Shown one piece after another: positions 1 to 64,000 of a DNA stretch of 64,000 bases. The notes beneath the pieces were generated by a model. It was not told the origin of the DNA. It was given only the letters and a program-made list of their open reading frames with translations, and made no database searches. Origin of the DNA: Gammaproteobacteria bacterium LSUCC0096. Lineage in GTDB: Bacteria; Pseudomonadota; Gammaproteobacteria; Pseudomonadales; Litorivicinaceae. The stretch's first letter is position 1. Each line of letters begins with the position of its first letter. Position numbers and translations under genes: made by a program. The DNA lies in assembly GCA_008087055.1 (NCBI GenBank), contig VIEA01000001.1, forward strand, positions 610,415 through 674,414, given 5' to 3'.

Positions 1-586
1 CTACACCAAAAACGCCTTCTGTTTGCATCCAAAAGTGCCATAGGGCTTTATTGAGTGAAGCACCTTTCCATTGAACTGTCTCCGGCATGAAGCTTTGGTC
101 GCCGAAAAACACATAGAACAAGAAGAATGAGCAGACCAGTAGTAATGGCAATCCAAGGCATCGATAAAGTGCGAGAGCCAGACTTAACATGCCAATCGCA
201 GAGATCCAAAGATCACTGGTTGTTGGAAGACCTGCACGATCTGAAATTTGATCTTTGAATATCAAAAGATAGAGACACGACGATGCCGCGATAAGAGCTG
301 CTGCATAGTCATACCATGGTGTTGTTTGGTGCGTTGAATTCTTTCTTAAGGGAAATGCGAGCATGGCAAGTGCGAGCGCAAAGGCCAGGTGAATCTGTCG
401 AATTTCCTGATTGTTGAATACGAGGCTAAGCCCCGTCCATTCTGTCAAAACAAATGGGATAACTGAGGCTACATACAACTGGAATACGGACCACAAGAAA
501 CACAAGGTTAGGATCAATGTCCGCGCACTACCCAGTGGAGGATGGCGATGATCCTCTGCAATAGAGAGAGATTGGTTTGTGTTCAT
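1..586 (-). CDS. TRAP transporter fused permease subunit, N-terminal part (runs off window)
   Basis: This open frame starts at an ATG ending at 586 and stays open to base 1, so only the first 195 codons are present. The translation begins MNTNQSLSIAED and contains several hydrophobic stretches separated by short polar loops. It ends in LNKALWHFWMQTEGVFGV, which resembles the start of the conserved core of TAXI-type fused (DctQM) permeases. Such permeases use an ion gradient to import organic acids delivered by a periplasmic receptor, and the receptor gene lies immediately upstream on the same strand. No good ribosome-binding site is visible before the ATG, so translation may depend on coupling to the receptor mRNA. 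The substrate cannot be inferred. Confidence 0.8.
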   Translation of the reverse strand, partial: MNTNQSLSIAEDHRHPPLGSARTLILTLCFLWSVFQLYVASVIPFVLTEWTGLSLVFNNQEIRQIHLAFALALAMLAFPLRKNSTHQTTPWYDYAAALIAASSCLYLLIFKDQISDRAGLPTTSDLWISAIGMLSLALALYRCLGLPLLLVCSFFLFYVFFGDQSFMPETVQWKGASLNKALWHFWMQTEGVFGV

Positions 587-608
587 GGTGAGTCGTGCCA
601 GTAAGTTA

Positions 609-628
609 GAGGGGGCGAGGGCCCCCTC
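609..628 (-). other. intercistronic hairpin between TRAP receptor and permease
   Basis: GAGGGGGC (609-616) and GCCCCCTC (621-628) form a perfect 8-bp, mostly G-C stem around a 4-nt loop. It lies between the receptor stop and the permease start. No T-run follows on the transcribed strand, so it does not look like an intrinsic terminator. By analogy with other binding-protein operons it may protect the 3' end of the receptor message, giving more receptor than permease (inference). Confidence 0.6.
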
Positions 629-643
629 GGCATAAGCGGTTTT

Positions 644-1612
644 TTACTTCCAACCGCGTTCTTTGTAGTACTTCATCGCACCTGGGTGGATAGGCGCAGA
701 AAGTCCATCACTGATCATTTGCTTTTCATCAAGGTTCGCAAATGCTGGGTGGAGTTTCTTGAAGTCCGCGAAGTTATCAAATACCGCTTTGACAACCGTG
801 TAAACCACGTCGTCAGAAACGTTAGTTGACGTCACAAACGTTGCACCAACACCAAATGTTGTTGTGTCATTCGGGTTGTCTTTGTACATCCCACCTGGGA
901 CTGTTGCTACGCGATAAAATGGATTGTCAGCGACTAGCTTGTCGATTGGAGCACCTTTGACTGATACAAGACGAACATCGCAGCTGTTTGTCGCTTCTGT
1001 GATCGCCGCAGCAGGGTGGCCAATGGTGTAGATCATTGCATCGATCTTGCCATCGCATAGTGCTTGAGCCATTTCAGAACCCTTAAGCTCGGCTGCAACC
1101 GCGAAATCACTCATCTTCATGCCAAACGCATCCATGACAACTTCCATCGTTGCGCGCTGACCTGAACCAGGGTTACCAACGTTGACTTTCAGACCTTTCA
1201 AATCTTCAAACTTTTTAACGTTGTTGAATGACTTACCGCGAACTAGCAATGTGAATGGTTCAGGGTGAACCGAAAACACAGCGCGCAGATCTTTAAATGC
1301 GCCCTGATCCTTGAATTTTGATGTTCCGTTGTACGCGTGGTACTGCCAATCAGACTGCGCAACACCGAACTCGAGCTCGCCGGCGCGAATCGTATTGATG
1401 TTGTAGACAGAACCACCAGTTGATTCGGCTGAGCAACGAATACCGTGCGTTTTACGATCTTTATTAACTAGACGGCAGATTGCACCACCTGTTGGATAGT
1501 AGACACCTGTTACACCACCAGTACCAATTGAGATGAACTGCTGAGCTTGCACTGCACCCGCAGTCAAACCGAACGCTGCAACAGACGCGAGGGCGAAGTG
1601 TTTAATCTTCAT
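644..1612 (-). CDS. TAXI family TRAP transporter solute-binding receptor
   Basis: Periplasmic substrate receptor of a TRAP uptake system, 322 aa. The start is the ATG ending at 1612 because AAGGAG lies just upstream (spacing about 6) and the protein then opens with a clean signal peptide, [23 protein letters not shown]. The longer frame to 1690 would bury that signal behind 26 residues. The mature part begins with the TAXI hallmark [20 protein letters not shown], followed by conserved stretches near [10 protein letters not shown] and [17 protein letters not shown]. The permease gene follows after an intercistronic hairpin. It is transcribed divergently from the RpiR-type regulator, which is the obvious candidate controller. 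The ligand is unknown; family members bind organic acids or amino acids. Confidence 0.93.
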
Positions 1613-1661
1613 AGATGTACTCCTTATTGTTGTACTTTTATGTCCTAACAAGACATACGAA

Positions 1662-1690
1662 ACTATCACTGAGTCGTAAGGCGATCGCAA
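1662..1690 (-). promoter_or_regulatory. possible sigma70 promoter for the TRAP operon
   Basis: On the minus strand TTGCGA (1685-1690) and GATAGT (1662-1667) are 17 bp apart, reading toward the TAXI receptor. A short inverted repeat, TATGTC (1639-1644) and GACATA (1652-1657), follows in the presumed leader. Prediction by pattern only. Confidence 0.35.
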
Positions 1691-1704
1691 ACTTTGTGGT
1701 ACAT

Positions 1705-1733
1705 TTGTATCGAATTATTCAAAAGTCTAATAA
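1705..1733 (+). promoter_or_regulatory. predicted sigma70 promoter of the RpiR-SMR operon
   Basis: TTGTAT (1705-1710) and TAATAA (1728-1733) are separated by exactly 17 bp. An inverted repeat, AATTATT (1713-1719) and AATAATT (1729-1735), spans the -10 element. The predicted transcription start is near 1740, inside the palindrome at 1738-1751. Confidence 0.5.
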
Positions 1734-1737
1734 TTTT

Positions 1738-1751
1738 GGAACAATTGTTCC
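1738..1751. promoter_or_regulatory. perfect 14-bp palindrome, candidate operator of the RpiR-type regulator
   Basis: GGAACAATTGTTCC is a perfect palindrome placed at the predicted transcription start, 11 nt before the regulator ATG. RpiR-type proteins bind as dimers to palindromes, so this is a natural autoregulatory site. It could also influence the divergent TRAP promoter. The role is inferred from position and symmetry. Confidence 0.5.
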
Positions 1752-1762
1752 GCAGGTGAATC

Positions 1763-2617
1763 ATGAATATTCATGCAATGAGAGCAAAAATTGAAGGGTG
1801 CCCGCCGACTCAACAACGTGTCGGTCGATTCATGTTGCGTCATGGTTCCGATATTCCCTTTTTGAGCGTGAGGCAGTTGGCCGCACGATCGGGGGTGACG
1901 CCGTCGACCGTCATGCGGTTAGTGAAATCGTTACGGTTAGATAACTACCAAAGCCTCCAAACTATTTTTCGGCGCGAGTTTTTTGGTGCATCTCAGCCGC
2001 TTTCAACTCCCAAAGAAAGTGAACATGAGCATTCGTTTCGCGTTGCAATGGACAGCGTTTTCGTTCCGGAAAAGCGAGAGCAGGTAGATCGGATCGCGCG
2101 CTTAATATTCCAATCACCATGTCATGTTGCTGGATTTCGGAGCGCCTACAGCCTGTCACACTATCTCGCGTATCTTCTGAATATGATTCAGCACAATGTA
2201 TTCTTGGTCCCAAATTCAGAGAGCGCAGCCTTCGATCATCTGATGCTGGCGCGCCCAGACCATGTGCTTGTCATCTTCTCGACACACCCTTACGCCTCGC
2301 AGTCGATTAAAGTTGCAAAGATGGCCAAGGAAACAGGTATTCGAATCGTAGCGGTGACCGACAGCTCTGAATCGCCGTTGTGTGCCCTTGCTCATGAAGT
2401 GGTGGTCATGGATCAGATTTCCATGGACTATATTCCCAGTCGAATTTCGTTCTTCGCGTGGATTGAATACCTGGTGGAGACAGGCTGTGGGCTTCAGGAT
2501 CGAAAATCTCGCCGAGAACTGAAGCACTTTAAGGATCATATGGAAAAACTATCCGGATACTGGTCTCCTGAGCCTTTGACAGAATTACATATGACAGATC
2601 AGAAGGGTGACCTGTGA
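1763..2617 (+). CDS. MurR/RpiR family transcriptional regulator (HTH + SIS domain)
   Basis: Predicted DNA-binding repressor or activator, 284 aa. Residues about 1-77 form an RpiR-type helix-turn-helix; the recognition region LAARSGVTPSTVMRLVKSL fits the family. Residues about 120-250 form a SIS phosphosugar-binding domain, with the core GFRSAYSLSHYLAYLL and VIFSTHPYASQSIKVAKMAK. An AGGTGA ribosome-binding site precedes the ATG. The gene diverges from the TRAP-TAXI genes, so its effector may be the transported compound or a metabolite of it (inference). Its last bases overlap the GTG start of the downstream SMR gene (GTGA), implying translational coupling. The effector is unknown. Confidence 0.88.
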   Translation: MNIHAMRAKIEGCPPTQQRVGRFMLRHGSDIPFLSVRQLAARSGVTPSTVMRLVKSLRLDNYQSLQTIFRREFFGASQPLSTPKESEHEHSFRVAMDSVFVPEKREQVDRIARLIFQSPCHVAGFRSAYSLSHYLAYLLNMIQHNVFLVPNSESAAFDHLMLARPDHVLVIFSTHPYASQSIKVAKMAKETGIRIVAVTDSSESPLCALAHEVVVMDQISMDYIPSRISFFAWIEYLVETGCGLQDRKSRRELKHFKDHMEKLSGYWSPEPLTELHMTDQKGDL

Positions 2618-2946
2618 AGAGTTATTTATTCTTAGGTGGTGCAATCGTTTGTGAAGTGATTGGAACACTGTTGCTCCCAGCGACTCAGAATTTTACGCGG
2701 ATTGTGCCGACAATCACGATGATCTGTTGTTATGCGATCGCTTTTTACTGCCTCACGTTTGCTATCAGAGATATTCCAATCGCAATCGTCTATGCGATTT
2801 GGAGTGGAATAGGCGTGTTTTTGATCGCTCTTTTCAGCGCGCTATTTTACAAACAGTTTCTTCAGTGGCAGGCCTTGGTTGGGCTTGTCTTAATTGTTGC
2901 TGGTGTCGTTTTGGTGAATTTATTCAACTCACCACACTCGAGCTAA
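2614..2946 (+). CDS. SMR family small multidrug/quaternary-cation exporter (EmrE-like)
   Basis: Four-helix inner-membrane drug/proton antiporter, 110 aa, collinear with EmrE. The essential membrane glutamate is at position 14 (GGAIVCEVIGT), and Tyr40, Tyr60 and Trp63 of the EmrE binding pocket are present, with the hallmark AIWSGIG. This pattern favours the Qac/EmrE subtype over guanidinium exporters. The start is GTG at 2614, overlapping the regulator's TGA, so production is tied to the RpiR-type protein. It acts as a dimer in the inner membrane. The stop overlaps the convergent aminotransferase gene by 4 nt. Its substrate may relate to the neighbouring TRAP pathway rather than to drugs; this is unproven. 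Confidence 0.92.
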   Translation: MKSYLFLGGAIVCEVIGTLLLPATQNFTRIVPTITMICCYAIAFYCLTFAIRDIPIAIVYAIWSGIGVFLIALFSALFYKQFLQWQALVGLVLIVAGVVLVNLFNSPHSS

Positions 2947-4070
2947 ACGAGTTTCCTTAGAGCGTCGTCGAGATGTGACACAGTGCGATCTATGTTCATC
3001 AGCTTGTCCATCCCAAACAAACCAATTCTGAACGTCTGAAATTGTGCTGATTCTCCGCACTCGAGCGGAACACCTGCAGCGATTTGAAGTCCTACACTTG
3101 CGAATGCACTACCGTTTTTAAAGTCTGCTCGATCCGTGTGAGAAACAACAACCGTTGGAGATTTGAATCCGTCCGCTGCGAGACTCTTAAATCCATACCC
3201 CTCCATGAGCTCGCGCACTTGACGACCAAGTTCGATCTGCCTTGTTTTTAGAGCGTCAAAGCCGATCGATGCCATCTCTTCGTACGTATCTAGGAAGCTC
3301 GCAAGACCATCTGTTGGCATTGTTGCGTGATAGGCGTGTCCTCCGTCGAGGTATGCAGCCATGATGCTATGCCATTTTCTGAGATCTAGCGCGAAACTGT
3401 CGGAAGTCGTTGTCTCGAGACGCTCGATTGCTCGTGCTGACAACATCACGACTCCGGAGCAAGGAGTCGAAGTCCAACCTTTTTGAGGTGCGGTAATCAG
3501 CACATCGATGCCTAGTGAGTCCATGTCGGCCCAGAGCGCACCGGCCGCGACGCAATCCAGAACGAATAGCGCTCCGACTTCATGGGCAGCTTCAGTTAAT
3601 GCTCGAATATAACTGTCTGGCAAGAGCATTCCTGCGGATGTTTCAACATGCGGTGCAACAACAAGATTTGGTTTGTCTGCTCGAATCTGCGCGCATACCT
3701 CCTCAACTGGGACGGGTGCGAATTGCTGATCCGCCGCATCAGTATCTGGTCGTGCCTTTGCGACCTCGGCGTGCGATGGGGTGACACCTTGATTGAAAAT
3801 TTGTGTCCAGCGGAAACTGAACCAACCGTTTCTAACAACGAGAACTTTTTGGTTTTTCGCGAATTGGCGTGCAACAGATTCCATTGCAAAGGTTCCGCCG
3901 CCGGGAACGAGAACACAGGACGGTGTGTTGTAAACAGATGTCAGCCCCTCATGTAGTCCACACATCACGCCTTGAAACGCTTTAGACATGGAATTCATTG
4001 AGCGATCTGTGAACACCACTGAGTACTCAAGTAGTCCGTTCGGATCGATCTTTGGATATATTGCCGACAT
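2943..4070 (-). CDS. class V PLP-dependent aminotransferase (alanine-glyoxylate aminotransferase-like)
   Basis: Fold-type I PLP enzyme, 375 aa. PLP-site features in order are VPGGGTFAMESVARQF, the aspartate-containing strand FVLDCVAAGAL, and the Schiff-base lysine in ITAPQKGWTSTPCSG. The C-terminal domain carries GLFGMDKLMNIDRTVSHLDDAL. The family includes alanine-, serine- and related 2-aminoalkanoate:glyoxylate or pyruvate aminotransferases, so transfer of an amino group to a small 2-oxo acid is likely. The precise donor cannot be read from sequence. AGGAT precedes the ATG. The gene is divergent from tadA and convergent with the SMR gene (4-nt overlap). It may act on a compound imported by the nearby TRAP system, but this is only suggested by position. 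Confidence 0.82.
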   Translation of the reverse strand: MSAIYPKIDPNGLLEYSVVFTDRSMNSMSKAFQGVMCGLHEGLTSVYNTPSCVLVPGGGTFAMESVARQFAKNQKVLVVRNGWFSFRWTQIFNQGVTPSHAEVAKARPDTDAADQQFAPVPVEEVCAQIRADKPNLVVAPHVETSAGMLLPDSYIRALTEAAHEVGALFVLDCVAAGALWADMDSLGIDVLITAPQKGWTSTPCSGVVMLSARAIERLETTTSDSFALDLRKWHSIMAAYLDGGHAYHATMPTDGLASFLDTYEEMASIGFDALKTRQIELGRQVRELMEGYGFKSLAADGFKSPTVVVSHTDRADFKNGSAFASVGLQIAAGVPLECGESAQFQTFRIGLFGMDKLMNIDRTVSHLDDALRKLV

Positions 4071-4162
4071 CGTTTGTTATCCTGTGTTGTGCACGAATAG
4101 CCAGAAAGTGCAGGAAACCCCATTCAGGCAAGATCGTCAACCGACGGATCGTTGAGGAATCG

Positions 4163-4654
4163 ATGACACAGACGAAATTTAGCGAAGGTGATTGCTGCTT
4201 CATGCGTCGCGCGCTTGAGTTAGCTGAGCATGCAGCGTCACTCAATGAAGTGCCTGTTGGTGCGGTCCTCGTCCGTGACGGTGAGATCATCGGAGAAGGT
4301 TGGAATGCGCCAATTTCAAACCACGATGCAAGTCACCATGCAGAGATTGCAGCTATTCGTCATGCATGTCGTAACGTTCAAAATTATCGGCTTCCAAATA
4401 CGGCTCTTTACGTCACACTCGAACCTTGCACGATGTGTTTTGGTGCCCTGATTCATGCACGTATTGAGCGTGTTGTGTTTGCCGCCAAAGAACCGAGAGC
4501 AGGGGTTTTGGAATCGCAGTTACAATTACCTGAAGCCTCTTTTTACAATCATCAGCTAGTGGTCCAGGGTGGTTTGTACGCTGATGAATCTGCTGTCCTT
4601 TTGAAAAACTTTTTTAAGGCTCGGCGCTCGACTTCAGCAATAGATGCTGAGTAA
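4163..4654 (+). CDS. tadA: tRNA-specific adenosine deaminase TadA
   Basis: Deaminates A34 to inosine in the anticodon of tRNA-Arg(ACG), an essential wobble modification. The protein is 163 aa, close to the usual 165-170. Zinc-binding and catalytic residues are all present: HAE at residues 59-61 (proton shuttle Glu61) and PCTMC at 88-92. The ATG at 4163 is preceded by GAGG at 4154-4157. An upstream extension to 4052 has no support and would overlap the divergent aminotransferase. It sits just ahead of purL with an 86-nt gap, so the two are probably separately initiated. Confidence 0.95.
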   Translation: MTQTKFSEGDCCFMRRALELAEHAASLNEVPVGAVLVRDGEIIGEGWNAPISNHDASHHAEIAAIRHACRNVQNYRLPNTALYVTLEPCTMCFGALIHARIERVVFAAKEPRAGVLESQLQLPEASFYNHQLVVQGGLYADESAVLLKNFFKARRSTSAIDAE

Positions 4655-4691
4655 AAAAATCCACTGAACACTCCGGCGGAGCGGTCGGCTC

Positions 4692-4700
4692 TGCTAAACT
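4692..4700 (+). promoter_or_regulatory. possible extended -10 promoter element upstream of purL
   Basis: TGCTAAACT matches the extended -10 form (TGn followed by TAAACT at 4695-4700), 41 nt before the purL ATG. No convincing -35 box is present. Low-confidence pattern match. Confidence 0.25.
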
Positions 4701-4740
4701 CTCGTTTTTGAATTTTCGATCGCATCAAGGACCGATTGAC

Positions 4741-7700
4741 ATGCTCATTCTACAGGGAGGAGATGCCCTCTCGTCGTTTCGTATTCAGTCACTCATTACT
4801 CGCGCAAGAGCGATTGGAATCGATATTCACGATTTGACCTGCACCTATCTCTTTTTCGTGATGGGTGAGATCCGTGATGCGAATAAGTTAGAGCAATTAC
4901 TTGATGCTAAACCCGTGGTGGTGGGCTCAGGTTTCGTTGTTTTGCCGCGTTCAGGGACGACGTCACCATGGAGTTCCAAGGCGACTGAAATCGCGAAAAA
5001 TTGTGGTTTTGATTCGATTAATCGCATCGAGCGTGGCATGCATGTTGTTGTTTCTGGCTCTGTATCAGAAGCTGAGCATGTGCTTCTGAATGGATTAATG
5101 TCAGATCCGATGATGGAAGATGTTCTCGTAGACTTGCCAACAGATGCTTTTTTCACTCCGGGTGAGCCAGAACCATTAGGAATCGTTCAGTTGGGTTCTG
5201 ATCCGATAGGGGCATTGAACCATGCGAACAGAGTTCATGGGCTTGCATTATCGGCTGATGAAATTGACTACTTGGCATCTGCATATGGAAAGCTCGACCG
5301 GGACCCGACCGATGTTGAATTGATGATGTTTGCGCAAGCCAACTCTGAACATTGTCGTCATAAAATATTTAATGCGTCGTGGACGCTTGATGGCGAAGAT
5401 CAGCCAAAAAGTTTGTTTCAGTGGATTCGGAATACACATGAAGTCGCGCCAGGTGGTGTGTTGTCTGCATATGCTGATAACGCTGCTGTCGTTGAGGGTC
5501 CAACTGCTGAACGATTTTTAGTCAATCCGATCACGCATGTGTATCAATCCGTTGAAGAGCCTGTTCATCTGGTGATGAAGGTTGAGACGCATAACCATCC
5601 AACCGCAGTGTCTCCAAATCCAGGTGCTGCGACCGGAGCAGGCGGTGAAATTCGAGATGAAGGGGCGACAGGTCGTGGTGCTAAACCCAAGGCGGGCCTC
5701 ACTGGATTTAGTGTCAATTATCTTCGAATTCCTGGTCTTCAGATGCCTTGGGAGCAGGACTTGCCGATGCCGAGCCGATTGGCAACATCGCTTCAAATCA
5801 TGCTTGAAGGCCCAATCGGTGGAGCGTCCTTTAATAATGAGTTTGGGCGTCCTAATCTAAATGGCTATTTCAGGGCATATGAGGCATCTGAGAAGACAGC
5901 GATCGGTGTGCGTCGCCGAGGTTATGTCAAACCCATCATGATCGCCGGTGGTATTGGCTCGATCTCTGAAGGCCAGGTTGAGAAAAAGCCATTCACCGAA
6001 GGAACTCCGTTGGTCGTTCTCGGTGGTCCTGCAATGTTGATTGGCTTAGGTGGCGGCGCTGCCAGTTCAGTTGGCGACGGGACATCAGGAAGTGATTTGG
6101 ACTATGCATCTGTGCAGCGAGCGAATCCGGAAATGGAGCGTCGGTGCCAAGAAGTGATCGACCGATGTTGGCTTCGTGGCCAGAACAATCCGATTGTCTT
6201 TATTCACGATGTTGGAGCGGGCGGGTTATCGAATGCGCTCCCTGAGCTTGTCAAAGACGGTGGCGTAGGGGCTGATTTCTCGATGGACTGGATTCCATCA
6301 GCAGACCCATCATTATCGCCATTGGCACTGTGGTGCAACGAGGCACAAGAGCGATACGTCCTGGCAGTCGACCCGGCTAAACTTGATGAATTTGAGGCGA
6401 TCTGCGCGCGTGAACGTTGCCCTTATGCGGTTGTGGGTCATGCCCATGATCAGCCGCATTTGACGGTAGCAAAAACCGGTGAATCATCAGCTCCTGTGGA
6501 TCTTCCAGTTGATGTGCTCTTTGGCAAGCCTCCGAAGATGCACCGTGATGCGTCGACGCTCTCAGTGGATCTCAAACCAGCCTCTTTCTCGGTTATAGAG
6601 TTTTCAGAATTGGCGCATCGCGTATTAAGTCACCCGACCGTCGCTTCCAAGAATTTCTTGATTACGATCGGTGATCGGACGGTCTCAGGACTCGTGCATC
6701 AAGATCAGATGGTTGGACCCTGGCAGGTTCCTGTTGCTGATTGCGCGGTAACGCACTCAGCGATCGGTTCAGTCACAGGTGAAGCAATGGCGATGGGTGA
6801 GCGCACGCCCCTTGCTCTAGTCAGTGCAGGTGCTTCGGCGCGGATGGCGGTCGCTGAAACATTAATGAACATGGCAGGCACAGCAATTGGCGCAGTCAGC
6901 CAAATCAAACTGTCAGCAAATTGGATGTGTGCCGCCGGAACCGACGGTGAGGATGCCCGTCTCTATGAGGCTGTAAAAGCTGTCGGCGGCGAGTTCTGTC
7001 CCGCACTTGGTGTCTGTATACCAGTTGGTAAGGATTCCATGTCGATGAAGACGCGTTGGACCGATGATGCCGGCACTCATGAAGTGATCGGTCCTATGTC
7101 TCTGATTTGCTCTGGATTTGCTCCAGTCACTGACATTGAGAAAACAACTACACCATTGCTCAGTGGCCAAGACTCTTCTCTGATCGTGATTGATCTCGGG
7201 CAACAGCGAATGGCTGGATCCATTGCATGTGAGGTGACATCTCAATTCGGAGATATTCCGCCAGATGTGACACCTGAGGATCTCAAAGCGTGTTTTGATC
7301 TGATTCAAACTTTGGTTCATGACGGACGCTTGCTGGCTTATCACGATCGATCGGACGGTGGTTTGTTAGCCACCGTTTCCGAGATGCTCTTTGCATCTCG
7401 GTGCGGTCTGAAAGCGAGGACACCAGAAGGCGTTGATCCAACTGCGTTTTGGTTCAACGAGGAAATCGGTTGTGTGATTGAAATCGCAAACACCGAGATT
7501 AAATCAGTTCTTGAAGCATTTGATCGAGTCAATCTTAACGCTTATGTCCTCGGTGAGGTCGATCGATCAGATGTCTTGTTAATCACCCAGAATGAACGGT
7601 TACTGTTGAATGAGAATCGTGTCGCTCTTCAGCAATCATGGTCAGCAGTGACTTTTGCGATGGCACGATTGCGCGATAATCCAGAATGTGTCGATCAGGA

Positions 7701-8571
7701 AGCGCAACACATCTCACGAGCGTATGAGGGCTTAAATGCGGCGGTGATTCCGGCGATGGCCCAAGTTCCAGAAACGCGTCGTGTCCTTAGCTCGCGGCCA
7801 CGCGTGGCGATCTTGCGCGAACAGGGTGTGAATGGTCATATTGAGATGGCGCACGCGTTCGATCATTGTGGCTTCGAAGCTGTCGATGTGCACATGTCAG
7901 ACCTAATGAGTGGTCGTCAGACGCTTAAATCTTTTGATGCGTTGGCTGCTTGCGGTGGCTTCAGCTATGGAGACGTGTTGGGAGCAGGCTCAGGTTGGGC
8001 GCGCTCGATTCTCTTCAATGATGAGCTCTCGGCGATGTTCAGTGCGTTTTTCCATCGTGAAAATACAGTCACACTCGGTATTTGTAACGGGTGTCAGATG
8101 ATGGCTCAGCTTGCACCGCTTATGCCGGGCGCCGAGCATTTTAAACCGATGGCTCGTAACGCCTCTCAACAGTTTGAGGCTCGACTCACACTCGCGACAT
8201 TGCCTGCGAGCCGTTCAGTACTTTTGACACATCTTGAAGGTACGCGATTCCCTATTGCAGTTGCGCATGGTGAGGGTCGTTTCCAACACACCGTGTCTCA
8301 AGTGAAATCACTCGCTGATGCCGGCTTAACCAGCTTGATTTACACCGATGACCAAGGGCGAGCGGAGAGTTTGTATCCCGGTAATCCAAATGGATCAGCT
8401 GAAGGTCTTGCTGGCCTGTGTTCTACAGATGGTCGGGTCACTATCATGATGCCGCACCCTGAGCGTGTTGTGTTGCGATCTCAGTTGTCGTTTGCGCCGC
8501 CAGGGACTTCACGCGTTACGCCTTGGATGGGGCTTTTCGATAACGCATGGCGTTTTGTGACGGGCAAGTGA
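4741..8571 (+). CDS. purL: phosphoribosylformylglycinamidine synthase PurL (single-chain)
   Basis: Fourth step of purine synthesis: ATP- and glutamine-dependent conversion of FGAR to FGAM in the cytosol. At 1276 aa it is the large, single-chain form typical of gammaproteobacteria (E. coli about 1295). An N-terminal PurS-like region is followed by two AIR-synthase-type ATP-binding halves (KVETHNHPTAVSPNPGAATG; PVGKDSMSMKTRW). A C-terminal class I glutamine amidotransferase follows, with the nucleophile Cys in LGICNGCQMM and the His/Glu dyad in MPHPERV. The ATG at 4741 was chosen because AAGGA lies 9 nt upstream and MLILQGGDALSSFR matches the family N-terminus. The frame extends to a TTG at 4708, which looks spurious. 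Confidence 0.98.
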   Translation: MLILQGGDALSSFRIQSLITRARAIGIDIHDLTCTYLFFVMGEIRDANKLEQLLDAKPVVVGSGFVVLPRSGTTSPWSSKATEIAKNCGFDSINRIERGMHVVVSGSVSEAEHVLLNGLMSDPMMEDVLVDLPTDAFFTPGEPEPLGIVQLGSDPIGALNHANRVHGLALSADEIDYLASAYGKLDRDPTDVELMMFAQANSEHCRHKIFNASWTLDGEDQPKSLFQWIRNTHEVAPGGVLSAYADNAAVVEGPTAERFLVNPITHVYQSVEEPVHLVMKVETHNHPTAVSPNPGAATGAGGEIRDEGATGRGAKPKAGLTGFSVNYLRIPGLQMPWEQDLPMPSRLATSLQIMLEGPIGGASFNNEFGRPNLNGYFRAYEASEKTAIGVRRRGYVKPIMIAGGIGSISEGQVEKKPFTEGTPLVVLGGPAMLIGLGGGAASSVGDGTSGSDLDYASVQRANPEMERRCQEVIDRCWLRGQNNPIVFIHDVGAGGLSNALPELVKDGGVGADFSMDWIPSADPSLSPLALWCNEAQERYVLAVDPAKLDEFEAICARERCPYAVVGHAHDQPHLTVAKTGESSAPVDLPVDVLFGKPPKMHRDASTLSVDLKPASFSVIEFSELAHRVLSHPTVASKNFLITIGDRTVSGLVHQDQMVGPWQVPVADCAVTHSAIGSVTGEAMAMGERTPLALVSAGASARMAVAETLMNMAGTAIGAVSQIKLSANWMCAAGTDGEDARLYEAVKAVGGEFCPALGVCIPVGKDSMSMKTRWTDDAGTHEVIGPMSLICSGFAPVTDIEKTTTPLLSGQDSSLIVIDLGQQRMAGSIACEVTSQFGDIPPDVTPEDLKACFDLIQTLVHDGRLLAYHDRSDGGLLATVSEMLFASRCGLKARTPEGVDPTAFWFNEEIGCVIEIANTEIKSVLEAFDRVNLNAYVLGEVDRSDVLLITQNERLLLNENRVALQQSWSAVTFAMARLRDNPECVDQEAQHISRAYEGLNAAVIPAMAQVPETRRVLSSRPRVAILREQGVNGHIEMAHAFDHCGFEAVDVHMSDLMSGRQTLKSFDALAACGGFSYGDVLGAGSGWARSILFNDELSAMFSAFFHRENTVTLGICNGCQMMAQLAPLMPGAEHFKPMARNASQQFEARLTLATLPASRSVLLTHLEGTRFPIAVAHGEGRFQHTVSQVKSLADAGLTSLIYTDDQGRAESLYPGNPNGSAEGLAGLCSTDGRVTIMMPHPERVVLRSQLSFAPPGTSRVTPWMGLFDNAWRFVTGK

Positions 8572-8578
8572 GGTCGTG

Positions 8579-9364
8579 ATGGAATGGGTTGGTGTCGATC
8601 CACTCCATCAAGTGGTCAGCCGCGACGAAGCGATGGATTTGATTCCATGGCTCTCAATTCGGTGGCAAGCCTCACCGCCAGAGTCTGGTCACTACTTCTG
8701 GTGGGATGACAATGGCCTGGCGCTCAAAGCTGCTGAATTGGATTCGCGCTCGAGCGTGCATCTTGATTTTGTTCATGGGGCGCAGGCTCGGCGAGTCAAA
8801 GCTGTTACAGGAGAGGCGTTAACCCGAGCGATGGGGTGTCAAAAAGGCCTCCGCCCTTCGATTGTTGATACCACTGCAGGTCTTGGTGGTGATCTGAGCG
8901 TTCTGGCCAATGTAGGCTGTGAAGTGTTTGCAATGGAGAGACATCCGGTAGTCGCGGCTCTACTGCAAGATGCACTGCGTCGCGCTGAGGAAGCAGGGAC
9001 TACATGGTGTAATCGACTTCAATTCAGACATGCTGATAGTGCAGAGACAGTGTCTCAAATATCGCATGGTGTCATTTATCTCGATCCGATGTTTCCAAAA
9101 GAGCGTAAAGCTGCTCCGTCGTTGTCGATGCAGGTCTTACATTCGCTCGAGCAGACCACAGATGATCCCGAGCGGCTTTTAGAGGCTGCACTTGATTCTG
9201 GTGCGGCTCGCGTCGTTGTTAAACGTCCTATTAAGGCGGATGTCCTTGGAGGTCGTGTGCCATCATCCCAAGTGAAAGCTAAAACGGTACGCTTTGATTT
9301 GTATCCGAAACGTAAGTTAACTGATGATGATTGCACGTCGTTCCAAGGAATCATGACCGCATGA
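8579..9364 (+). CDS. rsmJ: 16S rRNA (guanine1516-N2)-methyltransferase RsmJ
   Basis: SAM-dependent methyltransferase that modifies G1516 of 16S rRNA, about 261 aa. The SAM-binding segment is DTTAGLGGDLSVLA followed by the acidic turn AMERHP. The catalytic-type motif is YLDPMFP, and the RsmJ-specific VVKRPIKADVLGG lies near the end. A GTG at 8576 and an ATG at 8579 are both in frame; the ATG has better spacing to the GAGG at the end of purL. The gene starts a few bases after the purL stop and overlaps dgt by 4 nt (ATGA), so purL-rsmJ-dgt are probably cotranscribed. Confidence 0.92.
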   Translation: MEWVGVDPLHQVVSRDEAMDLIPWLSIRWQASPPESGHYFWWDDNGLALKAAELDSRSSVHLDFVHGAQARRVKAVTGEALTRAMGCQKGLRPSIVDTTAGLGGDLSVLANVGCEVFAMERHPVVAALLQDALRRAEEAGTTWCNRLQFRHADSAETVSQISHGVIYLDPMFPKERKAAPSLSMQVLHSLEQTTDDPERLLEAALDSGAARVVVKRPIKADVLGGRVPSSQVKAKTVRFDLYPKRKLTDDDCTSFQGIMTA

Positions 9365-10716
9365 TGGATTGGAATCAGCTGCTTTCAACCGCGCGTATCG
9401 ACCATGAGGGACTTTGGGCTCTTCCGGTGTCGGGCGATGAACGGAGTCAATGGCAGCGAGATCACGATCGTTTAATTTTTTCAGGTGCATTTAGACGCTT
9501 GGCAGTGAAAACGCAGGTTCATCCGTTATCAGATAACGATCATGTTCATACCCGATTATCACACTCGCTCGAAGTCGCATCTGTTGGACGCTCACTGGGT
9601 GCTAGGCTCGGCCATTGGATGCGCGATGAAGGTTTGTTGTCCGATAGTCATTCGGGCTCGGGTGTGGGCGCATTGGTGCAGGCGGCTTGTCTCGCGCATG
9701 ACATCGGTAACCCACCTTTTGGTCATGCTGGTGAGCGAGCGATCCGTCAATTCTTTGAGTCACATCCTGAATATCTCGCAGGCTTATCTGGCGCTGAACG
9801 GGCCGATCTGACAGGTTTCGAGGGTAACGCACAAGGTTTTCGTGTGATCACATGTCTTGAACGACATTGGTTTGATGGCGGGATGCGATTAACAGCTGCG
9901 ACGCTTGGCACCTTCGTAAAATATCCGTTTGCCGCAGACTCGGCCTTTGGACAAACCAAGCGCAAACATGGAGTGAATCAAGCGGAGTTGCCGTTCATGC
10001 GAGAATTGGCCTCGCATCTTGGGCTGGTTGAAGTGATGCCCGATGTCTGGGCGCGCCATCCGTTGGTTTACGCGGTCGAAGCGGCTGACGACATTTGTTA
10101 CGCATTGATTGATCTTGAGGATGCGGTTGAGCTCGGTCATTTGGACTATGAAGAAGTCTCATCGCTAATGAAGGAACTGGTTGATCGCGGTGCAAGACGC
10201 AATCTGTATGAGCAGCTACTTGATGATTCTGAAGCCAAACTTGAGCTTCTTCGTTCTGCTGCAATCGATGCCTTGGTGCATGAGGCTGAAGCGCGATTCC
10301 AATCACACTATGACGCAATCGTGAGCGGAACCTTTGATGAAGAGTTACTGGACTGGCGACGTGCCTCGGCTGGTGAAGTAATTCAGCGGGCGAAGGCTCT
10401 CGCGCGTGAACGAGTCTATGTTGACCTCACCAAACAATCCTATGAAGGGCAGAGTGGACGACTTTTACGCGGGGTGCTGTCACATCTCATTGACGGAGCG
10501 GAAGCCCTGGCACAAGCCGGCGGCGATGGAACATATATTAGCTCGAAGGCACGAGATGCTGTCGCTCGGCTCGGAAAATTTAGACCGCGACCCAACGATT
10601 CAAAGTATCAGCGTCTCATGCGTGTGACTGATTATGTGTCGGCCATGACGGATCGTTATTTGATTCGGTTGGTGGATGATCTCACGCGACTTGGCTATTT
10701 TGATAGAGATTCCTGA
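9361..10716 (+). CDS. dgt: deoxyguanosinetriphosphate triphosphohydrolase-like protein (Dgt, HD domain)
   Basis: Predicted dNTP triphosphohydrolase that releases tripolyphosphate and helps set dNTP pools; 451 aa. HD-superfamily metal ligands are visible in HTRLSHSLEVA and in CLAHDIGNPPFGH, with a later conserved Asp in AVEAADDICYALIDLEDAVE. The ATG at 9361 overlaps the rsmJ TGA (ATGA), so I chose it over the longer frame from 9331. The 3' end overlaps the convergent tesA by 22 nt. Members of this family often prefer dGTP but can be broad; specificity is not readable here. Confidence 0.9.
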   Translation: MMDWNQLLSTARIDHEGLWALPVSGDERSQWQRDHDRLIFSGAFRRLAVKTQVHPLSDNDHVHTRLSHSLEVASVGRSLGARLGHWMRDEGLLSDSHSGSGVGALVQAACLAHDIGNPPFGHAGERAIRQFFESHPEYLAGLSGAERADLTGFEGNAQGFRVITCLERHWFDGGMRLTAATLGTFVKYPFAADSAFGQTKRKHGVNQAELPFMRELASHLGLVEVMPDVWARHPLVYAVEAADDICYALIDLEDAVELGHLDYEEVSSLMKELVDRGARRNLYEQLLDDSEAKLELLRSAAIDALVHEAEARFQSHYDAIVSGTFDEELLDWRRASAGEVIQRAKALARERVYVDLTKQSYEGQSGRLLRGVLSHLIDGAEALAQAGGDGTYISSKARDAVARLGKFRPRPNDSKYQRLMRVTDYVSAMTDRYLIRLVDDLTRLGYFDRDS

Positions 10717-11306
10717 AGGAATCCCCTGACATAATTAGCAATGATCGGTTGTGCTTCGGCAGTCGGGTGTAGCCCATCGTCCTGGAATAAATTGCGCTCA
10801 AGTGCCACCGGCTCGAGGAAAAACGGTAGGTAGGCAACGCGCGTTTCGCGAGCGACTTGGTCTTGTGCGTTTCGGAACGCTCGAGTGAATGGTCCGCCAT
10901 AGTTTCTTGGGAGCTCAATGCCTGCGTAAAGAACCTTGGCGCCAGCATCAGTTGCAAGTTGAAACATCGCTTTTAGATTGGCCTGCATTGTTGATAGTGG
11001 TAGGCCACGTAATCCATCGTTGGCACCGAGAGCGATCAATACAGCGTCCGGTTGATGACGTTCCAGTAGTCCTGGAAGTCGTGATAACCCGCCAGTCGTT
11101 GTCTCGCCCGAAATCGATGCGTTTAAAATTTGACCATCTGTCCCCAATATTTCTCTAGGATCAGCGGCCAATAGATCAACCCAGCTTTGACCGCGGTCCA
11201 GCCCATAGCCTGCACTGAGACTGTCACCGACGACGAGAAGCGTTGGGGCTCCCATTGCTGGTGTGATGAAACTCAACCAGAGGAAAATTACTCGCAATGT
11301 CCGCAC
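10695..11306 (-). CDS. tesA: periplasmic acyl-CoA thioesterase I / lysophospholipase TesA
   Basis: SGNH-hydrolase that cleaves acyl thioesters and lysophospholipids in the periplasm, 203 aa. A signal peptide (MRTLRVIFLWLSFITPAMGA) precedes block I GDSLSAGYG with the nucleophile Ser29. Block III is LGANDGL, and the catalytic Asp-His pair is in DDGLHP. The start is a GTG ending at 11306 that lies inside the divergent ybbA start, giving a 10-nt head-to-head overlap. The tesA/ybbA-ybbP arrangement is the same as in E. coli. The 3' end overlaps dgt. Confidence 0.93.
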   Translation of the reverse strand: MRTLRVIFLWLSFITPAMGAPTLLVVGDSLSAGYGLDRGQSWVDLLAADPREILGTDGQILNASISGETTTGGLSRLPGLLERHQPDAVLIALGANDGLRGLPLSTMQANLKAMFQLATDAGAKVLYAGIELPRNYGGPFTRAFRNAQDQVARETRVAYLPFFLEPVALERNLFQDDGLHPTAEAQPIIANYVRGFLQESLSK

Positions 11307-11989
11307 AACCAGTCCTTCATGTTCGTAATGTGTCGCATGGGTTTGAAGACCAAAGCGGTCAACGTTTGTCAGTTTTGGAGTCTCTCGAGCTGAAGATCAA
11401 CCCAGGTGACAGTGTAGCGATAGTTGGTCCCTCAGGCGCGGGCAAGAGTACGTTGTTATCTCTATTAGCCGGTTTGGATATTCCTGAAACAGGCGAAATT
11501 CTTTTTAAAGGCAATGATTTTAGTTCGTTAAGTGAAGATGAGCGGGCAGCGATTCGGCGTGGTCGAATTGGTTTTGTTTTTCAGAGCTTTCAGTTACTCC
11601 AGGGGCTGACGGCACTTGAAAACGCCATGTTACCTCTTGAACTGACTGGTATGTCGGTTGCTGATGCCAAGCAACGAGCCACAAGTTGGCTCGAGCGGGT
11701 CGGCCTTGGAGCTCGGATAAATCATCGTCCTCGGATGTTATCAGGCGGAGAACAGCAGCGTGTTGCTGTTGCTCGGGCATTTGTGAACGAGCCTGCTCTC
11801 TTGTTTGCTGATGAGCCGACCGGAAATCTGGATCGAAAGACCGGAGATGCGGTATCTGATTTGCTGTTCGAACTCAATCAAGAAACGGGCACGACACTGA
11901 TTCTGGTGACGCATGATGAGCGTCTTGCCGCACAGTGTCAGCGTGTGCTGCATTTGGAAGATGGGCAACTTAATGAGGTTGCTGCATGA
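11297..11989 (+). CDS. ybbA: ABC transporter ATP-binding protein YbbA
   Basis: Cytosolic ATPase of a MacB/LolD-type ABC system, 230 aa. Walker A is GPSGAGKSTLL, the signature is LSGGEQQRVAVARA, Walker B is ALLFADEPTGNLD, and the switch His is in VTHDERLA. It is coupled to the large FtsX-type permease ybbP by an ATGA overlap and diverges from tesA. Its ATG lies within the tesA coding sequence. In E. coli YbbAP-TesA is a conserved module thought to handle hydrophobic or membrane-derived substrates; the substrate here is not determinable. Confidence 0.94.
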   Translation: MSAQPVLHVRNVSHGFEDQSGQRLSVLESLELKINPGDSVAIVGPSGAGKSTLLSLLAGLDIPETGEILFKGNDFSSLSEDERAAIRRGRIGFVFQSFQLLQGLTALENAMLPLELTGMSVADAKQRATSWLERVGLGARINHRPRMLSGGEQQRVAVARAFVNEPALLFADEPTGNLDRKTGDAVSDLLFELNQETGTTLILVTHDERLAAQCQRVLHLEDGQLNEVAA

Positions 11990-14451
11990 TTGCTTTGCGT
12001 CTTCTCTGGCGTGAGTTTGTGAGTGGTCAATTAAGTCTGTTGGCGCTTGCGTTGGTTGTTTCTGTGGCCGCGATGACAACGACAGAGGTCTTAACTGATC
12101 GCATTGATCGCGCGATGCGAGCTGATGCTGCAGCGCTTCTAGGCGGAGACTTAAAGCTTAGGGGGCCACGCCCGATTGCCCCCGAATGGCTCAATAAAGC
12201 TAACGCACTGGGTGTCTCTGCAACTGAGACGATTGAATTTCCATCTGTAATCGGCAGTCAGTCAAACTTTGAGTTGACTGGGCTAAAAGTCGTCTCAGAT
12301 GGCTACCCGCTGAAAGGAAAGCTCGAGATTGCCGATAGCCGTGTCGGTATTGGATACCCGGCTTCTGGTATTCCAGCACCGGGGACTGCCTGGGCAGATC
12401 CACAATTGGCATCTAAACTGGATATCGATGTCGGAGATGTGGTTTCGGTTGGCGAAACTGAGCTTCAGATCACTCAAATTTTGGTGTTTGAACCAGACCG
12501 AGGTGGATCGTTTGTTTCTCTAACGCCGAGGCTTTTGATGAATCAAGCAGATCTTGAATCCTCTCAATTGATCCAGCCTGGAAGTCGTGTCCGCTATATC
12601 ACCCTATTTGCGGATGGTGATATTGAGCAATTCAAGGCGTTCATTGAGCCAAAGCTCGATATCAGCCAACGTCTCCGCGGGGTCGTTGATGGTCGACCAG
12701 AAGTTGGTAACGCATTGACACGAGCGACAACCTATTTATCACTGGCCGGTTTACTGACCGTGCTGTTGTCAGGTGCTGCCATTGCGATGACGGCCAATCG
12801 CTGGGCATCAGACCATATCGCCGATAGTGCATTGTTTCGGACGTTTGGACTCAGTGGTTCGGAGGCATTACGCATTTTTACAACTGAGTTGGTTGTCCTT
12901 GGTGGGTTAGCGAGTGGGCTCGGAGTCTTGATTGGATATGGGCTTCAACTTGCTCTGGTCGATACGATCGCCGGTCTTTTAACCATTAGTTTGCCTGACC
13001 CAAGTGTGAAGCCAGCCATTCTCGGTTTACTCACGGGTTTCGTGACACTCTTTGGTTTCGCTGCGCCTGCGCTGATTTTACTCGCGAACGTACCACCAAT
13101 CCGCGTACTGAAACGTGATTATCAGGTATCGGGAGTTGGTCAATTTGGTCGTTACGGCTTCGCCTTACTTGCGATTGCGATCCTTGGATACTTGTACAGT
13201 AATGATGTCTTACTGACTGGATGGGTTGTGCTTGCAGTTGTCATACTGGTCGGTCTTGTCAGTCTTTTGGGTCGGATCGTGATCGGAAGTCTTGGGCCAC
13301 TAGAGCAGTTGGGGCCAGCATGGCGGTTTGGTATTCAGCAACTGGTCCGAGACCCGCAGGCATCAGGTGGTCAGTTGATGGCATTTGCACTGACAGCGCT
13401 CGCCATTGCAATGGTTGCATTGATTCGATTTGATTTGATAACCACTTGGGAAACTCAAGTGCCTGAGGATGCCCCAAATACGTTTGCCTTGAACATCACA
13501 GATCAGGATCAAGCGAGTTTTATAGAAACCGTGACTAGTAGGGGCGGTGACCTTGCGCCGTTGTATCCGATTGTTAGGGGGCGCCTAGAGACGGTCAATG
13601 GAGTTCCACTGGCAGATCATCTGGCTGGTGCTGAGCCTCCAGGGTCGGTGCGACGTGAGCTCAGTTTGACCGAGTCTGGCGTTCTTGGTCGGGACAACCA
13701 GATTGATCGAGGGCGGTTTTTTACGGAAAGCGATGCCCCAGGGTTAGTGACAGTTGAATCAAAGCTATTCGATGAGCTGAATTTAAAACTTGGTGATGTG
13801 ATTCAGTACACCATTGGCCCCGATCGAATTTCTGCCGAAGTCATTGGATCTCGTATCGTTCAATGGGACTCGATGTTGCCTAACTTTTTTATGATCTTTT
13901 CACCAGGAACACTCGAACCTTTTGAGTCCACGCGGCTGACCAGTATGCGTCTTCCGAATCCGTCAGAGGATACCGCTGCCATTAGCGGAGCCTTTCGACA
14001 AGTCACTTTGTTATCAGTCGATGCAATATTGAATCAGATCCGCGGAATCTTGGACCGTGTATCACAAGCGGTCAGCGTCGTTCTTTACTTTGTGCTCGTC
14101 GGGGGCGTTTTGGTACTTGCGGCAAGTATTCAGACATCACTTCCTGAGCGTCGCAAGGAGTCTGCGATTTTGAGAAGCTTGGGGGGGTCAGACAGGTTGT
14201 TGTCGCAATCACAGTGGGCTGAATTCCTGACCCTTGGCGTAATGAGCGGGTTATTGGCTGCTGTCGGTACAGAGCTTCTTGGTTGGCTTGTTTACACTGA
14301 GATTTTCAATTTAGAGTGGACATCTAAATGGCAGATTTGGGTGTTTGCGCCAGTTTTGACCGGTGCTATTGTTGGTGCTATCGGGCGGTGGTCTGCGAAG
14401 CAAGCACGACAGATGCCCCCAGCTCAGTTATTAAAAATTGCGGATACATAG
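11986..14451 (+). CDS. ybbP: FtsX-type ABC transporter permease YbbP
   Basis: Inner-membrane permease partner of YbbA, 821 aa, a little over the usual 800. The N-terminal helix and large periplasmic domain are followed by a first FtsX-like helix set near residues 250-370, further helices at about 390-490, a second periplasmic domain, and a C-terminal FtsX set near 690-815 (VLVLAASIQTSLPERRKESAILRSLGGSD). The start overlaps the ybbA stop. Such exporters act by mechanotransmission rather than by a simple channel (family knowledge). It is followed 12 nt later by a SCO1-like gene. Confidence 0.92.
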   Translation: MIALRLLWREFVSGQLSLLALALVVSVAAMTTTEVLTDRIDRAMRADAAALLGGDLKLRGPRPIAPEWLNKANALGVSATETIEFPSVIGSQSNFELTGLKVVSDGYPLKGKLEIADSRVGIGYPASGIPAPGTAWADPQLASKLDIDVGDVVSVGETELQITQILVFEPDRGGSFVSLTPRLLMNQADLESSQLIQPGSRVRYITLFADGDIEQFKAFIEPKLDISQRLRGVVDGRPEVGNALTRATTYLSLAGLLTVLLSGAAIAMTANRWASDHIADSALFRTFGLSGSEALRIFTTELVVLGGLASGLGVLIGYGLQLALVDTIAGLLTISLPDPSVKPAILGLLTGFVTLFGFAAPALILLANVPPIRVLKRDYQVSGVGQFGRYGFALLAIAILGYLYSNDVLLTGWVVLAVVILVGLVSLLGRIVIGSLGPLEQLGPAWRFGIQQLVRDPQASGGQLMAFALTALAIAMVALIRFDLITTWETQVPEDAPNTFALNITDQDQASFIETVTSRGGDLAPLYPIVRGRLETVNGVPLADHLAGAEPPGSVRRELSLTESGVLGRDNQIDRGRFFTESDAPGLVTVESKLFDELNLKLGDVIQYTIGPDRISAEVIGSRIVQWDSMLPNFFMIFSPGTLEPFESTRLTSMRLPNPSEDTAAISGAFRQVTLLSVDAILNQIRGILDRVSQAVSVVLYFVLVGGVLVLAASIQTSLPERRKESAILRSLGGSDRLLSQSQWAEFLTLGVMSGLLAAVGTELLGWLVYTEIFNLEWTSKWQIWVFAPVLTGAIVGAIGRWSAKQARQMPPAQLLKIADT

Positions 14452-14463
14452 AAGGTTGTTGCA

Positions 14464-15039
14464 TTGAAGCGTTATGCCCCACTACTTGTTGCCTGTTTGA
14501 TGGCAGGCCTAGTTGCTTTTCCATTTATTCGGAATCTCACAACCGGTGAAAAAGGGATGCCCGGTGCGCAAATTGGCGGGCACTTCGTTTTAGAGACAGC
14601 GACAGGTCCGCTTGATACCGCGCAATTAAATACGGATTTGATGCTGATTTACTTCGGATACACCTATTGTCCGGATGTATGCCCCACTGAGCTTGCTCGG
14701 ATGGCGCAAATCTATGAGGGCTTGGGCGAGGATCAAACGCGCGTGTCTGGTTTGTTTGTGACGGTCGATCCTGAGCGAGACACCGTGAAAGCCGTGACTG
14801 AGTACGCCGAGGTTTTTGATCCCTCGTTTAAAGGTCTGTCTGGTGACCAAGCTCAGATTGAACGGGTCATGCGGCAGTATCAGGTGTATGCACAGAAAGT
14901 TGGAGACGATCCTGAAAATTACACAGTCGATCATTCTTCTCGAATTTATTTGATGGATCGTGATGCCAAACTAATGGCTTTATTCTCTATGGATACAGAG
15001 ATTCCAGTGATGATCGATCAGGTCAAAAACTTTCTTTGA
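14464..15039 (+). CDS. SCO1/SenC family copper chaperone or thiol-disulfide protein
   Basis: Membrane-anchored periplasmic thioredoxin-fold protein, 191 aa. An N-terminal hydrophobic anchor (ACLMAGLVAFPFI) is followed by the copper-binding CPDVC (Cys69, Cys73) and the distal His in VDHSSRIYLMD. SCO proteins deliver copper to the CuA site of cytochrome c oxidase or serve in redox defence. No oxidase genes are in the window. The start is a TTG at 14464 with AAGG about 8 nt upstream; the next ATG would remove the anchor. It follows ybbP closely and precedes acs. Confidence 0.9.
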   Translation: MKRYAPLLVACLMAGLVAFPFIRNLTTGEKGMPGAQIGGHFVLETATGPLDTAQLNTDLMLIYFGYTYCPDVCPTELARMAQIYEGLGEDQTRVSGLFVTVDPERDTVKAVTEYAEVFDPSFKGLSGDQAQIERVMRQYQVYAQKVGDDPENYTVDHSSRIYLMDRDAKLMALFSMDTEIPVMIDQVKNFL

Positions 15040-15141
15040 CCTAGATCATCTCTTTAGTTGAGTCGAGACGATTGTCGTATTGGGTTGTCTATCGTTAGGC
15101 ATAACACTCTTAGGAATAAGTTTAACCACCAAGGAGTTTTC

Positions 15142-17085
15142 ATGACTGATTCGAAGGTCTATCCGGTTGATCCTGCAATTGCAGCGAACGCTTGGGCAGA
15201 CGAAGCAACTTATGAAGCGATGTATCGCCAATCCATCGATGACCCAGACACATTTTGGGCCGAGCAGGCCAAGCGTCTCGATTGGATCAAATTCCCGACA
15301 AAAATCAAAAATACATCGTTCGCTCCTGGTAATGTCGATATCCGTTGGTACGAAGATGGTTTACTCAACGTTTCAGCAAACTGTCTTGACCGTCACCTAG
15401 CGACTCGTGGTGATCAAACTGCGATCATCTGGGAAGGCGATGATCCAAATTCTGATGAAAACATCACATACCGCGATCTATACGAGCGAGTGTGTCGTTT
15501 TGCCAATGGTCTCCGTGCGCAGGGCGTGAAGAAAGGTGATGTCGTCACCCTGTACATGCCGATGATTCCTGAAGCTGCTGTTGCGATGTTGGCATGTACG
15601 CGTATTGGCGCCGTGCACTCGATCGTCTTTGGTGGATTCTCCCCTGATGCATTGGCTGTTCGTGTTGAAGAGTCTGGATCGAAGGTCATTATTACGGCTG
15701 ACGAAGGCCGCCGTGGTGGTCGTGCGGTTGCTTTGAAGACTAATGTGGATAAAGCAGTCGCATTGGATGCATGTAAAGGCGTTGAAACGGTCATCGTCGT
15801 CAAGTGCACAGGCGGTGACGTAGAAATGGGGCCAAAAGATGTTTGGTACCACGACGTTTGCGCTGGCCAATCAACAGACTGTGAACCAGAGCCAATGAAT
15901 GCGGAAGATCCGTTATTCATTCTGTACACCTCAGGTTCTACTGGTAAGCCAAAGGGTCTCAAGCACACAACTGGCGGTTACTTGGTTTATACCTCGATGA
16001 CGCATCAATATGTCTTTGACTATAAAGATGGCGATATCTATTGGTGTACAGCAGATGTGGGCTGGATTACCGGCCACTCATACATTGTGTATGGACCCCT
16101 AGCGAATGGTGCGACGACGCTCATGTTCGAAGGTGTTCCAACATATCCAGACGCATCACGCTTTGGCCGAGTGATCGAAAAGCATAAGGTCAACCAGTTC
16201 TACACTGCGCCGACAGCGATCCGTTCACTGATGGTGAAAGGTGAAGACGTTTTGGGTGATTCGGATCTATCTTCACTGCGTATCTTGGGATCGGTCGGCG
16301 AGCCAATTAACCCAGAAGCGTGGGAGTGGTATCACCGCGTGATTGGTAAAGGAAACTGCCCAATCGTTGATACATGGTGGCAGACCGAAACTGGCGGCAT
16401 CATGATCGTTCCATTGCCGGGTGCTACTCCGGCGAAGCCAGGCTCAGCAACACGTCCATTCTTTGGCGTGCAACCAGCCTTGGTCGATAATGAAGGCAAT
16501 ATTCTTGAAGGTGCGACTGATGGAAACCTGGTACTTCTCGACTCGTGGCCATCATCAGGTCGCAGTTGCTGGGGCGACCATGAGCGTTTTGAGCAGACCT
16601 ATTTCTCGACGTTTGCAAACCGATACTTCACTGGTGATGGTGCGCGTCGTGACGAAGATGGCTACTACTGGATCACCGGTCGCGTGGATGACGTATTGAA
16701 CGTATCAGGCCACCGCATGGGTACAGCTGAAATCGAATCAGCGATGGTTGCGCATGATGCTGTTGCAGAAGCGGCTGTTGTTGGTTACCCGCATGACATT
16801 AAGGGTGAAGGTATTTACGTCTATGTCACACTTCAGGAAGGTATTGAACCAACTGAAGAGTTACGCGCAGAGCTTCGCAATCATGTTCGCGGTGAGATTG
16901 GACCGATTGCATCACCTGACTTCATTCAGTGGGCGCCAAGTCTTCCGAAGACGCGTTCAGGTAAGATCATGCGTCGTATTCTGAGAAAGATCGCTGCAAA
17001 CGACTACGGTGCACTGGGTGACACGTCGACCCTTGCTGATCCTTCAGTCGTTGATGAGTTGATCGATAATCGCATGAACCGCTAA
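15142..17085 (+). CDS. acs: acetyl-CoA synthetase (AMP-forming) Acs
   Basis: Activates acetate to acetyl-CoA via acetyl-AMP; cytosolic, 647 aa, as expected. The adenylate-forming P-loop is [11 protein letters not shown], the motif [10 protein letters not shown] follows, and the hinge region is [22 protein letters not shown]. The catalytic and acetylation-target lysine is in [11 protein letters not shown]. The ATG at 15142 has AAGGAG 5 nt upstream. An upstream extension in frame to 15058 lacks a ribosome site. A strong terminator follows. A LuxR-type response regulator of the acs-controlling kind is the next gene. Confidence 0.98.
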
Positions 17086-17104
17086 TACGCGATTGATGTC
17101 AAAG

Positions 17105-17139
17105 CACCCGCCGAGCGCAGGCTCTGCGGGTGTTTTTTT
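17105..17139 (+). terminator. intrinsic terminator after acs
   Basis: CACCCGC (17105-17111) pairs with GCGGGTG (17126-17132), and an inner GAGC/GCTC stem (17113-17116, 17121-17124) closes a GCAG loop. Seven T residues follow at 17133-17139. One of only two textbook intrinsic terminators seen in the window. Confidence 0.93.
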
Positions 17140-17150
17140 GTCCAAAAAGT

Positions 17151-17198
17151 GCACAAATGTGCGGTAGTTTTCGCATATTTTCTAAAATTTGGTATCTT
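17151..17198 (+). promoter_or_regulatory. possible promoter region of the response-regulator gene
   Basis: TTCGCA (17170-17175) and TATCTT (17193-17198) are 17 bp apart. Just upstream, GCACA (17151-17155) and TGTGC (17158-17162) form a small inverted repeat that could be a regulator site. Weak pattern evidence. Confidence 0.3.
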
Positions 17199-17227
17199 TG
17201 AAGCTTAATCAGTAACGGATTTACGTT

Positions 17228-17881
17228 ATGCATCACTGCAAGATTGTGATCGCGGATGATCACCCACTGTTTCGCGCAGCTTTAAAACAAGCTGTTTCTA
17301 AAGCGGCTAAGCAAGTCGATATTGTTGAGGTTTCAACAATGGCTGAGTTGCAAGACGCGGCATCAGAGCATAATGATGCTGATTTGGTTCTTCTTGATTT
17401 GACCATGCCGGGTGCCAGTGGCTTTTCAAGTCTTGTGTATCTGAAAGGTCAAAGTCCTGAGATGCCAGTCGTCGTTGTCTCAGGTAATGAAGATCATAAT
17501 GTGATTCGTCGTTCGATCGAGTATGGCGCGCTTGGCTTTATTCCGAAGAGCGTCGCGCTCGAAACAATGGTTGAGGCTGTTCAGGCAGCTCTCGAAGGTG
17601 AAGCGTGGATTCCTGAAGATGTGAATCTTGATGCACCTGTTGTCGATGACAAAGAAGCCAAGATTGCTGAGGGTATTGCATCTCTGACACCGCAGCAGTT
17701 CCGTGTTCTTGTGATGCTGATGCAGGGTCTGTTGAATAAGCAGATCGCCTATGAATTAGATGTGAGCGAGGCGACTGTCAAAGCGCACGTCACAGCAATT
17801 CTCAGAAAACTGAAAGTCCATTCACGGACACAAGCTGTGATCGCCGCGCGCTCATTGGATCTTGAATCATTGTCCGGTTGA
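17228..17881 (+). CDS. LuxR-type response regulator (CrbR/ErdR-like)
   Basis: Two-domain response regulator, 217 aa. The receiver has the acidic pair at DD (10-11), the phospho-acceptor Asp57 in LVLLDLTMPG, and the conserved Lys in FIPKSV. After a linker comes a LuxR/NarL helix-turn-helix (LTPQQFRVLVMLMQGLLNKQIAYELDVSEATVKAHVTAIL, residues about 152-191). It lies directly after acs. In Pseudomonas (MxtR/ErdR) and Vibrio (CrbS/CrbR) a regulator of this type activates acs, so that role is likely here (inference). No sensor kinase is in the window. The 3' end overlaps rnt by 15 nt. Confidence 0.88.
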   Translation: MHHCKIVIADDHPLFRAALKQAVSKAAKQVDIVEVSTMAELQDAASEHNDADLVLLDLTMPGASGFSSLVYLKGQSPEMPVVVVSGNEDHNVIRRSIEYGALGFIPKSVALETMVEAVQAALEGEAWIPEDVNLDAPVVDDKEAKIAEGIASLTPQQFRVLVMLMQGLLNKQIAYELDVSEATVKAHVTAILRKLKVHSRTQAVIAARSLDLESLSG

Positions 17882-18562
17882 GTCTTGGTGCGGGTTCCAC
17901 CCGCCCAAATCACGCCAACGATTAACGATTTCACAAAAGAGCTGGGCCGTTAAGTCAGCGTCATAGCGCGCTGAATGCGCCTCGTCATGATCAAATTTCA
18001 ACCCAGCAGCATCACAAGCGCGTGCGAGTACCGTTTGTCCGTATGCAAGCCCCCCGAGTGTCGCTGTATCAAAACAGGAAAATGGATGGAAGGGCGCACG
18101 CTTAACACCCGAGCGCTTAATCGCTTGATTCAGAAAGCCGAGATCAAAATGCGCATTGTGGCCTACGAGAACTGCGCGATTGCAGCCATGATGTTTGATG
18201 GCGTCTCGGATCGGCTTAAACATCCGTGTCAGCGCATCTTTCTCGCTCTCGGCCATTCTGAGCGGGTGGTAGGGATCGATCCCAGTGAACTCAAGCGCGG
18301 CAGGCTCGAGATTTGCACCCTCAAATGGTTCGATATGCGCATGCACTTGGTCTCGAATAAACAGTGTTCCATCCTCATCCATATCGAGGATCACCATGGC
18401 GAGTTCGAGGAGAGCATCTGTTTCTGAGTTGAATCCACCCGTTTCCAAATCAACGACAACTGGCAAAAAGCCTCGAAAACGCTCGCCTAGACGGGTTTTC
18501 TTTTTCGGTTTATTGATTTCGTTTGAGTTGCCGTCGTCGGAGATAACGTCTGGCTCGATCAT
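17867..18562 (-). CDS. rnt: ribonuclease T (DEDD 3'-5' exonuclease)
   Basis: Trims 3' ends of tRNA and other stable RNAs; 231 aa. DEDD motifs are visible: VVVDLETGGF (Asp, Glu), VGHNAHFDLGFLNQ (Asp) and HSARYDADLTAQLF (His, Asp). The ATG ending at 18562 overlaps the pyrC TGA (ATGA); the frame could extend 4 codons upstream, but the overlap form is more credible. An N-terminal charged stretch (about 30 residues, with KPKKKTR) precedes the exonuclease core and is longer than in E. coli. It is convergent with the response regulator. Confidence 0.93.
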   Translation of the reverse strand: MIEPDVISDDGNSNEINKPKKKTRLGERFRGFLPVVVDLETGGFNSETDALLELAMVILDMDEDGTLFIRDQVHAHIEPFEGANLEPAALEFTGIDPYHPLRMAESEKDALTRMFKPIRDAIKHHGCNRAVLVGHNAHFDLGFLNQAIKRSGVKRAPFHPFSCFDTATLGGLAYGQTVLARACDAAGLKFDHDEAHSARYDADLTAQLFCEIVNRWRDLGGWNPHQDSTGQ

Positions 18563-19635
18563 GAGAGACTCCAAGCTGTTGTCTCGCCACCACGAAGAAG
18601 ACGTACTTCAGTATTTCCGAAAGGTTTTGTCAGCGGAATGGTCGACTCGCTCTTTGTCAGTGTAACTGTCTCGGTATTCCGAGGCAGACCATAGAAATCA
18701 GCTCCATTAAAGCTTGCAAAGGCTTCGAGGTTGTCGAGCTTGCCATGGGTTTCGAAGACTTCGGCATAGAGCTCTAAGGCATAAGGTGCGGTGTAACATC
18801 CGGCACAGCCACAGTCCGATTCTTTATCGCCGATTGCATGTGGCGCAGAATCTGTTCCCAAAAAGAATTGCGAAGAACCTGATGTTGCGGCTTCAATTAA
18901 CGCATCTCGATGCAGGCTTCGTTTTAAGATCGGTAGACAGTACAAATGTGGACGAATACCGCCAGCAAGCATGTCATTTCGCTCATACATTAAATGATGA
19001 ACCGTGATGGTGGCACCCATCTCCGAGTGCGCTTTGACGAAATCGACTGAGTCTTTGGTGGTGATATGTTCGAGGATCACCTTGAGGTTGGGAAGGCGCT
19101 GCATGAGCGGGCCCAGAGTTCTATCGAGGAACACAGCTTCGCGATCAAAGATATCAATCGAGCGATCAGTCACCTCGCCGTGGATTAATAGGGGCAGTCC
19201 CGTCTCAGCCATGGTCTCAAGTGTTGGCATGACACCATCAAGGCTCGCAACACCTGCATCTGAGTTTGTTGTTGCCCCTTGAGGATAGAGTTTCACTCCG
19301 TGTACGTGCTCGGACGATGCGGCTTCTCTGATGATTTCGGGGCTCAAGCCCGGTGTTAAATAGAGGGTCATCAATGGATCAAATGTCATGCCATCAGGCA
19401 GTGCAGCCAATATCCGCTCGCGATATTGAAGTGCAGCTTCCACCGTCGCCACAGGAGGTTTGAGGTTCGGCATCACGATCGCGCGATAGAACGCCCGTGC
19501 GGTATCTGGAACAGTGGTTGTTAAGGCCGCTCCATCGCGTAAATGAAGGTGCCAGTCATCGGGACGTGTGAGAGTCAGTTGCACGAATTGATCCTTTTTC
19601 AATGCCTCATAGGGTAGAGGAAAACGACTGTTCAT
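18559..19635 (-). CDS. pyrC: dihydroorotase PyrC
   Basis: Third step of pyrimidine synthesis, cyclising carbamoyl aspartate; 358 aa, cytosolic, class II type. Zinc ligands appear in HLHLRD, in the carboxylated-lysine motif GVKLYPQGATTNS, and in LIHGE, LEHITT and GTDSAPH. It is translationally coupled to rnt downstream, the same pairing found in some Pseudomonas-like genomes. It diverges from argG across a 90-bp spacer. Confidence 0.97.
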   Translation of the reverse strand: MNSRFPLPYEALKKDQFVQLTLTRPDDWHLHLRDGAALTTTVPDTARAFYRAIVMPNLKPPVATVEAALQYRERILAALPDGMTFDPLMTLYLTPGLSPEIIREAASSEHVHGVKLYPQGATTNSDAGVASLDGVMPTLETMAETGLPLLIHGEVTDRSIDIFDREAVFLDRTLGPLMQRLPNLKVILEHITTKDSVDFVKAHSEMGATITVHHLMYERNDMLAGGIRPHLYCLPILKRSLHRDALIEAATSGSSQFFLGTDSAPHAIGDKESDCGCAGCYTAPYALELYAEVFETHGKLDNLEAFASFNGADFYGLPRNTETVTLTKSESTIPLTKPFGNTEVRLLRGGETTAWSLS

Positions 19636-19725
19636 TCATCCGTTTCATCGGAAACACTCTGCAAGCTTCGCGCGCTCTGCTATCATGCGCGGCCTGATTT
19701 TTCATGATTTTTAGGATTTCTTTCA

Positions 19726-20946
19726 ATGTCGGACATTAACAAAGTCGTTTTGGCGTACTCCGGTGGTCTCGATACCAGCGTGATTGTGCGTTGGCTTCAG
19801 GAAACCTATCAGTGTGAAGTTGTCACCTTTACAGCTGATTTAGGGCAGGGTGAGGAAGTTGAGCCGGCTCGAGCGAAGGCTGAAGCCCTCGGCGTGAAGG
19901 AAATCTACATTGAAGATTTACGCGAAGAGTTCGTGTCTGAGTATGTTTTCCCAATGTTCCGTGCGAATACGATTTACGAAGGTGAGTATCTCTTAGGCAC
20001 CTCAATTGCGCGTCCCTTGATCGCCAAGCGTCTAGTTGAGATTGCTGAAGAGACCGGTGCTGATGCAATCAGCCATGGAGCGACAGGTAAAGGTAACGAT
20101 CAAGTCCGGTTTGAACTCGGTGCTTATGCATTGAACCCAGCAGTACAGGTCATTGCACCATGGCGTGAGTGGGATCTCACATCGCGCGAAACGCTGCTTG
20201 CGTATTGTGAGCAACACAATATCCCTGTTGAGCAAAAACGCGGTAAGAAGTCACCATATTCGATGGATGCGAACCTCCTTCACATCAGCTACGAAGGCGC
20301 AGTATTGGAGGATCCTTGGGCCGAGCCTGAGGAAGATATGTGGCGTTGGTCAGTTTCTCCAGAAGCTGCACCGGATCAAGCAGAGGAAATCATATTAGGC
20401 TTTAGAAACGGTGATCCTGTCAGCATCAACGGTCAAGCGATGTCTCCTGCCACTTTATTAGCAGAGCTCAATGCGATCGGCGGTCGTCATGGTATTGGTC
20501 GCTTGGATATCGTTGAAAACCGCTACGTGGGCATGAAGTCTCGCGGCTGTTATGAAACACCAGGCGGAACCATTATGCTCAAGGCGCACCGTGCACTGGA
20601 GTCGATCACGCTAGACCGAGAAGTTGCGCATTTCAAAGACAGCTTAATCGCGAAGTATGCCGATTTGGTCTACAACGGGTATTGGTGGTCACCAGAGCGC
20701 AAAATGATGCAGGCTGCGATTGATGAGTCGCAAGCGGTCGTCAATGGTGATGTGCGTTTGAAACTGTACAAGGGATCGGTGGCTGTCACCGGTCGTCGTT
20801 CAGACCAGTCATTATTTGATGAAGCGATCGCAACGTTCGAAGACGATGCGGGTGCCTACAACCAGAAAGATGCTGAAGGTTTTATTAAGCTGAATGCGCT
20901 GCGTTTACGTACTGCTGCGAAGAAAGGCCGTTCGCTACGCAAATAA
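19726..20946 (+). CDS. argG: argininosuccinate synthase ArgG
   Basis: Joins citrulline and aspartate with ATP to give argininosuccinate in arginine synthesis; 406 aa, cytosolic tetramer. The N-type ATP pyrophosphatase P-loop is [11 protein letters not shown], followed by [17 protein letters not shown] and the citrulline-site region [16 protein letters not shown]. The short spacer to divergent pyrC contains TATCAT (19681-19686) as a possible -10, without a clear -35. The stop lies one base from the convergent nth stop. Confidence 0.98.
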
Positions 20947-20947
20947 A

Positions 20948-21583
20948 TCAAAGGCTCGGTTTGCCTTTGTATTCACAGAGATCGGAGATCAGGCAATTCG
21001 TACAGTCTGGTTTCCGAGCTTTGCAGACATAGCGCCCATGTAGGATCATCCAATGGTGCGCATCTTTTAAAAACTCTTTTGGAATCACTCTTACAAGTCG
21101 GTCTTCAACTTCCCGGACGTCCTTGCCCGGCGCAATCCGAGTCCGATTAGCCAGACGGAAGATGTGTGTATCGACTGCCATGGTTGGTTCACCAAATGCT
21201 GTATTCAAAACCACATTCGCAGTCTTACGTCCGACTCCAGGTAACGCCTCTAACTCTTCACGTGTTCTTGGAATTTCTCCACCATGCTGTTCGAGCAAAA
21301 TCGCGCAGGTTTTCATCACGTTCTCTGCTTTTGAGTTATAGAGCCCGATTGTCTTGATGCACTCTTTTACCCCATCGATTCCGAGTGCCAAGATCGCTTC
21401 TGGGGTGTTGGCAATTGGATAGAGTTTGCGTGTTGCGAGGTTCACAGAGACGTCGGTTGCTTGTGCTGAAAGTAATACAGCGATCAGAAGTTCAAATGGT
21501 GTTGTCCACTCAAGCTCTGTGGTTGGATTGGGGTTTTGATCTCTTAAGCGTGTGAAGATTTCCGTTCGGATCTCTTTATTCAC
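20948..21583 (-). CDS. nth: endonuclease III Nth
   Basis: Bifunctional DNA glycosylase/AP lyase that removes oxidised pyrimidines; 211 aa. The helix-hairpin-helix with the catalytic lysine is [14 protein letters not shown], the catalytic Asp is in [12 protein letters not shown], and the [4Fe-4S] ligands are in [17 protein letters not shown]. It is the last gene of the rsx run, overlapping rsxE by 4 nt, as in E. coli. A hairpin of CAAAGGC (20949-20955) and GCCTTTG (20963-20969) spans the stop but has no T-run. Confidence 0.97.
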
Positions 21584-22197
21584 GAAATATCTCCAGTGGT
21601 TCGCACGCGACGGTCTTTGGTATTGGCGATGACCTTCGCTCTTAGGTGTTTGAGCTTGGATTGAATCACTTGATGTAATGCCACTAACAATCCGAGTGCG
21701 ATAAAAGCACCTGGTGGGAGTGCTGCCAGGATAAGGGTTTTAGAGGCCCATTCACGCAGCGCTCCCAGGCTAACCAATACCAATAGAAATCCAAGGCCCT
21801 GAGCGAGACCATCCATGGTACTCACAAAAAATGGCTCGCGACGAGCAAGTGCCTCGGCCCGCCCGAGTATCAGACAATTGGTCACAATCAATGGGAGAAA
21901 AATTCCCAGTGACTGGTAGAGGGGATAGTCAAATGCCTGAACCAAGAGTTCTGCACAGGTGGTTAAGGCCGCAATCACTAACACAAAGACAGGCAGGCGG
22001 ATTGCATCGTCGACAAGGTTTCGGATCAGGCTGATGGAGGCATTGGATAATACCAAGACAAATAGTGTCGCAAGTCCGAGTCCAATTGCGTTGTCGACTG
22101 TGTTGGACACGGCCAATAATGGACAGAGTCCTAGCAGTTGAATCAATCCTGGATTTCGATCCCAGAGACCATCAAGCCATAGTGTGACGATTTTCAC
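21580..22197 (-). CDS. rsxE: Rnf/Rsx electron transport complex subunit RsxE
   Basis: Integral membrane subunit of the ion-translocating ferredoxin:NAD oxidoreductase (Rnf) or SoxR-reducing (Rsx) complex; 205 aa with about six hydrophobic helices. Conserved features include [20 protein letters not shown], the RsxA-like half [15 protein letters not shown], and a final helix ending [13 protein letters not shown]. It is homologous to RsxA and packs against it in an inverted topology (family knowledge). It overlaps rsxG upstream and nth downstream by 4 nt each. Confidence 0.95.
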
Positions 22198-22790
22198 TGC
22201 GAGGCCTCCAATAATTCTGGATTTTCGTCGAGATATCGCAGCGTGTCTTTCAACGCATTGACGACAGCGCGCGGTGTAATGGTTGCTCCAGTGAAGCTAT
22301 CAAAACGCCCGCCATCTTTATCGACAGCCCAGTCATCTGGCGATAGGTCCCTGTATGAAAGACCGTTGAAGGAAAGAATCCAATCAGTTTTCCGTGTGTC
22401 GATTTTGTCGCCGAGTCCTGGCGTTTCTTTATGATCAATCGCGCGCAGGCCCACAACCCGTTGGTTTTGATCGAGGGCGATGAGCAATTGGATTGTTCCG
22501 CTGTAGCCTTCTGTTGACTTGAATGGGATCACAGATCCGATCTGGTTGGTTGAGTTTGCAATTGGAGTGACGAGCAAAGGCCTTTCCAGTGTGGTTGGTG
22601 CATTGCTCGGCAACTCTTTACGTACTGGCGTTTGAATTGTTCCGTCCAGTAGTAAAGGCTCAGCGAGTGCATAGAGTTGTTCGAGCCGCGCCTCTTCCTT
22701 GGCTGCGATGATTAACGGTTTGGTGATGACGTAAATCACCCCCACGAAGAGGCTTGTGATCAGACCAAAGGTTGCAAGACGAAATGTCAT
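22194..22790 (-). CDS. rsxG: Rnf/Rsx electron transport complex subunit RsxG
   Basis: Periplasm-facing subunit carrying a covalently bound FMN; 198 aa. One N-terminal helix ([18 protein letters not shown]) anchors an FMN-binding domain. The flavinylation motif is [15 protein letters not shown], in which the Thr of the (S/T)GAT motif receives [16 protein letters not shown] is the other family hallmark. It is coupled to rsxD and rsxE by 4-nt overlaps. Confidence 0.95.
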
Positions 22791-23806
22791 GATTGACCTC
22801 CAGGGCCTTTGACACTGGCCTCGCGACCCATGATGCGTGGCCGAGTGTAATGATCAATCATTGGTGCCGCAAAGTTCATCAATAAGACCGCGAACGCAAT
22901 GGCATCTGGATACTGCCCATAGGTTCTAATGAGGTAAGTGAGTATGCCAACTCCGATCGCAAACCAGAGGCGCCCTTTCGGACTTGTGGCTCCCGATACC
23001 GGGTCTGTCAGAATGAAAAATGCAGCAAAAATTCCCGCGCCAGCAATTAGATGAACCCAAACGGGTGTCGCCGTATCCGGGTCAAAGCTGAAAAATGCGC
23101 TGATCACAACGAGAGTTGCTAAGAGTCCAACAGGTGTGTGCCAGGTAATCACTCGCTGATAAATTAGCCAAAGGCCACCCATCAGATAGGCTAAAGCCAC
23201 CCATTCATAGCCGTAAATCAAACCCAGATGTGCTTGGCTGAAGAGTGGGTTACGAGCCGCTTCAATCGCAGTCAGGGAGCGAAATTCGGTTTTGTATAGA
23301 TCGAGAGTCGTTGCGCCTGACACTGCATCGCTTGCTTGGCCGAGATACGCGTTCCAAGCAGTGGCAATATCTGGAGTCGTAAGCGGATTGATCCACAGAG
23401 TCGTCATGGCGACTGGTGCTGAGATCAGCATGAGAGCGTAGCCAAGCATCGCAGGATTGACGGGGTTTTGTCCGAGCCCACCATAGAGATGCTTGCCTAA
23501 GATGACCGAGGATGCAGTCGCTGCAATCACCAGCCACCAGGGCGCTGCTTGCGGAAGCGCGAGAGCGATCAGAACACCGGTCAGAACGGCTGATAAATCT
23601 GTCAGGCGTGGGTTTATCGGGCGCTTTCGTAAGCCGAGACATAGCGCTTCGGAGGCTAGTGCCGTAAGGATTGCTGTGATGATATTCAACAGAACACCGA
23701 CTCCAAAAAATAGAGTCATGGCGATGATGCCTGGAATCAAAGCCATCAGCACTGTACGCATGACGATCGCTGTATCTATCGGTGGATAGTCTGGTCGCTT
23801 GATCAT
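22787..23806 (-). CDS. rsxD: Rnf/Rsx electron transport complex subunit RsxD
   Basis: NqrB-like membrane subunit with covalent FMN; 339 aa and about nine to ten helices. The flavinylation motif is DAVSGATTLD. Conserved membrane motifs include GGLGQNPVNPAMLGYAL and the C-terminal DPVSGATSPKGRLWFA and GQYPDAIAFAVLLMNFAAPMID. Coupled to rsxC and rsxG by 4-nt overlaps. It forms the ion-pumping core with RsxA and RsxE. Confidence 0.96.
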   Translation of the reverse strand: MIKRPDYPPIDTAIVMRTVLMALIPGIIAMTLFFGVGVLLNIITAILTALASEALCLGLRKRPINPRLTDLSAVLTGVLIALALPQAAPWWLVIAATASSVILGKHLYGGLGQNPVNPAMLGYALMLISAPVAMTTLWINPLTTPDIATAWNAYLGQASDAVSGATTLDLYKTEFRSLTAIEAARNPLFSQAHLGLIYGYEWVALAYLMGGLWLIYQRVITWHTPVGLLATLVVISAFFSFDPDTATPVWVHLIAGAGIFAAFFILTDPVSGATSPKGRLWFAIGVGILTYLIRTYGQYPDAIAFAVLLMNFAAPMIDHYTRPRIMGREASVKGPGGQS

Positions 23807-25272
23807 GCGCTTTCTTCCCGCGCTTTCCGCGCTTTGTTTAGGGCATCTGCAGTTTTGGCTTTACGCGCAACACGTTTCGCCTCTTGCTCTTGGGCGATGC
23901 GTTCGAGTCGTTTGTTGCGCGCTTCAAAACGCTCCCGAGCTTCTGCTGCGAGGCGCTGTTCATTTGCTTTCTCTCGCGCCTCAAACCGTCCGAGGCGGAA
24001 CCACTCGGCAAGAGGGATATGGCTTGGGCAGACCGCATTGCAGGCGGCGCATTCGATACAGTCTGTCAGGCCTTCATGGATAGCGCGATCGAGCAATCCG
24101 CCTTTCAATGCCGAGACCATTTGCTGTGGTTGCAGGCGGACAGGGCACGCCGTGGCGCATGCACCGCATCGAATACAAGGTGACTCGGGAGCGATTTCAA
24201 CCTCACGAGCGAGTAAACAGTTGGTTGTCTTGGTGATTCCGGCTTCAAAATCAGTCACTTGATAGCCCATCATCGGCCCGCCGACCGTGATTGAAGTCAG
24301 CGAAGCCGGATTGGTTTTGGTTGCTTCAATGAGATGACGGATCGGTGTGCCAATCGGAGCGATGACATTTTTTTGAGTCGTGAGGGCTTCGCCGGTTAAT
24401 GTCACAATGCGGTCTGTGATCGGTTTGCCATCAATTGCACGGGATAGCGCGGCTAAGGTGCCGGGGTTATGTACGATGACGCCTGATTCAACCGAGCGTG
24501 AGCCGGTCGGCACCTCAATGCCTAGCGTCAGCCAAACCAATTGGCGAGCTGACCCTGATGGGTATTTCGTATCGAGTAACACGATATCGAAGAAGCAATC
24601 GGAACGTGATTCTTGGAGTGCGGCTTCAATTGCAGCGAGCGCTTCAGGCTTATTATCTTCAATCCCAATAACAATCGTTTTGATATCGAGCGTTTGAGAC
24701 AGCATGCATGCGCCACGGATCATCGAATGCGTATCGATCCGCATTAGGGTGTCATCAGCTGTTAAATAGGGCTCGCACTCGGCTGCATTGATAATGAGCG
24801 TTTGAGTGCCATCAGACCATTTTTTAAAGCTTGGGAATCCAGCGCCACCAAGGCCTAGAATACCAGCCTCGATTGCACGATCTCTCAACGTGTCTGCATC
24901 AAATGGCCAGGAGAGAGGGTGAAGATAACTTTGGTCCTTCGATCCGTTCGGCTCGATGATGATGGATGCACTGACATCATCCGACGGGTGGGTGATTGCA
25001 TGATCGGTGATGTCGATCACTGTGCCTGCACGCGATGCAACGTGAATGATGCCGCTTTGGCATTTGATAATGGGCGTCCCCTGAGAAACGGTATCGCCGA
25101 TCGAAACCAAGGGTTCACCAGGCCCACCCCCGGAAAAGTGAATAGGGAAGACCAAACGTTTGGGGTCATCGATAAAGACGCACGGGGCTGAGGTTGAGAG
25201 ATCTTTGTAGGTCTCGGGATGGATTCCACCCTCTAACTGTCTCTCACAATGACGGATTTGATACTCAGCCAT
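23803..25272 (-). CDS. rsxC: Rnf/Rsx electron transport complex subunit RsxC
   Basis: Soluble NADH/FMN/Fe-S subunit that exchanges electrons with NAD; 489 aa. The N-terminal barrel ([12 protein letters not shown]) leads to the NADH/FMN-binding Rossmann part ([16 protein letters not shown]) and the SLBB domain. Two ferredoxin motifs follow, [12 protein letters not shown] and [12 protein letters not shown]. The C-terminus is a roughly 75-residue charged, Ala/Arg/Glu-rich helix, far shorter than the long repeated tail of E. coli RsxC (about 740 aa in total). It overlaps rsxB by 8 nt and rsxD by 4 nt. Confidence 0.96.
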
Positions 25273-25858
25273 GTTGCATACCTATCTGTCCAAAGCGGTC
25301 AGACGAAATGACGTCAGGTCGGTTGGGTATCCAGAAATCCGATGCCTTGGGTCGTGGGACCATGTCAATACAATCAACCGGGCAAGGATCCACACATAAA
25401 TCGCATCCGGTGCAGTCATCCACAATGACTGTATGCATCAGTTTGGCCGCCCCAACAATTGCATCGACCGGACAGGCTTGGATGCATTTTGTGCAACCAA
25501 TGCATTCTTCTTCGATGATGACGGCAACTAGATCTTGATCGGCGGTGGTCTCATCTGCATCGAGCGGAAGTGAGTCCACACCGAGCAAGTTCGCTAAACG
25601 ATCGACGGTCTCTTGGCCGCCGGGAGGGCATCTGTTGATCGGTTCACCGTTGGCGATCGCTTCAGCATAGGGTTTGCAACCGGGGTGACCGCACTGACCG
25701 CATTGTGTTTGAGGCAATAGTGCATCGATTGAATCCACGAGCGGATTGCCGTCGACTTTGAACGCTTTCGATGCGTATTGAAGTAACGCACCACCCACCA
25801 GGCCAACGACCGAGAGACCAATAACACCGCTACCAATAGTCCAAAGAGCCTCTGTCAC
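25265..25858 (-). CDS. rsxB: Rnf/Rsx electron transport complex subunit RsxB
   Basis: Membrane-anchored Fe-S protein that passes electrons between ferredoxin-like donors and the membrane core; 197 aa. An N-terminal helix is followed by the four-Cys domain ending [15 protein letters not shown]. Two [4Fe-4S] ferredoxin motifs, [12 protein letters not shown] and [12 protein letters not shown], come next. A short C-terminal tail rich in Pro and Asp follows. Overlaps rsxA by 4 nt and rsxC by 8 nt. Confidence 0.96.
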
Positions 25859-26436
25859 AGCCGAATCATTCCAGTAAAGCCCATGAATGCGAGCGCCATA
25901 AAGCCTGCAGTAATGAGCGCGATTGATGCTCCCTGAAAGGGTGCTGGAATATCCGCAAGTTGTAAGCGTTCGCGAACACCTGCAAAAAAGACAAGAACCA
26001 GTGAGAATCCGAGTGCTGCGCCGATTCCATAAAAAGCTGATTCGGCGAGCGTGTGTGCGCGATTGGTATTAAGTAACGCAACACCGAGAACAGCACAGTT
26101 TGTTGTAATGAGTGGTAAGTAGATTCCCAATACGCTATGCAGTAGTGGGGATGTCTTTTTAATAGCCAGCTCTGTGAACTGAACGGCCACAGCAATGGCG
26201 ACGATAAAAGCGAGTGTCCTCAGCCACATGGCATCGAGTGGAATCAACAACAAACTTTGTAGCAGATAGGCTACAACCGATGAGAGCGTGAGAACAAAAG
26301 TCGTCGCAAACGACATGCCGAGTGCACTGTCGATACGTGAAGAAACGCCCATGAATGGACATAACCCAAGGAACTGGACCAACACAAAGTTGTTAACCAG
26401 AGCTGCTGAAACAATGATCAGCAACAAATCGGTCAA
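25855..26436 (-). CDS. rsxA: Rnf/Rsx electron transport complex subunit RsxA
   Basis: Six-helix membrane subunit, 193 aa, matching E. coli RsxA from its first residues. Hallmarks are [32 protein letters not shown] and the final [17 protein letters not shown] place the start at a TTG ending at 26436: AGGAG lies 7 nt upstream, and TTGA overlaps the stop of the upstream OsmC gene. The longer frame to 26502 would add 22 residues unlike any RsxA. The conserved Cys residues near each half are thought to hold a shared membrane Fe-S cluster with RsxE. Confidence 0.93.
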
Positions 26437-26843
26437 GAGGCGTCTCCTGACAGCTCCGAAGAAACGGTCGCACCTGATACGAGGAGTTTGTGGACAGGGC
26501 ACTTGTTTGCGATTTCGAGCAGGCGTTGACGTTGCTCTTCCGTGAGATTCCCGGTGAGTTTGATGACTCGCTGGAAATGATGCCCATCTTTTGATGGTGT
26601 ATGCGTGACTTCGGTATCCACTTCATCAAGCGGTAATTTTTTCATATCGGCATACATCCGAAGAGTCATATTGGTGCAGGCTCCAAGTGCGGAAGCAACA
26701 AGGCCAAAGGGGGCGGGGCCTAAGTCGGTTCCACCCATAAACTCAGGTTCGTCCATCACAAATGAATGACCCTCTGTTTCAACCGCGTTGTAGAATTTCG
26801 AAGACCCAGCTTCGCGAACAACTGCTTTGGTAACGTGTTCCAT
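26433..26843 (-). CDS. OsmC/Ohr family thiol peroxidase-like protein
   Basis: Small cytosolic OsmC-fold protein, 136 aa. Both redox cysteines of the family are present: Cys56 in [15 protein letters not shown] and Cys115 in NKCPVHKLL. The family reduces organic hydroperoxides with lipoyl or thiol donors, although the broader OsmC class is less well defined. The notable point is its position. It starts 10 nt after metG and its TGA overlaps the TTG start of rsxA, so it is built into the Rnf/Rsx operon. A link to redox defence around Rnf is plausible but inferred. Confidence 0.88.
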
Positions 26844-26853
26844 CGATTCCCCG

Positions 26854-28878
26854 TTAACGAATTCGCTGACCCGCTTGAGCTCCTTGATCAGGTTCTAAGA
26901 GATAAATCTCAGATCCACCTGGGCCTGCCGCCAGAACCATGCCTTCTGAGACCCCAAATTTCATTTTTCGAGGTGCTAAATTGGCAATCATCACTGTCTG
27001 ACGTCCAACAAGATCTTCAGCTTGATAAGCTGCCTTAATTCCACTAAATACCTGACGTGTTTCTCCACCCAGATCGAGCGTCAATTGAAGGAGTTTGTCG
27101 GCACCCTCGACCTCCTTAGCAGCAATAATTGTCGCGACCCGCAAATCCACTTTAGTGAAGTCGTCGATCGTACACTCAGGAGCGATTGGTTCGATATTGC
27201 TCGTCGCCTCTGTTTTTGCTGATTCTTTGACCTCAGTCACATCAGGTTGAATCATGGCTTCAACATCTTTCATTTCGATGCGTGTCAGTAATGGGCTGAA
27301 CGTCTCGATTTGATGATCGAGTAACGTATCGTTAAGCGTGTCATAACCGAGTGAGTCGACATTCAGGAACACTTGTACGTTTGCAGCAAGCGTCGGCATC
27401 ACAGGTTGCAAATACAGTGTTAACAGCCGGAACGCATTGATGGCGGTCGTGCAGATCGGCTGAACTTGGGCGAGGGTGTCTTCATTTTTCGCCAGTTGCC
27501 ATGGGGCGACATCAGCAATCCAAGCATTCACATCATCGGCAAGCGCCATGATTTCCCGTGTTGCTCGTGAGAACTCGCGCTTTTCAAATGAATCACGAAT
27601 CTCGGGGCCTTTCGCTCGTATCGCGTCAATCAGCTCAGGATTTGCTAATTCTGCTGAGAGTTGTCCATCGAATTTCTTTCCGATGAATCCAGCGGTTCGA
27701 CTGGCGATGTTGACGAGTTTACCGACGAGATCAGAATTCACCTTTTGTACGAAGTCTTCGAGTGAGAGATCGATATCCTCAACACGAGCAGATAACTTCG
27801 TTGCAAAGTAATAGCGCAAGTACTCAGGGTCTAGGTGATCGAGGTAGGTGCGTGCCTTGATGAACGTTCCGCGCGATTTGGACATCTTGCGACCATCAAC
27901 GGTGACAAAGCCATGTACATTGACGCCAGTCGGTGTACGGAAATCAGCTTGATTGAGCATGGCTGGCCAGAACAAACAGTGGAAGTTCACGATGTCCTTC
28001 CCGATGAAGTGATACACCTCAGCATCACTGTCAGGTCCCCAAACCGAGTCGAAGTCAAAGTTGTTGGCATCACACCACTCTTTGAACGCCCCCATGTAGC
28101 CGATAGGTGCATCAAGCCAAACATAGAAATAGGTGCCAGGGTGATCCGGAACTTCAAAGCCGAAGTAAGGCGCATCGCGAGAAATGTCCCAGCTCTTCAG
28201 GCCGCCTTCAATCCATTCAGCGAGCTTATTGGCTACTTCAGGTTGCAGTCGTCCTGAACGTGTCCACTTTTTCAAGAACTCCGTGTGTTGCCCGAGCTCA
28301 AAGAACAAGTGCTCGGAATCTTTAAGAACAGGTGTTGCCCCAGATAATGTTGATTTTGGGTTTTTCAGTTCGGATGCTTGGTAGGTCGCGCCGCACGCCT
28401 CACAGTTGTCCCCATACTGATCGTCGACACCACATTTAGGGCAGCTTCCTTTGACATAGCGGTCTGCAAGGAAGAGTTCTTTCTCTGGGTCAAAGAGCTG
28501 AGAGATCGTTCGTACAGCAATTCCGCCAGCGTCTCGCACGCGAGAATAAATGAGTTCTGAATAGTGGCGGTTTGCATCGGTGTGTGTTGAAGAATAGTGA
28601 TCAAATCCGATGTGAAAGCCATTGAAGTCAGCTTGGTGTTCCGCTTTGACATCGGCGATCAATTCCTCTGGAGAAATTCCGAGCGTTTGTGCGCGGAGCA
28701 TGATCGCTGTACCGTGAGCATCGTCTGCGCAAACATAGACACACTGGTTACCAGATTGCTTTTGATAGCGAACCCATATGTCAGTTTGGATATACTCGAG
28801 CATATGGCCTAAGTGTATCGAACCGTTGGCATAGGGCAGGGCGCTTGTGACTAAAATGGTGCGTCTATCTGTCGGCAC
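26854..28878 (-). CDS. metG: methionyl-tRNA synthetase MetG
   Basis: Charges tRNA-Met; 674 aa, the long form with a C-terminal tRNA-binding (EMAP/OB) domain beginning near [14 protein letters not shown]. The class I signature is [13 protein letters not shown] (HIGH-like) and the KMSKS loop is [11 protein letters not shown] zinc knuckle, [18 protein letters not shown], sits in the connective domain. The start is a GTG ending at 28878 with AAGGA 9-10 nt upstream. It diverges from apbC across 75 bp. It is followed closely by the OsmC gene, so metG-osmC-rsxABCDGE-nth may be one transcription unit. Confidence 0.97.
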
Positions 28879-28953
28879 AGAAATAATTCCTTGTTGCGGT
28901 GCAAGTTAATCCCCAAATATACCAGTACTAGCCATGTTTTTGGCCGACTCTTG

Positions 28954-30072
28954 ATGAAAACGGAGATGATTTTGTCGACTTCTATCCATGAACGTGTGAT
29001 TGCGATTCTCTCAGAGCATGATGACCCCTATCGCGAAGCAAATCTTGGCCGTAGCGGCGCTCTGACACGCTGCGAGCTGAAAGAGGGTGAGCTTGATGTT
29101 GAGCTAACGTTTAAGTATCCGCTTGCTGGGATGACACGATCATTAGTCAAGCAGCTAAAACCAAAGCTCGAGGGGATAAAAGAAGTCAAAGAGGCGTTTA
29201 TCCGCGTGCGTCACGAAATCCCAGTGACACCAGCTCGTGAGGGGACAGAATCGATTCCAGGTGTTCGCCAGGTGATCTGTGTTGCCTCAGGCAAAGGTGG
29301 TGTTGGGAAATCAACCACAGCGGTCAACCTCGCTCTGGCATTACAAGCAGAAGGTGCTCGTGTCGGCCTTTTAGACGCCGATATTTATGGCCCGTCTCAG
29401 GCTTTGATGTTGGGTGTACAAGGTCAGCGTCCAGAGACTCCCGATGGCAAGTCGTTTAATCCTGTGATTGCGCACGGGATTCCCGTGATGTCTATGGCGT
29501 TTCTGCTCACAGAGCGTTCACCGACGATATGGCGTGGACCGATGGTGAGTGGTGCCTTTACCCAGATGCTCCGACAGACCAATTGGGGCAATCTCGATTA
29601 CCTAGTGATCGATTTGCCGCCGGGAACAGGTGATATTCAACTGACGCTGAGCCAACAAGTTCCTGTGAATGGAGCCGTCGTTGTGACGACCCCACAAGAT
29701 ATTGCTTTGCTCGATGCTCGCCGCGGTATTGAAATGTTTAGACGAGTGGAAGTGCCGGTTCTGGGTGTCATTGAGAACATGTCATTACACCGGTGTTCCA
29801 AGTGTGGTCATACAGAACATTTATTTGGTGAAGGCGGTGGCGATAGAATTGCGGCAGAATATGACACCGAATTGCTTGGTGCGCTGCCTCTCGATTTGAG
29901 TATCCGTCAACAGACAGATATCGGAAAGCCAACTGTGATCAGTGATCCAGATGGTGTGATTGCGCAATCGTACCGTGATATTGCTCGACGCACAGGGGCG
30001 CGACTTGCCCTTTTTGCCGAGCGCAGTGGCTCGAGCAGTTTAATTACGAAAACCCAAGGGACTGATGAGTAA
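28954..30072 (+). CDS. apbC: Mrp/ApbC family Fe-S cluster carrier ATPase
   Basis: P-loop ATPase that carries [4Fe-4S] clusters to apo-proteins; about 372 aa. An N-terminal MIP18/DUF59-like domain is followed by the deviant Walker A SGKGGVGKSTTAVN, DADIYGPSQ, and the cluster-binding CSKCGH. Three starts are possible. The ATG at 28954 is listed, but a TTG at 28972 has a better placed GGAG (28962-28965, spacing 6) and removes only six residues. A TTG at 28891 is unlikely. The metG/apbC-dcd order is typical of gammaproteobacteria. Confidence 0.93.
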   Translation: MKTEMILSTSIHERVIAILSEHDDPYREANLGRSGALTRCELKEGELDVELTFKYPLAGMTRSLVKQLKPKLEGIKEVKEAFIRVRHEIPVTPAREGTESIPGVRQVICVASGKGGVGKSTTAVNLALALQAEGARVGLLDADIYGPSQALMLGVQGQRPETPDGKSFNPVIAHGIPVMSMAFLLTERSPTIWRGPMVSGAFTQMLRQTNWGNLDYLVIDLPPGTGDIQLTLSQQVPVNGAVVVTTPQDIALLDARRGIEMFRRVEVPVLGVIENMSLHRCSKCGHTEHLFGEGGGDRIAAEYDTELLGALPLDLSIRQQTDIGKPTVISDPDGVIAQSYRDIARRTGARLALFAERSGSSSLITKTQGTDE

Positions 30073-30075
30073 TCC

Positions 30076-30642
30076 ATGACTATTAAATCCGACCGCTGGA
30101 TTCAGCACATGGCTGAAACCCAAGACATGATCACACCGTTCGAAGCAGGACAAGTACGTACACGAGACGGCGAAAAGCTGATTTCTTACGGTACATCGAG
30201 TTATGGCTACGATGTGCGCTGTGCCGATGAATTTAAAGTATTCACCAATATTCACTCGGCGGTGGTTGATCCAAAGAATTTTGATGAGAAGAGCTTTGTC
30301 GACATCAAATCAGATGTCTGCATCATTCCACCAAACTCTTTTGCGCTCGCAAGAACTGTCGAATATTTCAAAATTCCCGAGGATGTATTGACGATTTGTT
30401 TAGGTAAGTCCACCTATGCACGGTGCGGGATTATCGTGAATGTCACGCCCCTTGAGCCTGAGTGGGAAGGTCACGTCACACTTGAGTTCTCGAATACGAC
30501 AAACCTGCCAGCAAAGATTTACGCCAACGAGGGCGTTGCCCAGATGCTATTTTTCCAATCCGATGAGCGTTGTCTGACCACGTATCGCGATCGTGGCGGT
30601 AAATACCAAGGACAAACCGGGGTTACACTTCCTAAAGCCTAA
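30076..30642 (+). CDS. dcd: dCTP deaminase Dcd
   Basis: Deaminates dCTP to dUTP for thymidylate synthesis; 188 aa, homotrimer of the dUTPase fold. The hallmark segments [32 protein letters not shown] and [12 protein letters not shown] contain the nucleotide-binding Ser/Arg and the catalytic Glu. It starts 3 nt after apbC with no clear ribosome site of its own, suggesting translational coupling. The end is [11 protein letters not shown]. Confidence 0.97.
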
Positions 30643-30650
30643 GGATAGGA

Positions 30651-31520
30651 ATGAATACAGAAGAACGTTATTTGCTCCGGATTACCTGTCCAGGACGAAC
30701 AGGACTGGTCGCAGCGATTACTGGATTTTTGGCTGATCAAGACTGCTTTATCACGGAGTTGTCTCAATTTGACGATATCCAGACCGGGCGATTTTTTTGT
30801 CGTGCTGAATTCTTTAAGCCTGAGTCCGGTCGAACACCAGATGAGCTCTCGGATTTATTTTCAGAAATCGGTTCGCGTTTTGAAATGGATTGGAAGTTTA
30901 TTAACCGCTCAGTCCCTCATCGAACATTGATTTTGGTGTCCAAATTCGATCATTGTTTGAATGACCTGCTGTACAGAAAACAAACTGGCGAACTGAATAT
31001 TGATGTCACAACAGTCGCATCGAACCATCCTGATCTCGAGCCATTGGCGCGTTTCCATCAAGCCCCCTTTGAAGTCTTGCCAACAGCGAAATCGAAACTG
31101 GCGACCAAGGCTGCTCAGGAGGACCGAATTCGACAGTTAATCGATGAGCAAAGCGTCGATCTTGTTGTTCTCGCGCGTTATATGCAGGTCTTGTCTGATG
31201 AGTTATGTCAGGATTTGGCTGGGCGTTGCATCAATATTCATCACTCATTTTTGCCAAGTTTCAAAGGTGCTCGCCCATATCATCAAGCGTATGAACGGGG
31301 TGTGAAGGCAATTGGCGCGACAGCACACTATGTGACTGCGGATTTAGATGAGGGACCGATCATTGATCAAGAGGTCGCTCGCGTTGATCATACATTCGGC
31401 CCAGATCAGTTATTAGCGACAGGCCGTAACATGGAAAACTACGCACTTTCGCGCGCTGTGAAAGCGCATAGCGAACATCGCGTTTTCTTGAATGGACATA
31501 AAACGGTGGTATTGAAATGA
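30651..31520 (+). CDS. purU: formyltetrahydrofolate deformylase PurU
   Basis: Hydrolyses 10-formyl-THF to formate and THF, balancing one-carbon pools; 289 aa. An N-terminal ACT domain ([20 protein letters not shown]) is followed by a formyltransferase-like domain with [19 protein letters not shown] and the catalytic Asp in [10 protein letters not shown]. It is coupled to folD by an ATGA overlap (31517-31520), so two one-carbon enzymes are produced together. AAGGATAGG precedes the start. Confidence 0.96.
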
Positions 31521-32383
31521 CGGCAACCCGAATCGACGGAAAAGCGTTTGCGGAACAAGTTCGTGAAGAGGTTGCTGAGGGTGTAAAAGCGCTGCAAGAA
31601 GCTCATGGAGTGACCCCGGGATTGGCTGTTGTTTTGGTTGGCGAAGATCCAGCGAGCCAAGTGTACGTGCGAAATAAGGTGAAGCAGACCGAAGCTTGTG
31701 GCATGAACTCTTTCCACCACGTGTTGGATGCATCAACTTCTCGTGAGTCGCTGATGGCTTTGATTAAGTCTTTGAACGATGATCCAGAGGTGCATGGCAT
31801 TTTGGTTCAGTTACCACTGCCGGAACATCTTGACTCGAAAGATGTGATAGAGGCGATTGATCCGGCGAAAGACGTTGATGGCTTCCATACCAGTAACGTA
31901 GGTGAGTTATGGACCAGTGGTGAACCTTTTGTTCCATGTACGCCGCTTGGTTGTCTGAAGCTTCTCAAATCCGTTGAGCCCAATATTGCAGGTAAGAATG
32001 CGGTGGTGATTGGTCGCTCGAACATCGTAGGTCGTCCGATGGCTGCTCTTCTCTTGAATGAATCAGCCACTGTCACGATTGCGCACTCAAAGACCAAGGA
32101 TTTGCCAAGCGTATGCCGTCAGGCGGATATTTTGGTTGCGGCAGTCGGTCGTCCGCAGATGGTCAAGGCGGACTGGATCAAGCCTGGTGCTATCGTTTTA
32201 GATGTAGGGATTAACCGCATCGAAACAGACGATGGGAAAGGCCGACTTGTTGGCGACGTCGATTTTGACGATGCGTCGACTGTGGCTGGGGCAATCACAC
32301 CCGTGCCCGGTGGTCCTGGTCCGATGACAATTGCCTGTCTTTTAGCCAATACACTGGAAGCAGCAAAGCGTTCAATCTCTTAA
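31517..32383 (+). CDS. folD: bifunctional methylenetetrahydrofolate dehydrogenase/cyclohydrolase FolD
   Basis: NADP-dependent oxidation of 5,10-methylene-THF and hydrolysis of methenyl-THF; 288 aa. The catalytic Lys is in [13 protein letters not shown], the folate-site motif is [10 protein letters not shown], the Rossmann motif is [15 protein letters not shown], and the conserved end is [15 protein letters not shown]. The start overlaps the purU stop. Six bases after the stop begins the palindrome at 32390-32411. This is the last core-metabolism gene before the accessory block. Confidence 0.97.
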
Positions 32384-32389
32384 GTTATT

Positions 32390-32411
32390 GACTTGGACTC
32401 AAGTCCAAGTC
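32390..32411. repeat. 10+10 bp inverted repeat downstream of folD
   Basis: GACTTGGACT (32390-32399) and AGTCCAAGTC (32402-32411) flank a central CA. The core matches the palindrome at the end of holB (59230-59245) at 15 of 16 bases. Only scattered T residues follow, so it is not a standard terminator. It may be a transcription-end hairpin or a protein-binding site. Confidence 0.6.
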
Positions 32412-32458
32412 AGCTCTTCTCTTCGAATTTTTCACTAACTTCTCATCAATCAGTCAGC

Positions 32459-32490
32459 TTGAATTTGATAGGTGAGAGGTTACACTTATC
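32459..32490 (+). promoter_or_regulatory. possible promoter and operator of the HigBA-type operon
   Basis: TTGAAT (32459-32464) and TACACT (32481-32486) are 16 bp apart. An imperfect inverted repeat, GATAGGTG (32467-32474) and CACTTATC (32483-32490), covers the spacer and -10, as expected for toxin-antitoxin autorepression. If correct, transcription would begin only a few bases before the GTG at 32497. Confidence 0.4.
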
Positions 32491-32496
32491 GCCATA

Positions 32497-32772
32497 GTGA
32501 GTTTTAAATCAAAGCGTCTAGCTCGGTTTTATAGGTCAGGATTCGTTCGCGGTCTTCGGTTTGCAAACCAAGCTCGCGTGGAAAGTGTTTTGTCCCGTTT
32601 AGATGATGCCTACTCGCTAGAGCAATTTACGAGGCCTCAAGATCGTCTGCATCGTTTGCGTGGAAACTTGAACGGCTTTTGGTCTGTTCGAATCTCAGCA
32701 AACTATCGAATTATTTTTCGATGGGTTGATGGCGAAGGCGCCCACGATGTGGATTTGTTGGATTATCACTAG
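32497..32772 (+). CDS. higB: HigB-type (RelE/ParE superfamily) toxin
   Basis: Small basic protein, 91 aa, of the HigB/RelE fold. The family pattern is visible in FVRGLRFANQARVESVLSRLDDAYSLEQF, LHRLRGNLNGFWSVRISANYRIIFRW and the final DVDLLDYH. HigB toxins are ribosome-dependent mRNA endonucleases, blocked by the adjacent antitoxin. The gene starts with GTG, and the toxin precedes the antitoxin, as is typical of hig loci. It lies 12 bp before the HigA-like gene. Functionality cannot be judged from sequence. Confidence 0.85.
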   Translation: MSFKSKRLARFYRSGFVRGLRFANQARVESVLSRLDDAYSLEQFTRPQDRLHRLRGNLNGFWSVRISANYRIIFRWVDGEGAHDVDLLDYH

Positions 32773-32784
32773 GAGATTTGATTG

Positions 32785-33180
32785 ATGCGTATGTTTAATC
32801 CTCCTCATCCCGGTCGACAGGTTCGGGAGGATATCGAAGCACTCGGTTGGACCATCACAGAAGCAGCTGGGTATCTCGGTTGTTCGCGTAAGCAGTTATC
32901 TGATATTGCGAACCTTAGATCGGGAATATCCCCCGAGATGGCAATCCGGCTCAGTGCAATTATCGGTGGTTCGCCAGGTCTCTGGTGCAGAATGCAGTTG
33001 AGCTATGACTTATGGCAAGTTGAAGGTCGTACAGACGAGATCCTATCAACGGTCAATCAGCCGCCCAAGGAAAAGTACTGGATTCATGATGAAGAGGGCG
33101 GATACTTTGATCCGCCCGATCTTAAATTGATGCTGAAAAACGCATCTGGCCCAATGAAGAGCAAAAAGTCAGTGGGGTAG
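32785..33180 (+). CDS. higA: HigA-type antitoxin with extended C-terminus
   Basis: XRE-family antitoxin and autorepressor, 131 aa. It opens with the HigA hallmark NPPHPGRQVREDIEALGW. A helix-turn-helix follows (TITEAAGYLGCSRKQLSDIANLRSGISPEMAIRLSAI, residues about 24-60), then WCRMQLSYDLWQVE. HigA proteins are usually about 95-105 aa. Here about 35 extra residues (KEKYWIHDEEGGYFDPPDLKLML and onward) follow the core. The ATG at 32785 has AGGAG 9 nt upstream. The end overlaps the convergent btuM-like gene by 12 nt. Confidence 0.87.
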   Translation: MRMFNPPHPGRQVREDIEALGWTITEAAGYLGCSRKQLSDIANLRSGISPEMAIRLSAIIGGSPGLWCRMQLSYDLWQVEGRTDEILSTVNQPPKEKYWIHDEEGGYFDPPDLKLMLKNASGPMKSKKSVG

Positions 33181-33738
33181 TGCTTCTGGTGCCTTGGCTT
33201 GCAAATACATGCGGTACAAAGCACTTGCCACGATGAAGGCGACAGCCCAATAGGCTGAGCTTGAGAATGCAGCTGGTGCATACATCAGTTCACGGCTCAC
33301 AAACTCAGCCATGGTTGGCTCAAAATTCCCTGACCACAGATAGAAGCTTCCACTCGAAATCAGTTCACAAACCAAGGTTCCAACCATCGCGAATCCAAAG
33401 AACATCGCAAAACCGGAAAGATTGCCATTCAGGTATGGCTTCACTAACCGGCCCGCCATCCACATGGAGAAGTAAGCTGGGATAAGCATTCCATAGGCAA
33501 CCGACAAACAAGTGCCTGGTACTCCACCAAATGTAAACGCGTAGGCGTCGATACCGACTGCCAGAGACATAAACCAAGCAAAAGACCATGTAGGTAGGAG
33601 AGCCCCGGCTACCATGAAAATCATCCAAGATGCTTCAGGAAGCGCGTTGAACCCCGAGAAATGGGCGCCACGTGTTGCCAGCATCAGAACAGCTAAAGTC
33701 GCTGTGAAAATGTATCGGTTGGTGTCATGGGTTTTCAA
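33169..33738 (-). CDS. btuM: BtuM-like cobalamin transporter (predicted ECF-type S component)
   Basis: Membrane protein of 189 aa with about six hydrophobic helices. It is translationally coupled (TTGA) to the BtuB-like receptor under a cobalamin riboswitch. Size, topology and B12 control match BtuM, a solitary S component that brings B12 across the inner membrane in some proteobacteria. Cys77, in GGVPGTCLSV, sits close to the position of the cobalt-ligating Cys80 described for Thiobacillus BtuM (family knowledge; not aligned here). No ECF ATPase genes are nearby. The start is TTG. The identification rests more on context than on recognised motifs. Confidence 0.6.
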   Translation of the reverse strand: MKTHDTNRYIFTATLAVLMLATRGAHFSGFNALPEASWMIFMVAGALLPTWSFAWFMSLAVGIDAYAFTFGGVPGTCLSVAYGMLIPAYFSMWMAGRLVKPYLNGNLSGFAMFFGFAMVGTLVCELISSGSFYLWSGNFEPTMAEFVSRELMYAPAAFSSSAYWAVAFIVASALYRMYLQAKAPEALPH

Positions 33739-35510
33739 AATTCGTACCTCAGTTCTATCTCGAGTTCTCTGCCAGGGAGAGCATAACTCTTGCTGCCACT
33801 GTGAAGCACTCTATCTTTGTCGAATGCATTTGTTAAATTCGCTTTCACATTTATGTCAGAAAATTTTCGAGAAAAGCTGACGTCAGCGACAACATATCCA
33901 GACAGCACGTAATTTGATTGCTCATCGTAGTTGGTATACATCTTGGATTGACCATGTAGGTCCAAAGAAATCATGCCTCCAAACGATGGGTACTCAGCTC
34001 GATAATTAATCTGCTTCTCGGGCGTGTAGGCCATGGCTGTGTCAGAGTAATTCTCAACTGCTGTCTTTACCAAACTAAAAGTAATATTTTGGTGTAATGC
34101 GCCAAGTAAATATTCCGCAGAAATCTCAATACCAGTTGATGAGGCGTTGCCCTCATTCGCTTGGCTGATCGAAATAAAATCCTGAGTTTTAGTCCGATAA
34201 GCTTTTGTTTTTATCCAGCCAATTTTAATCGGCCAAAGGGACTCAACTGCGATCATCGAAACCTTCTCTGGCTTAAGGTTTTGGTTGTAGTCGCTTACAG
34301 CCCAACTCAGATCGTACTGAGCTTTGTCGGCAAGAGTGGGGTATCTAAAGGATCTCGCAAATGTAACTTTTGACGAAGTGCCAGTTTCGCTCGGTAGTTC
34401 AACATTTAAGTTTGCCGCCGACTGGAGGCCATTGGTTGAATGCTCTTCACCGCGTAGCGAACCCGATATCCTTCCTACTGACATTAACGTGGTGTTTGCT
34501 GAAGCGAATAATCCAGTCAGACTTTGTTCGTCGGCGAGAGCATAGTAGGCGTCACCTCCGGGAGAATAATTAGTTTGGCGGTATTCCCCGCCAAATTGAA
34601 AATTTGTTAGGTAATTTGATACGAGATTGATACCGCTATTATCGGATGTGTATATATTTTTTGACGATGCATCAGAATTATAAGCGGTGGTAGATAGTTC
34701 CGATCTATCGATACTGAAATTCAACGTATCGTTCAACTTTCCAGCAATACGCATTGATGTAATTTCGGTGTCGACGAGATTTTGGTCAAGTCGGCCATTA
34801 TCAATTTCATTTGTCGTAGAACTTTTAGACAGGTCAATCGAAGTTAACCCTACGTTCCGCTCTTGCGAAGTCCACGAAATAGTAGAAGATCCCGTTGTAA
34901 AACCATCGTTATCAGGCTGCGACGCTGGCTGTGAGTCATAACCAGATGACGCTTGGTAGCTGGCTATTAGAGAGATGTTGCTCGTTTGAAGCTCCAGTGC
35001 TTTGGCAACTGTGAATCCCCTAAGATTGTGGGTGCCGCTATTGACGGATACATGATCTTTAACAGAGGTTCCGCCGGTAATTATATTGATGACGGCCCCA
35101 GCAGATCCCGAACCGAAGACCACTCCCTCACCTAAAGAAAAGTATTCGATTCCTTGAACTATCGCTAAATCGATCCACTCTAGCTGGGCTTCTCCTTCTG
35201 TAACGTTGGTAAGAGGCGATCCATTCAGAAGTATGAGAACGTGCTCATCTTCAAGTCCAAACGCCCGTATGTTCGTTTTTGATGTTTTGGTGCCAAGCGA
35301 ATAAACAGTGAAAGAAGTTGTTTTCTGCAAAAGTTCTGCCAATGAATTGGCATTTGTAGCTTCAATCTCTGCTTTTGATATGTACCTAGCAGGTGATGAA
35401 TTACTTAGCAGGTTGGATTTGACGTCGTATTTGATGTCTAGTTCTGTCGCGATTGCAGTCTGCGACAATAACGCTGCCACAGGTATGGCGGCAATATATT
35501 TGAGATTCAT
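33735..35510 (-). CDS. btuB: TonB-dependent outer-membrane cobalamin receptor (BtuB-like)
   Basis: Outer-membrane gated porin for vitamin B12, 591 aa from the ATG ending at 35510 (AGGG at 35517-35520, spacing 6). A signal peptide (MNLKYIAAIPVAALLSQTAIA) is followed by the plug domain, with IRAFGLEDEHVLILLNGSPL and GSAGAVINIITGG. A beta-barrel follows that ends in LEIELRYEF with a terminal Phe. The cobalamin riboswitch directly upstream identifies the ligand better than the protein does. The gene is clearly more AT-rich than its neighbours: sampled 60-bp lines at 34621 and 34681 are 33% and 38% G+C, versus 53% in a sampled purL line. This suggests transfer. Confidence 0.87.
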   Translation of the reverse strand: MNLKYIAAIPVAALLSQTAIATELDIKYDVKSNLLSNSSPARYISKAEIEATNANSLAELLQKTTSFTVYSLGTKTSKTNIRAFGLEDEHVLILLNGSPLTNVTEGEAQLEWIDLAIVQGIEYFSLGEGVVFGSGSAGAVINIITGGTSVKDHVSVNSGTHNLRGFTVAKALELQTSNISLIASYQASSGYDSQPASQPDNDGFTTGSSTISWTSQERNVGLTSIDLSKSSTTNEIDNGRLDQNLVDTEITSMRIAGKLNDTLNFSIDRSELSTTAYNSDASSKNIYTSDNSGINLVSNYLTNFQFGGEYRQTNYSPGGDAYYALADEQSLTGLFASANTTLMSVGRISGSLRGEEHSTNGLQSAANLNVELPSETGTSSKVTFARSFRYPTLADKAQYDLSWAVSDYNQNLKPEKVSMIAVESLWPIKIGWIKTKAYRTKTQDFISISQANEGNASSTGIEISAEYLLGALHQNITFSLVKTAVENYSDTAMAYTPEKQINYRAEYPSFGGMISLDLHGQSKMYTNYDEQSNYVLSGYVVADVSFSRKFSDINVKANLTNAFDKDRVLHSGSKSYALPGRELEIELRYEF

Positions 35511-35555
35511 TTTTGGCCCTAGCCGCGCCCACCGCACGCCTTAAGTTCGTGACAC

Positions 35556-35736
35556 GCTAGGTAGGTCTCCGGGCTTATTCAGGACAATTCCATTTGTCGA
35601 ATCACACACACCTTCCCATCATCAAGACAGTGGCATTCGTGAGGATTCAGGACTGAACATACCGTTGCGGGGGCAGCTTCGGACTTGGCTAGGCCGTACC
35701 GAATTCCCTGTTATGCCGATCGCTCGGCCACCTAAC
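35556..35736 (-). ncRNA. cobalamin (B12) riboswitch
   Basis: Read on the minus strand, the RNA contains the conserved core GCTGCCCCCGCAACGGTA (complement of 35662-35679) and the B12 box AAGCCCGGAGACCTACCTA near its 3' end. The closing P1 helix pairs 35728-35736 with 35556-35565 over nine base pairs, two of them G-T. It precedes the btuB-like gene and would lower its expression when adenosylcobalamin is plentiful. The promoter lies immediately upstream. Confidence 0.95.
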
Positions 35737-35748
35737 GAGAAGGGCGGG

Positions 35749-35776
35749 AGTATAGAGGTCGAGGTTTTAGATGCAA
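35749..35776 (-). promoter_or_regulatory. predicted sigma70 promoter for the riboswitch-btuB-btuM transcript
   Basis: On the minus strand TTGCAT (35771-35776) and TATACT (35749-35754) are 16 bp apart. The predicted start, near 35742, lies only about 6 nt before the first P1 base, so the leader is essentially the riboswitch itself. Confidence 0.6.
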
Positions 35777-35788
35777 CTCGTCTTTCGG

Positions 35789-36640
35789 CTAAATGGCAGT
35801 AATAACGAGTGCGGCAACAGCCCAAAGAAGCAGTGATCTTTCAGCGAGAGACTGCGTTTCTTCAATATGATAGCGAGCTGCATCATCACCATCGCCAACC
35901 AATGGCTCCTGTTTGATGAGGCCTTGTACGCAACGGGACCCACCGAGTTTGACTCGCAGTGCTCCAGCTGTGGCAGCAATTAACACACCTGCTTCTTGAT
36001 CAGAGAAGTCATTCGCTTGGCGCGTCCATATCGCACGCGATCGCTCACGATCTCCCATAAACCCGAGTGTTAAAGCCATCAAACGTATTGGCACCCAGTT
36101 CAGTAGCGACACCCAGCGTTCGGAGGTCTCACCTGAGCCATGACGGTCAGCGATGACTGTTGATGTCCAATACAACAAAATTCCTGGAAGACCGCCGAGA
36201 GCAAACCAGGTAAGAGGAATAAACACTTTTTGCGCGAGCTTTAAAACCTGCGACTCAACTGTAATGCGTGCAACACCGTTTTCATCGAGTTGGCTTGCAT
36301 CGGTTCCTGAAAATTCACTGAGTTTGATTTGTGCTTGCGAAAACGATCCGCTTCGGAGCTCGGTCAAAATCGCTTTGGAGTCTTCCGTCACCCGGCCGTA
36401 CTCAATGATCAGTACCAGTGCACAAAATGTCACCACGGCACCAATCAAAGGCATGTAAGCGATGATTGCACCGAGTGTGACTGAACCTCCAACGATCAGT
36501 GGGAGACGCAACGTATTTGGCAATGCATCTGTCGCTTTTTCGATCGCGCTAATGACTTGCAGGCGATATGGCTCAATACGATCAGATGCAACAAGGCGGC
36601 TGAAAAGGAGAGCGGCAACGGCCAAAATCAAAGCGTTCAT
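35789..36640 (-). CDS. CobD/CbiB- or AmpE-like integral membrane protein
   Basis: Polytopic membrane protein, 283 aa. The segment RWVSLLNWVPIRLMALTLGFMG matches the shared core of CbiB/CobD (adenosylcobinamide-phosphate synthase) and AmpE. The later AGALRVKLGG followed by EPLVGDGD resembles the CbiB motif, while the C-terminal SLAERSLLLWAVAALV and the total length resemble AmpE. A B12-salvage role is attractive because the riboswitch and btuB follow 50 bp downstream, but those genes have their own promoter. Without alignment I cannot choose between a B12 enzyme and an AmpE-like signalling protein. Confidence 0.6.
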   Translation of the reverse strand: MNALILAVAALLFSRLVASDRIEPYRLQVISAIEKATDALPNTLRLPLIVGGSVTLGAIIAYMPLIGAVVTFCALVLIIEYGRVTEDSKAILTELRSGSFSQAQIKLSEFSGTDASQLDENGVARITVESQVLKLAQKVFIPLTWFALGGLPGILLYWTSTVIADRHGSGETSERWVSLLNWVPIRLMALTLGFMGDRERSRAIWTRQANDFSDQEAGVLIAATAGALRVKLGGSRCVQGLIKQEPLVGDGDDAARYHIEETQSLAERSLLLWAVAALVITAI

Positions 36641-36695
36641 GAAAAATCCTTTAAAGTTTTAGAAACTGTAGCATGAAGCCAGTTACACTTGCGTT

Positions 36696-37952
36696 ATGTT
36701 CAATCCGTTATCTATTTGCATTGGTCTTCGGTACACCCGCGCTAAGCGTCGGAACCATTTTATTTCGTTTATATCCGCGGTCTCAATGGCCGGTTTAACT
36801 TTGGGTGTTGCAGTTCTTATCTTAGTACTTTCAGTACTGAATGGATTCGATCGTGAGTTAAGGACCCGCATCCTCGGTACAGTGCCTCACGCGTTACTTG
36901 AGTTTGAAGATGCGCGAACCGATCTGGATCCAATCGCAGAGAAATTGATGACGAACCGATCGATCGTTGGCGTTGCACCGCTGAACCAAGGTGAAGGCCT
37001 GCTGGTGGCGAACGGGCGGACTGTGTCTGTTGCTGTTCTTGGGGTTGATCCTGAAAAAGAGTCACAAGTCTCGATTCTTCCTAGGCATATGACTCAAGGC
37101 GAATTCACAGATCTGAACGCTCGCCGATTTTCCATCATTTTGGGTTCAGGTGTTGCCGCGAATCTCGGTGTAATCCCGGGTGATCAGGTGACACTTCTGA
37201 TTCCGGAGGCGACTCTCAGTCTCGCAGGGGTAACACCGCGTCTGAAGCGACTTCAGGTGGCGGGTATTTTTGAGATTGGCGCACAATTAGATAACCAGCT
37301 GGCCTTTGTTGAGCTATCTGATGCAGCACGACTGTTTAAGCTAGGTGAGGGTGTTGCAGCACTCCGGCTTGAGTTCGACAACCTGTTCGATGCACCGCAA
37401 CTGATTCGTCCAATCGCTCAGGAAGTGAGCACTTCTCTGGGCTTACCGATTCGTTACCAAGACTGGACGCGAACGCAAGGCAATCTATTCGAAGCGATCC
37501 AACTTGAGAAAACTATGATCGCATTGTTGCTCACTCTGATCATCGCTGTTGCTGCGTTTAATATCGTCTCAACACTGGTCATGGTGGTGACAGACAAACG
37601 TGCTGATATTGCGATCCTCAAAACGATCGGACTGTCCCCTGCAGGTGTCATGGGTGTGTTTGTTGTACAAGGAACACTGGTTGGCGTCGTCGGCACTGTC
37701 TTCGGTGTGATCTTGGGTGTTCCACTTGCACTGTCGATCACTGAAATCTTGGCATTCTTGGAATCTGTGTTTGGGTTTTATCTTTTTAATCCGAGCGCCT
37801 ACTTTATTTCTGATTTGCCTTCTGAGCTTCGTTGGTCGGATGTTGGGCTGGTGACGGCCCTCAGTATTGGATTATCGTTGATTGCAACGCTCTACCCCGC
37901 ATTAAAAGCAAGCCGGATTATTCCTGCGGAGGTTTTGAATCATGAGCGATAG
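36696..37952 (+). CDS. lolC: lipoprotein-releasing ABC permease LolC/LolE family
   Basis: Inner-membrane permease that extracts outer-membrane lipoproteins for hand-over to LolA; 418 aa. The LolC/E hallmark opens the protein (CIGLRYTRAKRRNHFISFISAVSMAGLTLGVAVLILVLSVLNGF). A large periplasmic domain and three C-terminal helices follow (MIALLLTLIIAVAAFNIVSTLVMVV onward). It overlaps lolD by 11 nt. Only one permease gene accompanies lolD, where E. coli has lolC-lolD-lolE. It may therefore be a LolF-type homodimeric permease, unless a second gene lies elsewhere. Confidence 0.92.
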   Translation: MFNPLSICIGLRYTRAKRRNHFISFISAVSMAGLTLGVAVLILVLSVLNGFDRELRTRILGTVPHALLEFEDARTDLDPIAEKLMTNRSIVGVAPLNQGEGLLVANGRTVSVAVLGVDPEKESQVSILPRHMTQGEFTDLNARRFSIILGSGVAANLGVIPGDQVTLLIPEATLSLAGVTPRLKRLQVAGIFEIGAQLDNQLAFVELSDAARLFKLGEGVAALRLEFDNLFDAPQLIRPIAQEVSTSLGLPIRYQDWTRTQGNLFEAIQLEKTMIALLLTLIIAVAAFNIVSTLVMVVTDKRADIAILKTIGLSPAGVMGVFVVQGTLVGVVGTVFGVILGVPLALSITEILAFLESVFGFYLFNPSAYFISDLPSELRWSDVGLVTALSIGLSLIATLYPALKASRIIPAEVLNHER

Positions 37953-38625
37953 TTCATTGTTAGAACTCCAAAATGTCAGTTTCGCCTACGGCGAAGGCGA
38001 GAACCTGATTTCGGTTCTTGAGAATGTGAATTTTTCTGTTCTGCCAGGACAACGTCTGGCTCTCCTGGGACGCAGTGGTTCCGGTAAGAGCACGCTGATG
38101 AATATTTTGGCCGGTCTACTATTACCTGAGCAGGGCTCTGTGGTTTGGCACGGCACAGACATCACGCGATTGAGTGATGCCAAACGGGTTGCATTGCGAC
38201 GTCAAACGATTGGTGTCGTGTATCAGTTTCATCATCTGTTGCCTGAGTTTTCTGCAGAAGAGAATGTCATGCTTCCAGCGATGCTCAGTGGTCAATCTGT
38301 CGCTGCCTCTACACGCTTAGCGCATCGGCTTCTTGCACAAGTTGGTCTCGAGCATCGGGTTGGCCACAGACCAGGAGAACTATCAGGTGGTGAGCGTCAG
38401 CGTGTTGCAATTGCTCGCGCGCTTGCTGGTAATCCAAAGGTGTTATTGATGGATGAACCAACAGGCAACCTTGATGAGGCGACGGCAGATCAGGTGTTGT
38501 CGATGCTTGTTGATTTATCGAAAGCGACTGAGACGAGTCTCGTTATTGTGACTCACGATCGCCGGGTTGCTGCTCAGACAGATCAGCAGTTTGAGTTGTA
38601 TCGGGGTCAACTACAGAGCGTTTAA
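37942..38625 (+). CDS. lolD: lipoprotein-releasing system ATP-binding protein LolD
   Basis: ATPase energising lipoprotein release; 227 aa. Walker A is GRSGSGKSTLMNIL, the Q-loop region is VYQFHHLLPEFSAEENV (a Lol-type motif), the signature is LSGGERQRVAIARA, and Walker B is LLMDEPTGNLDE. The start lies within the end of lolC. The last 83 nt overlap the 3' end of the convergent DUF2062 gene, an unusually long antisense overlap. Confidence 0.95.
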   Translation: MSDSSLLELQNVSFAYGEGENLISVLENVNFSVLPGQRLALLGRSGSGKSTLMNILAGLLLPEQGSVVWHGTDITRLSDAKRVALRRQTIGVVYQFHHLLPEFSAEENVMLPAMLSGQSVAASTRLAHRLLAQVGLEHRVGHRPGELSGGERQRVAIARALAGNPKVLLMDEPTGNLDEATADQVLSMLVDLSKATETSLVIVTHDRRVAAQTDQQFELYRGQLQSV

Positions 38626-39136
38626 GAAAACGTCCTTTCCGTCGCCGCCAATTGTAGCTGACCTGTATGCTCCACCACATTCGAATCACGATAAACCCCA
38701 AGATACTTAGGATTATTCCGATGATCAGTGAGCCCGTGAGAAGAGGCCACCAGATGAGGTTGAGTTGATTCTGGATCCATTCAAGGGTGACTTCTTGCGG
38801 CCAACTCACACCATCACTCCCTAACACCCAGGCACCGAGTTGATAAGCGAAGAAGTAGTAAGGAGGCATCGTGATAGGGTTTGTTAGCCAGACGAGACCT
38901 ACTGACAGCGGGACGTTACAACGAAGTATGAGCGCAAAGACCGCCGCGGCGACCATCTGAAGAGGCATCGGCATACAGGCCCAAAAAAGACCATTTAAGA
39001 ACGCCAGCGCGACCGAGCGGCGATTTAAATGCCATAAGTCATCGGCAAATAGCTGACGACCAACCCATCCCCAACGACGCATATGTGCGATCTGCTCAGG
39101 CGGCGGCATGATTCTCGAAACGAACTTTCTCGGCAT
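38543..39136 (-). CDS. DUF2062 domain membrane protein
   Basis: Small inner-membrane protein, 197 aa from the ATG ending at 39136. From there the sequence MPRKFVSRIMPPPEQI follows the family's usual opening. The domain is recognised by LWHLNRRSVALAFLNGLFWACMPMPLQMVAAA and VGLVWLTNPITMPPYYFFAYQLGAW, with two to three hydrophobic segments and a basic cytosolic tail. The function of DUF2062 proteins is unknown; they often lie beside comEC or lol genes. The frame continues upstream to 39214, but those residues look non-coding. Confidence 0.85.
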   Translation of the reverse strand: MPRKFVSRIMPPPEQIAHMRRWGWVGRQLFADDLWHLNRRSVALAFLNGLFWACMPMPLQMVAAAVFALILRCNVPLSVGLVWLTNPITMPPYYFFAYQLGAWVLGSDGVSWPQEVTLEWIQNQLNLIWWPLLTGSLIIGIILSILGFIVIRMWWSIQVSYNWRRRKGRFLKRSVVDPDTTQTADLSEQQPGDRESQ

Positions 39137-39214
39137 GACCTTCTTGTCGATCTCTGACGTCTGCTTGAGGTAATCACTCACGCAGAAGCATGAATTCCTA
39201 CTCATGCTTAACAC

Positions 39215-41419
39215 ATGATTATTTGGTCTTTGATTGTAAGCAGTTTGCCTTGGTTTCCAAGCGCTTTATCGCCTTTTTTCCTGATTCTTTTGGCGATCAT
39301 GCTGGTTTTATCTCGTCTGCGTTGGTTTGCACTCGCTTGCGTGTTGTTGGCTCTTCAAGAAATTCGAATCACTGATCATGTGGATTTGATGTGGTCAGAG
39401 CGGATGCGAAGTCAGACATGCGAGGGCATTGTTGTTATCGATCGTATCAGTACACAAACAAGGGATTTCACATCGGGTTCGGCTGTTTGGAAGAGCGTCG
39501 GGTGTCGAGCGTTACCCCAAGGTTCTGGGCTCAAGTTGCAGGTGGGCCCTGGATATTTACTACAACCCGGTGATCATATTGAGGGCCAATTTAAACTGTC
39601 ACCGATTGTTGGGCTTCAGAACCCTGGTGGTTTTGATGCGAGACGGCATGCACTAGGCAATGGTTGGCTGGCCAAAGCGTCTTTGCTCGAGGGTGTGGTC
39701 GTTCCAGATCAGACCAAACGAGCAGCGGCACGTGATCGAACGATCAATTGGCCTGATCCGTTGCGTGGACTGACGCAAGCGCTTTTATTCGGTGAAAAGC
39801 AGGCGCTCGATCAACAGTTATTGGATGTGTTTAAGACACTTGGTTTATCGCACATGCTCGCGATATCGGGTCTTCACGTTGGACTTTTTCTCGGTGCCTT
39901 GTGGTGGCTCATGGGGCGCTTGGGCTGGCCCAAACATCCGATGCATCGGATGTATTTTAGGGCGTTAATCGTTTGCTTGGGTGCGTATCTTATTTCATCT
40001 TGGACGTTATTTAGCCCAAGTGTTGTGAGAGCCTCAGTGATGGCCTCGCTGATCAGTTGTCTTCCGCTTTTAGGTGTCCAACTTAGGCTGTATCAAATTC
40101 TCGCAATCACGCTCATCGGGGTTGTCTTGTTTGACCCGATGATTGCTTTATCCACTGGCTTTTTGATGTCGGCGGGAGCTGTTCTACTGATTGCTCAGAT
40201 TCTCTGGGCGTCTCGATCGAAAGGCCTGACGCAGCTTCTTTGGTTTCAAATCGCTTTTAGTTGCGTACTTGCTACGTTGTTAAGTTTATGTCTTGGATTT
40301 GCGTATCCATGGCTTGGCATTGTTGCAAATGTTTTGATTGTTCCGTTGTTGCCACTCCTTCTCGTTCTGTTAACTCTTTGTGTGACGATGCAATGGTCAT
40401 GGCTCATCTCGCAAGTAAATACACTGATTGATTGGTGCGTAAGTGGACTTGATTGGCTCCTCGTTCAAACCAGCTTTGGCCACATTCCATCAGATTGGAT
40501 TCTTGGGCTTCTATTAATCATCGGCATCAGTACGCTGTTGCCAAAATTCAGTCCACGATGGTTCATCGCATTGTTATCGATTCTGCTCTTTATTCAGCCT
40601 TGGACTACTCATCAGTCACGGTTAATTGTTCATGATATTGGTCAGGGATCAGCCGCAACACTCGCATCTCAACACAGCCGAGCGATTTTTGACTTAGCCG
40701 CAGGACAGGCAGGCCGTTGGTCTAGGATTGGGCAATTTTTGCCAAGTTCTCGCGGACAATCGATTGATGGGATTTTTGTTAGTCATGGTGATATGGATCA
40801 CTCCGGTGGGTTGGTTGATACGATCCAGAACGTTGCAATTCCAAACGTTGTTGAAGGCGGCGGTTCTCTCGATGGTTGGCTGGGGAGTTGCCGTAAAAAG
40901 CACCTGTTGGGCGATGTGGTTGTCGAGTTACTCTGGCCATTGTATCCAGTGGAGGGGTCCGAAAATCGCCAAAGCTGTGTGTATCTATTGTCATCAAAAG
41001 GCCGATATCTATTGATGATGGGTGATGCGGATTGGTTTTCAGAAGCGCAGGTTGTGAAAGAGTTGAACAGGCGGGGATTGATTGGCCGGATTCATGCCGT
41101 TGTCGTATCGCATCATGGTGCACGCGATGGCTCGAATCCCTCGTTTGTATCGCTGATTGGGGCGAACCATGCGCTTGTGAGTGTTGGGCGTTCAAATCGC
41201 TATGGTCATCCGCATCACGATGTATTGGAGCGATGGATTGCGAGTGGCGCGACAATTCATCGAACAGATCTCGACGGCGCTTTGAGTTTTGATTTTGCTA
41301 CAGGTGAGGTTGCTCGCTATCGCGAGGACAATCCACAACGTTGGATTAGTTCGAGAGCTTCCCACCAATCAGATGAATTGTACGATCGATCGACAACAGA
41401 CTCTCTGGTTGATGACTGA
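39215..41419 (+). CDS. comEC: DNA internalization competence protein ComEC/Rec2
   Basis: Inner-membrane channel for single-stranded DNA uptake in natural transformation; 734 aa. N-terminal helices and an OB-like domain are followed by the Competence core (LTQALLFGEKQALDQQLLDVFKTLGLSHMLAISGLHVG) and a multi-helix region. A C-terminal metallo-beta-lactamase-like domain has HDIGQGSAATL, SHGDMDHSGG and VVSHHGARDGS. All expected domains are intact, so the protein should be functional. Its last 74 nt overlap the 3' end of the convergent msbA. Confidence 0.95.
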   Translation: MIIWSLIVSSLPWFPSALSPFFLILLAIMLVLSRLRWFALACVLLALQEIRITDHVDLMWSERMRSQTCEGIVVIDRISTQTRDFTSGSAVWKSVGCRALPQGSGLKLQVGPGYLLQPGDHIEGQFKLSPIVGLQNPGGFDARRHALGNGWLAKASLLEGVVVPDQTKRAAARDRTINWPDPLRGLTQALLFGEKQALDQQLLDVFKTLGLSHMLAISGLHVGLFLGALWWLMGRLGWPKHPMHRMYFRALIVCLGAYLISSWTLFSPSVVRASVMASLISCLPLLGVQLRLYQILAITLIGVVLFDPMIALSTGFLMSAGAVLLIAQILWASRSKGLTQLLWFQIAFSCVLATLLSLCLGFAYPWLGIVANVLIVPLLPLLLVLLTLCVTMQWSWLISQVNTLIDWCVSGLDWLLVQTSFGHIPSDWILGLLLIIGISTLLPKFSPRWFIALLSILLFIQPWTTHQSRLIVHDIGQGSAATLASQHSRAIFDLAAGQAGRWSRIGQFLPSSRGQSIDGIFVSHGDMDHSGGLVDTIQNVAIPNVVEGGGSLDGWLGSCRKKHLLGDVVVELLWPLYPVEGSENRQSCVYLLSSKGRYLLMMGDADWFSEAQVVKELNRRGLIGRIHAVVVSHHGARDGSNPSFVSLIGANHALVSVGRSNRYGHPHHDVLERWIASGATIHRTDLDGALSFDFATGEVARYREDNPQRWISSRASHQSDELYDRSTTDSLVDD

Positions 41420-43010
41420 TAATGAGGGTGGTTCGATTCGCTTTTAAATTCTCGAGCCCTTTGAGAACTTCTTCGCGACTCTTGTGATCGAGTGCGCTGG
41501 TTGGTTCATCGAGTAATAAGATTGGAGCGTCTTTAATGAACGCCCGTGCGATCGCAATGCGCTGACGTTGGCCACCAGATAAACGATTTCCAAATGGGCC
41601 AATTTGGGTATTAAACCCGTCTGGAAGCGCTTCGATAAATTCCAACGCGTGCGCCTGACGCGCGGCTTCTCGAACTTCCTCATCCGTGGCATCAGGCCAT
41701 CCAAAACGGATGTTATCTGCGACCGATGCGTCAAACAGATTGACCTGTTGTCCAACAAGCGAGAGTTGACGACGACGTTTGGAGAGCGGCCATTGGGTCA
41801 GCGGTTCATCGTTAATGCAAATTTCACCGTCGTTAGGATCTAGAAAACCTGCGATCAGGGCGATAAGCGATGATTTACCCGAGCCCGATGGGCCGACGAG
41901 GGCGACACTTTCTCCGGGGCGAACATCAAATGAGACTGAATCAAGTGCAGGACTCTCTGCATTAGGGTAGCTGTAGGTGACATCTCGAATGGCTAGAGAG
42001 GCTTTGGGAAGCGCCTCATGACTTCTCGAATGCCCGCGCTGATTATCGAGCGTTTGATCAAAAATTTCATAAATCGATTCAGCAGCCGCAAGGCCACGTT
42101 GAATGGTTGCATTGACTCCGGTAAGCCTACGTACAGGGTCGAAAATCATCCCCATGGCTGTGATATATGCAACAAATTCACCAGGACTTAGCAGATCGCG
42201 CGCACTCATTTGCGTACCAATCAGAATGACGATCCCAATTGTGATGGCAGCTAAGATTTGTACTAGCGGGACGTTGAGAGACTGAATTTTGATGACTCGC
42301 ATTTGTTCGTGGCGTAACCGCTTATTGATGTCGTCAAAACGCTCTTGTTGATTATCGTGACCACCAAATATTTTGATGTCTTTGACTGCCAACAAGGATT
42401 CTTCGATGAGGCCGGTCAGGCGACCAGTCCAGGTTTGTAAGTCTTGGTTTGAGCGTCTCATTTTGACACTGGCTTTCTTGACCACAAATGAAACAACAGG
42501 CGCTGCTACCAAAAGCGCGAGAGACATTTGCCAAGACGTATAAATCAGGAACCCAAGAAGACCGATGATCATCAGTGTGTCTTTGATGATAACCATCCAC
42601 GCGGTAGAAACAGCTTCTCCGACTTGGGCAACATCGTAGGTGATTCGGGATAAGAGTCGACCGCCTTCTTCCGCATCATGGTCTGTCATCGGCAGATCGA
42701 GTTGGACGGCAAACACTTCAGACCGGATATCAGCAACCGTCCGGTTGGCAACGTATTGGCTGGAGACTGCGGCGACGTATTCGGAAATCCCTTTAAACAC
42801 AAATACGGCGACGATCAGTAGGGGGATCTGAATTAATGCGTTCGGATCTTTGTCGATGAGTGATTCATCGATCAAAGGCGCCATCAATGCGGGCAGCATG
42901 GGTTCCATTGCCGCAGTTGCTGCCATCGATAGCATGGCTACTAGAGCGATTTTCCAATATGGCAGCGCTTCTCGTATCAGGCGGCCATAGGTGCGCATAT
43001 CACCTTTCAT
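41346..43010 (-). CDS. msbA: lipid A export ATP-binding/permease protein MsbA
   Basis: Homodimeric ABC flippase for core-lipid A; 554 aa. An N-terminal six-helix exporter domain is followed by an ATPase domain with Walker A GPSGSGKSSLIALI, signature RLSGGQRQRIAIARA and Walker B PILLLDEPTSALD. Lipid A genes (lpxK, kdsB) lie nearby on the other strand, supporting MsbA over other type I exporters. The ATG overlaps the stop of the upstream phosphatase gene (ATGA). The 3' end overlaps comEC. Confidence 0.93.
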   Translation of the reverse strand: MKGDMRTYGRLIREALPYWKIALVAMLSMAATAAMEPMLPALMAPLIDESLIDKDPNALIQIPLLIVAVFVFKGISEYVAAVSSQYVANRTVADIRSEVFAVQLDLPMTDHDAEEGGRLLSRITYDVAQVGEAVSTAWMVIIKDTLMIIGLLGFLIYTSWQMSLALLVAAPVVSFVVKKASVKMRRSNQDLQTWTGRLTGLIEESLLAVKDIKIFGGHDNQQERFDDINKRLRHEQMRVIKIQSLNVPLVQILAAITIGIVILIGTQMSARDLLSPGEFVAYITAMGMIFDPVRRLTGVNATIQRGLAAAESIYEIFDQTLDNQRGHSRSHEALPKASLAIRDVTYSYPNAESPALDSVSFDVRPGESVALVGPSGSGKSSLIALIAGFLDPNDGEICINDEPLTQWPLSKRRRQLSLVGQQVNLFDASVADNIRFGWPDATDEEVREAARQAHALEFIEALPDGFNTQIGPFGNRLSGGQRQRIAIARAFIKDAPILLLDEPTSALDHKSREEVLKGLENLKANRTTLIISHQPESLLSIDRTIHLIGGKLSN

Positions 43011-43723
43011 TCGCGTCTTAAGACCCAGTCAACCCAAAAGCTTGCAAAGCCACGCGGCTTAAATTGTTTTTCCATCGTATCGCGATCATATTCTGAATTG
43101 ACCCATTCCAAAAAAGTCGGCGCTGTTTTGTCTTGATGGGCTTCCATCCATTGGTCGCGATATAAAATGTAGGACTCGAAAAAATGGTCGAGGATGCCGG
43201 TTTTAGCGCTTCTGAAATGACCATAAGTCCAGTGTAATTGTTCTTTGGCCTCTTCAATCGGCTGACCCAGGCGGAAGTGGCAGTAGAGTACGGCGAAAAT
43301 TCCGGCACGATCTGCCCCCGATTTACAGTGGGCGAGCGCTGGTGTCTCGAATCCTTCAATTAATTCTTTCAGCAGATTGATCTGCTTTGCAGTTGGAAGA
43401 CCTCGAGAATGCACTCGGGTATTGATGAGAGTGATTCCTGCTTCTTCGCAGGCTTTGGCCTCTAACTGATACCGACCTTGTGTTGGGTTATACCCACGCA
43501 GATTAATGATGGTTTTTAAACCCAAGTCTCGTTTGTAGCGGTGGATTCGTGCGACACTCGGTTGATTGCTCCGGTATAGCGGACCGGGAAGGCAGAAACG
43601 ATTCGAGTAGAGCGATCTCAGGAAGCCGTGGTCTACGAGCCATAAATCCAGATTTGCTTTGATTGATTTCCACAAAGTGAGCGGCGTGGATGGCGGTGCT
43701 TTGCCCCAACCTTCAATTGACAC
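43007..43723 (-). CDS. protein tyrosine / dual-specificity phosphatase-like protein coupled to msbA
   Basis: Cytosolic protein of 238 aa with no signal peptide. The Cys-based phosphatase P-loop HCKSGADRAG gives HCX5R, with nucleophile Cys133 and Arg139. Upstream features of the fold are LYRSNQPSVARI and LGLKTIINLRG. The C-terminal half (FESYILYRDQWMEAH) is Trp/Tyr-rich and not recognised. The stop overlaps the msbA ATG, so the two products are made together, diverging from lpxK. A role in LPS phosphorylation state or regulation is possible but unproven; the substrate could be protein, lipid or nucleotide phosphate. Confidence 0.8.
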   Translation of the reverse strand: MSIEGWGKAPPSTPLTLWKSIKANLDLWLVDHGFLRSLYSNRFCLPGPLYRSNQPSVARIHRYKRDLGLKTIINLRGYNPTQGRYQLEAKACEEAGITLINTRVHSRGLPTAKQINLLKELIEGFETPALAHCKSGADRAGIFAVLYCHFRLGQPIEEAKEQLHWTYGHFRSAKTGILDHFFESYILYRDQWMEAHQDKTAPTFLEWVNSEYDRDTMEKQFKPRGFASFWVDWVLRRE

Positions 43724-43803
43724 GGATCATCCTTTTCCTTTCGATTAGCGCGGAGCATACTCAATTCATAGGTATTCTGCACAAAAATAGAGGGAATTAG
43801 TGC

Positions 43804-44838
43804 ATGAAATTCGGCTTTGGTGGTTTCAAGGGCTTTCACGGATGGCCTAAGCGGTGGTCTAAACCTGCGACGTCAATCAGTCGAGCACTGAGTCCTATTG
43901 TTGCCTCATGGATGCACAGAAAGCGCGAGAAAATAGCAAGCGCACCTAGGGTCGCAACGCAAATTCCTGTGATCTGTATTGGAAACATTGTGGTGGGCGG
44001 CTCTGGGAAATCACCGTTAGTGGCGAGTCTTGCCTTGCGACTTAAAGAAGCAGGGTTTCGGCCAGGCATTGTCAGTCGTGGCTATGGCGGACATGCGAAA
44101 AAGCTGCCGATCGAAGTGACTGAGACGAGTCACCCGCAAAAGGTTGGCGATGAGCCCTTAATGCTTAAGAAGCGAACGGGTTGTCCTGTGATTGTGTGCC
44201 GTGACCGGTCAAAGGCTGTTGAGAGATTGCACTTTCATCATCAAGTCAATGTGATCCTGTCAGATGATGGCTTACAAAATACACGTTTGTGGCGCGACTT
44301 TTCAGTCTGTGTGTTCAATAAAGATCAGGGCATTGGGAATGGCCTTGAGATGCCATTTGGCCCGTTGCGAGAGCCGTTGTCTGTAGTTGATCAAATGGAT
44401 GCAATCATCGTCCGAGGGACTGAGTATCCAAAAGAAATGTTGATCGAAATGGGTATCGAGACAAAAACGCCAGTGTTTGGCTCGATTGGCGAAATGACCT
44501 ATGCGTATCGTTCCGATCTCCCTGAAGAACACCACCCCATTAGTGACCTTGTTCATCATGGTGATTTTGATGCGGTATCTGGTATTGCTTCACCCAGTCG
44601 GTTCTTTGAAGGCTTGGAGCAGGCTGGATTGTCGATAGAGGAGTATGCGTTTCCAGATCATCATCAGTTCACTGCATCGGACGTATCGCATTTGAAGCGC
44701 GTGATAACAACAGAGAAAGATGCTGTGAAATTGGTACACTTACTTCAAGAACCGTTCTGGGTGGTTGCGCTTGACAGCCATCAACCGGAATTTGAAGCCT
44801 GGTTAATCGATCGTTTGAAAAAGTGGAGTAGGGTATGA
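43804..44838 (+). CDS. lpxK: tetraacyldisaccharide 4'-kinase LpxK
   Basis: Phosphorylates the 4' position of the lipid A disaccharide at the inner membrane; 344 aa. The Walker A is IGNIVVGGSGKSPLVASLAL, followed by GIVSRGYGG and the catalytic region LSDDGLQNTRLWRDF. An N-terminal amphipathic and hydrophobic stretch mediates membrane contact. It is coupled by overlaps to ycaR and kdsB, the standard gammaproteobacterial run. Confidence 0.96.
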   Translation: MKFGFGGFKGFHGWPKRWSKPATSISRALSPIVASWMHRKREKIASAPRVATQIPVICIGNIVVGGSGKSPLVASLALRLKEAGFRPGIVSRGYGGHAKKLPIEVTETSHPQKVGDEPLMLKKRTGCPVIVCRDRSKAVERLHFHHQVNVILSDDGLQNTRLWRDFSVCVFNKDQGIGNGLEMPFGPLREPLSVVDQMDAIIVRGTEYPKEMLIEMGIETKTPVFGSIGEMTYAYRSDLPEEHHPISDLVHHGDFDAVSGIASPSRFFEGLEQAGLSIEEYAFPDHHQFTASDVSHLKRVITTEKDAVKLVHLLQEPFWVVALDSHQPEFEAWLIDRLKKWSRV

Positions 44839-45026
44839 GTTTGGCGCCTCAGCTGAAGGGTTTATTGGTCTGTCCTTTGTGTAAAGGGGAGGTTGAGATC
44901 CGTGAAGATGATCAAGAGATCTGGTGTCGCGCCGATGGCCTAGCTTTTCCGATTCGTGATGATATTCCGGTGATGCTTGCCGATGAAGCACGCACACTGA
45001 CTAATGATGAGCGGACTGATCGTTAA
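44835..45026 (+). CDS. ycaR: Trm112-family protein YcaR
   Basis: Small zinc-ribbon-like protein, 63 aa. The Trm112/UPF0434 pattern is clear: LLVCPLCKGEVEIR, WCRADGLAFPIRDDIPVML. Eukaryotic Trm112 activates methyltransferases; the bacterial role is not settled. It overlaps lpxK by 4 nt and kdsB by 1 nt, so its expression is tied to lipid A and Kdo synthesis. Confidence 0.93.
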   Translation: MSLAPQLKGLLVCPLCKGEVEIREDDQEIWCRADGLAFPIRDDIPVMLADEARTLTNDERTDR

Positions 45027-45766
45027 TGAGTTTCATTGCGGTGATCCCCGCTCGTTTCGGATCGACGCGTCTTCCAGGTAAGCCACTCCTTGATATTGCG
45101 GGTCAACCCATGATTCAGCATGTCTATGCGCGTGCGCAGTCCTCTCGTGCCGAACGGGTGCTTGTCGCGACTGATGATCAGCGAATTTTTGATGTGGTGA
45201 CGAATTTCGGTGGTGAATGTTTGATGACAGCATCAGATCATCCAACTGGAACTGATCGCTTAGCCGAAGTCGCTGATATTTTGGGATTGGGCGCTGACAC
45301 GATTATTGTCAACGTTCAAGGAGACGAGCCGCTGTTGCCTGCGTCTGCAATCCATCAAGTCGCTGACATGTTAGTGGCGCATCCTGAAGCGTCGATAGCG
45401 ACACTGTGCGAACCGATTCATGATTTATCGGATATCGAAGACCCCAATCAAGTGAAGGTTGTTAAGAGTCGATCCGGTCGCGCGCTTTATTTTTCTCGAG
45501 CGCGTATACCGGGTCACCCGACCCTCGCAGTCGGAACGCATTACCGTCACATCGGGCTTTATGGATATCGCGCAGGTTTTTTGCGTGATTTCCGTACATG
45601 GGAGCCGACGCCGCTTGAGCAGTTTGAAAGGCTCGAGCAGTTACGAGCCTTAGAGCATGATCGATTGATCCAAGTCGATGTTGCATTGGATTCAATCCCG
45701 CCGGGTGTTGATACTGAACATGATTTAGAGCTCGTCCGGAAGTGCTTGGAGAATCCAAGTGTTTGA
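45026..45766 (+). CDS. kdsB: 3-deoxy-manno-octulosonate cytidylyltransferase KdsB
   Basis: Activates Kdo to CMP-Kdo for LPS inner-core assembly; 246 aa, cytosolic. The nucleotidyltransferase motif is IPARFGSTRLPGKPL, followed by VNVQGDEPLLP (metal-binding Asp) and KVVKSRSGRALYFSRARIP. It overlaps murB by 8 nt. The lpxK-ycaR-kdsB-murB run is contiguous and probably one operon. Confidence 0.97.
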   Translation: MSFIAVIPARFGSTRLPGKPLLDIAGQPMIQHVYARAQSSRAERVLVATDDQRIFDVVTNFGGECLMTASDHPTGTDRLAEVADILGLGADTIIVNVQGDEPLLPASAIHQVADMLVAHPEASIATLCEPIHDLSDIEDPNQVKVVKSRSGRALYFSRARIPGHPTLAVGTHYRHIGLYGYRAGFLRDFRTWEPTPLEQFERLEQLRALEHDRLIQVDVALDSIPPGVDTEHDLELVRKCLENPSV

Positions 45767-46766
45767 TTTGACTGGATTAACGACACTTAAGCTACCATTT
45801 CATGCGGCATCAGTCCTGAAGCTCTCATCGATTGAAAATGTGTGTGTTTCGATGCCTGAGCTTGGCTCTACACCCCGTCTAATCTTAGGAGGTGGAAGTA
45901 ACCTCGTTGTGTTGGAGCCTGAATTTGATGGCGTTGTGTTAAGGCCCGAAATTAAATGCTTTGAAGTGACAGAATCGGGGTCTGACATATTCCTAGAAGT
46001 TGGTGCAGGTCATCAATGGCATGACATTGTGATGCAGACGCTAGAGCGCGGGTGGTTCGGCCTTGAGAATCTCGCATTAATTCCAGGATGGGTGGGTGCA
46101 GCTCCGGTTCAGAACATCGGAGCATACGGTGTTGAGCTTAAAGACCACTGCCATCGCGTCAAGTTATATGATTTCGAAGAAGAGGCAGTCATCGAGCTCG
46201 AAGCGTCAGCGCTGAAGTTTGGATATCGTCACTCGATTTTGAAAGAGGCACCGGATCGTTTTCTTGTGTTAACCGTGACCTTAAAGCTCTCAACAGTTCC
46301 GAATCCGCGTGTGGGATATGGAGCGATCACAGATGAATTAGAGAAACAGAATCTGAGTCCATCGAATCCGTGTGATATTGCGAAGGCTGTGATATCAATT
46401 CGTCAATCGAAGCTTCCAGATCCGTCTGTTACTCCAAACGTGGGTTCGTTCTTTAAGAACCCAGTCGTTCGGAGTGAGGTGGCTGAGCGTCTGAAGGCTG
46501 AGTTTCCTGACATGCCAACCTATCCTGATGGTGAACAAACAAAATTAGCTGCAGGTTGGTTAATAGACCAACTGGGCCTTAAAGGTCATCAAGTGGGTGG
46601 TTTTTCGGTGCATGACCGTCAAGCATTGGTATTGACCAACGATGGGAATGGAAACGCGGATGAACTCAAGGAACTTGTGGCTTTGATTCGTTCTTCTGTC
46701 AAAGCCACATTTGGACTGAGTTTGGCGGTCGAACCAACCCAACTGGGTCAGTTCAACCGAACCTAA
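45759..46766 (+). CDS. murB: UDP-N-acetylenolpyruvoylglucosamine reductase MurB
   Basis: FAD-dependent reduction of UDP-GlcNAc-enolpyruvate to UDP-MurNAc; 335 aa, the E. coli-like type I length. FAD-binding motifs are LGGGSNLVVLEPEFDG and IPGWVGAAPVQNIGAYG. The catalytic Ser is in TPNVGSFFKNPVV and a conserved Glu is near the C-terminus (AVEPTQLGQF). The start is a GTG at 45759 inside the end of kdsB. The stop lies one base from the convergent rne stop. Confidence 0.95.
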   Translation: MFDLTGLTTLKLPFHAASVLKLSSIENVCVSMPELGSTPRLILGGGSNLVVLEPEFDGVVLRPEIKCFEVTESGSDIFLEVGAGHQWHDIVMQTLERGWFGLENLALIPGWVGAAPVQNIGAYGVELKDHCHRVKLYDFEEEAVIELEASALKFGYRHSILKEAPDRFLVLTVTLKLSTVPNPRVGYGAITDELEKQNLSPSNPCDIAKAVISIRQSKLPDPSVTPNVGSFFKNPVVRSEVAERLKAEFPDMPTYPDGEQTKLAAGWLIDQLGLKGHQVGGFSVHDRQALVLTNDGNGNADELKELVALIRSSVKATFGLSLAVEPTQLGQFNRT

Positions 46767-46767
46767 C

Positions 46768-49740
46768 TTATTCAGTTTCAGTTGTTTCCTGTGGCGCTGA
46801 ATCCGTTCCTTGCGCTGGGGTATCCGCTTTACGTGGGCGACCACGGCCGCGGCCACGCTTAGGTTTGTCGGCGTCTTCCGTCGATGCGGTTGCGCTTGCA
46901 TCGACACTGTCTTCGAGCAGTTGCGCTTTGAGATCGGAAACTGAGGGCGCAGCGCTACTTTCAGTTGTTGCTTCAGTAGCAGCGCGACGGCGACCACGAC
47001 CGCGTCCACGTTTCGGCTTATCCGAATCCTCGTTAACTTCGGTTTCGGCACCCTTATCAGTTGCTGGCTCTTCAGCTACTGGTTGCGACGCTACTTCGGA
47101 GACCACTTCTGTTGGTGTTTCTTCAGCTTTTGCCTTTGGCTTACGGCCTCTGCGAGCTGGTTTTTTCGTAGGCTCTTCTGTCGTCTCGCTTGTTTCTGTC
47201 TCTATTGCTGGCGCGTTTTCTGGCTCAGCTTGAGTGGCTACCGGTTCGGCCTGGGCGTCTGCATTATTCTCTTCTGCAATTCCTGATTTACGAGGACGAC
47301 CGCGACCACGGCTGGCGCGTTTTGGCTTCTCTTCAGATGTTGCTTCTGCAGGCGTTACTTCCGCAGGCATTACTTCTACAACAGTTTCTGCCTCAGGCGC
47401 TTTCGCTTCAGTTGCAGGTTCAGCCACCTCTGTCTGTGCCACTGTTGTTTCAGTTGTATTACCAGACTCCTCGTTTCGACGTGCTCCGCGACGACCGCGA
47501 CGTGCACGCTTGGGTTTTTCTGATTCAGACATGAGTCCTTCGTTCAGTACGGGAGCATCATCGATGGTCGTTTCACCGGAAGTCGTTGCATGCGCTTCAA
47601 GCTGTGCTTCTTGGCTGGCAATGGCGTTTTCCCCACGTTGCTTTCGTTGTGCACGCTTTGGACGCGGGGTCAGATTTTCGTCATGTGCTTTGAGCTCAGC
47701 CTCACGCTCTGGAGAGACTTCTTGGGTTTGAGGTGTTTGAACCTCGTTCTCCATGACCTCTGGGTTCTCAGAGCGGTTTTTATTGCGTCGACGTCGACGT
47801 CGACGACCACCTTGTGATCCGTCTGCTGTGCGCTCTGTTTCTTGTGTCTGAGGTCCACGGTTATTTTGTGGACGATTGGTTTGATCGCCGTCTGTGCGAT
47901 CTCGGCGATCGTTGTTTTTGTTATTGCGACGTCGATTGTTTTGGCTTGAGCGGCGATTCGCTTGCTCATCCTCAGCATCACCAAACAAGAAACCGAAGAC
48001 ACGTGACAGCAACGACTTTTGCTGAGGCTTACCTTGGCGGCGACGCGCGCTCTCGGGACGCTTTTTGCGCCCGATGCTTTCATCTCGATCGCTTTCTTCG
48101 ACTTTAACGGGTTCAGGAGCGCGCTCTGGCGCTGGTGTTTTTGGTTTGATATCGGTAACGAGTGCTTGTTCGCGCTCTTCGGCTTGTTTTGCACGGACAA
48201 GCTCGGGTTCAGGCGCAGGAGTCGATGATTGAATATCAATCGAAAGCTCGAGGTTTGCCACTTGTGGATCATCGTCACGAAGGCGCTGAAGGTCGTAATT
48301 CGGTGTTTCCATGTTTGGATTTGGAATCACCAATACACGTACTTTATGACGGCGTTGGATGGATTCGAGCTGTTGGCGCTTTTCGTTTAAGAGGAATGTA
48401 CCGACTGGAACAGGGACCTGAACGCGGACTTCACCCGTCCGTTCTTTGACTGTCTCATCTTCCAATAAACGCAGAATCTGCAGTGCAAGCGATTGCACGT
48501 CACGGATACTGCCTTGACCATGGCAGCGTGGGCATACCACACCGCTTGTTTCACCGAGTGATGGGCGAAGACGCTGGCGACTCATTTCAAGAAGGCCAAA
48601 TCGTGAAATACGGCCGATTTGAACTCTCGCGCGATCAGATTTCAGAGCATCTTTTAGTCGGTTTTCTACAGCCTTTTGATTTTTGTTAGCAGACATGTCG
48701 ATGAAATCGATAACGACTAAACCACCCATGTCACGAAGACGCAGTTGACGAGCAATCTCGTCTGCGGCCTCTAAATTCGTATGCAGTGCTGTTTCTTCGA
48801 TGTCTCCGCCTTTCGTTGCACGCGCAGAGTTGATATCAATTGAAACCAATGCCTCTGTTGGATCGATAACGATCGCACCACCTGATGGAAGCCGAACTTC
48901 ACGTTGGAACGCCGATTCGATTTGGCCTTCGATCTGGAATCGATTGAAGAGGGGTGTTTCATCTTGGTACAGCTTGACCTTACTACCGTATGACGGCATG
49001 ACCTGTTGAATGAGGTCTTTTGCTTTTTCGAAGACTTGTTCGTTATCGACAAGAACTTCGCCGATGTCTTGGCGGAGATAATCACGAATCGCGCGAACAA
49101 TGACATTCGATTCTTGATAGATCAAAAAAGGTGCTACTCCGGAAAGCGCTGCCTTGCGGATCGCTTGCCATGCAGTATCTAAGTAATCGAGGTCCCACTG
49201 GAGCTCTTCAACAGACCGCCCAACACCTGCGGTACGGATGATAATGCCTGCGCCTTGGGCAATTGTCAGGTTGGCAAGTTTATCGCGCAGTTCAGCACGA
49301 TCTTCCCCTTCAATTCGGCGCGAAATACCACCGGCATCTGGGTTGTTTGGCATGAGAACCAAATAACGGCCAGCTAGTGAGATATAAGTCGTGAGAGCGG
49401 CGCCTTTGGTTCCACGCTCTTCTTTCTCGACTTGGACGATCAGCTCTTGGCCTTCTTTTAAGACCTTGTCGATTTTCACACGCTCACCTTCAGTAGGCGT
49501 GTTGTAGAAGTATTCGGGAGAAATTTCTTTCAGTGGTAAGAAACCGTGACGCTCACTACCGAAATCGATAAAAGCAGCTTCAAGACTTGGTTCGATCCGC
49601 GAAATTTTCGCGCGATAGATATTGCCTTTTTTCTGTTCACGGTCTGATGACTCGATATCGAGGTCGTAGAGTTTTTGACCGTCGACCATTGCAACGCGAA
49701 TTTCTTCCGCCTGCAGTGCATTAATTAATATACGCTTCAT
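46768..49740 (-). CDS. rne: ribonuclease E
   Basis: Essential endoribonuclease for mRNA decay and rRNA/tRNA processing; 990 aa from the ATG ending at 49740. From there [22 protein letters not shown] follows the E. coli N-terminus. The catalytic half has the S1 domain (residues about 37-120), the metal-binding Asp residues in VSIDINSAR and VVIDFIDM, and the Zn-link CPRCHGQG. The C-terminal half (after about residue 500) is low-complexity and unstructured. It contains Arg-rich segments, a Trp-free scaffold-like region and six basic repeats of the KPKR...RGR type. A long structured leader precedes the gene. Confidence 0.97.
46828..47670 (-). repeat. rne: basic AT-hook-like repeats in the RNase E tail
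   Basis: Six Lys/Arg/Gly-rich segments are spaced through the last 300 codons of rne: [67 protein letters not shown] and [11 protein letters not shown]. Acidic Ala/Glu/Thr-rich spacers of roughly 35-60 residues separate them. They resemble AT-hook or RNA-binding basic motifs. Confidence 0.8.
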
Positions 49741-50024
49741 TGTAAGTGGCAACCTTCATGGTTTGATCGCCACGATCTCAGAGGGCTAGCTATACTAACC
49801 ATGGCCCAACCGTAAAATCGGTCGGGCGACAAGACACATTGTAAAGGGCTCGACCGGTATACCGGGAGCCCGGAATTTCTTTGTTACTGCAGGCTATCCT
49901 GCCGACACATTGATATGTGTTTGTCCCAGCTTTGCTGGCCCGCCAAGATCGGGCGGGATTATTTCAACTCCGGAAAACCGGAGGTCTCATTCGGCTTTAG
50001 GGAGTCTTGACTCAACCTAAAGTA
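49741..50024 (-). ncRNA. structured 5' leader of rne (eight predicted hairpins)
   Basis: This 338-bp gap before divergent rluC has no gene. The predicted rne leader holds, from its 5' end: a long stem (49995-50022); CTCCGG/CCGGAG with an AAAA loop (49968-49983); CCCGCC/GGCGGG (49939-49957); CCAGC/GCTGG (49926-49938); ACACAT/ATGTGT (49905-49920); GCAGG/CCTGC (49889-49902); a two-part stem (49846-49871); and GCCC-ACCG/CGGT-GGGC (49804-49827). In E. coli the rne leader binds RNase E and mediates autoregulation. The same role is inferred here. Confidence 0.72.
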
Positions 50025-50030
50025 GTCTGG

Positions 50031-50059
50031 AGCATAACAGCGCATGTCGCTTGCGGCAA
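50031..50059 (-). promoter_or_regulatory. predicted rne promoter
   Basis: On the minus strand TTGCCG (50054-50059) and TATGCT (50031-50036) are 17 bp apart. The predicted start, near 50024, falls just before the first leader hairpin, giving a 5' untranslated region of about 284 nt. Confidence 0.55.
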
Positions 50060-50078
50060 TGCATCATGGAGAAAGTGA

Positions 50079-51026
50079 GTGGAAAAGAAAGTCCAATGGG
50101 TGACTGTAGACGCCGCCAAGGAAGGGCAACGGCTTGATAATTTTTTATCAAGTCAGCTGAAAGGGCTTCCAAAGGGGCGTATTTATAAAATGATCCGGAC
50201 CGGTGAAGTTCGGATCAACAAAGGACGTTGTAAACCTGACTCACGTGTATCCGCTGGTGATGTCGTTCGAATCCCACCGGTTGATTTGGAGCCGCCCAAA
50301 GAGCAGGTTGCTCATCGCGGGATTCAGATGAAGTTGTCTGATGCGCTGATTTACGAAGATGAAGATATCTTGGTGTTGAATAAACCTTCGGGTTTAGCGG
50401 TTCATGGTGGTTCTGGTTTATCAACTGGGTTAATTGAGCAGTTGCGTCTGGCGCGACCCGAAGAGAAATTCTTAGAGTTGGTTCATCGGCTTGACCGGGA
50501 AACCAGTGGTTGTTTATTGGTTGCACGCAGGCCATCGGCGTTGCGCCGTTTGCACAAACAATTGCGCGATCAAGATAAATCCTTGCAAAAACGATATGTG
50601 GCTTTAGTTGCTGGAAAATGGCCTCAATATCTTGTTGATGTCGAAGCGCCGCTTGAGAAGTTTGAGCGAGGGGGAGAGCGAATTGTTCAGGTCACTGAGA
50701 ATGGCAAGCCTTCTCATACCCGCATCCGCATTCTTGAGCATTTAGACGGTTGTACTTTAATTGAGGCCGAACCTGTCACTGGGCGGACGCATCAGATACG
50801 TGTTCATGCCGCCTATTACAAACATGCGGTATTAGGTGATCCTAAATATCAGCATGATGATTCGCGTGATCAATGGCGAGCTCGAGGCATTAATGGACTG
50901 TGTTTGCACAGTCGTTCGATTGGCTTTAAGGGAGCGACGGGGCATCAGGTGACTGTTGTTGCGCCAATCCCTAACCCGATGCAGCGATTTTTAGTGGAAG
51001 CTGGATATGACCCAGACATTTATTAG
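50079..51026 (+). CDS. rluC: 23S rRNA pseudouridine(955/2504/2580) synthase RluC
   Basis: Converts three uridines of 23S rRNA to pseudouridine; 315 aa. An N-terminal S4 RNA-binding domain (GQRLDNFLSSQLKGLPKGRIYKMIRTGEVRINKGR) is followed by the RluA-family catalytic motif VHRLDRETSGCLLVA, with the nucleophilic Asp, and by EAEPVTGRTHQIRVH. The start is GTG at 50079, with GGAG 7 nt upstream. It diverges from rne, the conserved gammaproteobacterial arrangement. Confidence 0.96.
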   Translation: MEKKVQWVTVDAAKEGQRLDNFLSSQLKGLPKGRIYKMIRTGEVRINKGRCKPDSRVSAGDVVRIPPVDLEPPKEQVAHRGIQMKLSDALIYEDEDILVLNKPSGLAVHGGSGLSTGLIEQLRLARPEEKFLELVHRLDRETSGCLLVARRPSALRRLHKQLRDQDKSLQKRYVALVAGKWPQYLVDVEAPLEKFERGGERIVQVTENGKPSHTRIRILEHLDGCTLIEAEPVTGRTHQIRVHAAYYKHAVLGDPKYQHDDSRDQWRARGINGLCLHSRSIGFKGATGHQVTVVAPIPNPMQRFLVEAGYDPDIY

Positions 51027-51037
51027 AGAGGTGATGA

Positions 51038-52051
51038 ATGGCAGAGAATCCTTGGACTGAGGGAGATGAACCCATGAAAGATCCTCATCAATATAAAGAG
51101 ACGGAACGCCTTTGGTCTGTCCTTGAGAAGACATTAGCGTCATCGACAATTGAGCAACGCCGCGCGAGACGTTGGGGTATCTTTTTTAAAACGATCACAT
51201 TCGGCTACATCATCGGTCTCAGTTTGTTCTTAATTAACCAATCAGAACTGCCGGTCGATGCAATGGGCTCTTATACGCACACTGCGGTCGTTCCAATTGA
51301 TGGCGTGATTGCTCCGGGCGAGAGCGCGAACGCCTATGATATTCAACAGAATTTAGAGGCTGCCTTTGAAGCTCCGGGCTCTAAAGGAGTGATGCTGGAG
51401 ATTAATTCACCAGGTGGTAGCCCTGTACAATCAGAGTATGTGTATCGGGCGATCCTAGACTTGAAAGCGCAATATCCAGGAAAGCCTGTGCATGCAGTGA
51501 TTGGAGATATTGGCGCAAGCGGTGCGTATTACATTGCGGCGGCTGCAGATACGATTCATGCCGCACCTGCTTCAATCGTTGGATCGATAGGGGTTGTTTC
51601 GTCCGGTTTTGGGTTCAACGGGCTCCTCGAAAAACTGGGTGTTGACCGTCGTGTGATCACAGCGGGCGAAAACAAAGCAATGCTTGATCCGTTCATGCCT
51701 GAATCGGCGAGCGATAAAAAGCATTTGCAGGGTCTACTCGATGCGACGCATCAGCAGTTCATCGCTCGTGTCAAAGAGGGTCGTGGTGAGCGCCTTACAC
51801 CCGGTGATGAAAACGTGTTTGATGGTCGCGTCTGGAGTGGTGAGCAGGCACTGGTTCTGGGTTTAGTGGATTCGCTCGCAGGTCCTCTTGAGGTTGCACG
51901 AGAATGGATTGGTGCTGAAGAACGGGTGTATTACGTTCAAGATGAGCCACTTTTGAATCAATTCTCTCGAGAGTTTGGGTTCGGTGTTGGGACTGCGCTG
52001 ACCTGGTTGGGCCGTCAAGGAATTTTAAATCCTTGGTCTCTTAGCCACTGA
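51038..52051 (+). CDS. sppA: signal peptide peptidase SppA (short form)
   Basis: Membrane-anchored serine protease that degrades released signal peptides; 337 aa, the single-domain form. One N-terminal helix (TITFGYIIGLSLFLI) precedes the protease. The nucleophilic Ser is in GDIGASGAYYIAAAAD and the general-base Lys in SSGFGFNGLLEKLGVDRR. LEINSPGGSPVQSE is the oxyanion and substrate-groove region. It follows rluC by 11 nt, a common neighbour in Pseudomonas-like genomes. The 3' end overlaps yceF by 37 nt. Confidence 0.93.
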   Translation: MAENPWTEGDEPMKDPHQYKETERLWSVLEKTLASSTIEQRRARRWGIFFKTITFGYIIGLSLFLINQSELPVDAMGSYTHTAVVPIDGVIAPGESANAYDIQQNLEAAFEAPGSKGVMLEINSPGGSPVQSEYVYRAILDLKAQYPGKPVHAVIGDIGASGAYYIAAAADTIHAAPASIVGSIGVVSSGFGFNGLLEKLGVDRRVITAGENKAMLDPFMPESASDKKHLQGLLDATHQQFIARVKEGRGERLTPGDENVFDGRVWSGEQALVLGLVDSLAGPLEVAREWIGAEERVYYVQDEPLLNQFSREFGFGVGTALTWLGRQGILNPWSLSH

Positions 52052-52593
52052 CAGAGCTTGATTAGAGGGAGACCCTCGAGTGCCGTTGGGTCTTCACTTT
52101 TCACGGATGTAAAAAGACTGATTCCCAAGCTTTCGACTTTAAAGCTGCCTGCGCAGTCGAGCGGCATATCTTTTATCACGTAGCGCTCAATTTCCAGAGG
52201 GTCGAGCTCTCTGAGTGTGACGATGACTTCTTCGGTATATGTGATGCAGGGTTGTTTTGGAGCGATAACGCCGACGGACGTAAAAAAAGACACCGTTTGC
52301 CCCGAGAGTTTTTGAAGCATTGCACACGCATTTTCGATGGTGGCTGGCTTGCCTAAGATGACACCGTCAACTTCAGCCGATTGATCTGTGCTAATGACGA
52401 TGGCGTCTGGATGGCGGTCAGCGACGGTTTTTGCTTTGACTTGTGCCAATCGCTCACTGAGTGCGCGAGCTGACTCGCTTCCTTGGGGGCTTTCATCAAT
52501 TGCTGGAGCGTCGGTTGTAAACGCGATCTCGAGTCGTTTGAGGATGTTTTTCTTGTATTGGCTCTCACTAGCCAAGATCACTTCTTGATTCAT
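52015..52593 (-). CDS. yceF: Maf-like nucleotide pyrophosphatase YceF (m7GTP type)
   Basis: House-cleaning nucleotide pyrophosphatase; 192 aa. Maf features are LASESQYKKNILKRL, the catalytic Asp in VISTDQSAEVDG, and CAGSFKVESLGISLF. The last of these, with the DESPQG segment, is characteristic of the YceF subgroup that hydrolyses 7-methyl-GTP (family knowledge). It diverges from yceD. Its final 37 nt lie opposite the end of sppA. Confidence 0.93.
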   Translation of the reverse strand: MNQEVILASESQYKKNILKRLEIAFTTDAPAIDESPQGSESARALSERLAQVKAKTVADRHPDAIVISTDQSAEVDGVILGKPATIENACAMLQKLSGQTVSFFTSVGVIAPKQPCITYTEEVIVTLRELDPLEIERYVIKDMPLDCAGSFKVESLGISLFTSVKSEDPTALEGLPLIKLCQWLRDQGFKIP

Positions 52594-52617
52594 CGTTGAA
52601 TTTCAGCGCTTTAGTCT

Positions 52618-52646
52618 TTGACAGAGGGCCTGCGCATCACTAAAAT
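52618..52646 (+). promoter_or_regulatory. strong predicted sigma70 promoter of the yceD-rpmF-fab operon
   Basis: TTGACA (52618-52623), a 17-bp spacer and TAAAAT (52641-52646) form a near-consensus promoter. Only nine bases separate the -10 from the yceD ATG at 52656, so the message would be leaderless or nearly so. Confidence 0.75.
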
Positions 52647-52655
52647 CCCCCGCCT

Positions 52656-53168
52656 ATGTTTTCAGACACCCTACCTGAGCACCTGAACGCGAATCGCTTC
52701 ATCGATGCGAAGGAGGAGTTATCTGGCCCTCTAGAACCTCAACATTACAAGAGGTTTGCGGAGATGGCGACTTTGTTACCTGGCGGACAGGCAACAGTGC
52801 GCGGATCCAGAGAGCCGTATGGCCCGCGAGTGGTGTCTGGAGAGCTTCAGTGTGAGGCGAGCATGACCTGTCAGCGTTGTTTGCAACCGGTCACAGTAGC
52901 GCTTCAGGGATCAATTCACTGGGGTCTCGTATTTTCCGAGAGGGAAATGCAGAGTCTCGACCAGGACTTGGATCCAATCCTGATAGAAGAAGGTCAACTT
53001 TTTCTAAGACAGGCCATTGAAGACGAAATGGTTTTGTTATTGCCGATTATGCCGATGCATGAATCGTGTGATAACGGATGGATACCGGATCCGGAACCCG
53101 GGGATGTTTCGGAAAAAGAGAGCCCATTTGCGGTGCTCGCTGCGTTAAAGAATGAACAGGGATCCTGA
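52656..53168 (+). CDS. yceD: YceD/DUF177 protein (23S rRNA accumulation protein)
   Basis: Small cytosolic protein, 170 aa, required for normal 23S rRNA accumulation in E. coli and plant plastids. Family features are CQRCLQPVTVALQG, the acidic stretch DLDPILIEEGQLFLRQAIEDEMVLLLPIMPMHE, and the conserved end ESPFAVLAALK. The first Met fits the family N-terminus (LPEHLNANRFIDAKEELSG), so the near-leaderless start looks genuine. It is followed 12 nt later by rpmF, the universal partner. Confidence 0.94.
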   Translation: MFSDTLPEHLNANRFIDAKEELSGPLEPQHYKRFAEMATLLPGGQATVRGSREPYGPRVVSGELQCEASMTCQRCLQPVTVALQGSIHWGLVFSEREMQSLDQDLDPILIEEGQLFLRQAIEDEMVLLLPIMPMHESCDNGWIPDPEPGDVSEKESPFAVLAALKNEQGS

Positions 53169-53180
53169 AGGGAGATCATC

Positions 53181-53381
53181 ATGGCCGTTCAACAGAACAA
53201 AAAATCTCGCTCGCGTCGCGGTATGCGTCGTGCGCATGACTCACTGTCAGGTCCTACGCTGACAACTGACGCGATGACAGGTGAAATCCACCGTCGTCAC
53301 CACGTAAGCCCAGACGGGTTTTACCGTGGTCGTCAGGTCGTGACACCACGTCAAGAAGAAGTTGCAGAAGACGACGAATAG
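53181..53381 (+). CDS. rpmF: 50S ribosomal protein L32
   Basis: Large-subunit protein, 66 aa. It begins [20 protein letters not shown] and contains the family motif [19 protein letters not shown]. There are no zinc-binding cysteine pairs, so it is the Cys-free type. The short acidic tail (EEVAEDDE) is slightly longer than in E. coli (57 aa). GAAGGGAG precedes the ATG. fabD starts only 3 nt after the stop; plsX and fabH, normally here, are absent. Confidence 0.97.
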
Positions 53382-53384
53382 TCG

Positions 53385-54326
53385 ATGGCTTTTGCAGCCC
53401 TCTTTCCAGGGCAGGGTTCTCAGACTGTCGGCATGTTGGCCGACTTTGAGTCGGACTGCCCGGAGGTCAAAGATACCTTCACTGAAGCGTCTGATGCACT
53501 TGGCTACGATCTCTGGGCTTTAGCTCAAGAGGGGCCTGCCGAGCAATTATCTCTGACTGAAATCACGCAGCCGCTCATGCTCACTGCAGGGGTGGCTTTA
53601 TACCGTGCTTGGAGTCAGGCAAACGGTCAGAGCGCGTCTTACATGGCTGGCCATAGTCTCGGTGAATACACCGCCTTGACAGCAGCGGGCAGTTTGCAAC
53701 TGGCCGATGCAGTGCAACTCGTTCGCGCACGCGGTCAGTTCATGCAAGAGGCTGTTCCAAACGGAACAGGGGCGATGGCTGCTGTGATTGGTTTAGACGA
53801 TGACAAAATCGAGTCTGTCTGCACTCAGGTTGCAACAGAGACTGGGCTTGTTATTGAAGCGGTCAACTACAATGCACCAGGACAACTGGTAATTGCAGGT
53901 GATGCGGTAGCAGTTGAGGCATCCCTCCCTTTACTCAAAGAAGCTGGCGCCAAACGTGCACTTCCGCTGCCGGTCAGTGCTCCATTTCATTGCGCGTTAA
54001 TGAAACCTGCTGCAGAGCGCTTGCAAGACAAGCTTGATGCGATTGAGGTCAACACACCGTTGGTTCCAGTGATTCAAAACGTCAGTATTCAGCCAGAGTC
54101 AGATGTTTCGGTGATTCGAGCCCAGCTCATCAAACAAACATTCTCACCGGTGCGCTGGACTCAGACCGTTCGGAGCTTCGAAGGACTCGGTATTCAGGCT
54201 GCTGCGGAATTTGGCCCAGGCGCTGTGCTTTGTGGGCTGGCAAAGCGAATTCAAACCGATGCTCAACACTTCCCGCTGGGAACGCATGAGCTATTCACCA
54301 AAGCATTACAGGAAATCAACGGATGA
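53385..54326 (+). CDS. fabD: malonyl-CoA:ACP transacylase FabD
   Basis: Loads malonyl groups onto ACP to supply fatty-acid elongation; 313 aa. The nucleophile motif is GHSLGEYTAL, the catalytic His is in SAPFHCALMKPA, and the first-strand motif LFPGQGSQTVGM is intact. It overlaps fabG by 4 nt (ATGA) and directly follows rpmF. Confidence 0.97.
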   Translation: MAFAALFPGQGSQTVGMLADFESDCPEVKDTFTEASDALGYDLWALAQEGPAEQLSLTEITQPLMLTAGVALYRAWSQANGQSASYMAGHSLGEYTALTAAGSLQLADAVQLVRARGQFMQEAVPNGTGAMAAVIGLDDDKIESVCTQVATETGLVIEAVNYNAPGQLVIAGDAVAVEASLPLLKEAGAKRALPLPVSAPFHCALMKPAAERLQDKLDAIEVNTPLVPVIQNVSIQPESDVSVIRAQLIKQTFSPVRWTQTVRSFEGLGIQAAAEFGPGAVLCGLAKRIQTDAQHFPLGTHELFTKALQEING

Positions 54327-55045
54327 CAGTTGCACTCGTCACTGGCGCAAGTCGTGGAATCGGACAGGCAATCTCTGAGCGTTTGGTCAAACAAGGCTTT
54401 TATGTCATTGGAACGGCAACCTCTGAAGGGGGTGCTCAGGCTATCTCAGATCGCCTAGGATCCAATGGAGAGGGCCGGGTGTTAAACGTGACTGATGCAG
54501 TCATGGTGAACGAGCTCGCGAAGTCCTTGGCAGACGCAGATAAAAGTCCATTGGTCTTAGTCAACAATGCCGGGATTACCAAAGACACATTGATGCTCCG
54601 CATGAAGCCTGAAGACTGGCAAGCGGTGATCGATACGAATCTGACATCGATTTATACGGTCGTATCGGCATTCATTAAGCCGATGACCAAAGCGCGTACT
54701 GGGCGTATTATCAATATCAGTTCTGTTGTGGGTTCGATGGGTAATGCTGGGCAGGTGAACTATGCTGCCGCTAAAGCAGGCCTCGAAGGCATGACTCGTG
54801 CGATGGCACGCGAATTTGGAAGCCGAGCGATTACAGTGAACGCTGTTGCGCCTGGCTTCATTGAAACAGACATGACACACGTGCTTCCCGAAGCTCAGAA
54901 AGAAGCACTATTGTCACAGGTTCCGCTGGGTCGTTTAGGCTCGGCAGAAGAGGTTGCTGGAACCGTCGCTTTCCTCGCTAGTGAAGAGGCAAGTTACGTG
55001 ACTGGCACTACGTTACACGTCAACGGCGGCATGTATATGGCCTAA
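54323..55045 (+). CDS. fabG: 3-oxoacyl-ACP reductase FabG
   Basis: NADPH-dependent reduction of beta-ketoacyl-ACP; 240 aa, short-chain dehydrogenase. The cofactor motif is TGASRGIGQAI, followed by NNAGIT and the catalytic Ser-Tyr-Lys in NISSVVGSMGNAGQVNYAAAKAG. It ends with the usual YVTGTTLHVNGGMYMA. Coupled to fabD. A hairpin and a 94-nt gap separate it from acpP. Confidence 0.97.
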   Translation: MTVALVTGASRGIGQAISERLVKQGFYVIGTATSEGGAQAISDRLGSNGEGRVLNVTDAVMVNELAKSLADADKSPLVLVNNAGITKDTLMLRMKPEDWQAVIDTNLTSIYTVVSAFIKPMTKARTGRIINISSVVGSMGNAGQVNYAAAKAGLEGMTRAMAREFGSRAITVNAVAPGFIETDMTHVLPEAQKEALLSQVPLGRLGSAEEVAGTVAFLASEEASYVTGTTLHVNGGMYMA

Positions 55046-55047
55046 GT

Positions 55048-55083
55048 CTGATGTTCTGGTGCTTGTAATATTTCGAACATCAG
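55048..55083 (+). other. hairpin between fabG and acpP
   Basis: CTGATGTTC (55048-55056) and GAACATCAG (55075-55083) form a 9-bp stem with an 18-nt loop. No T-run follows. It may be a partial attenuator or processing site separating the highly expressed acpP message from fabG (inference). Confidence 0.45.
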
Positions 55084-55139
55084 TAATAATGACGCCACGT
55101 CGTACAGTGGCAGCAACATCATTAGGAGTATTCTGAACG

Positions 55140-55373
55140 ATGAGTAATATCGAAGAACGCGTCAAGAAAATTGTTTGTGAACAACTTGGCGTCAAGGAAG
55201 AAGAAGTAACCACCGAATCTTCGTTTGTTAATGACCTGGGTGCTGATTCACTGGATACAGTTGAATTGGTGATGGCTTTGGAAGAGGAATTCGAAACTGA
55301 GATTCCTGATGAAGAAGCTGAGAAGATCACTACAGTTCAACAAGCAATTTCATACATCGAAGCAAACCTGTAA
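55140..55373 (+). CDS. acpP: acyl carrier protein AcpP
   Basis: Carries growing acyl chains as 4'-phosphopantetheine thioesters; 77 aa, highly acidic. The modified Ser is in [23 protein letters not shown] lies upstream of the ATG. It is bounded by the fabG-acpP hairpin and a strong terminator, consistent with separate, high expression. Confidence 0.98.
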
Positions 55374-55402
55374 AACGGCTCGCTATCGACGTATAAATAC
55401 TG

Positions 55403-55429
55403 AAAAGCCGCGTTCTGCGCGGCTTTTTT
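55403..55429 (+). terminator. intrinsic terminator after acpP
   Basis: AAAGCCGCG (55404-55412) pairs with CGCGGCTTT (55418-55426) around a 5-nt loop and runs into six T residues (55424-55429). It lies between acpP and fabF, so it would reduce or separate fabF transcription. Confidence 0.9.
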
Positions 55430-55453
55430 GTGTGGGTTATTGAGAGAGAAACT

Positions 55454-56692
55454 ATGTCAAAGCGTCGCGTTGTAGTCACGGGATTGGGAATGTTGAGTCC
55501 TTGTGGCGTCACCGTCGAAGAGTCATGGAAGGCGATTCTAAACGGGCAGAGTGGGATTTCTGCGATTACAGAATTCGACACCACGGATTACCCAACCAAA
55601 TTTGCTGGGTTAGTTCCTGAGTTTGATTTAGAGCAATACATGTCTGTCAAAGACGCTCGTAAGATGGATCCGTTTATCCAGTACGGTATGGTCAGTGCCA
55701 TCCAAGCGGTTGAGCAGTCTGGCTTGATGGAATCAACTTTTGATCCAACCCGTGTTGGTGTATCAATTGGGTCTGGTATCGGCGGTTTGACGCTCATTGA
55801 AAACACGACGCTCCTTCTCAATGAACGTGGACCTCGTAAGGTGTCTCCATTCTTCGTTCCTGGCTCAATCATCAACATGATTGCTGGAAATCTTGCAATC
55901 AAGTATGGATTCCAGGGGCCAAACATAGCGATTACGACAGCGTGTACAACCTCGACACATTGCATCGGGTTCGGTGCGCGCATGATCGCTTATGGCGATG
56001 CAGATATCGTCATTGCAGGGGGTGCAGAGAAGGCCTCAACGCAGCTCGGTATTGCGGGATTCTCAGCGGCACGCGCTTTGTCGACACGTAACGACGATCC
56101 CCAGGCCGCCAGTCGTCCATGGGACAAGGATCGTGACGGATTTGTTCTCGCCGATGGTGCAGCGACGATGGTTCTCGAAGAATATGAATCAGCCAAAGCA
56201 CGCGGTGCCAACATCATCTGTGAGTTGGTGGGTTTTGGTATGAGCGATGATGCGCATCACATGACAGCGCCAGCAGAAGATGGACGTGGCGCGCGTGCAG
56301 CGATGGCAAATGCCTTAAAAGATGCAGGGTTGTCTGCTGATCAAGTGGATTATGTGAATGCTCACGGAACATCGACTCCACTGGGTGATGTTGCCGAATC
56401 GCAGGCGGTTGAAACGTTGATGGGCACGCACGCATCAAAGATTGCTGTCAGTTCAACAAAGTCAATGACGGGCCACGCACTCGGCGCTGCAGGTGCACTT
56501 GAAGCATGTTTTAGCGCACTGGCGATTCGTGATCAGGTACTACCGCCAACCATTAACTTGGATTCAGTTGATGACGGTTGTCGTTTGGATTACGTGCCCA
56601 ACACAGCCCGTGAAGCAACGATTGATGTCGCTCTGTCCAATAGCTTTGGATTTGGTGGCACCAACGGAACACTGATTTTTAAGCGGGTGTAA
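55454..56692 (+). CDS. fabF: 3-oxoacyl-ACP synthase II FabF
   Basis: Condensing enzyme of fatty-acid elongation; 412 aa. The nucleophilic Cys is in [12 protein letters not shown], the two catalytic His residues are in [11 protein letters not shown] and [10 protein letters not shown], and the final [11 protein letters not shown] is typical. The ATG at 55454 follows a purine-rich GAGAGAGAA; the frame extension to 55430 would reach into the acpP terminator. It overlaps mltG by 1 nt (TAATG). With fabH missing nearby, initiation must be supplied by another enzyme. Confidence 0.97.
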
Positions 56693-57675
56693 TGCCCGCT
56701 TTAGTCCGCCTTGGACTCCTCTGTCTTGCCGCCATCAGCTGTTTGGTGGTGGTAGGGCGTGTTTGGGTTGAGTCTCTTCGCTCAGAACCTGTCGCAATCG
56801 AGATGCTTTCGGTGCCGGCGGGTTCAACTGCTAGTGATGTGTTAAAAGCCCTGTATCCGACGTTATCCGCTCGAGAACGATCGCTCGTATTTTCGTTATA
56901 TCCAGAACTGACACACGTTCAACAAGGGAAGTATGCTTTTGCAGCGGGCGCCACCGTATTGTCTGCAATGGAGCAAATTCACAGGGGTGATGCGATTGTT
57001 GAGCGGATAACTATCCCCGAAGGAATAACGGCCTCAGAGCTGTTCGCTCGGTTAGCCTCGCACGGTGCATTAGACGGAGAACTGACTTTATCCGATGGCA
57101 TCTGGGCAGGTCTGACCAAGAATTGGGCTTCACATGAAGGAGCCTTTTTGGCCGAAACATACTTTTGGCAACAGGATTTGTCTCAAGATGCGTTATTGAA
57201 CCAAGCGCACCAGGCATTAATCGAATCGTTAGAGCTCGCTTGGATGCATGCCGATCCTGTTGTGAAGTCCGTATTGAAATCTCCCTATGAGTTACTGATT
57301 CTGGCCTCTATCGTTGAAAAAGAAACAGCGCTTGCTGTTGAGCGGCCTCGCATTGCTGGGGTTTTCATCGAGCGACTGAAGCGGAAGATGCGACTACAGA
57401 CTGATCCGACTGTGATTTATGGGCTTGGTGATCGGTTTGATGGCAATTTAACGCGTCAGCATCTCAGAGAGAAAACACCCTATAACACGTATCGGATCGA
57501 TGGCCTGCCGCCGACACCGATTGCGCTGGTGGGGCCTGATGCACTTGGCGCTGTTGCGCATCCTGAAATCACCGGGGAGCTGTATTTTGTGGCTGATGGA
57601 AACGGTGGGCATGTGTTTTCGCGTACTCTAGAGGCGCATAATGCCAATGTTCGAAAATATCAGTTGAAGCGATGA
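56692..57675 (+). CDS. mltG: endolytic murein transglycosylase MltG
   Basis: Inner-membrane lytic transglycosylase that cleaves nascent glycan strands; 327 aa. One N-terminal helix (LGLLCLAAISCLVVVGRVW) is followed by a LysM-like part (GKYAFAAGATVLSAMEQI) and the YceG domain. The catalytic Glu is in LASIVEKETALAVERPRIAGVF, with LQTDPTVIYGLG after it. pabC, found between fabF and mltG in E. coli, is absent. Overlaps tmk by 4 nt. Confidence 0.96.
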   Translation: MPALVRLGLLCLAAISCLVVVGRVWVESLRSEPVAIEMLSVPAGSTASDVLKALYPTLSARERSLVFSLYPELTHVQQGKYAFAAGATVLSAMEQIHRGDAIVERITIPEGITASELFARLASHGALDGELTLSDGIWAGLTKNWASHEGAFLAETYFWQQDLSQDALLNQAHQALIESLELAWMHADPVVKSVLKSPYELLILASIVEKETALAVERPRIAGVFIERLKRKMRLQTDPTVIYGLGDRFDGNLTRQHLREKTPYNTYRIDGLPPTPIALVGPDALGAVAHPEITGELYFVADGNGGHVFSRTLEAHNANVRKYQLKR

Positions 57676-58319
57676 GTACCCAAAAAGCACAGTTCATTAC
57701 GCTTGAAGGCGTCGAAGGCGCCGGTAAAAGTACGCAAAAAGAAGCATTGTGTCGCCTGTTGGATGCCAATGGCATTGCTTACATCGAGACGCGTGAGCCC
57801 GGTGGAACGCCCTATGCTGAATCAATTCGGGCATTGTTACTGAGTCATGCAGATGACGCTCCATCTGCTAAAACCGAGTTACTCCTGATGTTCGCAGCGC
57901 GTGCCCAGCACTTAGAGACCAAAATACTGCCTGCGCTTCAATCTGGAATATGGGTTGTTTGTGATCGCTTTACTGATGCCACTTATGCCTATCAAGGGGG
58001 TGGCCGGCAGTTGCCTGTGGATTGGATTGAAACGTTGGAAACGCTTGTGCAGGGAGCGCAACGCCCAGATCTGACGCTGATCTTTGATGTACCCGTTGAG
58101 ATTGGCCTGGCGCGCGCGGGCCGCCGCGGTGCGTTGGACCGAATTGAATCAGAAGATATCGCGTTCTTCGAGCGTGTTCGAGCCATGTATCAGCAAATCG
58201 CGAGCCGTAACATCGACCGGGTGGTGACGTTGGATGCGTCGGCTGACGTTGATACGGTGACTGAAACGATGATTGCCTTACTGATGAAACGTTGGAATTT
58301 GTCATGTCACCCTGGTTAG
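57672..58319 (+). CDS. tmk: thymidylate kinase Tmk
   Basis: Phosphorylates dTMP to dTDP; 215 aa. The P-loop is EGVEGAGKSTQKEAL, the DR(Y/F) motif is CDRFTDATYAYQGGGR, and the lid region follows at GRRGALDRIESED. It overlaps mltG by 4 nt and holB by 16 nt, the standard gammaproteobacterial order. Confidence 0.97.
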   Translation: MSTQKAQFITLEGVEGAGKSTQKEALCRLLDANGIAYIETREPGGTPYAESIRALLLSHADDAPSAKTELLLMFAARAQHLETKILPALQSGIWVVCDRFTDATYAYQGGGRQLPVDWIETLETLVQGAQRPDLTLIFDVPVEIGLARAGRRGALDRIESEDIAFFERVRAMYQQIASRNIDRVVTLDASADVDTVTETMIALLMKRWNLSCHPG

Positions 58320-59251
58320 AGTCTTCATGGCGCCTCGTGGTTGAAGGCTTGCAATCCAAGGCCCCACCGCATGCGTGGTGTATTGTGCATCCGCCTGGCG
58401 TGGTCGCATCAGAACTGACCGATCGATTGCTCCGATTGCTGTTGTGCCAAAATCCAGCACATCACGAGCCCTGTGGTCAATGTGTGTCATGTCGGATTAA
58501 GGAGACGCATCCTGATTTAGTTCTTCTCGAACCCGAGGGTGCAGCCGGCATGATTAAAGTGGATTCGGTTCGTGATTCGATTGAGACCGCATATACGACA
58601 GCTTCGATGGGTGGCCGTCGTGTCATGCTTGTGCGTCCAGCAGACTGTTTGAACCAGGCGTCGAGTAATGCGCTATTGAAGGTGGTTGAAGAGCCGCCAT
58701 CGGGAACAGTGTTTGTGTTTCAAACCGCACTTCCTGGGAAATTATTGCCGACCCTTGTGAGTCGTTTGCGGATGGTCAAAGTCCCGACGCCAACACATGA
58801 AATTCTTGAAAAGACAGCACAAAGTTTGGGTGTGTCACATGATGATATGTTAGTCGCCGAAACGCTCTTAGCTGAACCCATGGCTATTAAAACAGATCCT
58901 GAGCGGTTAACGCTGGCTCGTGATGTACTCAAAGCGATGGCGCGTGTTCGTAATGGTGAGGACTCTCAGGTAGTCGTGAAATCATTCGCGAAAGCCGATG
59001 CACTCGTTGCTTCAATTGTAATGGAGCGGGTATGTGAGCAACTGATTCGTGCACAATTTGGCGATGTCTCGAATCCAGTGACCTCAACATTAGTTGCGCC
59101 GTATCCACCTGTGACGTTGCTCTATCAATTCAAAGAGCGGATTTCCGAGGTGAAAAAGCAAGCTCAAGCTGGGATCTCAGTGAATGCCGGTTTAGCCCTC
59201 GGTTCATTGTTTGCTGCTTGGGGATTTATTTGGACTCGAGTCCAAGGTTAA
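58304..59251 (+). CDS. holB: DNA polymerase III delta-prime subunit HolB
   Basis: Stator of the clamp loader; 315 aa. The zinc-binding pattern CGQCVSCRIKETHPD is present, and the AAA+ region carries SNALLKVVEEPPSGTVFVF with the SRC-like SRLRM following. The delta-prime subunit does not hydrolyse ATP and lacks a Walker A, as here. The ATG at 58304 was preferred to a TTG at 58292. The last codons run through a 16-bp palindrome (59230-59245). Confidence 0.94.
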   Translation: MSPWLESSWRLVVEGLQSKAPPHAWCIVHPPGVVASELTDRLLRLLLCQNPAHHEPCGQCVSCRIKETHPDLVLLEPEGAAGMIKVDSVRDSIETAYTTASMGGRRVMLVRPADCLNQASSNALLKVVEEPPSGTVFVFQTALPGKLLPTLVSRLRMVKVPTPTHEILEKTAQSLGVSHDDMLVAETLLAEPMAIKTDPERLTLARDVLKAMARVRNGEDSQVVVKSFAKADALVASIVMERVCEQLIRAQFGDVSNPVTSTLVAPYPPVTLLYQFKERISEVKKQAQAGISVNAGLALGSLFAAWGFIWTRVQG

Positions 59252-59257
59252 AACCTT
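59230..59257. repeat. tandem palindromes at the holB 3' end
   Basis: TTGGACTCGAGTCCAA (59230-59245) is a perfect 16-bp palindrome. It adjoins AAGGTTAAAACCTT (59244-59257), a second inverted repeat followed by two more T residues. The first shares 15 of 16 bases with the inverted repeat after folD (32393-32408). The pair sits across the holB stop and 27 bp before pilZ. Confidence 0.6.
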
Positions 59258-59284
59258 TTCTCACGCCTCCGCTATGCTTCTGGC

Positions 59285-59650
59285 ATGGAACTTTCGCTCA
59301 CAGTCGCTAATGATCAGGAATTGTTAACTCATTACGTTGAATTTGGGTTGCGACCTGCATTGTTTATCCCGGGTCAGTTTGATGTATCGATTGTTGGTGG
59401 AGTGCATCCACTTCTCATCCTTGGTTCATCACTTGGGACGATTGAGACTCAGGTTCGTGTTTTCTTTATTGCACCAAGTGGTGTGATTGATCCATTTATT
59501 CCCGGTATCGCAGTTTCCCTGATACTTGATCATGCCGAACTATTTGACTCGCTCAACGTGCTGTCAAAGCAGAATCCTCAAAATACAGGGAGTTCGCTGT
59601 TACAATGCGCTCCGGAGGAAATTCATGATCGATTCGCATTGTCACCTTGA
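59285..59650 (+). CDS. pilZ: divergent PilZ-type protein (type IV pilus biogenesis)
   Basis: Cytosolic protein of 121 aa between holB and tatD, the exact place of pilZ in Pseudomonas and relatives. It aligns loosely with the degenerate PilZ used in type IV pilus assembly: LFIPGQFDVSIVGGVHPLLILGSSLG and TQVRVFFIAPSGV. The RxxxR and D/NxSxxG cyclic-di-GMP motifs are not present, as in canonical PilZ. The similarity is weak, so position carries much of the weight. It overlaps tatD by 26 nt. With comEC present, a transformation pilus is plausible. Confidence 0.72.
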   Translation: MELSLTVANDQELLTHYVEFGLRPALFIPGQFDVSIVGGVHPLLILGSSLGTIETQVRVFFIAPSGVIDPFIPGIAVSLILDHAELFDSLNVLSKQNPQNTGSSLLQCAPEEIHDRFALSP

Positions 59651-60398
59651 TTGTATTGATGTGTCCGAGCGCGAGGGCGGTGTTCAGTCTGTTCTAGATT
59701 TGGCACACGCGCATGGCGTCGATCGGATGTTATGTATTTCGATTACCCTTGGAAATGATGGTCCGAGACAGCTTGCAAGAGCCTATGAGTCTGTATGGGC
59801 AACGGTGGGTATTCATCCCTGTCACGCGCATGAAGAACCCGGGGTGACGGTCGAGCACCTGTTGGATCTAGCCAAAGCCGATTCAGTCATCGCGTTCGGC
59901 GAGACAGGTCTTGATGGATTTCACGACCCTGTCACCGATGTGCAGCGCGAGAGTTTCGTGACGCATCTCGAGGCGGGTAAACAAGCAGGTTTGCCAATTG
60001 TGGTGCATACACGTGATGCACGTGATGAAACGATCGAATTGATCAAAGCACATGGTTCGACTGAGACTGCCGGTGTTTTACATTGTTTCACTGAATCCTG
60101 GGAGATGGCCGAACAAGCAATCGATCTTGGGTACTACATTTCAATGTCGGGAATCGTGAGCTTTCCAAAAGCGATCAATGTGCATGAGGTATGTCGAAAG
60201 ATCCCTTCGGATCGATTGTTGATTGAGACTGATGCGCCCTGGCTTGCTCCGGTTCCTCATCGCGGGAAGTCCAATGAGCCAGCGTTTGTGAGTCATGTCG
60301 CTGAAGCTGTGGCAGCACTTCGAGGCACGAGTCCTGAAGCAATTGCTGAGCAAACGACAGAGAACTTTTATCGCTTATTTCGGGCTGCAAACGCGTGA
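59625..60398 (+). CDS. tatD: TatD family metal-dependent deoxyribonuclease
   Basis: TIM-barrel metallohydrolase with 3'-5' exonuclease activity in this family; 257 aa. Metal ligands are in DSHCHLDC, FGETGLDGFHD, VVHTRDARDE, LHCFTES and LIETDAPWLAP. The ATG at 59625 has a strong GGAGGAA six nt upstream and lies inside the pilZ end. The frame extension to 59526 is an overlap artefact. Its TGA overlaps the GTG of the next gene (GTGA). Confidence 0.95.
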   Translation: MIDSHCHLDCIDVSEREGGVQSVLDLAHAHGVDRMLCISITLGNDGPRQLARAYESVWATVGIHPCHAHEEPGVTVEHLLDLAKADSVIAFGETGLDGFHDPVTDVQRESFVTHLEAGKQAGLPIVVHTRDARDETIELIKAHGSTETAGVLHCFTESWEMAEQAIDLGYYISMSGIVSFPKAINVHEVCRKIPSDRLLIETDAPWLAPVPHRGKSNEPAFVSHVAEAVAALRGTSPEAIAEQTTENFYRLFRAANA

Positions 60399-61033
60399 AT
60401 TTATCTGAAGCTGTTCGTCTCGAACGAGAGAAACGTAAGCGACAGGCTTTCATTCGTCGTGAACAGGATATTTTGTCAGTCTGTGAGAGTCTGATGGCGG
60501 AGAAGGGTGTGCGCCAAGTCTCTGTGGATACGATTGCTGCTCGGACTGGTATCGGTAAAGGCACGATTTATAAGCATTTTGATAGCAAGCGTGACATGTT
60601 GATTGCGATCGCCGAACGCTATTTCGCGATGTTAATTGAGTTACTTGGTCGCTCAAACGATCCATCACGTGCGGTATCTGACTGGATTGAAGCCCAGTTG
60701 TATGCTGCAAGACGGTCACTTTTGATCCATGAACTTGTGGATACTCTGTCAGACGATGCAGCTGCCCTCAGTAAAATCCAAGACGCGCGATACCAAATGA
60801 GAAAGCGTCTCGCTCAAGTCTTATCTGGTTCGTCGAGTACGCGTGGGAAGCCGTTTGAGCGGGCTATGTGGTTGGATGCGATCGTTCAGGGTGCACTTGT
60901 TGAGATGGAGTCGGCGTTGAAGTTCGATTCTTTTGATGAAGACGAATGGGTTGAGTCAATTACCCGAATCGTTCCGATGTTAATGAACCAGTCAAAACAA
61001 CAATCAAAAGATCAGGGGCTTACCTATCTCTAA
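60395..61033 (+). CDS. TetR family transcriptional regulator
   Basis: Predicted one-component repressor, 212 aa. A basic N-terminal arm (LEREKRKRQAFIRREQDIL) leads to the helix-turn-helix VSVDTIAARTGIGKGTIYKHFDSKRDML (residues about 42-70), the TetR hallmark. The C-terminal ligand-binding and dimer region is not specific to any known subfamily. It is coupled to tatD by a GTGA overlap and converges with the MOSC gene by 4 nt. Its targets cannot be inferred. Confidence 0.9.
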   Translation: MNLSEAVRLEREKRKRQAFIRREQDILSVCESLMAEKGVRQVSVDTIAARTGIGKGTIYKHFDSKRDMLIAIAERYFAMLIELLGRSNDPSRAVSDWIEAQLYAARRSLLIHELVDTLSDDAAALSKIQDARYQMRKRLAQVLSGSSSTRGKPFERAMWLDAIVQGALVEMESALKFDSFDEDEWVESITRIVPMLMNQSKQQSKDQGLTYL

Positions 61034-61758
61034 CTCAGTACGGTGAGTTGATCAGCTATTTTGACGTCGCCATCACTCACTGCACGTAAGAATAATCCGC
61101 AGACATCGGTGTCCAGAGATTGATCCAGTCGATCTAAAAATCCGTCGGTTCGCGAGCCATGCCAATCGCACTCAGTCGCACGACAGCGCACGATAGGTTC
61201 GATGACCTCAAATGTTGCCGATCCGATCTGTAGCGTCTTACCCACCCAAGTCAGTTCCTCAAATGGAGCCACACCTTCGATTAAAAGATTACCTCGGTAG
61301 CGTTCAGGATGATCACGCGTTGATGTCGCCTTAGCAATTGCAGTCACAGTCGATCGGTTCAGTAGAGAGATGTAGGCATCGCGTTCGTCGGTAAAGCCTG
61401 TCTCGAGTGTCTCGACGGTGAATGCGCCCAGTTCAGGGTCTAGGGAGCTGATCCATTGAGTCAATGCATCATGATCGAGAGGATGACGACCGATTTCTAA
61501 GGAATTCCCATGATGATCAAACGCTACCTGTGCGGGTGTCCAGTTGATGCGAATTTCTGAGCACAGATTGGTTTGTACAGATTGAAGAAAATATTTTTTA
61601 GGGCGCCATCCATCCGAATTGGGTGGGATGCGCTCAGCATATTGCAGCGCATGTTGTCGATCACCCGGGAGTGTCTTCAGTCGGTGTATCTTAGTTGTCT
61701 CAAGCTGCTCCCCAGCAAATCCCTTGATGGGGTAGCGAGTGATTGACAGGATCTGCAT
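61030..61758 (-). CDS. MOSC domain protein
   Basis: Predicted molybdenum- or sulfur-carrier enzyme, 242 aa. An N-terminal MOSC beta-barrel (ITRYPIKGFAGEQLE, LPGDRQHAL) is followed by the MOSC domain, with RYRGNLLIEGVAPFEEL and the conserved Cys in PIVRCRATECDW. Related proteins (YcbX, mARC) reduce N-hydroxylated bases using a molybdenum cofactor. No molybdenum genes are nearby. It starts with a TAATG overlap at the mce stop, so it is probably cotranscribed with the epimerase. Confidence 0.87.
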   Translation of the reverse strand: MQILSITRYPIKGFAGEQLETTKIHRLKTLPGDRQHALQYAERIPPNSDGWRPKKYFLQSVQTNLCSEIRINWTPAQVAFDHHGNSLEIGRHPLDHDALTQWISSLDPELGAFTVETLETGFTDERDAYISLLNRSTVTAIAKATSTRDHPERYRGNLLIEGVAPFEELTWVGKTLQIGSATFEVIEPIVRCRATECDWHGSRTDGFLDRLDQSLDTDVCGLFLRAVSDGDVKIADQLTVLS

Positions 61759-62174
61759 TAATGACTCTCTGTCGGATGCTCACAGAGCTCTAGTAAGACC
61801 CCCTCGGTATCTTTCGGGTGAACAAAGGCCACTTTGGTTCCATGCGCCCCTGGGACGGGGGACTCGTTGATCAGCGTGTAGCCTTCGTTTTTGAGACGTG
61901 CAAGCTCAGCCTCGATATCTGTGACTGTGATGGCCAGTTGCTGTAGACCTCCTTTGCCTGCATTTTTTTCGATGAATTTTGCGATGGGGCTATCAGGCTC
62001 AGTTGCGGCGATGAGTTCGATGCATGACTCACCGATCTGGAAAAATGCTGTTTCTACTTTTTGCGAGTCGACACGATCGCGGCCTTTGAGCGTAAAACCA
62101 AGGCCTTGGTACGTTTTGATCGCTTCTTCGATATCGGTGACGGCAATCCCAACGTGATCAATTTTATGCAGCAT
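61758..62174 (-). CDS. mce: methylmalonyl-CoA epimerase
   Basis: Interconverts (2S)- and (2R)-methylmalonyl-CoA; 138 aa, VOC metalloenzyme. Metal-ligand segments are LHKIDHVGIAVTD, ESCIELIAATEPDSPI, GGLQQLAITVTDIEAEL and EGVLLELCEH. The start is the ATG ending at 62174, with AGGAG about 10 nt upstream; the extra 15 residues of the longer frame are basic and unlike the family. Together with meaB and the mutase it forms the propionyl-CoA to succinyl-CoA route. Confidence 0.94.
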   Translation of the reverse strand: MLHKIDHVGIAVTDIEEAIKTYQGLGFTLKGRDRVDSQKVETAFFQIGESCIELIAATEPDSPIAKFIEKNAGKGGLQQLAITVTDIEAELARLKNEGYTLINESPVPGAHGTKVAFVHPKDTEGVLLELCEHPTESH

Positions 62175-62239
62175 GCCTATTGTTCTCCTGTCTCGTAGGC
62201 GTATTCTCACCCTAAGCATATAAGAAAAAGGAGGCTTAG

Positions 62240-62662
62240 ATGTTTCGGTCGATCTTAATTGATGACTTTATGACCAAAAATTTAGCGACAGCGACTGAGG
62301 AAATGGATCTTCTTGCGTTAGTCGACATGCTCCTCAGGCGCGGAATCTCGGGTGCTCCGGTTGTGGATGGATCTGGTCATTTGATTGGTATGGTTTCAGA
62401 GCATGATTGTTTAAAAGCAATTCTTGTCGGAACCTACCAAGGCGATGTCGGTGGATCAGTTGCAGATGTGATGACTTCATCTGTTGAGACTGTTCCGCTT
62501 GGAACGAGTATTGTTGAAGCCGCAAACCAAATGGTGATATCTGGCCGCAGACGCCTTCCCGTTGTTGATCATGACAACCGCTTGGTTGGGCAAATATCTC
62601 GCAGTGATTTGCTTCGCGCGGTGAGAGCCTACGAGATTCCCGAGGAAGAGCCTGCTCACTAA
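62240..62662 (+). CDS. tandem CBS-domain protein
   Basis: Small protein of 140 aa consisting almost entirely of two CBS domains: VDMLLRRGISGAPVVDGSGHLIGMVSEHDCLKAI and ANQMVISGRRRLPVVDHDNRLVGQISRSDLLRAV. Such stand-alone pairs bind adenine nucleotides and regulate partner proteins. It has a strong AAGGAGG ribosome site. It lies on the opposite strand between mce and meaB, diverging from mce and overlapping meaB by 4 nt. The partner is unknown. Confidence 0.9.
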   Translation: MFRSILIDDFMTKNLATATEEMDLLALVDMLLRRGISGAPVVDGSGHLIGMVSEHDCLKAILVGTYQGDVGGSVADVMTSSVETVPLGTSIVEAANQMVISGRRRLPVVDHDNRLVGQISRSDLLRAVRAYEIPEEEPAH

Positions 62663-63630
62663 GACGAGAGCGCTCTCTCCAGTGGTTCGATACACGCGAG
62701 TGCTGCTTTTGGTGGAGCAACTTCACCAGAAGCCACACGTGCTTTTTGTTCGTGGTAGAGAGAAGCCCAACTGGCATTTGCTTTAAGCAGGTCGGTAATG
62801 CCGTCATTGAGTAACCGCTCAAACCACTGACTGGCTTGAGTGGCCCGTCTCTCGGGGATGGCTTCGGATCCAGCCTCGCAGTAGGCTTCCATTCGTTCCC
62901 ACAGCGTATCAATTCCGCGTGGTTGAAGAGAACTGACAGACAAGACTTCTGGAGTCCAGAATCCCTGATGGTTTAAGAAACCCATGGCGTTTTTGTAATG
63001 CACGACGGATTGACTGGCTAGACGCTCAGCATCCCCATCTGCTTTATTTACGACAATAAAATCCGCGAGTTCAAGGATGCCTTTTTTGATTCCTTGAAGC
63101 TCATCTCCTGCGCCTGGCTGCATTAATACAAGAAACAAATCAGTCATCGAGTGCACTTCATATTCACTTTGGCCAACGCCAACTGTTTCGACCAAGACGA
63201 CATCAAATCCGGCAGATTCCGCAACTAAGATGGCTTCACGCGTTCTGTTGGCGACACCGCCTAGTGAGCGACCCGCAGGGGAAGGTCGTATAAATGCATT
63301 CTCTTCTCGAGAGAGGTGCTCCATGCGCGTCTTGTCACCGAGGATGGATCCGCCATGAAGTGGAGAGGATGGATCGACAGCGAGCACGCCCACACGTTTC
63401 CCAAGACTTAATAAGAAAAGACCGAACGCCTCAATGAAGGTTGACTTACCGACTCCAGGGACACCTGAAATACCAATCCGCAGGCTATTGCCTGAGTGCG
63501 GAAGACATTTCTCGAGAAGCGTTGCAGCTTCTCGGCGATGCACCGGATTGGTTGATTCAATAAGCGTAATCGCTTTGGCCAGTGCTCGCCGTTGACCTTT
63601 ACGTAACGCGTCAAAATCGATCTCAGCCAC
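62659..63630 (-). CDS. meaB: methylmalonyl-CoA mutase-associated GTPase MeaB
   Basis: G3E-family GTPase that protects and reloads the B12 cofactor of methylmalonyl-CoA mutase; about 323 aa. The P-loop is [16 protein letters not shown], followed by [19 protein letters not shown], the G3 region [10 protein letters not shown] and the NKAD base-specificity motif. The start is ambiguous: a GTG ending at 63630 gives the usual short N-terminus, while an ATG ending at 63648 adds six residues. Both overlap the mutase 3' end, so the two are translationally coupled. Confidence 0.94.
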
Positions 63631-64000
63631 CTGTTTTCTCAATCGCATCGAGAACAGATTTGGCACAGGTAGGAATCTTTGTTCCTGGTCCGAAGATCGC
63701 TGCGACGCCATGATCATACAGGGCCCCGTAATCTTTTCTTGGGATTACGCCACCTGCAAACACGACGATGTCATCAGCGCCTTCTGCGGCGAGAGCTGCT
63801 TTCAGTTCAGGGATCAAAGTGAGATGCCCGGCTGCTAGTGAACTGACGCCGATCGCATGTACATCGTTTTCAATGGCCTGACGAGCGACTTCTTCAGGAG
63901 TTGAGAACATCGGGCTCAAATCCACATCAAATCCGAGATCTGCAAATGCTGTCGCGACCACTTTTGCTCCACGGTCATGACCATCTTGTCCCATTTTGGC
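63623..64000 (-). CDS. scpA: methylmalonyl-CoA mutase, C-terminal B12-binding part (runs off window)
   Basis: Adenosylcobalamin-dependent rearrangement of methylmalonyl-CoA to succinyl-CoA. Only the last 125 codons are present and the frame remains open to base 64000. The B12-binding domain shows the base-off DxHxxG motif in [13 protein letters not shown], with the His that ligates cobalt, then GVSSLAAGH and [27 protein letters not shown]. The 3' end overlaps meaB. The catalytic barrel lies outside the window. Confidence 0.93.

What the first reader, a model, noticed from the sequence alone, without database searches (positions are those of the whole stretch)
49741..50059. RNase E leader built of eight stable hairpins with its own promoter
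A promoter (TTGCCG-17-TATGCT) would start rne at about 50024, directly at a 12-bp hairpin that would leave almost no free 5' end. Seven more hairpins follow within 200 nt. E. coli rne is autoregulated through a leader of similar length. The sequences here share only the principle, so this may be an independently evolved or unrecognised leader class.
Basis: partly seen in the sequence, partly recalled or inferred. Interest (0 to 1): 0.6.

Follow-up and report, generated by a model that had tools for sequence, protein, structure and literature searches.

The report
New structured leader of RNase E mRNA
The gene for the main RNA-cutting enzyme of a marine bacterium starts with a tightly folded, evolutionarily preserved RNA leader that matches no catalogued family and most likely lets the enzyme sense and limit its own production, as leaders of different sequence do in E. 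coli and probably Pseudomonas.

Summary
The 285-nt leader of rne (minus strand, about 50024-49741) folds into nine hairpins and one long-range helix. It is the most structured stretch of its length in the window on either strand (z about -6 to -7). All 15 genomes of the genus in which rne was found carry it, directly before rne; no other genus of 118 sampled in the order does. Pairing is kept by compensatory changes beyond a tree-aware null (0 of 300), mainly in hairpins 1 and 8. G-U outnumbers A-C 106 to 14, so the rne-sense RNA is selected. The promoter (TTGCCG-17-TATGCT) is kept in all 15. H1's cap and H3-H4-P5 are 90-99% identical although rne third codon positions are at 48%. Rfam rne5 and rne-II do not match. 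It is a real, unrecognised rne leader class. Autoregulation is inferred by analogy with E. coli and Pseudomonas, not shown. Extra anatomy: the Shine-Dalgarno sequence sits in the last hairpin, and the invariant H3 loop is complementary to the stretch before that hairpin, so a pseudoknot or strand exchange exposing the ribosome site is possible. Whether it arose independently of other rne leaders cannot be decided.

The parts
50054..50059 (-). -35 element TTGCCG of the rne promoter
   Evidence: TTGCCG in 13 and TTGTCG in 2 of 15 relatives, spacer always 17
50031..50036 (-). -10 element TATGCT (extended, TG upstream)
   Evidence: TATGCT/TATCCT/TATTCT in 15 of 15; predicted start about 50024, not mapped
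49995..50022 (-). Hairpin H1 at the 5' end; lower stem covaries, cap GGTTGAGTCAAGACTCC nearly invariant
   Evidence: 14 double-change cells, none of 300 tree-aware null replicates reaches it; cap 98% identical
49968..49983 (-). Hairpin H2
   Evidence: 96.7% of cells paired, null 85.5%, 6 of 300
49939..49957 (-). Hairpin H3 CCCGCC-CGATCTT-GGCGGG, stem and loop nearly invariant
   Evidence: 97% identity; loop 49951-49945 complementary to 49779-49773
49926..49938 (-). Hairpin H4, directly abutting H3 and P5
   Evidence: 90% identity, 98.7% of cells paired
49915..49925 (-). 5' strand of long-range helix P5 (GACAA paired with TTGTC in 15 of 15)
   Evidence: (100% of cells for the first five pairs)
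49889..49902 (-). Hairpin H6 inside P5
   Evidence: 95% of cells paired, null 83%, 3 of 300
49874..49888 (-). Single-stranded A-rich linker with an RNWUU candidate RNase E site (AAATT, 49878-49874)
   Evidence: RNWUU present at this place in 15 of 15; unpaired probability 0.96-0.99 at four of its five bases, 0.46 at the first
49846..49871 (-). Hairpin H7 inside P5
   Evidence: 94% of cells paired, null 83%, 10 of 300
49828..49839 (-). 3' strand of P5
49804..49827 (-). Hairpin H8, sequence varies, pairing kept
   Evidence: 6 of 8 pairs with changes on both sides, 0 of 300 null
49784..49800 (-). Hairpin H9
   Evidence: 97% of cells paired, null 86.5%, 3 of 300
49773..49779 (-). GAGATCG before the last hairpin, complementary to the H3 loop
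   Evidence: 7 pairs in 13 of 15, pairing kept at 98.8% of cells for the extended helix; chance about 0.015 for the loop against unpaired segments
49746..49773 (-). Hairpin H10, which holds the Shine-Dalgarno sequence
   Evidence: 98.5% of cells paired
49753..49756 (-). Shine-Dalgarno core AAGG; its GG pairs in H10
   Evidence: AAGG in 15 of 15, GG mostly paired
46768..49740 (-). rne, RNase E, 990 aa
   Evidence: NCBIfam RNaseEG over cut-off, ribonuclease E best hit
50079..51026 (+). rluC, divergent neighbour
   Evidence: RluA family over cut-off, RluC best hit

Best explanation
It is the 5' untranslated leader of the rne mRNA, transcribed from its own promoter, and it acts in cis to hold RNase E at a set level. 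Steps shown by sequence: a promoter, a 5'-terminal hairpin, a compact core (H3, H4, helix P5 enclosing H6 and H7, then H8, with H3, H4, P5 and H8 abutting without linkers), and a last hairpin that contains the ribosome-binding site. Steps inferred: H1 blocks 5'-end-dependent attack, so RNase E must enter internally. It binds the invariant stem-loop core and cuts an exposed A/U-rich linker, most likely AAAGAAAUU between H6 and H7. The fragment, with a 5' monophosphate and poor translation because of H10, is then degraded. More RNase E therefore gives less rne mRNA.
For: Most structured segment of the window, z -6.0 to -6.9. Present in all 15 genomes of the genus in which rne was found and always directly before rne. 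Compensatory changes 33 cells against 7.3 +/- 3.0 under a tree-aware null, 0 of 300; pairing 96.3% against 85.0%. Strand bias G-U 106 against A-C 14. Conservation of H1 cap, H3, H4 and P5 at 90-99% against 48% at rne third codon positions. Conserved promoter. RNWUU linker site in 15 of 15. Analogy: E. coli RNase E binds a stem-loop of its own leader and destabilises the mRNA (review PMC3997798); P. aeruginosa rne leader and coding RNA rise in RNase E C-terminal mutants (PMC11964227) and a leader fragment is attributed to cleavage at rne-II (PMC8545117); RNase E has a groove for stem-loops, and tandem structures favour internal cleavage (PMC9841416).
Against: No expression, cleavage or binding data for this genus. 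RNWUU is a short motif that occurs elsewhere in the leader. H3, H4 and P5 hardly vary, so they are supported by conservation and stability, not covariation. Strong hairpins could also serve only mRNA stability.
Confidence: 0.65

Rival explanations
1. The leader is a passive stabiliser and translation damper: a 5'-terminal hairpin and stable stems set a fixed mRNA lifetime and the SD hairpin sets a fixed low initiation rate, without sensing RNase E.
For: H1 lies at the predicted 5' end in all relatives; SD GG is paired in H10; across 59 other rne upstream regions of the order the last 60 nt before rne are also more structured than shuffles (mean z -1.4, 41% below -2).
Against: A passive stabiliser needs no invariant loop and stem sequences; H1 cap, H3, H4 and P5 are 90-99% identical at saturation divergence. 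Known rne leaders are regulatory.
Confidence: 0.17
2. The leader senses something other than RNase E (a small molecule, a protein partner or an sRNA) and switches translation through H3-H10 strand exchange.
For: Riboswitch-like mix of an invariant core and covarying stems; H3 5' half plus loop is complementary to the stretch before and within H10 in all 15 (11 pairs in 13 of 15), energies of the two states differ by only -5.6 to +6.6 kcal/mol; the chance of the 13-nt complementarity is 0.005 by permutation.
Against: No ligand candidate; found only at rne; for the window's own sequence the exchange state is 5.2 kcal/mol worse; no two-sided covariation for the pairing; found post hoc.
Confidence: 0.1
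3. The conserved structure belongs to the other strand, as the leader or an attenuator of rluC, or is a DNA-level element.
For: The 338 bp between rne and rluC are shared; the + strand holds a terminator-like site at 49939-49957 and a promoter-like site at 49767-49796.
Against: Wobble pairs show the rne-sense strand is selected (106 G-U against 14 A-C); the rne-strand fold is more stable in 14 of 15.
Confidence: 0.03

Closest known systems
rne-II, Rfam RF01756 (rne leader of Pseudomonas and kin)
   Same: Same position directly before rne, similar length (matches of 266-283 nt), many hairpins, structured RNA before the start codon, probably the same order
   Different: Model does not match any f1 genome; found only in family f20, always just before rne. 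No shared sequence; R1 does not score rne-II loci above 7.5 bits
rne5, Rfam RF00040 (E. coli rne leader, site of RNase E autoregulation)
   Same: Long, hairpin-rich 5' UTR of rne; long leaders are the setting of feedback in E. coli
   Different: No match here or in any genome of the order above cut-off; control rings in E. coli
rne 5' UTR of Synechocystis (U-rich cleavage site)
   Same: RNase E cuts its own 5' UTR in an exposed A/U-rich site (PMC10989929)
   Different: Cyanobacterial; involves a U-tract and premature termination; no terminator-like site seen on the rne strand here
rne leader of the sister genus in the same family (L017, L018)
   Same: Hairpin-rich leader before rne with the SD (TAAGGA) in the loop of a last hairpin whose stem differs between the two genomes but still pairs
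   Different: Sequence not found by DNA search; R1 gives 6.2 bits at the right place and strand in L018 only

Membership tests
rne5 (RF00040) | Covariance model match | tested here: not met
   No match at E up to 5 in 49500-50300, none in the genus genomes, none in 11 loci
rne5 (RF00040) | Lies in the 5' UTR of rne | tested here: met
rne5 (RF00040) | Stem-loop that RNase E binds, causing feedback | not testable with these tools
   Needs reporter and binding assays
rne-II (RF01756) | Covariance model match | tested here: not met
   No match in f1 genomes searched; only in f20; none at E up to 5 in the window region
rne-II (RF01756) | Directly upstream of rne | tested here: met
rne-II (RF01756) | Cleaved by RNase E | not testable with these tools
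   Attributed for P. aeruginosa in PMC8545117; no data here
Autoregulatory rne leader (functional kind) | Long structured 5' UTR from its own promoter, kept by selection | tested here: met
   promoter by conservation only
Autoregulatory rne leader (functional kind) | Expression falls as RNase E rises, in dependence on the leader | not testable with these tools
   No expression data

The most novel reading that the evidence does not exclude
A bistable rne leader: the invariant hairpin H3 can swap partners with the Shine-Dalgarno hairpin H10. In the intact leader H3 pairs with the 5' strand of H10 and frees the ribosome site; when RNase E cuts the linker between them, H3 is lost, H10 closes and translation stops. 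Cleavage itself would be the off-switch.
Probability: 0.15. Interest if true: 0.7.

Novelty: new variant of a known kind. Interest (0 to 1): 0.48.

Why it matters
RNase E sets mRNA turnover in most Gram-negative bacteria, and its level is controlled through its own leader where this has been studied. Two leader classes for rne are in Rfam. A third, with no detectable sequence relation, confined to one genus yet under strong RNA-level selection, indicates that the control is kept while the RNA that performs it turns over fast. It gives a concrete set of elements (5' cap hairpin, invariant core, linker cleavage site, SD hairpin, H3-H10 pairing) to test.

Tried and rejected
DNA match in another family (G054, L016): 28 nt that lie in coding sequence on a contig other than its rne contig, rejected as chance. 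Weak R1 hits at G000:C1:592229 and G025:C4:5188: both within open reading frames, rejected. Copies of the H3-H4 block elsewhere in genus genomes, for trans control of other genes: only inexact hits in a few genomes, not followed further. A local hairpin ACACAT/ATGTGT competing with P5: the long-range form is favoured in most sequences and the local one is absent in L015. Kissing of the H1 loop CAAG with the H3 loop: considered by eye, no compensating changes, dropped. Leader peptide in GTGGCGATCAAACCATGA: stop not kept in relatives (alignment). Intrinsic terminator on the rne strand: none found. The primary E. coli papers are not held, so E. coli facts are cited from reviews.

Full report
What is there. 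On the minus strand, 338 bp separate the start codons of rne (ATG 49740) and the divergent rluC (GTG 50079 on +). Gene identities were checked with NCBIfam: RNaseEG and RluA-family models over their cut-offs, with ribonuclease E and RluC as best-named hits. A promoter TTGCCG-17-TATGCT (50059-50031) would start transcription near 50024. The leader from there to the start codon folds at -118.9 kcal/mol into H1 (50022-49995), H2 (49983-49968), H3 (49957-49939), H4 (49938-49926), a long-range helix P5 (49925-49915 with 49839-49828) that encloses H6 (49902-49889) and H7 (49871-49846), then H8 (49827-49804), H9 (49800-49784) and H10 (49773-49746).

More than chance. Against dinucleotide shuffles z is -5.97 with none of 100 as good. 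Of 640 stretches of 287 nt over the window on both strands it ranks first by energy and by z.

Relatives. The DNA is found in 15 genomes of the same genus, the window's own included, at 71-97% identity to the others, and these are exactly the 15 in which an rne was found. A covariance model of the 3' two thirds (R1, 217 positions) finds the same 15 with 161-262 bits, and nothing else in 293 genomes of 118 genera of the order. It finds nothing convincing upstream of rne in some 60 other genomes, whose regions were fetched by rne position. That identification is inference.

Selection on structure. RNAalifold gives 80 pairs, 16 with double changes. For 61 pairs of the 3' part, 96.6% of cells pair; 17 cells changed on both sides against 4.1 in shuffles, and sliding the partners never reaches more than 6. 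Because the sequences are related, I simulated 300 alignments on the inferred tree with each column's own number of substitutions: 33 double-change cells against 7.3 +/- 3.0, and 96.3% paired against 85.0 +/- 1.9, none of 300 reaching either. The signal is strongest in H1 and H8; H2, H6, H7 and H9 keep pairing more than expected; H3, H4, P5 and H10 hardly vary and are supported by conservation only. G-U cells number 106 and A-C cells 14, so the rne-sense RNA is what is selected.

Two kinds of constraint. rne third codon positions are 48% identical among the 15, H1 lower stem 67% and H8 64%, yet the H1 cap is 98%, H3 97%, H4 90% and the first P5 strand 99% identical. H3, H4, P5 and H8 abut with no linker, which suggests a stacked core (inference). 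The promoter hexamers and their 17-nt spacing are kept in 15 of 15, and the distance to H1 in 14 of 15.

Start codon region. AAGG lies 12 nt before the ATG here (10-12 in relatives), and its two G are paired in nearly all predicted ensembles. In the sister genus the SD TAAGGA lies in the loop of a last hairpin whose stem sequence differs between the two genomes but still pairs. Across 59 other leaders of the order, the last 60 nt are more stable than shuffles (mean z -1.4).

H3-H10 link. Pair probabilities of H3 and H10 fall together in several relatives. The H3 loop CGAUCUU is complementary to GAGAUCG just before H10 (7 pairs in 13 of 15), and with CGCC/GGCG this makes an 11-pair helix of about -17 kcal/mol. 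98.8% of cells pair. At pair 105-284 all five departures keep pairing (U-G to U-A or C-G), and the A-U to G-U change at 101-288 does so in two more sequences; one change in L008 breaks a pair and no pair counts as changed on both sides. Permuted loops do as well against the unpaired segments in about 1.5% of cases; the 13-nt version in 0.5%. Against the whole rest of the leader the loop alone is not special (10%). It is either a pseudoknot compatible with both hairpins or a strand exchange. The energy difference between the states ranges from -5.6 to +6.6 kcal/mol, +5.2 in the window's own sequence. I treat this as suggestive and post hoc.

Comparison with known leaders. Rfam finds nothing at E 5 in the region except unrelated weak matches, and nothing at E 0.1 in eleven loci. 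RF01756 rings in only four genomes of family f20, each just before rne. RF00040 rings over its cut-off in no genome of the order, while its control rings in E. coli. So it is a member of neither family, though it may work like both. Literature basis for the mechanism: E. coli feedback through a leader stem-loop and a primary cut in the leader (PMC3997798); P. aeruginosa RNase E C-terminal mutants with raised rne leader, coding RNA and protein (PMC11964227), and a leader fragment attributed to cleavage at rne-II (PMC8545117); Synechocystis self-cleavage of the leader (PMC10989929); preference for tandem stem-loops in internal cleavage (PMC9841416); the rne-II motif (PMC2864571).

Verdict. Real, strongly selected, unrecognised rne leader class (confidence 0.97 for the RNA structure; not an artefact). 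Feedback by RNase E is the most likely function (0.65) and untested here. Independent origin is undecided.

Noticed in passing
window 35543-35750 (-): Cobalamin riboswitch (RF00174, 91 bits) directly before a 600-aa outer-membrane receptor-like ORF at 33735-35537, BtuB-like by arrangement.
   Followed up: partly
window 49939-49957 (+): On the rluC strand, H3 reads as a GC-rich hairpin followed by a T-rich stretch, terminator-like, 122 bp before rluC; the T-rich side is kept loosely in relatives.
   Followed up: no
window 601-887 (-): Second strongest structure z (-6.7) in the window, across the end of an ORF that looks like a TAXI-type solute-binding protein and a terminator-like hairpin before the next gene.
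   Followed up: partly
L037, L038, L047, L048, L025-L027, L023 (before rne): Several other families share a last hairpin of the form GGTGCC...GGTACTAC-ATG (or near it) just before rne, which could be an ancestral SD-proximal element of rne leaders in this order.
   Followed up: no
59 rne upstream regions of the order (L017-L076): rne leaders are structured in general (300 nt mean z -2.1, 44% below -2) but show no obvious shared sequence between most families.
   Followed up: partly
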